Source: Actinomycetota bacterium
GTDB taxonomy: Bacteria > Actinomycetota > Acidimicrobiia > Acidimicrobiales > Ilumatobacteraceae
Direction of reading: 5' to 3'
DNA length: 36,599 nt
Assembly (NCBI GenBank): GCA_009919275.1
Contig: RGCG01000013.1
Span: 1-36,599, forward strand
Shown piece by piece: positions 1 to 36,599 of the stretch (its first letter is position 1; the number at the start of each line of letters is the position of its first letter). The position numbers were made by a program, and so were the translations under genes. The notes under the pieces were generated by a model. It did not search any database, was not told the DNA's origin, and saw nothing but the letters and a program-made list of their open reading frames with translations.

Positions 1-714
1 ATCAAGTTCAACGACTGGCTCGAGAACCCCGGTATTTCCGTTGCATTTGCGGTCGTCATCACTGCCTTCTTTGGCGGCTCCTTCTACCTCATAGGCCGCA
101 AGCGGGAACGGATGCGGATCGCCAAGCCCGGTGCGCGTTTCAAGTGGTCGGGCATCTCCCTCGGAGTGACCGCACTCGTCATGCTGTCGGCCATGTTCTA
201 TTTCAAGAATCGCGAATACGGACGCTTCGTGAAGACCCTCGGGTCACAGCCGCGTGACCTCGCCGATTCACTGCCGTCGCGTTTGTGGAGCTATGTGGGG
301 CACGGCATCCTCCCGGTCATCGTTCTCTTCACAATCTCGTATGCCGGCTACAGCCGGTACATGCGCGCTTCGATGCTGGAACAACTGAACGCCGACCATG
401 TGCGTACCGCCCGTGCCAAGGGAATCTCCGAAACACGGGTCATTCTCAGGCATGCCTTCCGTAATGCATTGATTCCGATCGCAACGATCGCGACCCTGAG
501 CTGGGGCGGCCTGATCGCAGGTGCGGTCATCACCGAACGGGTTTTTGCCTGGAACGGAATGGGGGACTTCTTCCTCGACTCGCTGTCCAATCCGACTCCC
601 GACCCAAACCGTCTTCTCGCATTTGTCATGATCACGGCGACGTTCACGATCGTTTTCAACATCGTTGCAGACATCATCTATGCGATCCTCGACCCGCGGA
701 TCAGGGTGAACTGA
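1..714 (+). CDS. Peptide/nickel-type ABC importer permease, DppB-like (5' end missing)
   Basis: The reading frame is open from the first base, so the N-terminus lies outside the window; 237 residues remain. It is an inner-membrane permease of the DppB/OppB type that would form the channel with the next gene. The hallmark EAA loop is visible about two thirds in (ADHVRTARAKGISETRVILR), where the coupling helix docks on the ATPase, followed by the typical hydrophobic segments and the ending DPRIRVN. Odd: residues 12-75 hold two membrane segments joined by a very basic loop (GRKRERMRIAKPGARFKW), which does not fit the compact ~310-residue DppB layout and suggests a longer variant. The stop is followed one base later by the next permease. 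Peptide, nickel, opine or sugar substrates are all possible; the binding protein is not in view. Confidence 0.88.
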   Translation: MKFNDWLENPGISVAFAVVITAFFGGSFYLIGRKRERMRIAKPGARFKWSGISLGVTALVMLSAMFYFKNREYGRFVKTLGSQPRDLADSLPSRLWSYVGHGILPVIVLFTISYAGYSRYMRASMLEQLNADHVRTARAKGISETRVILRHAFRNALIPIATIATLSWGGLIAGAVITERVFAWNGMGDFFLDSLSNPTPDPNRLLAFVMITATFTIVFNIVADIIYAILDPRIRVN

Positions 715-715
715 A

Positions 716-1618
716 ATGGAAACGATTGTCGGATCCCACGAGACCGAGTTCGCGGTCGAGGTTCGCTCCCAGTGGCGAACGGTCGTGCGCAGGTTCGTGC
801 GCCACAAGCTGGCGATGATCAGCCTCGTGACGTTGACCATCATCTTCCTCGCCTCGATTTTCGGAAAGTACATCTGGCGTTTCGACTTCATGGAACGCGA
901 CACGGCAAACCTCTCGCAGCCGCCGTCGTGGACTCACCCGTTCGGTACCGACTCCCTCGGCAAGGACATGCTCGCACTGACGCTGCGGGGTGCCCAGAGG
1001 TCGATTCTCATTGCCCTCATGGTCTCGATTCTGTCGACCACGATCGGTGTCACGCTCGGAGCGATTGCGGGCTATTTCCGGGGTTGGACCGACGCAATCA
1101 TCATGCGCATCACCGATCTGCTTCTCACGATTCCGCTGTTGATCCTTGCGGGATGCATCGCGTGGCAATTCGACGGCGGTGGCTCGTGGTGGTTGCTGTC
1201 GTTGATTCTTGGTGTTCTCAGTTGGCAGGGAACGGCACGCATCGTCCGCGGGGAGTTTCTGTCTTTGCGCGAGAAGGAATTCGTCGAGGCCGCCCGCGCG
1301 ATCGGAGTGTCGGACCGGCGCATCATCTTCCGACACGTGCTCCCGAATGCGCTCGGGCCAATCATCGTGTCGGCAACTCTTTCGATTGCCGGTGCGATCC
1401 TCGTCGAGACTGCATTGTCTTACCTCGGTCTCGGAGTGAAGGCACCCGATTCCTCCCTCGGATTGCTCGTCAGCGACTATCAGGCTGCGTTCCAGACTCG
1501 TCCGTGGTTGTTCTGGTTCCCGGGAATCTTCATCATTCTCATCTGCCTCAGCGTGAACTTCGTCGGTGACGGTCTTCGCGACGCTTTCGATCCCAAGCAG
1601 ACCCGGGTGCGCGCATGA
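716..1618 (+). CDS. Peptide/nickel-type ABC importer permease, DppC-like
   Basis: This 300-residue inner-membrane permease should pair with the DppB-like protein upstream. It has an N-terminal OppC-type cytoplasmic leader (residues 1-35, with RTVVRRFVRHKLAM before the first membrane segment), a PFGTDSLGKDM stretch typical of DppC proteins, and the EAA loop near residues 182-205 (EFVEAARAIGVSDRRIIFRH). The C-terminal signature ALSYLGLG and the ending GDGLRDAFDPK are characteristic of the family. Its ATG lies one base after the previous stop and its end overlaps the next gene by four bases (ATGA), so the four genes form one operon. Length is normal for the family. The family is clear; the transported substrate cannot be read from the permease. 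Confidence 0.95.
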   Translation: METIVGSHETEFAVEVRSQWRTVVRRFVRHKLAMISLVTLTIIFLASIFGKYIWRFDFMERDTANLSQPPSWTHPFGTDSLGKDMLALTLRGAQRSILIALMVSILSTTIGVTLGAIAGYFRGWTDAIIMRITDLLLTIPLLILAGCIAWQFDGGGSWWLLSLILGVLSWQGTARIVRGEFLSLREKEFVEAARAIGVSDRRIIFRHVLPNALGPIIVSATLSIAGAILVETALSYLGLGVKAPDSSLGLLVSDYQAAFQTRPWLFWFPGIFIILICLSVNFVGDGLRDAFDPKQTRVRA

Positions 1619-2631
1619 CCGATGCGCTGCTGCAGGTCCGCGATCTGACGGTCGAGTTTCCGACGGATGACGGTGTCGTGCGCGCCGTGCGCGGTGTGTC
1701 GTTCGACCTGCGACGGGGTGAAGTTCTCGGCATCGTGGGGGAGAGTGGTTGCGGCAAGTCTGTGACGAACCTCGCGATCATGGGTCTTCTCCCGAAGACC
1801 GCGCGGGTCGGCGGCTCGGTGAGAATCGGCGACGACGAGGTGATCGGTCGTTTCCCCGGCGAGATGCGTGAGATCCGGGGAAAGCGCATCGCGATGATCT
1901 TCCAGGACCCGATGACGTCGCTCAACCCCGTGTACACGGTCGGTTGGCAGCTGGTGGAAACCATCCGCGCGCATCGGGAAATGAAGAAAGCCGAAGCTCG
2001 CGCCAAGGCGGTCGACCTCCTGCGTCTCGTTGGCATACCCAACCCGGACGACCGTTTCGACTCGTACCCCCACGAATTCTCGGGCGGAATGCGTCAACGT
2101 GTCGTGATCGCCATGGCCATTGCAAACGATCCCGAGGTTCTGATTGCCGACGAGCCAACGACGGCACTCGATGTGACGGTGCAGGCCCAGATTCTCGACA
2201 CGTTGCAACGAATCCGTAGCGAGACCGGCACGGCCATCGTCTTCATCACCCACGACCTCGGTGTTCTTGCAGGTATGGCCGACCGTCTGTTGGTGATGTA
2301 CGCAGGGCGCGTGGTCGAGTCCGGGAGGATCGAGGAAGTCTTCGACGATCCCCAGATGCCGTACACGATCGGGCTCCTCGGAGCCATTCCCGGCGAGGAC
2401 AGCCACGGTCGTCGCCTGAACCAGATCAAGGGGGCACCTCCCTCGTTGATGCGGATCCCCGAGGGCTGCTTGTTCGCGCCTCGCTGCCCGCTTGCCGTCG
2501 ATGCGTGCGGGTCAAGCGAGCCGGGCGCCGTCGAACCCGAGATCGACCACGGTGTTGCCTGTCATCGGGTGAACGACGTGAAGGCGATGGCCGACAGACG
2601 TTCGATCTTTCTGAACGAGAGGGCGATCTAG
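1615..2631 (+). CDS. Oligopeptide/dipeptide ABC importer ATP-binding protein, DppD-like
   Basis: This is the first of two cytoplasmic ATPases that drive the importer. Walker A is at residues 42-49 (GESGCGKS), the Q-loop at IFQDPM (95-100), the ABC signature at 156-162 (SGGMRQR), and Walker B with its catalytic glutamate at 175-181 (VLIADEP), followed by the D-loop and the switch histidine in FITHDLG. After residue about 275 comes the oligo_HPY extension with conserved cysteines (GCLFAPRCPLAVDACG), found in DppD/OppD proteins and associated with an iron-sulfur cluster in some homologues. The ATG overlaps the upstream stop as ATGA, and the TAG stop abuts the next ATG, so translation is probably coupled. 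Its 338 residues match DppD proteins. Confidence 0.95.
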   Translation: MTDALLQVRDLTVEFPTDDGVVRAVRGVSFDLRRGEVLGIVGESGCGKSVTNLAIMGLLPKTARVGGSVRIGDDEVIGRFPGEMREIRGKRIAMIFQDPMTSLNPVYTVGWQLVETIRAHREMKKAEARAKAVDLLRLVGIPNPDDRFDSYPHEFSGGMRQRVVIAMAIANDPEVLIADEPTTALDVTVQAQILDTLQRIRSETGTAIVFITHDLGVLAGMADRLLVMYAGRVVESGRIEEVFDDPQMPYTIGLLGAIPGEDSHGRRLNQIKGAPPSLMRIPEGCLFAPRCPLAVDACGSSEPGAVEPEIDHGVACHRVNDVKAMADRRSIFLNERAI

Positions 2632-3609
2632 ATGGCCTTGCTCGAAGTTCGGAACCTGGTGAAGGAGTTCCCGGTTCGCTCGGCGGGAGTCGTGCGCCGT
2701 GTGATCGGAAAGGTGCAGGCAGTTTCCGATGTGTCGTTCGATCTTTCCGCAGGGGAGACCTTGGGTCTCGTCGGTGAGAGTGGTTGCGGCAAGTCCACGA
2801 CGGGGCGCAGCGTTCTGCAGCTCATCAAAGCGACATCAGGTTCGGTGACGTTCGATGGTCGCGAACTCACCGATCTCTCGGCTCGCGAAATGCGCCCTTT
2901 GCGGCGCGAGATGCAGATCGTGTTCCAGGACCCTTATGCGTCGTTGAACCCGCGCATGCAGGTCAGTCAGACCATCGCCGAGCCGTTACGAACACACGGT
3001 CTTGCCCCGGGACGAGAATCCGAGCGCGTTGCGGAACTTCTCGCCATGGTCGGCCTCAACCCCGAACACGGAAACCGTTATCCGCACGAGTTCTCGGGTG
3101 GCCAGCGTCAACGGATTGGTATCGCACGAGCGCTCGCTGTCGAACCCAAGTTGCTGGTGCTCGACGAACCCGTATCGGCCCTCGACGTCAGCGTTCAGGC
3201 CGGCATCATCAACCTGTTGCAGGACCTGCAGCGTCAACTCGGCCTGGCGTATTTGTTCATTGCGCACGATCTCTCGGTCGTTCGACACATCGCAGACCGC
3301 GTGGCCGTCATGTACCTCGGAAAGATCGTCGAGATTGGGCCCGTCGAACAGATCTACGACAGACCGAGTCACCCGTACACCAAGGCGCTCCTGTCCGCGG
3401 TACCCGTTGCCGACCCCCACAAGGAGAAAGTGCGGACCCGTATTACCCTCGAAGGTGACGTACCGTCACCCGTCAACCCACCCAGTGGGTGCCGGTTTCG
3501 GACCCGTTGTTGGAAGGCCTCCGACTTGTGTGCCGCAGAGACCCCCCGGTTGCAGGCAGACGCCTCCGGCCGGTCAGTCGCCTGTCATTTTCCGGAGGCA
3601 GCGGACTAG
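2632..3609 (+). CDS. Oligopeptide/dipeptide ABC importer ATP-binding protein, DppF-like
   Basis: The second ATPase of the importer has 325 residues. Walker A is GESGCGKS (about residues 48-55), the Q-loop [13 protein letters not shown] is typical of DppF/OppF, the signature is SGGQRQR, Walker B is [12 protein letters not shown], and the switch histidine is in FIAHDLS. The C-terminal oligo_HPY tail carries cysteines in [15 protein letters not shown]. It starts directly after the stop of the DppD-like gene with no spacer. It is probably the last gene of the operon. Its TAG stop forms the first three bases of a TAGAGT box that looks like the promoter of secG, so one operon ends exactly where the next unit appears to start. 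Confidence 0.95.
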
Positions 3610-3612
3610 AGT
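3607..3612 (+). promoter_or_regulatory. -10 box of secG (TAGAGT), built on the dppF-like stop codon
   Basis: TAGAGT lies 8 bases before the GTG of secG and fits the TANNNT pattern seen at most first genes in this window. Its TAG is also the stop codon of the upstream gene. No good -35 is visible. The inference rests on recurrence of the pattern. Confidence 0.5.
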
Positions 3613-3620
3613 TCAACGCC

Positions 3621-3860
3621 GTGCGTGACCTCATCACCATCGTCGCTGTGATCATCAACGTGGCATCAATGTTCGCCATGATTGTCGGCATCTTGCTGCA
3701 CAGTGGTCGCGGAGGAGGCCTGTCCGACATGTTCGGCGGGGGTGGCGGAGCAGCCTTGGGTTCGGCGGCAGCCGAACGAAACCTGAACCGCATCACCACC
3801 GTTTTTGCGCTCACGTGGTTCCTCACGGTGATTGCGCTCGCCATGCTCTTGGCCGAATAG
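3621..3860 (+). CDS. secG: Preprotein translocase subunit SecG
   Basis: This 79-residue protein is an accessory subunit of the SecYEG protein-export channel. It shows the expected layout: a first membrane helix (about residues 4-26, ending MIVGILLHSGRGGGLSD), a conserved glycine-rich cytoplasmic loop (MFGGGGGAALGSAAAERNLNRIT) and a second membrane helix (about 54-76). GTG at 3621 is chosen because the family begins within a few residues of the first helix; starting at an upstream ATG (3489) would add 44 residues of unrelated sequence overlapping the ABC ATPase. There is no Shine-Dalgarno; a TAGAGT box 8 bases before the GTG suggests a very short or absent leader. It is followed by a tRNA gene. 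Confidence 0.93.
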   Translation: MRDLITIVAVIINVASMFAMIVGILLHSGRGGGLSDMFGGGGGAALGSAAAERNLNRITTVFALTWFLTVIALAMLLAE

Positions 3861-3876
3861 ACGCAGGACACCGCGG

Positions 3877-3905
3877 TTGGCGGTCGTTCCACCCGGAGTT
3901 AGGCT
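3877..3905 (+). promoter_or_regulatory. Probable promoter of the tRNA-Leu gene
   Basis: TTGGCG (3877-3882) and TAGGCT (3900-3905) are separated by exactly 17 bases and resemble -35 and -10 elements. Transcription would begin near 3912, about five bases before the mature tRNA. The -35 overlaps a small 5-bp hairpin (3870-3884) that could end secG. Confidence 0.55.
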
Positions 3906-3916
3906 TCGCACACCAC

Positions 3917-4003
3917 GTCGAAGTGGCGAAATAGGCAGACGCACCAGCTTGAGGGGCTGGCGCCCGCAAGGGCGTGGGGGTTCAAGTCCCCCCTTCGACA
4001 CCA
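3917..4003 (+). tRNA. tRNA-Leu (anticodon GAG)
   Basis: The full cloverleaf can be folded by eye. The acceptor stem GTCGAAG (3917-3923) pairs with CTTCGAC (3993-3999), the discriminator is A4000, and the CCA end is encoded (4001-4003). The anticodon stem CCAGC (3944-3948)/GCTGG (3956-3960) encloses the loop TTGAGGG with anticodon GAG at 3951-3953. A long variable arm (CGCCC-GCAA-GGGCG, 3961-3974) marks a class II tRNA, consistent with leucine. The T arm is GGGGG-TTCAAGT-CCCCC. It reads CUC and CUU codons. It sits between secG and the AIM24 gene. Confidence 0.97.
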
Positions 4004-4010
4004 TTGCTCG

Positions 4011-4016
4011 TAGAGT
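4011..4016 (+). promoter_or_regulatory. -10 box of the AIM24 gene (TAGAGT), leaderless spacing
   Basis: TAGAGT lies exactly 6 bases before the ATG at 4023 and no ribosome binding site fits in the space. Transcription would start at or next to the A of the start codon. It lies 7 bases after the tRNA CCA end. Confidence 0.55.
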
Positions 4017-4022
4017 GAGCCC

Positions 4023-4745
4023 ATGCAGGTCACTGTCCGTCAAAACCCGTCATTCTCCGTTGCGCGCATCCAGTTGGCCGGAGGTGAAGCGGTGCAGGTC
4101 GAGTCCGGCGCGATGATGGCCATGTCGAGCGGCGTCAATCTCGCGGCCAAGGCCGAGGGTGGCGTGATGAAGTCGTTGAAGCGTGCGGCGCTCGGTGGTG
4201 AAAGTCTCTTCGTCTCCACTTACACGGCACCCGAATCGGGTGGGTTCGTCGATGTGGCCGCCCGCCTGCCGGGTGACATGACGGTGCAAACGATTGCCAG
4301 CGCGATGCCCCTTTTCATTTCGCGGGGGAGTTGGTTGGCAAACGAGAAGTCGGTCACCCTCGACACCCAATGGGGCGGGTTCAAGAACATGTTCGGATCG
4401 GAAGGCGGTTTTATCCTCCGCGCCGAGGGCAACGGGCTGATTGTCTTTGCCTGTTACGGCGGACTTGAGGAGTGGAATCTCGCTGCGGGCGAGAACATCA
4501 CCGTTGATTCGGGCCACATGGTCGCCTACGAATCTTCCGTGACGATGAGCATCCGCAAGGCGACGGGCGGAATCGTCCAGATGTTCAAGAGCGGCGAAGG
4601 TTTGGTGCTCGACTTCCAGGGTCCCGGCAAGGTTTGGACACAGACGCGCAACCCGCAAGAGTTGATCGGGTGGATTTCGTCGGTGCTCCCCGGTGCTCAG
4701 CCGGGCGGTAGCGGTGTCATCGGTGGTTTGCTGGGCCGCAACTGA
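4023..4745 (+). CDS. AIM24 family protein (TIGR00266-type)
   Basis: This 240-residue soluble protein belongs to the AIM24/DUF124 family, whose members fold as a trimeric beta-sandwich of uncertain function. Visible hallmarks are the opening beta-strand region with VQVESGAMMAMSSGV, the central GGVMKSLKRAALGGESLF stretch that is nearly invariant in the family, SRGSWLANEKSVTLDTQW, and VDSGHMVAYESSVTM. The ending is glycine-rich (PGGSGVIGGLLGRN), also common. Length is typical. It stands alone, with a leaderless-type TAGAGT box before its ATG, and converges on the SCO6745-type gene with only 15 bases between the stops. The family assignment is strong; a role is not assignable. Confidence 0.92.
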   Translation: MQVTVRQNPSFSVARIQLAGGEAVQVESGAMMAMSSGVNLAAKAEGGVMKSLKRAALGGESLFVSTYTAPESGGFVDVAARLPGDMTVQTIASAMPLFISRGSWLANEKSVTLDTQWGGFKNMFGSEGGFILRAEGNGLIVFACYGGLEEWNLAAGENITVDSGHMVAYESSVTMSIRKATGGIVQMFKSGEGLVLDFQGPGKVWTQTRNPQELIGWISSVLPGAQPGGSGVIGGLLGRN

Positions 4746-4760
4746 CGCGTCGCCGACCAA

Positions 4761-5630
4761 TCACTCGTCGCGCCAGAGCGCCTCGCGCATCTTCCACGCA
4801 CCGATGACGTCGGCATCCATGATGAGTGTGATCCACGGCCGCAAGGTTTCGCGAAGATCGATGACGCGGTTGACGCCGACGGAATGTATGGCGCCATCCG
4901 CGTGAGAGTCGGTGGCGGCCTCGATGGCGCGCTTCGTCCCTTGTCCTTCGGGCGTCAGCGACATCGATCCTCCCATGCGGGCGAGAAGATTGCGTCGCTC
5001 GAGCCTCGTCTTTGCCAATTCCCAAGCGGTGTCGTCCCAACCCGATACGCGCTTGAGGAGATCTTCGGGCATTGCGCCGTCGGCCGCGTGCAGGAGGTGA
5101 CACTCGACGGGGTCGACGCCGTGAGCGGCAGTCGCGCGCCAGTGGGCATCACCACGATGTTCGCGCAGGACGGTGAAAGAGTGCCAAAGGGCGAGTACGG
5201 GATCGTCGGGGTACCCCTGATCGAATGCAGCGGCTCCAATGGGGCTGCCGGCAAAGTCGAGACCCTCGGCCAGCTCACGTGCCGTGCGGACTAATTCGGC
5301 GATCAGGGGCGACGAGTCGACTCCCGGAAGGATTCTCCTGAGACAGGCTCCGGCGGCCTCTTGTCGCGCAGTGCAAATGTCACGTGGGTCGGCGATGTGC
5401 CAGATCGCGGGAACGGATGCGGCGACGTAGGTCGGATTGAAACCAAACAGGACAGCCGCAGCCGTCGTTGCCCCGATGGGACCCATCGCGGCGAGTCGAT
5501 TCGCAAAGTACTGGTGGGGCGGTGTGGTCAGGCCGAGGGACTCGTAGGCCGCCGTGGCTTCGGGCGATCGGTATGCGACTTGGTGGTAAGGCTCGACAAC
5601 CCGCCACAATTCCCGACTCACGTTGCTCAT
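4761..5630 (-). CDS. SCO6745 family protein (HTH_67-type)
   Basis: This 289-residue protein resembles the actinobacterial SCO6745 family. Indicators are the start ELWRVVEPYHQVAYRSPE, the AAMGPIGATTAAAVLFGFNP stretch, the central DPVLALWHSFTVLREHRGDAHW segment typical of the family, and a C-terminal winged-helix-like region (WDDTAWELAKTRLERRNLL... LTPEGQGTKRAIEAATD) resembling MarR-type modules. Function is unknown; DNA binding is possible but not shown, and homologues often sit beside metabolic genes without a clear regulatory role. The ATG at 5630 follows the stop of thrH by six bases, so the two are co-transcribed. No signal peptide or membrane helix is visible. Confidence 0.85.
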   Translation of the reverse strand: MSNVSRELWRVVEPYHQVAYRSPEATAAYESLGLTTPPHQYFANRLAAMGPIGATTAAAVLFGFNPTYVAASVPAIWHIADPRDICTARQEAAGACLRRILPGVDSSPLIAELVRTARELAEGLDFAGSPIGAAAFDQGYPDDPVLALWHSFTVLREHRGDAHWRATAAHGVDPVECHLLHAADGAMPEDLLKRVSGWDDTAWELAKTRLERRNLLARMGGSMSLTPEGQGTKRAIEAATDSHADGAIHSVGVNRVIDLRETLRPWITLIMDADVIGAWKMREALWRDE

Positions 5631-5636
5631 GTGGGG

Positions 5637-6257
5637 TCACAACACCGCACGAATGTGGCTGAGCAAGTCGTCGTAACTGTCGAGAGCGGGAAACTGTGGA
5701 AACTCCCGTCTGACGTTGTCGGGGGCGTGAAAGAGGAATCCGTGCTGCGCAGCACTCAGCATTGCGGTGTCGTTGTACGAGTCGCCGGCGGCTATGACCC
5801 TGTAGTTGAGCGCTTGAAACGCCTCGACGGCTCGCCGTTTTTGGTCGTCAAGGCGCAGTTCGTAGTCGACGATGCGATCGTTGTCGACGACAAGTCGGTG
5901 GCATACCAACGTGGGCATGCCCAGATGTTTCATCAGCGGTCGACCGAACTGTTCGAACGTATCGGAGAGAATCACCACCTGTGTGAGTGACCGCAACTCG
6001 TCGAGAAAGGCACGTGCACCCTGTAGCGGGGTGAGGGACGCGATGACGTTCTCGATCGCAGACATGGTGAGTCCGTTTTCTTCGAGTATTGCCAGGCGAC
6101 CTTGCATGAGTTTGTCGTAGTCCGGTTCGTCACGGGTGGTCCTTCGAAGAGATGTGATACCGGTTGTCTCGGCCACGGCGATCCAGATTTCGGGAACGAG
6201 AACTCCTTCGAGGTCGAGAGTGACGATCGTTTGAGTCGCAGTTTGGGCGAGTGCCAT
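5637..6257 (-). CDS. thrH: Phosphoserine phosphatase / homoserine phosphotransferase ThrH
   Basis: This 206-residue cytoplasmic HAD-superfamily enzyme matches ThrH of Pseudomonas closely in length and sequence. ThrH hydrolyses phosphoserine and can transfer the phosphate to homoserine. Motif I is LDLEGVLVPEIW (nucleophile D15, with E17 in place of the usual second Asp, as in ThrH), motif II is VILSDTFEQF, and motif III/IV is AAGDSYNDTAML; the ThrH-specific FHAPDNVRREFPQFPA is present near the end. ATG at 6257 gives the family length; a second ATG at 6272 would add five residues, and longer upstream frames are antisense to pyruvate kinase. It is the first gene of a pair with the SCO6745-type gene and is divergent from pyk. 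Confidence 0.92.
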   Translation of the reverse strand: MALAQTATQTIVTLDLEGVLVPEIWIAVAETTGITSLRRTTRDEPDYDKLMQGRLAILEENGLTMSAIENVIASLTPLQGARAFLDELRSLTQVVILSDTFEQFGRPLMKHLGMPTLVCHRLVVDNDRIVDYELRLDDQKRRAVEAFQALNYRVIAAGDSYNDTAMLSAAQHGFLFHAPDNVRREFPQFPALDSYDDLLSHIRAVL

Positions 6258-6261
6258 ACCG

Positions 6262-6267
6262 TATTCT
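6262..6267 (+). promoter_or_regulatory. Candidate -10 box of pyk (TATTCT)
   Basis: TATTCT on the plus strand lies 44 bases before the pyk ATG. Unlike most promoters here it leaves a leader, which carries GGAG (6301-6304) at a suitable distance from the ATG at 6312. No clear -35 is seen. Confidence 0.35.
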
Positions 6268-6311
6268 CGCATTGGACGTCGCAACCTGAGAAAAGGGTTT
6301 GGAGAAACGAG

Positions 6312-7670
6312 ATGGACCGCAGGACCAAGATTGTCGCCACCCTGGGGCCCGCTTCGGCATCCGATGAGGGCGTTCGTCGGCTGGTCGAGGCGGGAGCGTC
6401 GGTTTTTCGTCTGAACTGCTCGCATTTGACCACTGAGGGCTTGCGTTCGTCGATTCAGCTCGTGCGGCGGGCCGCGCCTGACGCAGGGATTCTCGTCGAT
6501 GTTCAGGGTCCGAAGATGCGTTACGTCGGGGTCGATCAGGAACTCGCCGACGGCGCCGAAGTTGAGTTTTCGTTTCGCGAACTTGGCCTCGAAGATCTGG
6601 TGGGTAGCACGACCGAACTCTCCGTTCAACCCGGCCAACGTTTGCTGCTCCACGACGGGCGCATTACCTCGCACGTGCTTGCGGTTGGGGCCGACACTTT
6701 GCGCGTTCGCATCGTGGATGGTGGTTCATTGAAACGTGGCAAGGGTGTGAACCTTCCCGACACGAAGATTTCCGGCGATCTGCTGTCCGTTAAGGACCGG
6801 GCCGACATCGCGGTGGCGAGGGAAGAGAGCGTCGAAGTCGTCGCGGTGTCGTTCGTTCAGTCGGCGAACGACGTGACGCAGGTACGCGCTCTCTTGGGGC
6901 CCAGAGGGCTTGTCATCGCAAAGATCGAGCGGCCACAGGCGCTCGATGATCTCGACGGAATTCTCGAGGCGGGCGACGGAGTGATGGCCGCACGTGGCGA
7001 CCTTGGCGTCGAAATTCCCTATGAGGACGTTCCCCCGGTCCAGCGTCGGTTGGCCCGGCGCGCCATTCAATTGGGCAAGATCGCCATCTGTGCGACTGAA
7101 ATGCTCGAGTCGATGATTTCGTCGAGCCGCCCGACTCGCGCCGAAGTCGCCGACGTTTCGGCCGCTGTTCGGGACGGGTTCGATGCCGTGATGCTCTCGG
7201 GCGAGACGGCCGTCGGGGATGATCCTGTGGGTGCGGTGCGTGCGATGGCGCGGATCTGCCGAGGGGCCGAGGCGGATGTCTCGCTGCCGAATCTCTTCGC
7301 CGATGCGAATCCGGCGACTGCCGCGGTCACGGCCGCCGCCAGTGCTCTCGCGAAACGCATCGACGCCGACGCGATCCTGGCCCTCACCTACACGGGTTAC
7401 AGCGCGCGTTTGCTGGCCGCTTGCCGTCCGAGCGCTCCGATACTCGCGGTGACGCCGGATGTCGGTACGGCTCGAACGTTGTTGCTCTTGCGAGGTGTGG
7501 TTCCCCTCGTAGTCGAGCGGCCCGGTCGAATCGAGGATGCCATTCCGCTGGCCCTCGAGGCTGTGCGTCGGCGCGGCTATCTGTCCTCGGGGGACCATGT
7601 CGTGGTGTGCGCGTCACGCATGAGCCCTCGGTCCGATGCCGACACGTTGTGGCTTCACGCCGAACCCTAG
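6312..7670 (+). CDS. pyk: Pyruvate kinase
   Basis: This 452-residue enzyme should convert phosphoenolpyruvate and ADP to pyruvate and ATP in the cytoplasm. Landmarks are the N-terminal RRTKIVATLGPAS, the substrate arginine in FRLNCSH (R33, N35, S37), GPKMR (67-70), IAKIE with the catalytic lysine near 204, ARGDLGVEIP (227-236) with metal-binding residues, and the signature ATEMLESMISSSRPTRAEV followed by DAVMLSGETA. A C-terminal alpha/beta domain follows (about 330-452). It is slightly short and several usually constant positions differ (RLNCSHL instead of RLNFSHG, GPKMRYVG instead of GPKIRTG), so it is a divergent member. ATG at 6312 has GGAG eight bases upstream; longer upstream frames are antisense to thrH. 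Confidence 0.95.
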   Translation: MDRRTKIVATLGPASASDEGVRRLVEAGASVFRLNCSHLTTEGLRSSIQLVRRAAPDAGILVDVQGPKMRYVGVDQELADGAEVEFSFRELGLEDLVGSTTELSVQPGQRLLLHDGRITSHVLAVGADTLRVRIVDGGSLKRGKGVNLPDTKISGDLLSVKDRADIAVAREESVEVVAVSFVQSANDVTQVRALLGPRGLVIAKIERPQALDDLDGILEAGDGVMAARGDLGVEIPYEDVPPVQRRLARRAIQLGKIAICATEMLESMISSSRPTRAEVADVSAAVRDGFDAVMLSGETAVGDDPVGAVRAMARICRGAEADVSLPNLFADANPATAAVTAAASALAKRIDADAILALTYTGYSARLLAACRPSAPILAVTPDVGTARTLLLLRGVVPLVVERPGRIEDAIPLALEAVRRRGYLSSGDHVVVCASRMSPRSDADTLWLHAEP

Positions 7671-7674
7671 GGTT
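7663..7674. repeat. 12-bp perfect palindrome spanning two convergent stop codons
   Basis: AACCCTAGGGTT reads the same on both strands. It contains the TAG stop of pyk (7668-7670) and the first two bases of the cupin gene's stop (TAA on the minus strand, 7673-7675). It is too short, and lacks a loop, to be a conventional terminator. Confidence 0.6.
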
Positions 7675-8023
7675 ACACCCAATCGGTTCCGAAGTTTCCG
7701 TTCACTGCGACGATCAACAGTTTGGCGCCCTCTGGACCTGCCCATTCCGGGCCATAGGCGTGCCCCTTGGCGACAAAGCGGACGTCTCCCGGCCGGAACA
7801 CGCCTTCGCCCTCGATGTGGAACTCGCCATCTTTGATGATGTACAGGGTGTCCGAGGCGTGGACATGTCGACCCAACCATGTGTTTGGCGGAAAGGTGTT
7901 TTCGAGCACGGTCGGGGTTCGACTGATGATGCGCACGTGCACCTCGCCCTTGATGTTCGGATTGGTGGCGATCATCGGTTCGATGTCGCTTGGATGGGCG
8001 CGCCAGACGGGCTCTTCGGACAT
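7673..8023 (-). CDS. Cupin domain protein
   Basis: This 116-residue protein folds as a single cupin barrel. Cupin motif 1 is visible as HVHASDTLYIIKDGEFHIEG (histidines at the first and third positions; the usual glutamate appears replaced) and motif 2 as PGDVRFVAKGHAYGPEW with its histidine, so metal binding is plausible. The opening IKGEVHVRIISRTPTVLENT resembles small cupins that bind or convert organic acids or polyketide-like compounds. The substrate is not assignable. ATG at 8023 is preferred over an in-frame TTG two codons upstream because it lies exactly six bases after a TAACGT box. It converges on pyk with two bases between stops and is a single-gene unit. Confidence 0.82.
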   Translation of the reverse strand: MSEEPVWRAHPSDIEPMIATNPNIKGEVHVRIISRTPTVLENTFPPNTWLGRHVHASDTLYIIKDGEFHIEGEGVFRPGDVRFVAKGHAYGPEWAGPEGAKLLIVAVNGNFGTDWV

Positions 8024-8029
8024 GACCAA

Positions 8030-8035
8030 ACGTTA
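8030..8035 (-). promoter_or_regulatory. -10 box of the cupin gene (TAACGT), leaderless spacing
   Basis: Read on the minus strand, TAACGT is followed by six bases and then the ATG at 8023. There is no room for a ribosome binding site. The pattern is identical to other first genes in the window. Confidence 0.55.
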
Positions 8036-8060
8036 CGGCGTGAAGCTTCCGGCCGGAAAG

Positions 8061-9305
8061 TCAGGAGAGGGTCCGGAATCGCCGTTGCGTGGCGAGTACG
8101 ACAAGCACGAGGACGAGCATCGCGGCACCCGTTCCGGAGATTGTTTCGGGCAGTGAGTGGAGGTGTCGTGCGGCGTAACCCACGGCCAACGCTCCCATCG
8201 GCGCGAGTCCGACCATCAAGAGACTGTGGACAGACATGACACGGCCCATGACCTCGGGTGGTGTGTTGCGCTGCAGCAATGTTTGGTTCAAGTTGAGATA
8301 GAAGCCACCGGTGAGCCCCCAGGCGAAGAGAATCAACGCGAGGGTCACGTACGATGGCGCAGGACCAATGAAGACCTGGACGATCGAGCCTGACGTCAGG
8401 CCAAGCATGAACCAGAGCCCCTTTTTTCGCACCCGATGCGAATTGCGCAACAACCACATCGACGTGACGAATTGTCCGAGCCCGAGCATCGTGTACAGGA
8501 ATGTCGCCGAGGACCCGGTCGCACCCACCTGTTCGCGGGCGAACTGAGGGCCCAGAACCATCCACGGCGACATCATGAAAATGACGCTGCCCATGAGAAG
8601 GATGAAGAGAGTGCGGATTTCCTTGTGTGTCGCTATGAATCCGATGCCCGTGGCCAACTCGCTACGAAGATGCGGTCGGTCCATCCGAGGAACAACGGGC
8701 GGAAGCCTGAGCGGGACGAGTGCCAAGAAGCCCAGTCCGTACAGAACCGCCTGGACCCAGAACGCTCCCTCGATGCCCCAGCGACCGATTGCCGGCCCTG
8801 CGATGGCCGGCCCCAAAATCAAGGCAAGATTCGAAGCCACGACGGACACGATGATCGCGTTCATGAGGTGTTCCTGCGGGACGAGGGTCGGAACAATTGC
8901 CGTGCGAACAGGCTGGCCGATCGCGATGAACAACCCGAGAATGGCGGCGCACAGAGTTGCCGATCCGGTCGTGATGTGGTCGGTTGAAACGAGAACCGAG
9001 GTCACCAGCGTGATGACGAACGCACCGGTCTGACTGAGCATGAGGAGAAAGCGTCTGTTCACCCGGTCGCTGACAACCCCCACCGGGAGTGAAATGAAAA
9101 GTGCGGGCAGTCCCATGACGAACAGCAATTGACCGCTCACGTCGGACTTCGAGCCAAGTTCGAGAATCAACCATACAAAAGCAAAACGCTGGGTCGACTG
9201 GACGAGAACAAAGCCCAAGGTGTTGATCCACAGCAGTCGAAAGGCACTCAGACGAAGAACGCCGAAGGCGCTCGCTGGCGCCAATTCGGCGTCGTGACGC
9301 TTCAC
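8061..9305 (-). CDS. MFS transporter (EntS/MFS_3-like)
   Basis: This 414-residue inner-membrane protein has about twelve hydrophobic segments. The first-half MFS loop motif is GVVSDRVNRRFLL, and the helix-4/5 region AAILGLFIAIGQPVRTAIVPTLVP is typical of the MFS_3 (enterobactin exporter EntS-like) branch; ALILGPAIAGPAIGRWG and a second-half NTPPEVMGRVMSV are also characteristic. It is probably a proton-driven exporter. The GTG start at 9305 overlaps the stop of the P450 gene as GTGA, so it is the last gene of the DUF1185-EthD-Rieske-P450 operon and could export or import a substrate or product of that pathway. The substrate is unknown. Confidence 0.9.
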   Translation of the reverse strand: MKRHDAELAPASAFGVLRLSAFRLLWINTLGFVLVQSTQRFAFVWLILELGSKSDVSGQLLFVMGLPALFISLPVGVVSDRVNRRFLLMLSQTGAFVITLVTSVLVSTDHITTGSATLCAAILGLFIAIGQPVRTAIVPTLVPQEHLMNAIIVSVVASNLALILGPAIAGPAIGRWGIEGAFWVQAVLYGLGFLALVPLRLPPVVPRMDRPHLRSELATGIGFIATHKEIRTLFILLMGSVIFMMSPWMVLGPQFAREQVGATGSSATFLYTMLGLGQFVTSMWLLRNSHRVRKKGLWFMLGLTSGSIVQVFIGPAPSYVTLALILFAWGLTGGFYLNLNQTLLQRNTPPEVMGRVMSVHSLLMVGLAPMGALAVGYAARHLHSLPETISGTGAAMLVLVLVVLATQRRFRTLS

Positions 9306-10546
9306 GCTGCTTCTCGGACGGAGTACTTGATGGGGAGACGCTTCAAGCCTCCGACGAACAGCGTCTTGGTGAGAGCCGGTTGACCTGCCAGCTCGACGTG
9401 GTCGAGGCGCGGGATGAGCTCTGCCAGCAAGGCGCGCAGTTCCATCCGGGCCAGGAGGGCGCCCAAGCAGTAATGCACGCCGAATCCGAAAGCCAGGTGC
9501 TTGTTCGGACTGCGGGAGATGTCGAACTTGTCAGGATGTGAAAACACCGACTCATCCCGGTTCGCGGACGGATACGAAAGAAGAACGCTGTGTCCCGTCT
9601 TGATGAGCGTTCCGCCCACCTCGGCGTCCTCTGTGGCCGTGCGCATGAAGTGCTTGACCGGTGTCACCCAGCGGATGATTTCGTCGACTGCCGTCGACAG
9701 AAGCTCGGGGGAGCGACGAAGAAGTGCGAGTTGATCCGGGTTTTCGATCAGTGCGAGAAGCCCACCAGCCATGGACGCAGACGTGGTGTCGTGGCCGGCT
9801 GTGGCGGCAATGACGTAGTACGAAATGGTTTGGATGTCTGTCAGTGGCTGACCGTCGATCAATGCATTGGCGATGACAGAAGTGAGGTCGTCGCGCGGCT
9901 CTTCACGCCGCTGACGAGTGAGCTCGGTGAAGTAGGCGAAGAAGTCCCGCACCACGGCAACCAGATCGTCGGGGGATGATCCACGGCGCAACTCTTCGTC
10001 GGCATTGCCGAAGAGTTCTTGGGTGAGTTTCATCATTCGCGGGTAGTCGCTCTCGGGTAGGCCGAGAATCGCGAGGATGACGTTCAGGGGAAGAGGCATG
10101 GCGATATCGCGGGCGAAATCGCATTCGGTGCCCATTTCAACCATGCGGTCGACCGATGCCTTGGCGAGACCGGCCAAACGATGGTCAAGGCGAGCGAGGC
10201 TCTTCGGTAGAAACCAGTCGGCGGTGATGCCGCGCAGCGCTCGGTGCTCCGGGTCGTCGACATGAATCAGGGTTCTGAGGAGGTTTCCATTCTTGGCTGT
10301 CCGCTCGTCATCGGCTTTTGTTCCGAGAACCGGACGAGGTTCGTTGTGGAAAACATTGTGGCGCAGTTCAACCGAAAGAACGTCTGCATGGCGGGTGACC
10401 GCGTGGAACGGATTGAAATTGGGGTGCTCGACCAGATGCACCGGGTCATCGCGACGCAGTACAGAACATGCACGATGGAAGAATTCGTCGTCGGCGTATG
10501 CGGCCGGGGTGACGAACACCTGCCCGGCTTCTTTTGCTGTCAACAC
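9302..10546 (-). CDS. Cytochrome P450
   Basis: This 414-residue soluble monooxygenase is of the bacterial class I type. The heme-binding loop is FGFGVHYCLG with Cys360; the I-helix oxygen-activation motif is AGHDTT (250-255), the ExxR motif is EIIR (289-292), and WVTPVKHFMRTA and SYPSANRDESVF are conserved in actinobacterial P450s that hydroxylate steroids, terpenoids and alkyl side chains (CYP124/125/142-like neighbourhood by appearance). The GTG start at 10546 has a G-rich stretch just upstream; a TTG one codon later is an alternative. It follows the Rieske gene by 44 bases and overlaps the MFS gene by four. No ferredoxin or reductase gene is nearby, so its electron partner must be encoded elsewhere. 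Confidence 0.95.
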   Translation of the reverse strand: MLTAKEAGQVFVTPAAYADDEFFHRACSVLRRDDPVHLVEHPNFNPFHAVTRHADVLSVELRHNVFHNEPRPVLGTKADDERTAKNGNLLRTLIHVDDPEHRALRGITADWFLPKSLARLDHRLAGLAKASVDRMVEMGTECDFARDIAMPLPLNVILAILGLPESDYPRMMKLTQELFGNADEELRRGSSPDDLVAVVRDFFAYFTELTRQRREEPRDDLTSVIANALIDGQPLTDIQTISYYVIAATAGHDTTSASMAGGLLALIENPDQLALLRRSPELLSTAVDEIIRWVTPVKHFMRTATEDAEVGGTLIKTGHSVLLSYPSANRDESVFSHPDKFDISRSPNKHLAFGFGVHYCLGALLARMELRALLAELIPRLDHVELAGQPALTKTLFVGGLKRLPIKYSVREAA

Positions 10547-10590
10547 GCAGGACCCCCCGCGGGCAAGATTACCCGTTGGGGCATGGAACC

Positions 10591-12048
10591 TCAGTCGACC
10601 TGTGCTCCAACCCGGTGTGCATCGAGAACGTCGAGACTCTTGCCATCAGCGCGCAGTCCCGCTTCGATGTACGTGTCGATCAACTTGTGGAAGTGACGCA
10701 GGCGACCTTCCATGTAGTTCGCGTACGTCACGGTTTTCTTGCCTGTTGACTTCAGTCCCTGTTGTACGAACGGTACGTTCGACATGTCCTGTTCGAACAC
10801 GTCGGCGAGACCGGCCATGCCGGGGGCCTCGACCCAGCGTTGGTCGCGACGCAGCTTGGTCGTCGGGGCCGGATCGGGTTTGGGCTCGTTGTCAGGCACA
10901 GCCACCATTCGTATGACGTCCATGAAAGCGGTGTCGGGGGTGCGCCCCGGACGCCAGCGGTACATCAGAGGCTGGCCGATTCCGGCCCACGGCGAAAAGG
11001 CCGGAAAGAGGTGGTACAGAACCGCATCGAGAATCTCGGAGTCCGAGTAGTTGTCGAGGTTGGCGCGGAACATCGCCGACATGCGTTGGCGGAACGTGTC
11101 GGCCACATATGCGCGAGCTTCGATTCCTGACGGCACTTCGGGTCGCGTCTGGTCGCTGTAGCCCCGCGAGCGGCTGGAGAACGCGACGAACTCTTCTGCG
11201 ATGGTCTCTTCAGAAAGCTGCTCGAGAAGATGTGGGCTCTGCACGCCGAACGGATTGAAGAAGCGCGAGACCTCGGGGTTGTCGGGATAGATCGAATATT
11301 CACTGTTCTCGTCGCCACAGAAAGGAACGATTTGTGGATGCGTGACGAGCACGTGGTAGCCCTCGCTGAAGGCCTCCATCAACACCTTCCAGTTGCACTC
11401 GACCTCCTTGACGGCGTGGAAGGCCTTGTAGCGCTTTGACAGCGGGAACTCCTTGAAGTGCTCGATCAATTTCGCCGCATATTCCTCGAAGGGCTTGGCG
11501 TTTTGGTCGAAGTTCACGAAGACGATGCCGTCCCACACGGCCACTTTCGCCTGCGGCAGACATGTGGGCTTCGAACCATGGATGAACTGCGGAAAATCCC
11601 AGGAGCCCGGCACATTGACCAAGTCGCCCTTGTTGTCCCACTCCCAGCCGTGGAAGGGACACACGAAGGTGTCGACACGACCTTCGTCGTCGGCAAGACG
11701 CGTTCCTCGGTGCATGCAGGCATTGTGAAGTGCGCGAATCTGGCCGTCCTTGCCACGAATGATGATGAGTGATTCGTCGGCGACGTCGTAGACCACATGC
11801 GAACCGGGTTCCTTCAGTTCGTCCTCGAGGCAGGCAAACTGCCAAGTCTTCATCCAGACGTACTGCTTTTCGAGAGCCGCAAACTCCGGCGAGGTGAAAC
11901 GGGACTTCGGCACCTCTTCGGACCCGACGTACGGGCTCGCAAAGTCGAGGAAGGCCTTTGGTACCGGGCGGGTGTCGGACTTCAGGATGTCTTGAACCTT
12001 CGCGCCGCGAGACTGCGAGATTCCGGGGTCGTTCTCAACTGCGGTCAT
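10591..12048 (-). CDS. Rieske non-heme iron oxygenase, alpha subunit
   Basis: This 485-residue enzyme is the catalytic subunit of a Rieske-type mono- or dioxygenase. The Rieske 2Fe-2S ligands are C111-x-H113 (CMHRG) and C130-x2-H133 (CPFHGW). The catalytic-domain iron site is NWKVLMEAFSEGYHVLVTH, with His232 and His237; the third carboxylate ligand is probably in DAVLYHLFP near residue 341. The layout fits aromatic-ring or alkyl hydroxylating oxygenases acting on aromatic, terpenoid or steroid-like compounds. Its start overlaps the end of the EthD gene by 14 bases. No small beta subunit, ferredoxin or reductase is encoded here, so it may be a homo-oligomeric type. The substrate is not assignable, but the P450 and MFS partners suggest a catabolic operon. 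Confidence 0.93.
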   Translation of the reverse strand: MTAVENDPGISQSRGAKVQDILKSDTRPVPKAFLDFASPYVGSEEVPKSRFTSPEFAALEKQYVWMKTWQFACLEDELKEPGSHVVYDVADESLIIIRGKDGQIRALHNACMHRGTRLADDEGRVDTFVCPFHGWEWDNKGDLVNVPGSWDFPQFIHGSKPTCLPQAKVAVWDGIVFVNFDQNAKPFEEYAAKLIEHFKEFPLSKRYKAFHAVKEVECNWKVLMEAFSEGYHVLVTHPQIVPFCGDENSEYSIYPDNPEVSRFFNPFGVQSPHLLEQLSEETIAEEFVAFSSRSRGYSDQTRPEVPSGIEARAYVADTFRQRMSAMFRANLDNYSDSEILDAVLYHLFPAFSPWAGIGQPLMYRWRPGRTPDTAFMDVIRMVAVPDNEPKPDPAPTTKLRRDQRWVEAPGMAGLADVFEQDMSNVPFVQQGLKSTGKKTVTYANYMEGRLRHFHKLIDTYIEAGLRADGKSLDVLDAHRVGAQVD

Positions 12049-12442
12049 TTCCCTCTCCTGTTGACTTTTGGTCCGGGCCGATGGTCACTTGGACGTGCTC
12101 TTCCACGAACAACCGTAAACGACCACTGACGTGTTGCAGCGAGTCGGATGCGACTTTCTTGCCGAGGTCGGTGGCGTAGGCGGCATCGAAGGCCTCGCGA
12201 CTGTCAAACCAGAGCTCCGAGACTCCGTCGTAGGCCAGATCGTCGGCCCCGTTCAATCCGGGGGCCACCAGGTTGAAGGTGAGACCGCGGAGCCCGGGGA
12301 GCTGGCGGGCGAGGGGGGCGTGGTGGTCGAGCCACCACCGGCGGAAATCCTCGGGACTCTGGTTGGTCCCGCGGGTAAGGAGAATGATCGCCTTGAACTT
12401 CGGCACGGTGGACATTGGTGCGACTTCCTGACTTTCCCTCAT
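12035..12442 (-). CDS. EthD domain protein
   Basis: This is a 135-residue protein (126 if the second ATG at 12415 is used) with a dimeric alpha/beta-barrel EthD fold. Hallmarks are FKAIILLTRGTNQSPEDFRRWWLDHHAPLAR near the start, with the conserved W/H residues before PLAR, and a second half with DGVSELWFDSREAFDAAY. EthD proteins accompany P450s and ring-degrading enzymes and may bind or isomerise intermediates; the original EthD supports ether degradation by a P450. The ATG at 12442 has AAGG five bases upstream; the ATG at 12415 has AGGAAG at a usable distance, so the start is uncertain. It lies 10 bases after the DUF1185 gene and overlaps the Rieske gene. Confidence 0.88.
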   Translation of the reverse strand: MRESQEVAPMSTVPKFKAIILLTRGTNQSPEDFRRWWLDHHAPLARQLPGLRGLTFNLVAPGLNGADDLAYDGVSELWFDSREAFDAAYATDLGKKVASDSLQHVSGRLRLFVEEHVQVTIGPDQKSTGEGNDRS

Positions 12443-12452
12443 TGAGCCTTAT

Positions 12453-13007
12453 TCATTGAGGCTTCACGATGCGGTGGGCTGCGCGGCCACCGGTGGCGTA
12501 GCACAGGGCAACGACGATCTCGTCGGGTCGCGGAGCATCGTCGATGGCGAAGGAAGCGGCGTCCATGTCGTCGAAGACCCAGATGTCGTGACGGTTGGTG
12601 ATGGGCATCGTGAGGCGGAAACCGGCCGCTGCGACCACTTTGGTCGACGGAATGATGGCGGCACCGCCGCCGATCGCAGCCCGTACGGGTGCGCCAAATG
12701 TTGGATGAATGAGCGCGGCTGCATGCTCTGCCTCGCCATCGGTGCCGACAATCGCGCCCTTGCCGTACGCCGTGATCTCTTCGGGGACCGAGCCAAGAAC
12801 TCCGAGGCAACGCGTCGCCAACTCGCCGGCAAGCCACGGCGCGGCCGAGACAAGGGGCGAGAGATCATCGACATAGCGGTTTGCGAAAGGGTTGGCGACC
12901 ACCGCTGCTGCAATGGCCCGCACCGACGGGGTCTCGAGTGACCGCCCGAGGACCATTGTCGTTTCCTCGCGCGAGACGAACCATTTGCGAACGACAAGTG
13001 ACGACAT
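12453..13007 (-). CDS. Amino acid synthesis family protein (DUF1185)
   Basis: This 184-residue soluble protein belongs to the AA_synth/DUF1185 family (PF06684), whose biochemical role is not established. Recognisable parts are the start VRKWFVSREETTMVLGR, ANPFANRYVDDLSPLV, the glycine-rich VPEEITAYGKGAIVGTDGE..AAALIHPTFGAPVR, and KVVAAAGFRLTMPITNRH, which continue nearly unbroken along the family. ATG at 13007 gives the normal family length and lies exactly six bases after a TACTCT box; further in-frame upstream sequence is antisense to the neighbouring oxidase. It is the first gene of the operon leading into EthD, Rieske oxygenase, P450 and MFS genes, so a role in catabolism of the same compound is more likely than amino acid synthesis. 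Confidence 0.88.
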   Translation of the reverse strand: MSSLVVRKWFVSREETTMVLGRSLETPSVRAIAAAVVANPFANRYVDDLSPLVSAAPWLAGELATRCLGVLGSVPEEITAYGKGAIVGTDGEAEHAAALIHPTFGAPVRAAIGGGAAIIPSTKVVAAAGFRLTMPITNRHDIWVFDDMDAASFAIDDAPRPDEIVVALCYATGGRAAHRIVKPQ

Positions 13008-13013
13008 GGGAAG

Positions 13014-13023
13014 AGAGTACTTT
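13014..13023. promoter_or_regulatory. Overlapping divergent -10 boxes (TACTCT minus, TACTTT plus)
   Basis: On the minus strand TACTCT (13014-13019) lies 6 bases before the DUF1185 ATG. On the plus strand TACTTT (13018-13023) lies 7 bases before the oxidase ATG. The two boxes share the TA at 13018-13019 within a GTAC palindrome, so only one polymerase could occupy the site. For the minus direction, TTGACG (minus-strand sequence of 13035-13040) lies 15 bases upstream. Confidence 0.6.
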
Positions 13024-13030
13024 GTCGACC

Positions 13031-14344
13031 ATGCCGTCAACCACGAGGACGCGAACGTGGCACAACTGGGCGGGGAACCAAAGCGCAAGGCCCTTGACGT
13101 GGTGCGAACCCCGCGATGCGTCCACGGCGACGCAGATCGTTCGCGACGCGGCAAGCGACGGTCGTCGTGTCAAAGTCGTTGGATCGGGTCACAGTTTCAC
13201 GGCGGCAGCCGTTGCCGACGACGTGTTGATCGATGTCTCGCGTCTCGACGAGGTTGGGGTCGTCGACCCATCGACCGGCGAGGTCGAAGTTGGGGCGGGC
13301 GTCACCATCGCCAACCTCAACGACGCCCTTGCTCGACAGGGCTGGGCCCTGGCAAATCTCGGGGACATTGCGTACCAAACGATTGCCGGCGCAATCTCAA
13401 CCTCGACCCACGGTACGGGTATCGGCTTGACGGGAATAGCGGGTCAAGTTTCTGCGATGTCTCTCGTTGATGGTTTGGGTAACCAGAGACGTGTCGAGCA
13501 GAACGACGGAGCCGTCTTTCGGGCGGCACAGGTTGGCGTCGGGGCACTCGGTCTCATCACCTCGGTGCGGTTGCGCACGACCCCTGCTTTCGTGCTCGAG
13601 TCCCGCGAGGCTCCGATGCGATTCGACCGTGTGATGGCCGATCTCGATGAACTGGTGTCGGTGAACGAACATTTTGAATTCTTCTGGATTCCGCACACCG
13701 AATGGGCGCTGACCAAGCGGAACAACCGCACCGTGGATCCCCCGCGTCCGCTGACTCCGCTGCGCCAGTGGTGGCAGAAGTCATTTCTCGAGAACACCGC
13801 GTTCGGTCTCGTGTGTCGTTTGGGACGTGCACGACCATCGCTCATTCCGCGGTTGGCGACGGCACTTCCGGGTTCCGGTCAGGTCACGTACTCGAATGCG
13901 AGCCATGCCGTCTTCGCCAGTCAACGCCGCGTGCGGTTTGTCGAGATGGAATACTCGATTCCGCGGGACGCCTGCGCGGAAGCGTTGGGGCGCGTCAAGC
14001 GCATGATCGACGCCCGCGGGTTTCTCGTGAGTTTTCCGGTCGAGGTGCGCTTCACGGCGGGTGACGATGCGACTCTTTCGACTGCGCACGGGCGTGAGTC
14101 CGCGTACATAGCGGTGCACATGTTCAAGGGGACACCCTTCGAGGACTACTTTCGCGAGGTCGAGGCGATCATGGCCGACTACTCCGGCCGGCCCCATTGG
14201 GGAAAGATGCACTTCCTCGACGCCGAGCGACTCGCGGGTTTGTATCCCGGGTGGGATGAGTTTCAAGACGTCCGCAGGGATCTCGATCCCCACGGCGTCT
14301 TCGCCAACCGCTACACCGAGCGCATCTTTGGTGCCGGCGAGTAG
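13031..14344 (+). CDS. FAD-linked D-arabinono-1,4-lactone/L-gulonolactone oxidase family protein
   Basis: This 437-residue flavoenzyme of the VAO/ALO family oxidises sugar lactones or related polyols with oxygen or another acceptor. The N-terminal FAD domain shows VKVVGSGHSF, where the histidine is the usual covalent flavin attachment site, then VGAGVTIANLNDAL, GAISTSTHGTG and GALGLITSVRL. The C-terminal ALO domain contains VEMEYSIPRDACAEAL and the conserved HWGKMHFLD, and ends DPHGVFANRYTERIFG, as in ALO proteins. ATG at 13031 matches the family start (NWAGNQSARPLTWCEP) and lies seven bases after a TACTTT box. It is divergent from the DUF1185 operon across only 23 bases. The specific substrate is unknown; mycobacterial homologues use gulonolactone. 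Confidence 0.92.
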   Translation: MPSTTRTRTWHNWAGNQSARPLTWCEPRDASTATQIVRDAASDGRRVKVVGSGHSFTAAAVADDVLIDVSRLDEVGVVDPSTGEVEVGAGVTIANLNDALARQGWALANLGDIAYQTIAGAISTSTHGTGIGLTGIAGQVSAMSLVDGLGNQRRVEQNDGAVFRAAQVGVGALGLITSVRLRTTPAFVLESREAPMRFDRVMADLDELVSVNEHFEFFWIPHTEWALTKRNNRTVDPPRPLTPLRQWWQKSFLENTAFGLVCRLGRARPSLIPRLATALPGSGQVTYSNASHAVFASQRRVRFVEMEYSIPRDACAEALGRVKRMIDARGFLVSFPVEVRFTAGDDATLSTAHGRESAYIAVHMFKGTPFEDYFREVEAIMADYSGRPHWGKMHFLDAERLAGLYPGWDEFQDVRRDLDPHGVFANRYTERIFGAGE

Positions 14345-14347
14345 CCT
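14342..14347 (+). promoter_or_regulatory. -10 box of the APH-fold gene (TAGCCT), built on the upstream stop codon
   Basis: TAGCCT begins with the TAG stop of the oxidase gene and lies exactly six bases before the ATG at 14354. It could give a leaderless transcript in addition to read-through from the oxidase. Confidence 0.5.
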
Positions 14348-14353
14348 CGCGGC

Positions 14354-15433
14354 ATGTCGCAGGTCTCCATCCCGTCTGATGTTAGTGAAGTATCCGCAGC
14401 GTGGCTCGAAAAGGCGCTGAAGGTCGGGGGCAAGGTCGACGTTGGGTTGATTTCCGGAATCGAATTGGCGCAGATCGGTGAGGGCATCGGCGTCATGGGT
14501 GAGATCTATCGCGCGAAGGTGACGTACGGGTCGGGATCCGGTCCGTCGTCGGTGGTTGTAAAGCTGCCATCGCGCGCCGACGCCAATCGCGAACAGGGGA
14601 TCTCGCTCGGCATGTACGAGGCCGAGGTCAACTTCTACACGAAGTGTGCAGACCGCACCGTCGCCTTTGTTCCAAAGGCCTATTTCGCCGACATTCAGTC
14701 GGGTACCGCGAATTTCGTCATCGTCATGGAGGACATGGTTGGGCTGTCCATGGTTTCCCAAATCGAGGGCATGTCCGAAGCACAGACTCTTGCCGCTATC
14801 GACTCCTTGGCAGCGGTACACGCCAGTTGGTGGGGCAAAGCGGACGATCCCGCGATTGCATGGGCGCCCAGCACCGTGCACGAGCGGATTCAGGCCTTCG
14901 CGCAGATGTGGCCCGCTCTTTGGCAGATGTTCCAACCCAATTTCGGGGACAGGTTGTCGGAGGAGGGCATTGCGCTCGGCGAATGGATCTCCACGAATTA
15001 TTGGCGTGCGTGTGAGGAGTTCTCGAAGGCGCCGTGGACGATGCTGCATCTCGATTACCGCGTCGACAATCTCATGTTCGACAAGGATCGGGTCGCCGTC
15101 ATCGACTGGCAGAGTTTGGGGCGTGGTCCGGCGGCGTACGACTTGGCGTATCTCCTGGGTGGAAGCGTCACGGTCGACGTTCGTCGCAAGAACGAAGAGC
15201 GTTGGGTGGGCCACTATCTCGAGGCTCTGCGCGCCGGCGGAGTCGACTATCCGGCTGACTCGTTCTGGCGCGACTACCGGATCGCCCATGTGATCGGTGG
15301 AACCTCGACTTCGGTTCTCACCGGAGCCACGTTCGATCTGGGCAATGAACGAGGCAAACAGCTCATCGGTGCAATGTCCGAGAGACACTTCGCAGCAGCG
15401 GTCGATCTGAAGGGTCGCGACCTTTTCGACTGA
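14354..15433 (+). CDS. APH-fold phosphotransferase, ecdysteroid kinase-like
   Basis: This 359-residue protein has the aminoglycoside-phosphotransferase/choline-kinase fold. The ATP-binding lysine is in SSVVVKLPS, a catalytic loop reads LHLDYRVDNLMFD (HxDxxxxN type), and the metal-binding motif is VIDWQ (D-W replacing the classical D-x-G, as in ecdysteroid kinase-like/DUF1679 proteins). VIVMEDMVGLSMVSQIEGMS is typical of this branch. In actinobacteria such proteins occur near steroid and lipid catabolism genes, with unproven substrates; a small hydroxylated compound is plausible. It begins nine bases after the oxidase stop. Its last codons and stop (TTCGACTGA) form the first unit of a four-copy 18-bp tandem repeat that continues past the gene. 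Confidence 0.85.
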   Translation: MSQVSIPSDVSEVSAAWLEKALKVGGKVDVGLISGIELAQIGEGIGVMGEIYRAKVTYGSGSGPSSVVVKLPSRADANREQGISLGMYEAEVNFYTKCADRTVAFVPKAYFADIQSGTANFVIVMEDMVGLSMVSQIEGMSEAQTLAAIDSLAAVHASWWGKADDPAIAWAPSTVHERIQAFAQMWPALWQMFQPNFGDRLSEEGIALGEWISTNYWRACEEFSKAPWTMLHLDYRVDNLMFDKDRVAVIDWQSLGRGPAAYDLAYLLGGSVTVDVRRKNEERWVGHYLEALRAGGVDYPADSFWRDYRIAHVIGGTSTSVLTGATFDLGNERGKQLIGAMSERHFAAAVDLKGRDLFD

Positions 15434-15494
15434 TCCTTGATGTTCGACTGATTCTTGATGTTCGATTGATTCTTGATTTTCGATTGATTCTCGG
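15423..15494 (+). repeat. Four tandem 18-bp repeats starting in the end of the APH-fold gene
   Basis: The units are 15423-15440, 15441-15458, 15459-15476 and 15477-15494. The consensus is TGTTCGAYTGATTCTTGA. The first unit contains the last codons and TGA stop of the APH-fold gene, so each copy repeats that gene's terminus. Unit 3 differs from unit 2 at one base, units 1 and 4 at a few more. There are no spacers, so it is not a CRISPR. Confidence 0.9.
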
Positions 15495-15539
15495 TGCGAC
15501 CTCGCCTCAGGCGGGTAAGCAGATGTCTTGAGGTCGCAC
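15494..15539. terminator. 10-bp inverted repeat at the end of the Mo-subunit gene, possible terminator
   Basis: GTGCGACCTC (15494-15503) and GAGGTCGCAC (15530-15539) are perfect complements separated by 26 bases. On the minus strand the hairpin would cover the last ten codons and stop of the hydroxylase large subunit and then run into the 18-bp repeats. There is no T-tract, so it is not a classical intrinsic terminator; a role in termination or RNA stability is inferred. Confidence 0.4.
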
Positions 15540-17792
15540 GGGAGTGCGCATGATGTCACGGCCCGTTGCATTTCGAATCGCCGCCACGATGGCCGGCGTG
15601 ACCGATATGCACGGGGGCTCACCAACCCCCTTGGCCCCGAGCGGAGCCAGCGGTTCGTACTCTTCGATTGGAATCGCGACGACGTCGGGGGCGTCAAGTG
15701 CGGTCGGGAGGAGATAGTCGGTGAAACTCGGGTTGCGAACGATTCCGTCGTTGACCACGATTTCCTCCATCACCGCAAGACCGAGACCCTGAGCGATTCC
15801 GCCTTCGATTTGTCCGAGCAAAGCCAGCGGATTGAGAACCTGCCCGACATCTTGAGCGGTTGCGATCTGAACAACCTTGACCAGTCCCAGGTCGGTGTCG
15901 ACGTCGACGACCGCTCGGTGTGCGACGAAGGCGAATGCAACGTGACAGTTGCCTTGCCCGTTTTCGTCGAGTTCCTCGGTCGGCCGATGTCGATGCACGA
16001 ACGTTTGCTCGACACGCAAGCCGGCACTCGCCTCGGCAACGGTGACCCGGAGCGGACCCAGGGTGTCGACTATTTCGGTGCCTTCGATGGCAAGTTGCAG
16101 GGGATCGAGGTTGTGGATGTGCGCAACATGCTCGAAGAGACGCTCGCGCACGAGACGACAGGCGCCGTCAACCGCTCCGCCGCTCATCCATGTTTGCCGA
16201 GAGGCCGATGTCGAGCCCGCAGAGCCGATTTGGGTGTCGATCGTGTCGAGGATGACTGTGTCGACACCGAGTACGGTTCGCGCAATTTGCTGTGCAAGAA
16301 CCACGAAGCCCTGACCCACTTCTGCCGTTGCAAATTTGAGTGTCGCAACTCCGTCGGCAAGTGTGCACTTCGCCTCGGCCGAGTCGTCGAACCCTTCGGA
16401 ATACATGAGATTCTTGATGGACACGCCCCAGCCGACACCGCGACGAATGTGTGCAGGGTCGGAGGTTCGACCCGAGCCGCCGGGCAGCTCAAGAGATCCT
16501 GTCTGACGAACAGGCTCGGGTGGCAGGGGAATGGCCGCCGTTTCACGGATGCATCTGGCCACCGGGGCGACACTGTCAACGATCTGCCCGGTGAACAACT
16601 TGTCGCCTGTCTTCATTGCGTTCACAAGTCGGATCTCGACCGGTGACATTCCGAGAGCCTCGGCCAAGCGGTCCATTTGGCCCTCGTGAGCGAAACATGC
16701 CTGCACAACACCGAAGCCCCGCATCGCTCCGCACGGGGGATTGTTCGTGCGCGTTGCCCAGGCATCGAGGAGAGCGTTTTCGCAGGCATACGGACCCTGC
16801 AGGTGCGTGATGCCGTTGATCAACACTGCCGCCGATGTCGAGGCGTAGGCGCCGCCATCGAGTTTCATCCAACCCTCGATCTTCACCAGCTTTCCCGATC
16901 GGTCGGCATGGTGCCTGAGGTGAATGCGACCGGGATGCCGGTGGACGTGACCGAAAAAGGACTCTTCCCGGCTGTACTGCACCTTGACGGGTCGACCCGT
17001 CCGCAGGGCGAGAAGGCAGGTGTGCACCTGAAGTGAGATGTCTTCACGGGCACCGAAGGCTCCGCCGACTCCACCAAGAACGAGTCGAACCTTGTCCGGC
17101 GCCAATGCCAGGCAATCGGCGATCTGCTTGCGGTCTTCGTGAAGCCACTGGGTGGCAACCACAAGTTCGACTCCGGCACCACCCGGGTCGGGGTAGGCCA
17201 GAGCGGCCTCGAGTCCCAGGAAGGCCTGATCCTGCATGCCGATGTCGTACGTTCCCTCGACAACAACGTCACCTACGACGTCGGGGTTGCCCGACACGAT
17301 GCGCTGATGGCGAAACACGTTGCCATCGGAGTGAATGGGGGGCGTCGCGGGGTCGATCGCGACATCCATGTCGGAGAGAACGGGAAGTTCTTCGTAGACC
17401 ACCTTGATTGCAGCGATGGCGCGACGACATGTCTCGGGGTGATCCGCCGCAACGGCAGCAATTGGTTCGCCCATGTAGCGCACGACGTCCCGGGCAAAGA
17501 CCGGTTGGTCGGACGAGATGAGGCCGTATGTCGGTTTGCCGGGCACGTCGTCGGCGAAAATGATGGCTTCGACTCCGGCGATCTTCCAAGCTTCGGTGGG
17601 GTCGATCGAGACGATCCGGGCGTGGGGATGCGGTGAGCGCAACGTTGCACCCCACAGCATGTTCTCGGCTTGAAAGTCGGAGGAGAAAGCGAAATTACCT
17701 TGGGTCTTTGCAACCCCATCGGGTCGGAGCGCGGAGGTTCCGAGGATGTCGCGACCTTTCGATCGGGTCGTTGTCGGCGTAGCGTTTTTCAC
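15507..17792 (-). CDS. Molybdenum hydroxylase, large (molybdopterin) subunit, xanthine dehydrogenase-like
   Basis: This 761-residue catalytic subunit of the xanthine dehydrogenase/CO dehydrogenase family binds the Mo-pyranopterin cofactor and hydroxylates an N-heterocycle or aldehyde with water. It shows the start GRDILGTSALRPDGVAKTQG, DQAFLGLEAALAY, the cofactor loop GGVGGAFGARED (240-251), GAMRGFGVVQ, and near the C-terminus GAKGVGEPP with the catalytic glutamate at about 725. It resembles PucD/XdhB-type subunits rather than CoxL, as it lacks a CoxL-type active-site loop. GTG at 17792 overlaps the stop of the 2Fe-2S gene as GTGA; in-frame upstream sequence is antisense and not family-like. 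It is the last gene of a six-gene overlapping set. The substrate is unknown; purines are a reasonable guess. Confidence 0.93.
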   Translation of the reverse strand: MKNATPTTTRSKGRDILGTSALRPDGVAKTQGNFAFSSDFQAENMLWGATLRSPHPHARIVSIDPTEAWKIAGVEAIIFADDVPGKPTYGLISSDQPVFARDVVRYMGEPIAAVAADHPETCRRAIAAIKVVYEELPVLSDMDVAIDPATPPIHSDGNVFRHQRIVSGNPDVVGDVVVEGTYDIGMQDQAFLGLEAALAYPDPGGAGVELVVATQWLHEDRKQIADCLALAPDKVRLVLGGVGGAFGAREDISLQVHTCLLALRTGRPVKVQYSREESFFGHVHRHPGRIHLRHHADRSGKLVKIEGWMKLDGGAYASTSAAVLINGITHLQGPYACENALLDAWATRTNNPPCGAMRGFGVVQACFAHEGQMDRLAEALGMSPVEIRLVNAMKTGDKLFTGQIVDSVAPVARCIRETAAIPLPPEPVRQTGSLELPGGSGRTSDPAHIRRGVGWGVSIKNLMYSEGFDDSAEAKCTLADGVATLKFATAEVGQGFVVLAQQIARTVLGVDTVILDTIDTQIGSAGSTSASRQTWMSGGAVDGACRLVRERLFEHVAHIHNLDPLQLAIEGTEIVDTLGPLRVTVAEASAGLRVEQTFVHRHRPTEELDENGQGNCHVAFAFVAHRAVVDVDTDLGLVKVVQIATAQDVGQVLNPLALLGQIEGGIAQGLGLAVMEEIVVNDGIVRNPSFTDYLLPTALDAPDVVAIPIEEYEPLAPLGAKGVGEPPCISVTPAIVAAIRNATGRDIMRTPVRPQDICLPA

Positions 17793-18280
17793 GAACCTGC
17801 TCCCTTCCGTACCGCAACGACTGTTTCCACGGCGGCAAAGATTCGTCCGTAACCGGTGCATCGACAAATGTTGCCCGACAACGCCTCTTTGACTTCGATC
17901 ATCGATGGGTCGGGGTTGTGTTCGAGAAGATGATGCACCGCGACGATGAGCCCCGGTGTGCAGAACCCGCATTGCACCGCACCGTGGTCGACGAAAGCGC
18001 GCTGCACGTCCGAAGGTTCCCCGTTGGGCGCAAGACCCTCGACGGTCACGATGTTGCTTCCGACAGCCGATGCCGAGAGGACCAAACAGGAACACACTGC
18101 GTCGCCGTCGAGAAGCACCGTGCAACTACCGCACTCGCCCTGTTCGCAAGCACCCTTGCTGCCCATGAGGCCGAGCCTCTCGCGTAGTACGTAAAGCAGG
18201 CTCTCGCCGATCCATGAATCACGCACTTCTCGGTGCGAGCCGTTCACTGTGAGTTCGTAGAAGGAGGTGGTATCGGTCAT
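17789..18280 (-). CDS. Molybdenum hydroxylase, 2Fe-2S small subunit
   Basis: This 163-residue electron-transfer subunit carries two 2Fe-2S clusters between the Mo site and the FAD subunit. The plant-type cluster cysteines are C45, C50, C53 and C65 (CEQGECGSC...C). The second cluster uses C104, C107, C139 and C141 (CGFCTPG and CRCTGY). The start LTVNGSHREVRDSWIGESLLYVLRE.. is typical of CoxS/XdhC-type iron-sulfur subunits. It overlaps the upstream FAD gene (ATGA) and the downstream Mo gene (GTGA), giving the classical FAD-FeS-Mo gene order. All eight cysteines are present, so it should be functional. Confidence 0.96.
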   Translation of the reverse strand: MTDTTSFYELTVNGSHREVRDSWIGESLLYVLRERLGLMGSKGACEQGECGSCTVLLDGDAVCSCLVLSASAVGSNIVTVEGLAPNGEPSDVQRAFVDHGAVQCGFCTPGLIVAVHHLLEHNPDPSMIEVKEALSGNICRCTGYGRIFAAVETVVAVRKGAGS

Positions 18281-19119
18281 GTTGTGCTCCGGAGGTAGAG
18301 GCGTCGGGCCAAAACTTCGATTGCGTGGCGACGGTACGCGGCAGTCGAGCGATGGTCATCGATTGGTCGAGCGGCGGACGCCACCAACCGCGCGAACTCG
18401 GTGGCCAAGGCACCATCGGGTGGCAGTTGTTTCGAAGCGTCGACACGTCCTGCAAGCCAATCCTCGGCCTCGCGAGCCCGGATGATCGTCGGACCGACCG
18501 CGCCGAGTGCGACCCGCACGGAAGACGTGTTGCGGTCGTGGACGAAGCACACACTTGCAACGGATATGACCATGGCATTGCGAACGCCCACTTTGGCGTA
18601 ATCCTGGAAACCCGTCGTTGGGGCAACGGACACCGACTCGATGATCTCGTCCGTCGCGCGCGAGTTGCGCTTGACCCCCGTCATGAACTCGGCGAAAGGT
18701 ACTGTTCTCGTGCCGCGCGGCGATCGCAGGTTGATCGAGGCGTTGAGTGCCGAGAGGACGGGCAGCCCGTCACCGGCCGGCGAGCACGTACCGAGGTTTC
18801 CGCCAAGGGTGCCCGCGGCGCGAATCTGCGGGGAACCGACGGTGCGGGCGGCGGCAGCCAATGCCGGAAGCGCCTGGGCGAGAGGGCCCGTCTCCATCGA
18901 GGCGTACGGAACCCCGGCTCCGATGACGATGCCGTCTGGTCCAATTGAGTACTCGCGAAGACTTGGTATGCGTCGCAGTGCAATGACCGCTTCGGGTTTG
19001 GTGCGATTGAAGTTGACCTCGACCATCGTGTCGGTTCCACCCGAAAGTAGACGTGCCGTTGGATTGGCGACGAGCAATTGGACGGCCTCGTCGAGTGACG
19101 TCGGCACATGAACGGTCAT
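18277..19119 (-). CDS. Molybdenum hydroxylase, FAD-binding medium subunit
   Basis: This 280-residue subunit of the CoxM/XdhB type (FAD_binding_5 plus CO_deh_flav_C) passes electrons to the final acceptor. The flavin motifs are [15 protein letters not shown] (about 25-40) and [17 protein letters not shown] (about 100-117), replacing the usual AGGTDL and TIGGNIA..SPAAD; the C-terminal part has [17 protein letters not shown]. The ATG at 19119 overlaps the LLM gene's stop as ATGA; an in-frame TTG four codons earlier is a weaker choice. It is encoded between the LLM oxidoreductase and the 2Fe-2S subunit. Because the fused hydroxylase upstream has no FAD domain of its own, this subunit might serve both enzymes; that is an inference. 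Confidence 0.93.
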
Positions 19120-20135
19120 TGCGGACTCCAACCACTGAATGCGTCGATCATCGCCTTCACGTCGCCGAGAGGGTAGAGAATCGGGCAGGTGCAGCCATTC
19201 CTCATGTAGTGGGCAACCTGCCGACGTGCGTCGTCTGGAGTGCCGCTCGCGGTGAGCATCTGCACGATCTCATCCGGCACCAGTTTGGAGGCTGCGACAA
19301 CTTGTTCGTGGGTCGCAGGCCACGTGAGAACCTCGCCGACCTTGTCAAGGAGACTCTGCGGCACCCCCGATGCCTTCATGATGTGGGGTTGTTGTCCGAG
19401 GTATTGAGTCACCATCAGGCGAGCCATGTCGAGAGCAGTCTGGCGGTCTTCGTGCACGCTGCAGACGACGAGTTGCGGTCGATCGATGTCGTCGATCGAC
19501 CTACCGGCCTTTGCGGCCCCCTTCTCCAATGCTTCGAGGGCGCGCTGGTTGTAATCAGGGGAAACGAGATAGTTGAGCACCGCGCCATCGGCGATCTCGC
19601 CCGTGAGTTCCATCATCTGCAGACCCGTGGCACCGATGTAGATGGGGACGTCTTTCGCGCGCCGTTCCTGATACACGTAATCGAGTTCGACGCCATCGAG
19701 ATGCACGAAATCGCCGTGAAACGTGACGGTCTCATTTGCCAACAGGCCGCGGACGGCCGTCACGATCTCTCGCATCGCTCGCAGCGGGCGCTCGCGAGAG
19801 ATGCCGACCTTCTGCGCCAACGGATCCCACCACGCACCGATTCCCAGGATGACGCGACCAGGGGCTAGGTCGTCGAGAGTCGAGAACGTCGCCGCCAGAC
19901 GGGCAGGGTTGCGGCTCCAGCAGTCGACGACACCGCTGCCGACCTTGATGCGCTCGGTGACCGAAGCGAAGGCAGCCATCGGAACGGTTGCTTCACGCAC
20001 GAGGCGACTCTCGGCCTGCCACACGGCTTCGAAACCCTTTTGTTCCGCGTACTTGACGAACTCCATGCCTTCGCGAATGCGATGCGCATCCTGCAGGTAC
20101 AGGGCGACAGGGGAGGAAGTGGTTGATGACGTCAT
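19116..20135 (-). CDS. LLM-class flavin-dependent oxidoreductase (probably F420-dependent)
   Basis: This 339-residue cytoplasmic protein has the luciferase-like TIM-barrel fold and looks like the F420-dependent methylene-tetrahydromethanopterin reductase (Mer) branch. Visible features are [60 protein letters not shown] and the phosphate-binding [21 protein letters not shown]. It would catalyse hydride transfer from reduced F420 (or FMN) to or from a substrate. It is linked on both sides by ATGA overlaps, to the SsnA-like gene and to the FAD subunit, which is strong evidence for a role in the same pathway. In the enterobacterial/clostridial xdhD-ssnA clusters the redox partner is YgfK, absent here; this protein may fill that place. 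The substrate is unproven. Confidence 0.9.
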
Positions 20136-21199
20136 GCTGCGAGCCTTTCATGGAGACGAACCGCCTGTTCGGCGGCCTTGCGTCGAATCTCTTCGAGATC
20201 GAAGGTGACCGGTTGTGCGTCCTTCACGATTTGCCGGCCCTCGATGACGACATCGAGCGGTCGGGTACCCGGAGTGAACGCGAGATGCCATGCGCTGTCC
20301 ATGTGGTCGTAGTTCCACGTCACCACGTCATTGCGTGCCTCGGGCACAAGGTCCCACCCGTTCGCCAGCCACGAGTAGGCAGTGTCCGGGGAGAAAGTAA
20401 GAACGTGATCGCGTCCGGCGACGAAAGCCAAGCGGAATTCTTCGGCCATGTCGGCTCCGATTCCGTCCGTGCCGAGAACGACGCGATTCCCGAATCGTGT
20501 CGGCTGCGCGTAGCCGACGTCGTTGTTCATGTTCGAACGGGGATTGTGAACGATCGTTCCCGGCAAGTCGCTGTCGAGGCCCACGCAATGGACAAGTAGC
20601 CAGTTTTCGTCGGCGAGGTGGGCGAGACGAGTCGCGGCTCCGGCGTCGTCGGGCCCTTCGGACACGTGCACATGCACGCCGACGCCGAATCGACGGGCAA
20701 GATCAGCGGCTGCGTCGAGGGTTTCGGAGGTGCAGGTGAACGTTGCGTGGAGGCCGACCATCGCCCGACGACCGCTCGCGAGGTAGCGCTCACACTCGGC
20801 CAATCCCCGCCGCGCACCGGCGGTCATCTTGTCGCTCTGCTTGACATCGGTAAGGACCCCGGCGTCGCTCCACCTGTCGGTCACGCCGTACGACGGGATG
20901 ACGCGAAGGCCGACGAGTGCACAGCCCGCCGCGATTGCGTCGAGCGAGCCTTCGATTGCCATGGGCGACTCGTGGTGGTCGATGATTGCGGTCGTACCCG
21001 AAAGCACCGCCTCGGCTGCACCGAGAGCCGCTGACCAATGGATGATCTCGAGGTCGAGTGCGGCATCGAGCCGCCACCAGATCTGTTGCAGCACCGAAAG
21101 AAAATCATGCGGGACCGCAGGTGGCGCCGGCATGCCCCGTGCAAGTGCGCTGTAGAGGTGATGGTGGGCGCACACGAACCCGCCGGTCGTTGCGCTCAT
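20132..21199 (-). CDS. SsnA-like amidohydrolase lacking the usual N-terminal segment
   Basis: This 355-residue metal-dependent hydrolase matches E. coli SsnA along most of its length: [13 protein letters not shown] (metal-binding histidines 12-14), [38 protein letters not shown] and [14 protein letters not shown], which contains the metal-ligand aspartate. SsnA proteins accompany XdhD and YgfK in purine-degradation clusters and are thought to act on a heterocyclic intermediate. Odd: it starts only about ten residues before the HxH motif, whereas SsnA has about 60 residues of beta-sandwich there. No in-frame start codon exists upstream, and the ATG overlaps the previous gene (ATGA), so the short form seems genuine. 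The barrel is complete. Confidence 0.88.
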
Positions 21200-23793
21200 T
21201 CGGTTTCGTCTCCGTTGTCTCCACCCCGCTGCATCGGGAGTCGGTTGCGCCAGTTTCCATCGAATTCATGAAGGGCAGCGGCAACCGCACCGGCGGTGGG
21301 TACGAGGCCGATCTCCCCGACGCCTTTGATTCCGTAGGGCGAATTGGGCTGTGGGGACTCGACCAGGATGACCTCGATTGCAGGAACGTCCTTGGCGCGC
21401 AGGATGCCGAGCGAGCGCAGCGTCATGTTCGTTGGGAAACCCGACTCGGGGTCGGACGGAAAGTCCTCGGTGAGGGCATAGCCGAGACCCATGTGGACGC
21501 TGCCCTCGATCTGGCCTTCGCAGAGCGTGGGATTCACCGCACGCCCGACATCGTGGGCGGCGATGACGCGCTCGATTTTCCCGGTGCCCTTGTCGGCGAT
21601 GACCAACTGTGCGGCATATCCGAACGTCGAGTGAATGATCGGGTTCTCGACACCCGGCTCGCCGAGTTTCGTGGTCCAGTCAACGCGGTACTCGCCCATG
21701 TGGTCCACGTTCGTTGCGCACCCCGCGTCGCGAGCGGCAAGACACGCTGCGCGGACGGCGCCGGCACCCATCAGGGTTCCACGCGATCCAGTTGTCTGGC
21801 CGAGGCCGAGTTCGCGGGTCGTGTCGACAATCACCTTGACCCGGGAAGGATCAACGCCCAATTCCTCGACCGCCACCTGCAGGGCGACGGTGTTGATGCC
21901 CTGGCCCATCTCCGTCCAACCGTGACGAACCTCGATACTGCCGTCGTCATGGAAGCGGATGACTGCGCGTGTGACTTCCTTGAAGCCGTTGCCCAATCCT
22001 GAATTCTTCAGCCCGAGGCCGACGCCGACCGCTTTGCCTTCGGCGCGGGCTGCGTCGTAGTCGTCCTTCACGGCGTCGAGACACAACTCGGCACCCAGAC
22101 AGCCTTCATCCATGATTTGGCCGGGACCCCAGACTCGACCGGGCCGAATGACGTTGCGCTTTCGAATCTCCCATCCGCTGATGCCCACTTTTTGCGCCAG
22201 GCGGTCGAGGACGCCCTCCATCGCGAATTGGGCTTGATTCGCCCCGAATCCGCGGAAAGCCCCGCACACGGGGTTGTTCGTACGGGCCGCAATCGCTTCG
22301 ACGTCGATGTTCGGGACCTCATAGGGACCACTGGCGTGTCCGGCCATTCGTTCGAGAACTTTCATGCCGACACTGGCATAGGCACCGCTGTCGCCGATGG
22401 CGCGAACTCGCAGGGCGGTGAGCTTGCCGGAGGCGTCGCACCCGGCTTCGTAGGTCATCGAAATCGGATGACGCTTGGCGTGGATTCGAAGGCTTTCTTC
22501 GCGCGACAAAGTGCACTTCACCGGCTTGTCGAGCAGCCACGCAGCAAGAGCTGTGTGGGCCTGATTGCTCATGTCTTCTTTTCCGCCAAATGCTCCGCCG
22601 TTCGTGATCAGCTCGACGGTGACGCGGTCGTTGTCGGTCCCCAAGACCCGGGCAATGTCATTTCGGTCGTCCCAGATCCCCTGGCCACCCGAGTACACAT
22701 GCAGATGGCGTCGCCCGTCGCGCACAGAGGGGACCGCAACAGTCGACTCGGGTTCAAGAAAAGCGTGTTCGATTCGCTGGGTCTGGAATGTTTCCGTGAC
22801 GACGTGTGCAGAAGTGGTCAGGGCCCCGTCGATATCGCCACGCGAGTAGATGCTTTTCGACAGGACGTTGTTGTCGGTTCCCCACACCGCAATTTCGGGA
22901 TCCGTCAGCGCTGCAGCGGGGTCGGTGAGTGGACGAAGCGGGGAGTAGGTGACCTTCACGAGGGCTGCGGCCTCGCGGGCGGCGATTCGATCGGCAGCGA
23001 TCACAACGGCGAGAACGTCGCCGGCGTACGACGTGCGACCCCCGACGGGGATCATGATCGGCCAGTCCTTGTAGATGATTCCCACCCGTAGATCACCCGG
23101 AATATCGGCGGCTGTGTGCACCGCAACGACTCCCGGGTGGGCCAGCGCTGCGGAGACGTCGATATCGACGATGTCAGCCCGAGCGTGGTCGGTGAGGTGG
23201 AGAGCCGCGTGCAACATCCCCGGAAGACGAATGTCGTCGACATATCCACGGTCGCCGAGGGTCAACTCGTGAGCCTCGTACTTGATGCCCCGGCTTCCGA
23301 TTCCCCCGCACGCCTCGGGTGTCGGAATCTTGTCCTTGGCGACGGCATCGATGGCTTCGAGAACCTTCACGTAGCCGGTGCAGCGACAAAGATGCGCGCC
23401 GAGATGTCTTGCCATATCGGACGGTGCGAGTGCTGCACCTTTCTTGTCGATCTGTGCCTTCGCGCGTACGACGATTCCCGGAATGCAAAAGCCACATTGC
23501 AGTCCTCCGCAGGCCGCAAATGCAGAAGCGAACTTATTCCGCTCGTCGACGGTGAAACCTTCGAGCGTGGTGACGTGTGCGCCGGCGATCTTTGTGAGTG
23601 GCTGTTGGCAACTCACCACTGCCTTTCCGTCGATGAGCACGGTGCAACACCCGCATTGTCCCGACGGAGAGCATCCGTCCTTCGGCGAGGTGATATCGAG
23701 CTCGTCGCGCAAGGCGCTGAGAAGGTGGGGATGTCGGGGACTCACCTGCACGGAACGTCCGTTTACCGTGAAGGAAACAGATTCAGTACCCAT
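21196..23793 (-). CDS. Fused 2Fe-2S/molybdopterin hydroxylase, XdhD-like (selenium-dependent XDH family)
   Basis: This 865-residue protein joins the iron-sulfur and molybdopterin subunits in one chain, as in E. coli XdhD and the 'selenium-dependent xanthine dehydrogenase' family. Residues 1-155 hold both 2Fe-2S clusters (C41, C47, C50, C62; C100, C103, C136, C138). After a linker (about 155-180) come HAFLEPESTVAV, GGAFGGKEDMSNQAH, GAFRGFGANQ, EMGQGINTVAL and the ending GIKGVGEIGLVPTAGAVAAAL, where GVGEIGLVP is diagnostic of this branch. There is no FAD domain. No in-frame UGA occurs; selenium, if used, would be a labile ligand not visible in the sequence. ATG at 23793 is preferred to a GTG four codons upstream because of the G-rich sequence before it. 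It probably oxidises a purine or a similar ring. Confidence 0.93.
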   Translation of the reverse strand: MGTESVSFTVNGRSVQVSPRHPHLLSALRDELDITSPKDGCSPSGQCGCCTVLIDGKAVVSCQQPLTKIAGAHVTTLEGFTVDERNKFASAFAACGGLQCGFCIPGIVVRAKAQIDKKGAALAPSDMARHLGAHLCRCTGYVKVLEAIDAVAKDKIPTPEACGGIGSRGIKYEAHELTLGDRGYVDDIRLPGMLHAALHLTDHARADIVDIDVSAALAHPGVVAVHTAADIPGDLRVGIIYKDWPIMIPVGGRTSYAGDVLAVVIAADRIAAREAAALVKVTYSPLRPLTDPAAALTDPEIAVWGTDNNVLSKSIYSRGDIDGALTTSAHVVTETFQTQRIEHAFLEPESTVAVPSVRDGRRHLHVYSGGQGIWDDRNDIARVLGTDNDRVTVELITNGGAFGGKEDMSNQAHTALAAWLLDKPVKCTLSREESLRIHAKRHPISMTYEAGCDASGKLTALRVRAIGDSGAYASVGMKVLERMAGHASGPYEVPNIDVEAIAARTNNPVCGAFRGFGANQAQFAMEGVLDRLAQKVGISGWEIRKRNVIRPGRVWGPGQIMDEGCLGAELCLDAVKDDYDAARAEGKAVGVGLGLKNSGLGNGFKEVTRAVIRFHDDGSIEVRHGWTEMGQGINTVALQVAVEELGVDPSRVKVIVDTTRELGLGQTTGSRGTLMGAGAVRAACLAARDAGCATNVDHMGEYRVDWTTKLGEPGVENPIIHSTFGYAAQLVIADKGTGKIERVIAAHDVGRAVNPTLCEGQIEGSVHMGLGYALTEDFPSDPESGFPTNMTLRSLGILRAKDVPAIEVILVESPQPNSPYGIKGVGEIGLVPTAGAVAAALHEFDGNWRNRLPMQRGGDNGDETE

Positions 23794-23816
23794 GAACGCC
23801 CCCACTCCATCGAATT

Positions 23817-23840
23817 CCCGCTGCCGATTGCCCGCTGCCG
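23817..23840 (+). repeat. Two 10-bp direct repeats (CCCGCTGCCG) upstream of the XdhD-like gene
   Basis: CCCGCTGCCG occurs at 23817-23826 and 23831-23840, spaced by four bases (period 14). They lie 24-47 bases before the ATG in the 132-base intergenic region and could be part of the leader or a protein-binding site. This is an observation only. Confidence 0.5.
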
Positions 23841-23852
23841 GGACACCCGAGA

Positions 23853-23881
23853 ATTTTACATTTTGTCAAAGCGTCCTGACA
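23853..23881 (-). promoter_or_regulatory. AT-rich patch with TTGACA, TAAAAT and an inverted repeat TGTCA-N8-TGACA
   Basis: On the minus strand TTGACA (23864-23869) and TAAAAT (23853-23858) lie only five bases apart, so they cannot serve together as -35 and -10; either could belong to a promoter for the XdhD-like operon. TGTCA (23864-23868) and TGACA (23877-23881) form a 5-bp inverted repeat with an 8-base spacer, the shape of a small repressor operator. This is the only sizeable gap in the eight-gene minus-strand run. Confidence 0.35.
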
Positions 23882-23925
23882 GGGATTTTCGGTTCTTTTT
23901 GGAAGCCCTGAGGGTCGGCTCGGGC

Positions 23926-24852
23926 TCAATCGTCGAGGACGACCCCGCGTTGGGCGGTGATCGGGCCGTACACCTCGGGACGACGGTATCGCTCGAAGTC
24001 GAACAGCGTTTCTTTGTATTTCAGGCACCAATCGAGATCGCATCGGGCGACGAGGAGTTCGTCACCTGATGTGAAGGCCTGAGCGACGATCTGCCCAGAC
24101 GGGGCGATGATTGCCGATTGACCGAGGGAGTCGACGCCCTCTTCCACGCCACCCTTGGCCACACCGACCACCCAGGTTCCGTTTTGGTAGGCGCCGGATT
24201 GCATCACCAGGGCGTTGTGAAAGCCCTGAAGGATGTCTTGACTCGGGTCCGGAACGTAATGGATCGGTGTGTTGTAGCCGCACAGAATCAGCTCGACACC
24301 CTTGAGCCCCATGACTCGGTACGACTCGGGCCACCGGCGATCGTTGCAAATCATCATTCCGACGCGGCCGCCGAAGGCCTTCCACACGCCGAACCCCTCG
24401 GGACCCGGCTCGAAGTAATAGCGCTCGGCATGCTGGAAGGGTCTGTCGGGTTCGTGGTGTTCGTGGCCCGGAATGTGAACCTTGTGGTAGCGCCCCACGA
24501 TCGAACCATCACGTTCCACGAGGATCTGGGTGTTGAAACGGTGACCATCCTTCGTGTACTCGGCATAGCCGAGCGAAAACCCCAGACCCAGCTTTCTCGC
24601 GGCGTCGAACAGCGGTTGCGTCTCGCGCGATGGCATCTCGCGCTCGTACCAGTGGTCGGCTTCCGAGATGTCGTCGACGAACCAGCGGGGAAAGAATGTT
24701 GTCAACGCCAACTCCGGAAAAACAACGAGGTCGCACCCGTGACGGGCACCCTGTTCGAGGAGTGCAATGAGTCGCTTGACGGCGTCGGCACGGGAGTGTT
24801 CTCGCTGAATCGGGCCCATCTGCGCAGCGCCCACTGTGACAATTCTCGACAT
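23926..24852 (-). CDS. N-carbamoyl-D-amino acid hydrolase (nitrilase superfamily)
   Basis: This 308-residue cytoplasmic hydrolase would split an N-carbamoyl compound into amine, CO2 and ammonia. The Glu-Lys-Cys triad is at E47 (VVFPELAL), K124 (GRYHKVHIPG) and C169 (MMICNDRRWPE). The ICNDRRWPE block and HIPGHEHHEPDRPFQHAERYYFEPG are nearly diagnostic of D-carbamoylase (Agrobacterium enzyme: E47, K127, C172; 304 residues). It starts one base after the stop of the M20-type carbamoylase gene, so the two are co-translated. D-carbamoylases normally act after a hydantoinase, but none is encoded here. In this context the natural substrate may be a carbamoylated product of purine or pyrimidine ring opening; beta-ureidopropionase activity is a possible alternative. 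Confidence 0.92.
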   Translation of the reverse strand: MSRIVTVGAAQMGPIQREHSRADAVKRLIALLEQGARHGCDLVVFPELALTTFFPRWFVDDISEADHWYEREMPSRETQPLFDAARKLGLGFSLGYAEYTKDGHRFNTQILVERDGSIVGRYHKVHIPGHEHHEPDRPFQHAERYYFEPGPEGFGVWKAFGGRVGMMICNDRRWPESYRVMGLKGVELILCGYNTPIHYVPDPSQDILQGFHNALVMQSGAYQNGTWVVGVAKGGVEEGVDSLGQSAIIAPSGQIVAQAFTSGDELLVARCDLDWCLKYKETLFDFERYRRPEVYGPITAQRGVVLDD

Positions 24853-24853
24853 T

Positions 24854-26095
24854 TCAGAATTCCGTTTCGGTGAGGTCGAGCATGACCCGCATCAAGACGT
24901 TGGCGCCTTCGATGAGTTGCTCGGGTTCGGTGTGTTCTCGTGGGTTATGGCTGATCCCGTCTTTGCTGGGCACGAAGAGCATCGCCGTTGGGCACACTCG
25001 AGCGAGCATTTGCGCGTCGTGGCCGGCTCCGGACGGTAGCCGGCGGACGCGGTCATCCACCTCTGATGCCCGCCGCTCGATGATCTCGACGACCCGCGGG
25101 TCAAACTCGACCGGTTCGAATCGGGCGAGTTGCCGCTTCGAAATGGAGACACCCTCGTCTTGTTCGATCTGAAAACAGAAGGTGTCGATGAGATGCTCTG
25201 CGTCACGCAACGTGTCCTCGTCGGTGTTGCGCACGTCGAGAGTGACGGTTGCGCGTGCAGGAATCACATTGATCAGGTTGGGATGAAGATCGATTTTTCC
25301 CACGGTGCAGACCTGGTCACCGCCGAATCGCTCTGCGATCTCGCGCAGGTACACGGCCATCATGCCCGCGACGTAGGCCGGGTCGCGGCGTAGGTGCATG
25401 GGTGTCGTACCGGCGTGGTTGCTTTGACCGACGATCGTGAGTTCCTGCCATGAGATGCCCTGAACCCCCGTCACGGCGCCGAAGGTGAAGTTTTCGGCTT
25501 CGAGGACCGGGCCTTGCTCGATGTGGAGTTCCACAAAGGCGTGGGGTATCGGTCCGGGGCACGGCGACGTGCCCGCGTAACCGATCCGCACGAGTTCGTC
25601 ACCGAGGCGTTTGCCATCGATCGACACGACGTCGAGTGCTTCTTCGAGGCCCATACCCCCGACGTAGACCAGGCTTCCCAGCATGTCGGGCGCGAAGCGC
25701 GCGCCTTCTTCGTCGGTGAAGACGCCGACCGACAAGGGACGTGCGGGCGTGATTCCTTGCTCTTTGCACGACGCGATGATCTCGAGTCCGGCGAGGACAC
25801 CGTAGTTGCCGTCGTATTTTCCGCCCGTTCGCACGGTGTCGATGTGCGAACCCGTCATGACGGGCGCACCCTTCCCCACGTGCCAGGTGCCAAAAACGTT
25901 GCCGATTGCATCGACCGTCACTTCGAGGTCGAGCTCTCGCATCCACGAAACCACCAGATCGCGCCCTGCCTTGTCGTCGTCGGTCAGGGCGAGTCGACAC
26001 GAACCTCCGTCGCCCGTCGAACCGATGTCGCCGAGAGCGTCGAGCCTCGCCAGGAGGCGATTGCCGTCGATCGCTGGATGTGTCGTTGTCGTCAT
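24854..26095 (-). CDS. Zn-dependent N-carbamoyl-L-amino acid hydrolase / allantoate amidohydrolase family (M20)
   Basis: This 413-residue cytoplasmic enzyme has the dinuclear M20/M40 fold of L-carbamoylase (AmaB/HyuC), beta-ureidopropionase and allantoate amidohydrolase. Metal ligands are visible as H84 (GSHIDTV), D95 (KYDGNYGVLAGLE), the DEE at 128-130 (FTDEEGARF), H191 (ELHIEQGP) and a histidine in GISHNPREHT. The dimerisation lid contains GQSNHAGTTPMHLRRD, which binds the substrate carboxylate. It would remove a carbamoyl or ureido group. ATG at 26095 has GGAGG four bases upstream and a TATTCT box (26111-26116, minus strand) just before; an in-frame start further upstream overlaps the divergent gene. 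It is the first gene of the eight-gene minus-strand run. Confidence 0.92.
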   Translation of the reverse strand: MTTTTHPAIDGNRLLARLDALGDIGSTGDGGSCRLALTDDDKAGRDLVVSWMRELDLEVTVDAIGNVFGTWHVGKGAPVMTGSHIDTVRTGGKYDGNYGVLAGLEIIASCKEQGITPARPLSVGVFTDEEGARFAPDMLGSLVYVGGMGLEEALDVVSIDGKRLGDELVRIGYAGTSPCPGPIPHAFVELHIEQGPVLEAENFTFGAVTGVQGISWQELTIVGQSNHAGTTPMHLRRDPAYVAGMMAVYLREIAERFGGDQVCTVGKIDLHPNLINVIPARATVTLDVRNTDEDTLRDAEHLIDTFCFQIEQDEGVSISKRQLARFEPVEFDPRVVEIIERRASEVDDRVRRLPSGAGHDAQMLARVCPTAMLFVPSKDGISHNPREHTEPEQLIEGANVLMRVMLDLTETEF

Positions 26096-26110
26096 GGCGC
26101 CTCCGGTCCA

Positions 26111-26116
26111 AGAATA
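26111..26116 (-). promoter_or_regulatory. -10 box of the M20 carbamoylase operon (TATTCT) with a short SD leader
   Basis: On the minus strand TATTCT is followed by 15 bases that contain GGAGG, then the ATG at 26095. This unit has a short leader with a ribosome binding site, unlike most promoters here. Confidence 0.45.
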
Positions 26117-26127
26117 CGGACTCGGAC

Positions 26128-26133
26128 TAGGTT
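26128..26133 (+). promoter_or_regulatory. -10 box of the aminotransferase gene (TAGGTT)
   Basis: TAGGTT lies 8 bases before the ATG at 26142 on the plus strand, giving a near-leaderless transcript. It faces away from the carbamoylase promoter in the same 46-base gap. Confidence 0.45.
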
Positions 26134-26141
26134 GATCTGCC

Positions 26142-27506
26142 ATGCCGATGCACAGGTCGATCGACAGGACTCGGCTCGCCGCTCTTCATGACGCGGAGAG
26201 AAAGTTCTTCGAAGAAGCACACCCCCGGTCCCGCGAACTCGCTCTCGAGGCGCGTCGCAGTCTTCTGTCGGGAGTCCCGATGCCATGGATGACCCGTTGG
26301 CCCGGTTCGTTCCCCTTGACGGTCGCCTCGGCAGAGGGAAGTCGGTTCGTGGACGTTGATGGCATTGAATACGACGACTTTTGTCTCGGTGACACCGGGG
26401 CGATGACGGGGCACGCCCTGCCGTCGGTGGCTGAGGCACTTCACAACCAGGCCCGACGTGGCATCACCACGATGCTCCCGTCGGCTGATGCGACGTGGGT
26501 TGCAGACGAGTTGGCGCGTCGTTTCGGATTGCCGAAGTGGCAGATGGCCCTGTCCGCCACCGACGCCAACCGTTTCGTTCTTCGCTTGTCCCGCATGCTC
26601 ACCGGACGGCCGAAGGTCTGCGTGATGGACTGGTGTTACCACGGAACCGTCGATGAAACTCTCGCCATCATCGCTTCGGACGGCGCCGTGGTGAGTCGTC
26701 CCGGGGCGGTCGGCCCGCAGGTCGCTCCATCGCTCACCACAAAGGTGGTCCCGTTCAATGATGCCGGTGCGCTTGAGTCGGCTTTGGCGGCAGGAGACGT
26801 TGCATGCGTTCTCATGGAGCCCGCGCTCACCAACATCGGAATAGTCCTGCCCGAGCCGGGATATCTCGAAGAGGTTCGTCGCATCACACGTCAAGCGGGC
26901 ACGCTTTTGATCATCGACGAGACGCACACAATTTGCGCCGGACCCGGTGGCTGCACGATGGAATGGAACCTTGATCCGGATTTCTTCGTGATCGGGAAGC
27001 CGATTGGTGGGGGGATGCCCGCGGCGGCCTACGGGATGTCCGCAGCGGTGGCCTCGATGCTCGAAGATCGACTCTCGACGGACGATGTCGATGTCTCGGG
27101 AATCGGCGGCACTCTCACTGGCAACGCGTTGTCCCTTGCCGCTGTCCGCGCCACTCTGTCGGCGACACTCAGGGACGAGGACTTTCGTCGAATGATCCCA
27201 CTCGCCGTGGCATGGACCGATGGCGTGAAAAATGCCTACGAGGCCGCCGGGCTTCCTTGGCACGTTCAGAGGCTGGGTTGCCGCGCGGAATATTGGTTTT
27301 GCCCGCCGCCCAAGACGGGCGCCGATGCGGCCGCCGCGGTCGATCACGAGTTGGATTCATTCCTGCACTTGTATGCACTCAATCGTGGAATCCTGATGAC
27401 TCCTTTTCACAACATGGCGCTTTTTTCCCCGTTGCACACCATGGCGCAGGTCGATCACCACTCAGAAGTTTTCGCATCGGCAGTCGAGGCCCTGACATCG
27501 GCATGA
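26142..27506 (+). CDS. Class III aminotransferase, glutamate-1-semialdehyde aminotransferase-like
   Basis: This 454-residue PLP enzyme of fold type I contains the PLP lysine K286 in FFVIGKPIGGGMPAAAYG, the cofactor aspartate D259 in LLIIDETHT, and MLPSADATWVADELARRFGL, which resembles the GSAM branch. It has a longer N-terminus than HemL and differs from it (SATDANRFVLRLSRMLTGR, VMDWCYHGT), so it is probably a catabolic omega- or beta-amino acid aminotransferase rather than the heme enzyme. It is divergent from the two carbamoylases, whose products are amines, and shares an ATGA overlap with the downstream permease. I infer that it deaminates the decarbamoylated product. A second ATG at 26148 is also possible. 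Confidence 0.88.
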   Translation: MPMHRSIDRTRLAALHDAERKFFEEAHPRSRELALEARRSLLSGVPMPWMTRWPGSFPLTVASAEGSRFVDVDGIEYDDFCLGDTGAMTGHALPSVAEALHNQARRGITTMLPSADATWVADELARRFGLPKWQMALSATDANRFVLRLSRMLTGRPKVCVMDWCYHGTVDETLAIIASDGAVVSRPGAVGPQVAPSLTTKVVPFNDAGALESALAAGDVACVLMEPALTNIGIVLPEPGYLEEVRRITRQAGTLLIIDETHTICAGPGGCTMEWNLDPDFFVIGKPIGGGMPAAAYGMSAAVASMLEDRLSTDDVDVSGIGGTLTGNALSLAAVRATLSATLRDEDFRRMIPLAVAWTDGVKNAYEAAGLPWHVQRLGCRAEYWFCPPPKTGADAAAAVDHELDSFLHLYALNRGILMTPFHNMALFSPLHTMAQVDHHSEVFASAVEALTSA

Positions 27507-28246
27507 TCGCCTGGTTGGGCTCCGGCGACCTCGTTCTCGTCGCGGCAATCGTCGGATTTGCCGCGTGTGCGCAGATGGTGTCGGGTTTCGGTTTCGCCCT
27601 GATGGCGGTTCCGATGATGGGTCTCGTGATCGATCTGAAGACCGCGGTCGTGGTGTCGACCATTTGTGGAACGGCATCGAACACCTATCAGGCGATTTTT
27701 GATCGGCGGCATCGTGACGACGAACTCGTTCGGGTGTTGCTTCTCGCGTCGGCTGCCGGCATGCCTCTCGGCTTTCTTGTCCTGAAGCACGTCGCGGTTT
27801 CCACGTTGCAGATTGCGATCGGCGCCCTGGTGTTGGTGGCACTCGTCGCAGTCCTGCGTCGCGCTCCCGGCACGAAAAAGTTGGCGTCTTCCGTTGATTG
27901 GATTGCGGGCTTCCTGTCGGGAATTCTGGCGACGTCGACGTCAACGAACGGACCGCCGCTTGTTTTGCTGCTTCGATCGCGAGGCCTCAGCCCGGAAGTG
28001 TTTCGCGCAACGATCAACACCGTTTTCAGTGGAGTTGCGGTTTTGAGCATCTGTCTCTTCGCAATCGGCGGGCGCGTGACTTCCGAGGTCCTCGTCGGGG
28101 CCGTGGTTGCCGTCCCGGGTCTCGCGGTCGGCATGGCTCTCGGAGCGCGGCTTCGCGGGGCGCTGCCGGACAAGGTGTTCTGGCGTTTGGTCGCTGTGGT
28201 GTTGGCAGCCACGGCCGTGAGTTCGATCGCTTCAGGCCTGTTGTGA
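27503..28246 (+). CDS. TauE/SafE family (TSUP) membrane permease
   Basis: This 247-residue inner-membrane protein has about eight hydrophobic segments and the two-half TSUP layout: GFAACAQMVSGFGFALMAVPMMGLV in the first half and WIAGFLSGILATSTSTNGPPLVLLL in the second, both matching the conserved glycine-rich family repeats. TSUP proteins move organosulfur compounds or organic acids, often as exporters. The ATG at 27503 overlaps the aminotransferase stop as ATGA; a longer upstream frame lies inside that gene and is not membrane-like. The pairing suggests transport of a substrate or product of the aminotransferase, perhaps an oxo-acid; this is inferred. It converges on the MBL gene with four bases between stops. 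Confidence 0.9.
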   Translation: MIAWLGSGDLVLVAAIVGFAACAQMVSGFGFALMAVPMMGLVIDLKTAVVVSTICGTASNTYQAIFDRRHRDDELVRVLLLASAAGMPLGFLVLKHVAVSTLQIAIGALVLVALVAVLRRAPGTKKLASSVDWIAGFLSGILATSTSTNGPPLVLLLRSRGLSPEVFRATINTVFSGVAVLSICLFAIGGRVTSEVLVGAVVAVPGLAVGMALGARLRGALPDKVFWRLVAVVLAATAVSSIASGLL

Positions 28247-28250
28247 GTCG

Positions 28251-28973
28251 TCAGCGACCCGGGCCGAACCATTCCATCCACGCATCTTTGTCGCGCGTTC
28301 GATAGACGTAGTTCGACGTTCTGACGGTCGAAATTGGCGCGCTCGGGGGGGCCGAGTATTGATGTCCGGGATAGACGATCGTTTGGTCGGGCAATTTGGC
28401 CAGTGCCTGCAGGCTTTCGTACATCTGCTCGGGATCGGACCCGGGCAGGTCGGTACGTCCACATCCGTCGAGGAAGAGCGTGTCGCCCGAGACGAGACAA
28501 CCACAGGCGAGAAAGCATTGGCTGCCCGGCGTGTGTCCGGGGGTGTGAACGAACGTGATGTCGATTTCGCCGACCGTCAAGGTGTCTCCGGCTGCGTGTG
28601 CAACCAAATGTGAACGATCAACCTCCGTGGTGCGCACGACCCACGGCACTTCATCAGCGTTGACGTGGATGGGAACATCCTGCGATTCGAGAAGGTGGGC
28701 GATGCCGTCGATTCGGTAACCCATCATCGAGCCCCCGATGTGGTCGGGGTGGTAGTGCGTTGCAAGGACGCCCGTCAGGATCATTCCGTCAGCCTCGATG
28801 ATGCCGATCAGTTCGTCGACCGCGTACGCAGGGTCGACAATCACGCACTCCTTGGTCAACTTGTCGCCGAGGAGATACACGTAGTTGACCATCTGCGCAG
28901 CGAGACCGTTGCGGACCGCGAAGTCGCGGCCGGACAACAACTGGCGAAAGTAAAACCTGTCATCAGCGACCAT
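28251..28973 (-). CDS. Metallo-beta-lactamase fold hydrolase, glyoxalase II-like
   Basis: This 240-residue protein has the dinuclear metal signature of the glyoxalase II family: THYHPDHIGG (HxHxDH), HTPGHTPGS, SGDTLFLDGCGRTDLPG (bridging Asp) and YPGHQYS. It probably cleaves a thioester or related hydrolysable compound; persulfide dioxygenase-like proteins share the SGDTLFxxGCGRTD motif, and that is a real alternative. There is no signal peptide. ATG at 28973 lies six bases after a TAACCT box on the minus strand. It is divergent from the ProA-like gene across 33 bases. Confidence 0.9.
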   Translation of the reverse strand: MVADDRFYFRQLLSGRDFAVRNGLAAQMVNYVYLLGDKLTKECVIVDPAYAVDELIGIIEADGMILTGVLATHYHPDHIGGSMMGYRIDGIAHLLESQDVPIHVNADEVPWVVRTTEVDRSHLVAHAAGDTLTVGEIDITFVHTPGHTPGSQCFLACGCLVSGDTLFLDGCGRTDLPGSDPEQMYESLQALAKLPDQTIVYPGHQYSAPPSAPISTVRTSNYVYRTRDKDAWMEWFGPGR

Positions 28974-28979
28974 GCCGAC

Positions 28980-28985
28980 AGGTTA
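28980..28985 (-). promoter_or_regulatory. -10 box of the MBL-fold hydrolase (TAACCT), leaderless spacing
   Basis: On the minus strand TAACCT is followed by exactly six bases and the ATG at 28973. On the plus strand TACCCT (28991-28996) lies five bases away and probably serves the divergent ProA-like gene, ten bases before its ATG. Confidence 0.5.
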
Positions 28986-29006
28986 TGGCGTACCCTGTTC
29001 AACGCG

Positions 29007-30458
29007 ATGGACCGCTCGGACGACGTTGATGCACAGGCCGTGAAAGTCCTCGTCGGCGACGTTCTCGTCGACATGACGCCGGAGATGTCCGCGGCTCTTT
29101 CGTCGGGCGGCCGACTTGTCGGCCTGCGCTCGTCAGGATCAGTTCTCATCATCCCGGGGAATATTCGGAATGCCGTCAACGAGTCGGTCACCGCGGCACG
29201 CCGTGGTTTCGTCGAACTCCAACGTGTCGATCAGGGACGGGTTGATCGCTTTTTCGAGTACTTTGCCGACCTCGTCGACGACGACGCGTCGTTTGCCCCG
29301 GTGTTGCAAGCAAACGCCGAAGACGTGGCGATGGCTCGTTCAAGGGGGCGTTCCACGGGACGTCTCGTCATCTCGGAAAAGATGCGGCGCGACATGTCCG
29401 CGGGACTCAGGATGTGGGCCGGACTCGGGTTTTCACGACTCGGTCTGTCTTCGTCGCTCGACCACATCGGCTGGACCGTTGAATCATGGCGCGCACCACT
29501 CGGAGTGGTTGCCTTCGTATTCGAGGGACGGCCGAACGTCTTTGCCGACGCGACGGGAGTCTTGAAAAGCGGCAACTCGGTCGTGTTTCGCATCGGCAGT
29601 GATGCGCTGCGAACGGCCCGCGCAATCCGTGATCATGCGCTTTTCCCGGCACTCGACCGCGCGGGTCTGCCGCGAGAGGCCGTGAATCTCATCGACTCGG
29701 CTGAACATTCCGCAGGTTGGGCGTTGTTCGACGACTCGCGGTTGTCGTTGGCGGTCGCGCGCGGGTCAGGAGCAGCGGTCAGCCAGCTCGGAGAAATCGC
29801 GCGGCAGGCCGGGACTCCCGTGTCGCTGCACGGCACCGGTGGCGCGTGGATGATCGTCGGCTCGAACCTGCCGGGGCCACGCCTCACGTCGGCAATCGTT
29901 CACTCGCTCGACAGAAAAGTGTGCAACACGCTGAACACGCTCGTCGTTCTCGACGTCAACAGGACGAAGTCCTTGGAGGCGGTGGCTCACGCGCTGGGGG
30001 ATCTCGCTCGCGCCAGGGGCGGAAAAGTGATCGTTCATGCGGCAAAAGATGCGGATGGTCCGTTCTGGTCACAGGCGGAACTCGATGTGCAATTCGAGTC
30101 GATTGATCCCGGCGAAGAGTGGGAGTGGGACGAGACACCCGAGGTAACGGTGATGTGTGCGCGCAGTCTCGAGGAAGCTGTCGATAAGTTCAATCGTCAC
30201 AGTCCGCGGTTCGTCTTGTCGGTGCTGTCCGATGATGCGGACGAAGTGACATGGGCGTGGGAAAACTCCGAGTCACCCTTTTTCGGCGATGGCTTCACGC
30301 GATGGGTCGACGGCCAGTTCGCCCTCTCGCGTCCTGAACTGGGTTTGGCGAACTGGCAATCGGGACGACTTCTCGGCCGCGGAGGCGTCCTGTCCGGCGA
30401 TGGTGTTCACACGATGCGCCTACGGGTGCGGCAGGCTGACCCCGACCTGCACCGCTGA
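29007..30458 (+). CDS. ProA-like aldehyde dehydrogenase superfamily protein, N-terminally extended
   Basis: This 483-residue protein resembles gamma-glutamyl phosphate reductase (glutamate-5-semialdehyde dehydrogenase, ProA), which is normally about 415-420 residues. The ProA parts are ANAEDVAMARSRG, the GVVAFVFEGRPNVFADATG block followed by LKSGNSVVFRIGSDA (residues 166-200), TPVSLHGTGGAWMIVG, and the catalytic cysteine C306 in VCNTLNTLVV. The first ~60 residues (VLVGDVLVDMTPEMSAAL...VLIIPGNIRNAVNESVT) are extra. Several constant ProA positions differ (VARGSGAAV for IPRGG..LV), and no proB lies nearby. It may be a diverged proline enzyme or a dehydrogenase for another acyl phosphate or acyl-CoA. 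ATG at 29007 follows a TACCCT box by ten bases. Confidence 0.8.
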   Translation: MDRSDDVDAQAVKVLVGDVLVDMTPEMSAALSSGGRLVGLRSSGSVLIIPGNIRNAVNESVTAARRGFVELQRVDQGRVDRFFEYFADLVDDDASFAPVLQANAEDVAMARSRGRSTGRLVISEKMRRDMSAGLRMWAGLGFSRLGLSSSLDHIGWTVESWRAPLGVVAFVFEGRPNVFADATGVLKSGNSVVFRIGSDALRTARAIRDHALFPALDRAGLPREAVNLIDSAEHSAGWALFDDSRLSLAVARGSGAAVSQLGEIARQAGTPVSLHGTGGAWMIVGSNLPGPRLTSAIVHSLDRKVCNTLNTLVVLDVNRTKSLEAVAHALGDLARARGGKVIVHAAKDADGPFWSQAELDVQFESIDPGEEWEWDETPEVTVMCARSLEEAVDKFNRHSPRFVLSVLSDDADEVTWAWENSESPFFGDGFTRWVDGQFALSRPELGLANWQSGRLLGRGGVLSGDGVHTMRLRVRQADPDLHR

Positions 30459-30480
30459 GTCACTCGACGATGTCGGTGAC
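30459..30480. terminator. Hairpin between convergent ends, possible terminator
   Basis: GTCAC-T-CGAC, loop GAT, GTCG-GTGAC forms a 9-bp stem with a single bulged T directly after the ProA-like stop. It covers the last codons and stop of the convergent mycothiol-type gene. No T-tract follows on either strand, so a terminator role is only suggested. Confidence 0.35.
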
Positions 30481-31173
30481 GGGAAGGTCCATGTGGAGAA
30501 GCGCAGCGAGCCCATCGGGAAAGTCGCCCTTCCACGGGAGTCGAGCCGCTTGGGAAAAGCTTCGTCGACTCCCCGAGAGGCGCAGTAGTTCCCACACCGG
30601 AGGAACGCCGAGCGCGACCGAGTCGAGGTCGAGCTCGAGGCGCAGGTCACCCGAGCCGCATTCCCACGTTCTGCCGCCGGCGCGAAAACTGACACGACCG
30701 AAGCCTCTGCGATCGAGGTCGTTCGTCATGAGCCATACGGCAACTTCCATCGACGACATGACTCCACTCGCATCTCGTGCACCCGGTCGCTTGATCGCGT
30801 GACGAAGATCGTGTTCGTGCACGACCGTGTCGTAGCTCAGCGGAACAGCAAGACGACGGGTCTCGGCGGCCATCTCCTCAAACACCGGACCCATTGCCGA
30901 CCAGTCGTCGAGGAGACCATGGAGGGGAATGCCCCGACGCTCGTCAACGATTGAATCGACCCATGCCTGCGAGTCGGCGCCGGGCCCGTTGCCCCGAACA
31001 ATCTCCGCAGCGATGCCCGAAACGTGGGCGACGAGGTCGTGGACGTTCCATGCGGGACACGTCGGTACCGGCAAGGTCGCCCATTCGGCGGGCGCATCGA
31101 CGAGCAGTTCGGTGATGCGTGTGCGAGCAAGGAAGTACTCGTGGGCCAGGTAGGGAGCAGAGAATTGATTCAC
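30460..31173 (-). CDS. Maleylpyruvate isomerase family mycothiol-dependent protein (DinB_2 fold)
   Basis: This 237-residue cytoplasmic protein belongs to the TIGR03083/MDMPI_N family common in mycothiol-producing actinobacteria. The four-helix part contains VPTCPAWNVHDLVAHVSG (metal-ligand candidate H50), and the second metal-binding segment is VHEHDLRHAIKRPGARD (H119-H125). The C-terminal region (VSFRAGGRTWECGSGDLRLELD ...) is the usual beta-rich tail. Substrates are generally unknown; the founding enzyme isomerises maleylpyruvate with mycothiol. Its GTG start at 31173 overlaps the panC stop as GTGA, so it is translated with pantothenate genes, an association without obvious metabolic reason. 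It supports an actinobacterial host. Confidence 0.87.
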   Translation of the reverse strand: MNQFSAPYLAHEYFLARTRITELLVDAPAEWATLPVPTCPAWNVHDLVAHVSGIAAEIVRGNGPGADSQAWVDSIVDERRGIPLHGLLDDWSAMGPVFEEMAAETRRLAVPLSYDTVVHEHDLRHAIKRPGARDASGVMSSMEVAVWLMTNDLDRRGFGRVSFRAGGRTWECGSGDLRLELDLDSVALGVPPVWELLRLSGSRRSFSQAARLPWKGDFPDGLAALLHMDLPVTDIVE

Positions 31174-32048
31174 CGAATACGCCCTCCGGGATGATGTTGC
31201 GGAATGTCGTCCACTTCAAGATTGTCGATGAGGCGAACACCGTCGACGGTCGCGGCGACGACAACAACCGCATTGACAGGATTGTCGCCGGCCACGGGTG
31301 CGAGCGTGTCGCGATCGACGACCTCGAGATACTCAAGTTCGACCCCGCCGACAATGGAGAGCGCGGCCACGCCAATCGCCCTGGCCTCGACCGCGTTGCG
31401 TCCGTTGCGAAGTTCCTCGACGACCGCGTGCAAGGCGCGGGACAAAGCAACGGCCGATTGCCGCGCCGCAAATGAAAGCTTCATGTTGCGGCTCGACATG
31501 GCAAGTCCGTCGGATTCGCGAATCGTCGGACAACCGACGATGTCGACGGGTACCGCGAGGTCGTGGACCATCCGTTTGAGAACAGCCAACTGCTGGAAGT
31601 CCTTGCGCCCGAAGAATGCAACGTCCGGGGCCACCACGTTGAACAGCTTCAAAACCACCGTCGCAACCCCGCGAAAATGCCCGGGTCTGTGTTCGCCCTC
31701 GAGGACCGAAGCCAGAAGACCGGGCTCAACGGACGTATCGAAACCCGTCGGATAAATGTCATCGACCGTCGGCCGCCAGAGTAGGTCGACCCCAGCGCTC
31801 GAACACAGGTTCTCATCGGGCGCATTCGTTCGGGGATACGCAGCAAGGTCCCGTGGATCGTTGAATTGCATCGGATTCACGAAGATCGAAACGACTACAT
31901 AGTGACCTTGTGCGCGCGCTTCTTCTATGAGGGAGGTGTGTCCGGCGTGAAGCGCGCCCATCGTCGGCACGAAGCCGATCGTGCGACCGCGCGACCTGGC
32001 GGCAGCGACCGACGCGCGGACGTCAGACGGGGCGCTGACGGTGCGCAC
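31170..32048 (-). CDS. panC: Pantothenate synthetase PanC
   Basis: This 292-residue cytoplasmic enzyme joins pantoate and beta-alanine with ATP to make pantothenate, the precursor of CoA. Landmarks are FVPTMGALHAGHTSLI with the HxGH nucleotide motif, SIFVNPMQFN, PGHFRGVATVV, FFGRKDFQQL and the KMSKS-like SSRNMKLS. GTG at 32048 gives the normal start (RTVSAPSDVRASVAAARSRG) twelve bases after the panB stop. It overlaps the downstream mycothiol-type gene by four bases. panD, which supplies beta-alanine, is not in the window. All core motifs are intact. Confidence 0.96.
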   Translation of the reverse strand: MRTVSAPSDVRASVAAARSRGRTIGFVPTMGALHAGHTSLIEEARAQGHYVVVSIFVNPMQFNDPRDLAAYPRTNAPDENLCSSAGVDLLWRPTVDDIYPTGFDTSVEPGLLASVLEGEHRPGHFRGVATVVLKLFNVVAPDVAFFGRKDFQQLAVLKRMVHDLAVPVDIVGCPTIRESDGLAMSSRNMKLSFAARQSAVALSRALHAVVEELRNGRNAVEARAIGVAALSIVGGVELEYLEVVDRDTLAPVAGDNPVNAVVVVAATVDGVRLIDNLEVDDIPQHHPGGRIR

Positions 32049-32060
32049 CTGGTTGTGGTC

Positions 32061-32882
32061 CTATTCGAAGGAATGCGCGTCGTCGGGCCAAGTGCCTTCG
32101 CGAACCTCGGCAACATAAGCGCGACACGCATCGGTGCTGAGAGAGCGAACATCGGCAAACTTCTTGGTGAAACTCAGTTCACGCGTCGACAGGCCGAGTA
32201 CATCGTGGAGTACGAGGACCTGGCCATCGCACTGTGCGCCGGCTCCGATGCCAATGGTGGGAATCGAGAGCTTCGCGGTGATCTCTGCGGCCAGATGGGC
32301 GGGTATTCCCTCGAGAACGACTGCAAACGCTCCGGCCTGCTCGACTGCGTGCGCGTCTTCGAGGAGCCGCTGACGGCCACCGGCTTCGTACCCTTCGCGA
32401 CGGCCCTGGACTTTGTGTCCACCCATGCGGTGGACACTCTGTGGCGTGAGACCAATGTGACCCATGACCGGGATGTCGGCATCGGCGATCGCACGGACCG
32501 AATCGGCGACGGTGAGACCGCCCTCGAGTTTCACTGCTTGTGCGCCGGCCTTGATGAGCCGAACCGAGTTCGACACTGCTTGGCTTGCACCGACTTGGTA
32601 GCTACCGAAAGGCAGGTCACCCACGACCAACGCCTTGGGTGTCGCACGTCGCACGAGGCGGACGTGATATTCCATCTCTTCCATCGTGACGGGGATCGTG
32701 TTCGGCTCGCCCTGCACGGTTGTGGCCACCGAGTCGCCGACAAGAATGACATCGACGCCCGCGGCATCGACGATTGCCGCGAATGTCGCGTCGTACGCCG
32801 TGATCATTGCGATCTTCTCTCCGCGGTTCTTCATCTCGGCGAGATGCGGAGCGGTGACGGCTTTGCGAGGGGAAGTTGTCAT
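32061..32882 (-). CDS. panB: 3-methyl-2-oxobutanoate hydroxymethyltransferase PanB
   Basis: This 273-residue cytoplasmic enzyme makes ketopantoate from 2-oxoisovalerate and methylene-tetrahydrofolate, the first step of pantothenate synthesis. Visible are KIAMITAYDATFAAIVDAAG, VILVGDSVATTVQG (metal-ligand Asp in GDS), VVGDLPFGSYQ, AGAQAVKLEGG, MGHIGLTPQSVHRMGG and IPTIGIGAGAQCDGQVLVLHD, all strongly conserved. ATG at 32882 has AAAGG six bases upstream. It follows the nitroreductase gene after 66 bases and precedes panC by 12 bases. Confidence 0.97.
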   Translation of the reverse strand: MTTSPRKAVTAPHLAEMKNRGEKIAMITAYDATFAAIVDAAGVDVILVGDSVATTVQGEPNTIPVTMEEMEYHVRLVRRATPKALVVGDLPFGSYQVGASQAVSNSVRLIKAGAQAVKLEGGLTVADSVRAIADADIPVMGHIGLTPQSVHRMGGHKVQGRREGYEAGGRQRLLEDAHAVEQAGAFAVVLEGIPAHLAAEITAKLSIPTIGIGAGAQCDGQVLVLHDVLGLSTRELSFTKKFADVRSLSTDACRAYVAEVREGTWPDDAHSFE

Positions 32883-32948
32883 CTGTGCCTTTGTCCGGGT
32901 CGAGGGTCCTGGGAAGCGGGGGATATGGGACGACGTACGAGCAGAACG

Positions 32949-33605
32949 CTACTGCCAGAGTGGGGAGTCGACCCGCCACGAGACCGGTGTTCCCCAGGAT
33001 TCCTGGAAGGTCACTTCATGGGCAGGCTGTCGTTTTGCAATCGCCCACTTGCCGGTCGGGTAGCCGAGGGTGACCATCGCCATCGGCACCCATTCCGTGG
33101 GTTCGGGAGCGCCGAGGATGTCGAGAACCTGTTTGGTGTGTTTCTTGAACAGCAGGGTCGTCAGCGCCGATCCGATGCCTTCGGCGGTTGCGGCGAGCTG
33201 GAGGCTCCAGAGAGCGGGATAAATGGAACTCTCGCCGTTCGGCTTGCCCCACGCGAACACAATGAGTGGAACGCGGTCAAGATTGTCGGCGAGCCACTCG
33301 GCACTCGCGTTCGTTTTCTTGGCCTGAATGACGGCGGGGTCGGCGGGATCGCCGTTCTGGATGAGGTCCATGACCGCCTTGTATTGGGTTGCGTTCAGCT
33401 CGGTCAGACCTTCGCGATACAACCTCTGCAGTTCGGACTTCTTCGAGGGATCGGTCAGAAGAAGGAAACGCCACTTTTGCTGATTACCACCCGACGGGGC
33501 CCGAATGGCCGCATCGAGGAGCTTTTTGACGATGTCGTCCGGGATGGGGTCCGGCTTCACTCGGCGCATCGCGCGTGTCGTGTACAGGGCGTTGTAGAGG
33601 TCCAT
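32949..33605 (-). CDS. Nitroreductase family protein
   Basis: This 218-residue FMN-binding protein has the nitroreductase fold. The FMN-binding start is YTTRAMRRVKPDPIPDD, followed by IRAPSGGNQQKWRFLLLTD; the central helix region has SIYPALWSLQLAATAEGIGSALTT and the C-terminal part VPMAMVTLGYPTGKWA. Members reduce nitro groups, quinones, enones or flavins with NAD(P)H. In this operon (ThuA-like and SnoaL-like proteins upstream, panBC downstream) its substrate is unknown. It lies 14 bases after the SnoaL-like gene, so it belongs to the same transcript. Confidence 0.9.
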   Translation of the reverse strand: MDLYNALYTTRAMRRVKPDPIPDDIVKKLLDAAIRAPSGGNQQKWRFLLLTDPSKKSELQRLYREGLTELNATQYKAVMDLIQNGDPADPAVIQAKKTNASAEWLADNLDRVPLIVFAWGKPNGESSIYPALWSLQLAATAEGIGSALTTLLFKKHTKQVLDILGAPEPTEWVPMAMVTLGYPTGKWAIAKRQPAHEVTFQESWGTPVSWRVDSPLWQ

Positions 33606-33619
33606 GAGGTGCGTCCCGT

Positions 33620-34126
33620 TCAGTCCTTCGAGAGGGTTCCGGCGCCGATGGCTCGCGCCAAGTCAAAGATAGCCATGCTTCCCGTTTGCCAACGAACGGT
33701 GAGTCGGCAAACCGCGATGCGCCATGTGCCTGCGTCGAGCACCAAATCATTGGTGTAATGGCCCCCAAGTTCGCAGAAGTTCACCGAATCGGCGTGACCG
33801 AGACGAGCCATCGTGTCGGGGGTAAACCAATGCTGAGCACGAAGTTCCGTGATGCAAGTCGCACGATGGTCATCCAACATCGTGATCATTTGGTTGGACA
33901 TTTGATGTTGCGTCGCGTCGAAGGATCCGTTGGTCTTCTTCACATTTTCCACCCACGCCTCGCGGGAAAGACTCGACGCAGGACGCCCGCTGAAGCTCGA
34001 GAAATCGAATTCACAGGGATCGGTGAAGCATTCCCCGTACATCGCCCAGTCGCGGCGGTCGATTCCTGCGGCATATCGATTGCTCACATCGATGATCTTG
34101 GTGATGGTGGCCGAATCCGGTGTCAT
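33620..34126 (-). CDS. SnoaL/NTF2-like protein
   Basis: This 168-residue protein has the cone-shaped NTF2-like fold (SnoaL_4/ring-hydroxylating beta-subunit-like). It begins with helices ITKIIDVSNRYAAGIDRRDWAMYGECFTDPCEFD and continues with the beta-sheet (HQMSNQMITMLDDHRATCITELRAQHWF...). Such proteins act as small isomerases, dehydratases or binding proteins for polyketides, steroids and aromatics, and many are unassigned. ATG at 34126 overlaps the upstream ThuA-like stop as ATGA; in-frame sequence further upstream is antisense-like. The length is normal. No catalytic residue can be assigned with confidence. Confidence 0.85.
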   Translation of the reverse strand: MTPDSATITKIIDVSNRYAAGIDRRDWAMYGECFTDPCEFDFSSFSGRPASSLSREAWVENVKKTNGSFDATQHQMSNQMITMLDDHRATCITELRAQHWFTPDTMARLGHADSVNFCELGGHYTNDLVLDAGTWRIAVCRLTVRWQTGSMAIFDLARAIGAGTLSKD

Positions 34127-34956
34127 GCAGGCGCGCCGATCTTTGGTGCAGAGTCTTCGGGTCGTGTGGTCGCCAACCAGGACAGGGCATTTCCGATCAG
34201 TGTCCGGTAGTGCCGGTTCTCGAAGGCCTCGGGACCTTCGCCGGGTTGAAGATAGACGACACGGGAATTCCCAGAGAGATGCGTCCACGCAACCGCGTTC
34301 GATGCGGGAGCGTGGCGCCAATGCGGATTTTCCTCGCGCCGCACGGCCGCGAATGCGGAGGCGTGGTGGGCGTCGTCACGAGGCGCATCTGTACGAACGA
34401 GTATCTCGACTTCATCTTCGAAGATCGGACACTGGTAGGTCTCGTCGGTCAGTTCGAACACCGGGGGCAACCCGACGCAGACCGGGTGGTCGGGCTTTGC
34501 CACAGTGAAACGTTGTGTCACATTCATCGCGTAGCCGGAGTCGGGAAGGTCGACTCCTCGCAATCGCGCGGGCGCGTAGTGAAATCGACCCTTCACGATT
34601 TCGGCGAAGCCGTCCCACAGTGGCCACGATGCGATGGCGTGATGAAGGACGAGAAGCGGCATGCCTGTCGATGTGATGTGTCGCCACGCATCGACGAGGT
34701 CTGGGGGAGGGGCCGAAAACTCGGGGGTCTCGCCGCGGTTGAACCGGATTCCGGGCATGTCGTAGAGCGCGAGAACGTCGTACGTGCCGACGAGCTTTGC
34801 CGCGCCCGAAACGGTGAAAAAATCGCCCGCCGCTGGCCACTCCACGAGATCGACGTCGGCGTCGAGCGACTCGATCAAACGTTGAAGCGAAGGTCGATCG
34901 AACGGATGCCCACCCACCAGCCAAGCCACCTTGGGCCGCGAATCGTATGACGTCAC
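34123..34956 (-). CDS. ThuA-like domain protein
   Basis: This 277-residue protein resembles the ThuA (trehalose utilisation)/glutamine amidotransferase-like fold. It opens with the strand KVAWLVGGHPFDRPSLQRLI, then YDVLALYDMPGIRF, LLVLHHAIASWPLWDGFAEIVKGRFHY (a ThuA signature region), PVFELTDETYQCPIFEDEVEILVRTD and NSRVVYLQPGEG. The family is linked to sugar metabolism, but function is mostly unproven. I choose GTG at 34956 over the in-frame ATG at 34980: a TACCCT box lies exactly six bases before the GTG, matching other leaderless genes, while the ATG has no ribosome binding site and would place that promoter inside the coding region. It is the first gene of the ThuA-SnoaL-nitroreductase-pan run. 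Confidence 0.85.
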   Translation of the reverse strand: MTSYDSRPKVAWLVGGHPFDRPSLQRLIESLDADVDLVEWPAAGDFFTVSGAAKLVGTYDVLALYDMPGIRFNRGETPEFSAPPPDLVDAWRHITSTGMPLLVLHHAIASWPLWDGFAEIVKGRFHYAPARLRGVDLPDSGYAMNVTQRFTVAKPDHPVCVGLPPVFELTDETYQCPIFEDEVEILVRTDAPRDDAHHASAFAAVRREENPHWRHAPASNAVAWTHLSGNSRVVYLQPGEGPEAFENRHYRTLIGNALSWLATTRPEDSAPKIGAPA

Positions 34957-34962
34957 ACGGGC

Positions 34963-34968
34963 AGGGTA
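34963..34968 (-). promoter_or_regulatory. -10 box of the ThuA-like operon (TACCCT), decides the GTG start
   Basis: On the minus strand TACCCT is followed by six bases and GTG at 34956. The spacing matches the leaderless pattern at other units and argues against the upstream ATG at 34980. Confidence 0.5.
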
Positions 34969-34996
34969 GCCAAGGAGCATGAACCGCGACGAGCGT

Positions 34997-35002
34997 TAGA
35001 TT
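34997..35002 (+). promoter_or_regulatory. -10 box of the hexapeptide acyltransferase gene (TAGATT)
   Basis: TAGATT lies seven bases before the GTG at 35010 on the plus strand. No ribosome binding site is present. It is divergent from the ThuA-like promoter 28 bases away. Confidence 0.5.
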
Positions 35003-35009
35003 CGAGTAA

Positions 35010-35657
35010 GTGGAAATTCGACGCGACCTACGCAGATGGATCAATGCGCGTTCTTTCGATGCAATCCAGGGTTTCTCCGAATGGATCAAGGTCCACGGCT
35101 CGATCGGGCCCGACACGTCGCGGGGGAGGGAATTTGCAGCTTTCGGACAGGGAAGCATCATTTGCCATCCATTCACCACGATCTTCAATGAGCGTTACAT
35201 CGAAATAGGCAGCAACACCATGATCGGCCCGCAGGTTGCGTTGTCCGCCGGGATGATCCCGGGCCAAGCGTGCCTCACATCGCCGGTTGTGAAGATCGGT
35301 GACAGGTGTCTGATCGGTCGAGCGAGCGGAATCGTCGGTCACCTCGCGATCGAAATCGGCAACGATGTTTGGACCGGTCATCACGTCTACATCACGGATC
35401 AGAATCACGGCTACGAGAACGTTGATCTGCCGATCTCGCTCCAGACGCAACCCGAATCTCCGGTATCGATCGGGGATGGAAGTTGGCTCGGCTACGGAAC
35501 GGTCGTTCTTCCGGGTGCCCGAATCGGACGACACGTCGCGGTCGGTGCCAATTCGGTCGTGGTGGGAGATTTGCCCGACTTCTGTGTCGCTGTTGGCGCC
35601 CCCGCGAGAGTGGTGAAACGTTACGAACCCGGTCGTGGCTGGTACCGCGTTCCGTGA
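35010..35657 (+). CDS. Left-handed beta-helix (hexapeptide repeat) acyltransferase
   Basis: This 215-residue enzyme transfers an acetyl or other acyl group, probably to a sugar hydroxyl or amine. Hexapeptide repeats run from about residue 60 to 200: IEIGSNTMIGPQVALSAG, VKIGDRCLIGRASGIVG, IEIGNDVWTGHHVYITD, VSIGDGSWLGYGTVVLPGARIG and VAVGANSVVVGDLPDFCVAVGAPARVV. A loop DQNHGYENVDLPIS interrupts the helix and carries the likely catalytic histidine, as in WcaF/NeuD-type O-acetyltransferases. GTG at 35010 follows a TAGATT box by seven bases. No sugar-nucleotide genes are nearby, so the acceptor is unknown. Confidence 0.92.
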   Translation: MEIRRDLRRWINARSFDAIQGFSEWIKVHGSIGPDTSRGREFAAFGQGSIICHPFTTIFNERYIEIGSNTMIGPQVALSAGMIPGQACLTSPVVKIGDRCLIGRASGIVGHLAIEIGNDVWTGHHVYITDQNHGYENVDLPISLQTQPESPVSIGDGSWLGYGTVVLPGARIGRHVAVGANSVVVGDLPDFCVAVGAPARVVKRYEPGRGWYRVP

Positions 35658-35685
35658 TTGTTCGCTCGATCTGACGCCGTGATGT

Positions 35686-36207
35686 TCAGACCGACAGGTC
35701 GATGGGAGCCGCGCACGACTTCATGAGATTGTCGGCGGCAAAGGTCGAAACTTTCTCGGAGATCGGAATCCCGTCAACCCTGGTTTCTGCAAAAGGGTCG
35801 TTGTTTCCCGCTCTCAGCGCATCGGCATATTCGCGACGGTCTTGAATGTAGGTTCGATAATCGGCGATCCAGAGGGGAACGATCGCTTGACCCTTTTCGT
35901 CGGCCACCGGCTGTGCCGCGATGTCATCAACGGCGCGCTCAATCGAGTCGGTTGCCTTGTCCACGATTGCGGCGCGCTGTTGAAGGGCATCCGGTCCGAC
36001 GTCGGACAATCTGCGCATGTCGGCAAGCTCGACTCGTTCTTGTTCCGCGGCGACACAGCGCTTTTCGGCGTATTGCTGCCAGCTTTCGTCACCGATGCGG
36101 TTGACGGACTCCTTGCTGGCGAAAACAAATGCGTAAACCCACATCACCGCGATGCCGACGCAGACGGTGACGAGAAGCGGCTTCACCATACGTTGCAACA
36201 TGGTCAC
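35686..36207 (-). CDS. Small membrane-anchored protein of unknown function
   Basis: I do not recognise this 173-residue protein. It has a short basic start (QRMVKP), one membrane helix (about residues 9-30, LLVTVCVGIAVMWVYAFVFA) and an outside domain that is largely helical and charged (SWQQYAEKRCVAAEQERVELADM..., about 40-135), with two cysteines (C51 and C165) that could form a disulfide. The orientation (N-in, C-out) follows from the positive N-terminus. GTG at 36207 overlaps the DoxX stop as GTGA; an ATG two codons later is equally possible. It appears to be translated with the DoxX protein, so a membrane or redox role is conceivable but unproven. Confidence 0.75.
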   Translation of the reverse strand: MTMLQRMVKPLLVTVCVGIAVMWVYAFVFASKESVNRIGDESWQQYAEKRCVAAEQERVELADMRRLSDVGPDALQQRAAIVDKATDSIERAVDDIAAQPVADEKGQAIVPLWIADYRTYIQDRREYADALRAGNNDPFAETRVDGIPISEKVSTFAADNLMKSCAAPIDLSV

Positions 36208-36599
36208 CGTCTGCCTTTCGGGCTGTGTGGGCGGTAGAAGGCGACGAGGTGCAGGATGGCGCCGCCGATACCCAGAATGAGGCCCGTACCGAACCCCCAG
36301 GTTCCCGCGTAGTCGAATCCGAAAGCGTTGTCGAGGCTGATGCGTCCTCCACCAAGCCCGGACACGGCGATTCCCGTCACGGCGAGTATTGCGCAGTACT
36401 CCCAGCCCTGGCCTTCGTTGAAGATAAAGAATCCATTCGACCGATGGGCGACTGCTATAGCGACAATCATCGTGGCGGTCAGGGCCGCTGCCGCGGTGGG
36501 AACGAAGAGCCCGACGAGAAGAAGGACACCCGCGATCATTTCCGTGAAAGCGGCGAGCATGGCCTGAAGCTTCGGCTTTCGCATTCCGATCGAGGCGAA
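36204..36599 (-). CDS. DoxX family membrane protein (N-terminus beyond the window)
   Basis: The frame stays open to the window edge, so the N-terminus is missing; 131 residues are visible. Three or four hydrophobic segments occur: MLAAFTEMIAGVLLLVGLFVP, AALTATMIVAIAVAH, YCAILAVTGIAVSGLGGGRISLDN and the last FGTGLILGIGGAILHLVAF. The segment pattern with ...AAFTEMIAGVLLLVGL.. and GGGRISLDNAFG is typical of DoxX/MauE-like proteins, which sit in membranes and are linked to thiol or quinone redox chemistry. An internal ATG at 36584 is unlikely to be the real start because family-like sequence continues upstream. It overlaps the small unknown membrane gene downstream. Confidence 0.85.
   Translation of the reverse strand, partial: FASIGMRKPKLQAMLAAFTEMIAGVLLLVGLFVPTAAAALTATMIVAIAVAHRSNGFFIFNEGQGWEYCAILAVTGIAVSGLGGGRISLDNAFGFDYAGTWGFGTGLILGIGGAILHLVAFYRPHSPKGRR

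Follow-up and report, generated by a model that had tools for sequence, protein, structure and literature searches.

A predicted double-leaderless bidirectional promoter in the 23 bp between two divergent actinobacterial genes

Bidirectional and leaderless promoters

Bidirectional promoters have divergent transcription starts 7–25 bp apart and overlapping reciprocal -10 elements (PMC12825309, PMC10268837). According to PMC12825309, 18 bp is the commonest start-to-start distance, and 10 and 23 bp are also common. The simultaneous binding of two polymerases at such promoters is ruled out in the same report. It describes five tested promoters of Escherichia coli, at all of which the basal activity is too low for competition. 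There, the partner is repressed only when one direction is strongly activated. In Mycobacterium tuberculosis, closely juxtaposed divergent promoters are reported to be common (PMC3898074).

The site described here would combine the -10 symmetry of bidirectional promoters with leaderless translation, each of them already known, in roughly the smallest plausible divergent control region. On the basis of its sequence, the 23-bp region fits best into the published 23-bp bidirectional promoter class, as a variant with predicted leaderless starts on both sides.

The 23-bp region, its genes and its conservation

The window is the whole stretch of DNA that was analyzed, 36,599 nucleotides long. It corresponds to contig C25 of an Ilumatobacteraceae genome assembled into 237 contigs with a total of 2.18 Mb. 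Genes were assigned by a Pfam profile search of the 27 window proteins (Table 1). The minus side had been taken for a Rieske/P450 operon in the preliminary description. Both of these genes are present, but they are the third and the fourth genes of an operon that opens with the AA_synth gene and the EthD-like gene. Rieske, P450, and kinase genes also flank the AA_synth/oxidase pair in the three orthologous loci. Most of the oxidase relatives found come from metagenome records with Actinomycetota, Acidimicrobiales or Ilumatobacteraceae in the title, and the closest one is in a record titled Acidobacteria, which is perhaps mislabelled. The only helix-turn-helix match among the 27 proteins is an HTH_67-family protein (PF21863) at 4761–5609 on the minus strand, and its gene lies about 2.5 kb past the end of the minus operon.

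Table 1. Features of the divergent gene pair and its surroundings (positions in the window)
Feature	Position	Strand	Basis
Proposed bidirectional promoter, 23-bp intergenic region	13008..13030	no strand	sequence; kept in L022, L023, L024
-10-like box TACTCT (AGAGTA on the plus strand), AA_synth operon	13014..13019	minus	6 nt 5' of ATG; same in 4 species
-10-like box TACTTT, oxidase operon	13018..13023	plus	7 nt 5' of ATG; same in 4 species
13-bp core AGAGTACTTTGTC	13014..13026	no strand	identical in 4 species
AA_synth family gene (PF06684), predicted leaderless	12453..13007	minus	profile and orthologue comparison
EthD-domain gene, second of the minus operon, start approximate	12035..12442	minus	profile
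Rieske ring-hydroxylating oxygenase alpha-subunit-like gene	10591..12048	minus	profile
Cytochrome P450 gene	9302..10546	minus	profile
MFS transporter gene	8061..9305	minus	profile
FAD-binding, D-arabinono-1,4-lactone-oxidase-family gene, predicted leaderless	13031..14344	plus	profile and comparison
EcKL/APH kinase-like gene, 3' of the oxidase gene	14354..15433	plus	profile

Positions 13005–13033 read CATGGGAAGAGAGTACTTTGTCGACCATG. The minus ATG runs from 13007 and the plus ATG from 13031, leaving 23 bases between them and putting the start positions 24 apart. The two boxes have the TA at 13018–13019 in common. Both the distance between the start codons and the overlap of the boxes at TA had been pointed out earlier and are borne out by these coordinates. 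The promoters had also been called face-to-face; their arrangement is divergent, or back-to-back. The spacers between box and start codon are 13008–13013 on the minus side and 13024–13030 on the plus side. The first base of the minus box lies 12 bases before its ATG, as in the leaderless type with TANNNT about 12 bp upstream. The key -10 positions on the opposite strands overlap reciprocally in all four species. From the boxes and the start codons, the distance between the transcription starts is predicted to be 23–24 bp, which falls within the range for bidirectional promoters. As a rule of geometry, TA-sharing boxes give 23 bp with two 6-nt spacers and 24 bp with spacers of 6 and 7 nt.

The AA_synth/oxidase pair is found in four genomes of the same genus: the window, L022 (the G105 site), L023 (G071), and L024 (G001). 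In this order, the spacer lengths (nt) on the minus and plus sides are 6/7, 6/7, 7/7, and 7/7; the start codon is ATG, ATG, ATG, and GTG for the minus gene and ATG, ATG, GTG, and GTG for the plus gene. The core is identical throughout. Only 32 of the 141 AA_synth codons that encode the same residue in every one of the four genomes have an invariant third base, and thus 13 unchanged bases in a row are unlike neutral DNA. As a counterweight, invariant runs of 17 and 14 columns are seen inside the AA_synth coding sequence, and 0.626 of all columns are invariant.

Two TANNNT boxes need only four fixed positions in their 10-bp overlap. The invariance of all 13 bases exceeds this need and hints at something more, for example, room for a local regulator. 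The core could be, or could also be, the operator of a putative regulator controlling both genes, with the boxes only part of the reason for its conservation. The palindromic center of the core, AGTACT, would fit an operator. However, the own genome contains no second core site within one mismatch, and none of the 27 window proteins tested is a regulator encoded next to the pair. With up to one mismatch, 13 genomes of the genus give 21 matches (the four exact ones are the orthologous sites), versus 30 for the reversed control, and a regulon with a common 13-bp operator is not supported. The operator explanation is considered unlikely.

The start codons bear on whether the proposed promoter is leaderless on both sides. 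The PF06684 profile alignment opens at residue 6 of the minus protein, and the tblastn alignments of the three orthologues run from residue 1. L023 and L024 have an in-frame stop just 5' of AA_synth, with no start codon among the 6 codons between it and the minus start. Judged from these codons, the predicted minus start is firm in these two loci. A TTG at 13022, in frame with the oxidase and common to all four species, is an alternative plus start. The predicted plus start is less certain than the minus start because the in-frame stop in L024 lies 9 codons before the GTG, and this TTG is among those codons.

The own-genome sample consists of the window and L002–L021 (195,326 bases), and its 117 genes come from a crude longest-ORF call with uncurated starts. 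Here TANNNT precedes early ATG/GTG codons with a 6-nt spacer in 10 of 209 cases and with a 7-nt spacer in 5 of 209; at internal codons (n = 1,924), both fractions round to 0.000. In 80 related loci, the corresponding counts are 17 and 7 of 476 early codons, versus 0.002 and 0.003. The peak of TANNNT at 6–7 nt before starts in this genome, the spacers of the window site, and their retention in four species back the earlier claim of leaderless spacing at both genes. TANNNT is depleted in the own-genome sample (281 on both strands versus 815 expected from the TA count), where the TA dinucleotide is at 0.31 of expectation. It is also strongly depleted in G001 (sample L218–L237; 665 versus 1697 expected), with TA at 0.34 of expectation. 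This depletion may be an avoidance of stray -10 elements.

At AA_synth, TANNNT is seen 5–9 nt before a candidate start in 22 of the 29 fetched family loci, or 19 of 26 without the three orthologues (L103–L131, own locus excluded; L127 was masked and L128 reached no start). At the oxidase, a leaderless-type box is seen in 15 of 74 other loci, which led to the rejection of a leaderless start as a general trait of the oxidase (L022–L101, with L069, L078, and L095 dropped because the match stopped short of the N-terminus, and the three pair orthologues set aside). The difference between these counts and the presence of the TTG in all four species would agree with a leaderless start on the minus side only, with the plus gene starting from the TTG or from a promoter inside AA_synth with a leader, but this is improbable: the TACTTT box and its spacer are kept in four species even with a GTG start, the TTG overlaps the box, and no consensus -35/-10 promoter or terminator was found in 12900–13140 by a scan with models of the TTGACA/TATAAT type, which are blind to -10-only promoters.

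Recurrence in the family and origin of the AA_synth side

The exact pattern has one match in the window versus a mean of 0.02 in 100 dinucleotide shuffles, two of which contain a match. One strand of the own-genome sample, window included, has 16 occurrences of ANNNTANNNT. This sample has 41 placements of CAT N23 ATG, and the only one to contain ANNNTANNNT is the window site. In the own genome, CAT-N6-ANNNTANNNT-N7-ATG has four matches versus one for the reversed control, each of the four being flanked on both sides by divergent open frames of 150 codons or more. One further match has 6/6 spacers. The arrangement had been called an extreme case, which is too strong in view of these own-genome matches and of its recurrence in the family.

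Across 81 family genomes, the own genome included, the 6/7 pattern has 88 matches in 49 genomes, with 29 for the reversed control. The same boxes with spacers lengthened to 10 and 11 have 14 matches in 10 genomes. The reversed control of this lengthened pattern itself gives 34, so that reversed controls are not neutral and the lengthened spacers are the better yardstick. With 6/6 spacers, 62 places are found in 38 of the 81 genomes, versus 12 reversed-control places. The 18-bp geometry is weak as a competing double-leaderless form, with counts hardly above the controls: 36 matches in 28 of the 81 genomes versus 26, of which about 9 of the 36 are one CATATG-containing repeat-like sequence, and, with 6/6 spacers, 10 places in 9 genomes versus 6.

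Thirty of the 88 matches with 6/7 spacers were fetched, one of them the window site. Flanking open frames of 100 codons or more are present on each side at 11 of the 29 fetched 6/7 loci outside the own genome, at 20 of the 30 fetched loci with 6/6 spacers (of 62), at 0 of 4 with lengthened spacers (of 14), and at 3 of 8 of the 18-bp type (of 36), although GC-rich DNA yields long open frames by chance and the control set is small. Since only 11 of the 29 have two frames, part of the family count represents single leaderless genes or chance. Five matches in genomes of genus g9 (L160–L164) resemble single leaderless genes that happen to have a CAT on the other side. They have a near-identical leaderless-type box, AAAAAAACTAGGCT, before the start of a gene that by eye resembles glyceraldehyde-3-phosphate dehydrogenase.

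Own-genome sites also recur across species: those on C156 and C136 are found in G071, and the C156 site is found in G001. The C136 site (C136:7564-7592; about 1501–1529 of L145) is a second pair with the core GAGAGTACATTCTC, which has AGAGTAC in common with the window core. By eye, one frame of this pair is like an acyl-CoA dehydrogenase and the other gene is unassigned; nearly the same 29 bases are seen in G071. The own genome and G001 together contributed 595,326 bases, which contain 49 adjacent divergent pairs within 150 bp. TANNNT stands at a 6–9-nt spacer before candidate starts on both sides in 17 of them, and the boxes overlap in 3 of the 17, both numbers being upper bounds because the candidate starts are permissive. 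In our judgement, the TA-shared double-leaderless class appears to be real, with some false matches.

An EthD match lies beside AA_synth in 29 of 29 fetched family loci, which suggests that the two genes form a functional unit. Among 13 genomes of the genus, the oxidase is found in nine, four of them with AA_synth and the compact promoter and five without AA_synth. In these five, which also lack the EthD gene, the Rieske and oxidase genes are immediate divergent neighbors, with about 150–155 bp between them (L026, L027, L028, L032, and L050; the same sites as L136–L140). No leaderless-type box was found at the Rieske or the oxidase start in these five loci. The simplest inference is that a unit of AA_synth and EthD, bringing a leaderless start of its own, was either gained or lost.

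It can be speculated, with about even confidence, that selection maintains double-leaderless bidirectional promoters as a recurring arrangement of gene pairs across the family. The intergenic region would be at the polymerase minimum of 22–24 bp, the geometry of the -10 elements would set the distance between the start codons, and the beginning of each coding sequence would double as the upstream promoter region of the other gene. In the genus, this architecture would stand at the place where the relatives without AA_synth-EthD have a Rieske-oxidase gap of about 150 bp.

Predicted activity and comparison with known systems

The 23 bp are probably a complete minimal bidirectional promoter, leaderless on both sides, from which both arms would be expressed in parallel at a low level. 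The scan for a consensus -35/-10 promoter, which found none, and the 15 of 74 loci with a box at the oxidase weigh against this reading. The -10 elements are both TANNNT, presumably recognized by a housekeeping sigma factor, and would let the polymerase bind in either orientation through the joint TA step. Judging from spacing and conservation, each RNA would begin on its start codon or no more than one base away from it, so that both mRNAs would be leaderless, and the upstream part of each promoter would lie within the initial codons of the gene on the other side. A single polymerase would fit at a time, and with low activity the two directions would fire largely independently. By analogy with the work on E. 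coli, the two arms of one conserved gene neighborhood may show low, parallel expression instead of switching, and exclusion would matter only under strong drive of one side.

The preliminary description had proposed that one polymerase must exclude the other, giving a mutually exclusive switch in which the cell expresses the minus or the plus operon. Exclusion itself is sterically expected, as the joint TA step and the 24-bp start distance would bar simultaneous binding according to PMC12825309, and the repression of a strongly activated promoter's partner in E. coli fits a switch. However, the five promoters tested there are too weak at the basal level to compete, the divergent leaderless pair Rv1130/Rv1129c of M. 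tuberculosis is induced together on starvation (PMC3898074), and neither an activator nor a second regulatory site was found at the locus. The switch as proposed is not supported. It is hardly to be expected and, by analogy, would be possible only under strong one-sided activation.

If the minimal bidirectional promoter is as proposed, the distance separating divergent start codons in lineages of this kind could be read as polymerase geometry, which would help to place start codons and promoters where RNA data are lacking. The counts indicate that the pairing of bidirectional -10 symmetry with leaderless starts recurs. Double-leaderless pairs would be a natural set for asking if a shared promoter links the expression of its two genes or keeps it apart.

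In the literature searched on leaderless genes with divergent, bidirectional or overlapping promoters, with most subscription journals outside the search, a double-leaderless promoter with shared -10 boxes was not found. As described in their sources, crtR/crtE of Corynebacterium glutamicum (200 bp apart; PMC5401885) and lysG/lysE of M. tuberculosis (108 bp; PMC5648196) were set aside because they are arranged differently, and so were a case in Pyrococcus furiosus (PMC6640164) and phoR of Streptomyces filipinensis (PMC6283541).

The EcoRV restriction-modification promoters are likewise overlapping and divergent, with no joint polymerase occupancy, but are under C protein control; a leaderless C transcript is described as a feature of AhdI and said to be absent from EcoRV (PMC5333194). 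Rv1130/Rv1129c is likewise a divergent pair with both mRNAs leaderless, but one partner is a regulator (PMC3898074). Leaderless actinobacterial promoters have the same TANNNT about 12 bp before the start, the same spacing, and the same high-GC setting (PMC3160421, PMC3898074). As described there, they are single promoters, whereas two are fused at the window site. The 23-bp class described by Warman, Grainger and colleagues has the same divergent starts and overlapping -10 elements, with 23 bp common after 18 bp (PMC12825309, PMC10268837). The reported preference for 18 bp in E. coli differs from the double-leaderless counts in the family, in which the TA-shared geometry is clearly above the controls and the 18-bp geometry hardly so. 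Unlike in the published class, both predicted transcription starts at the window site coincide with start codons, with no leader on either side.
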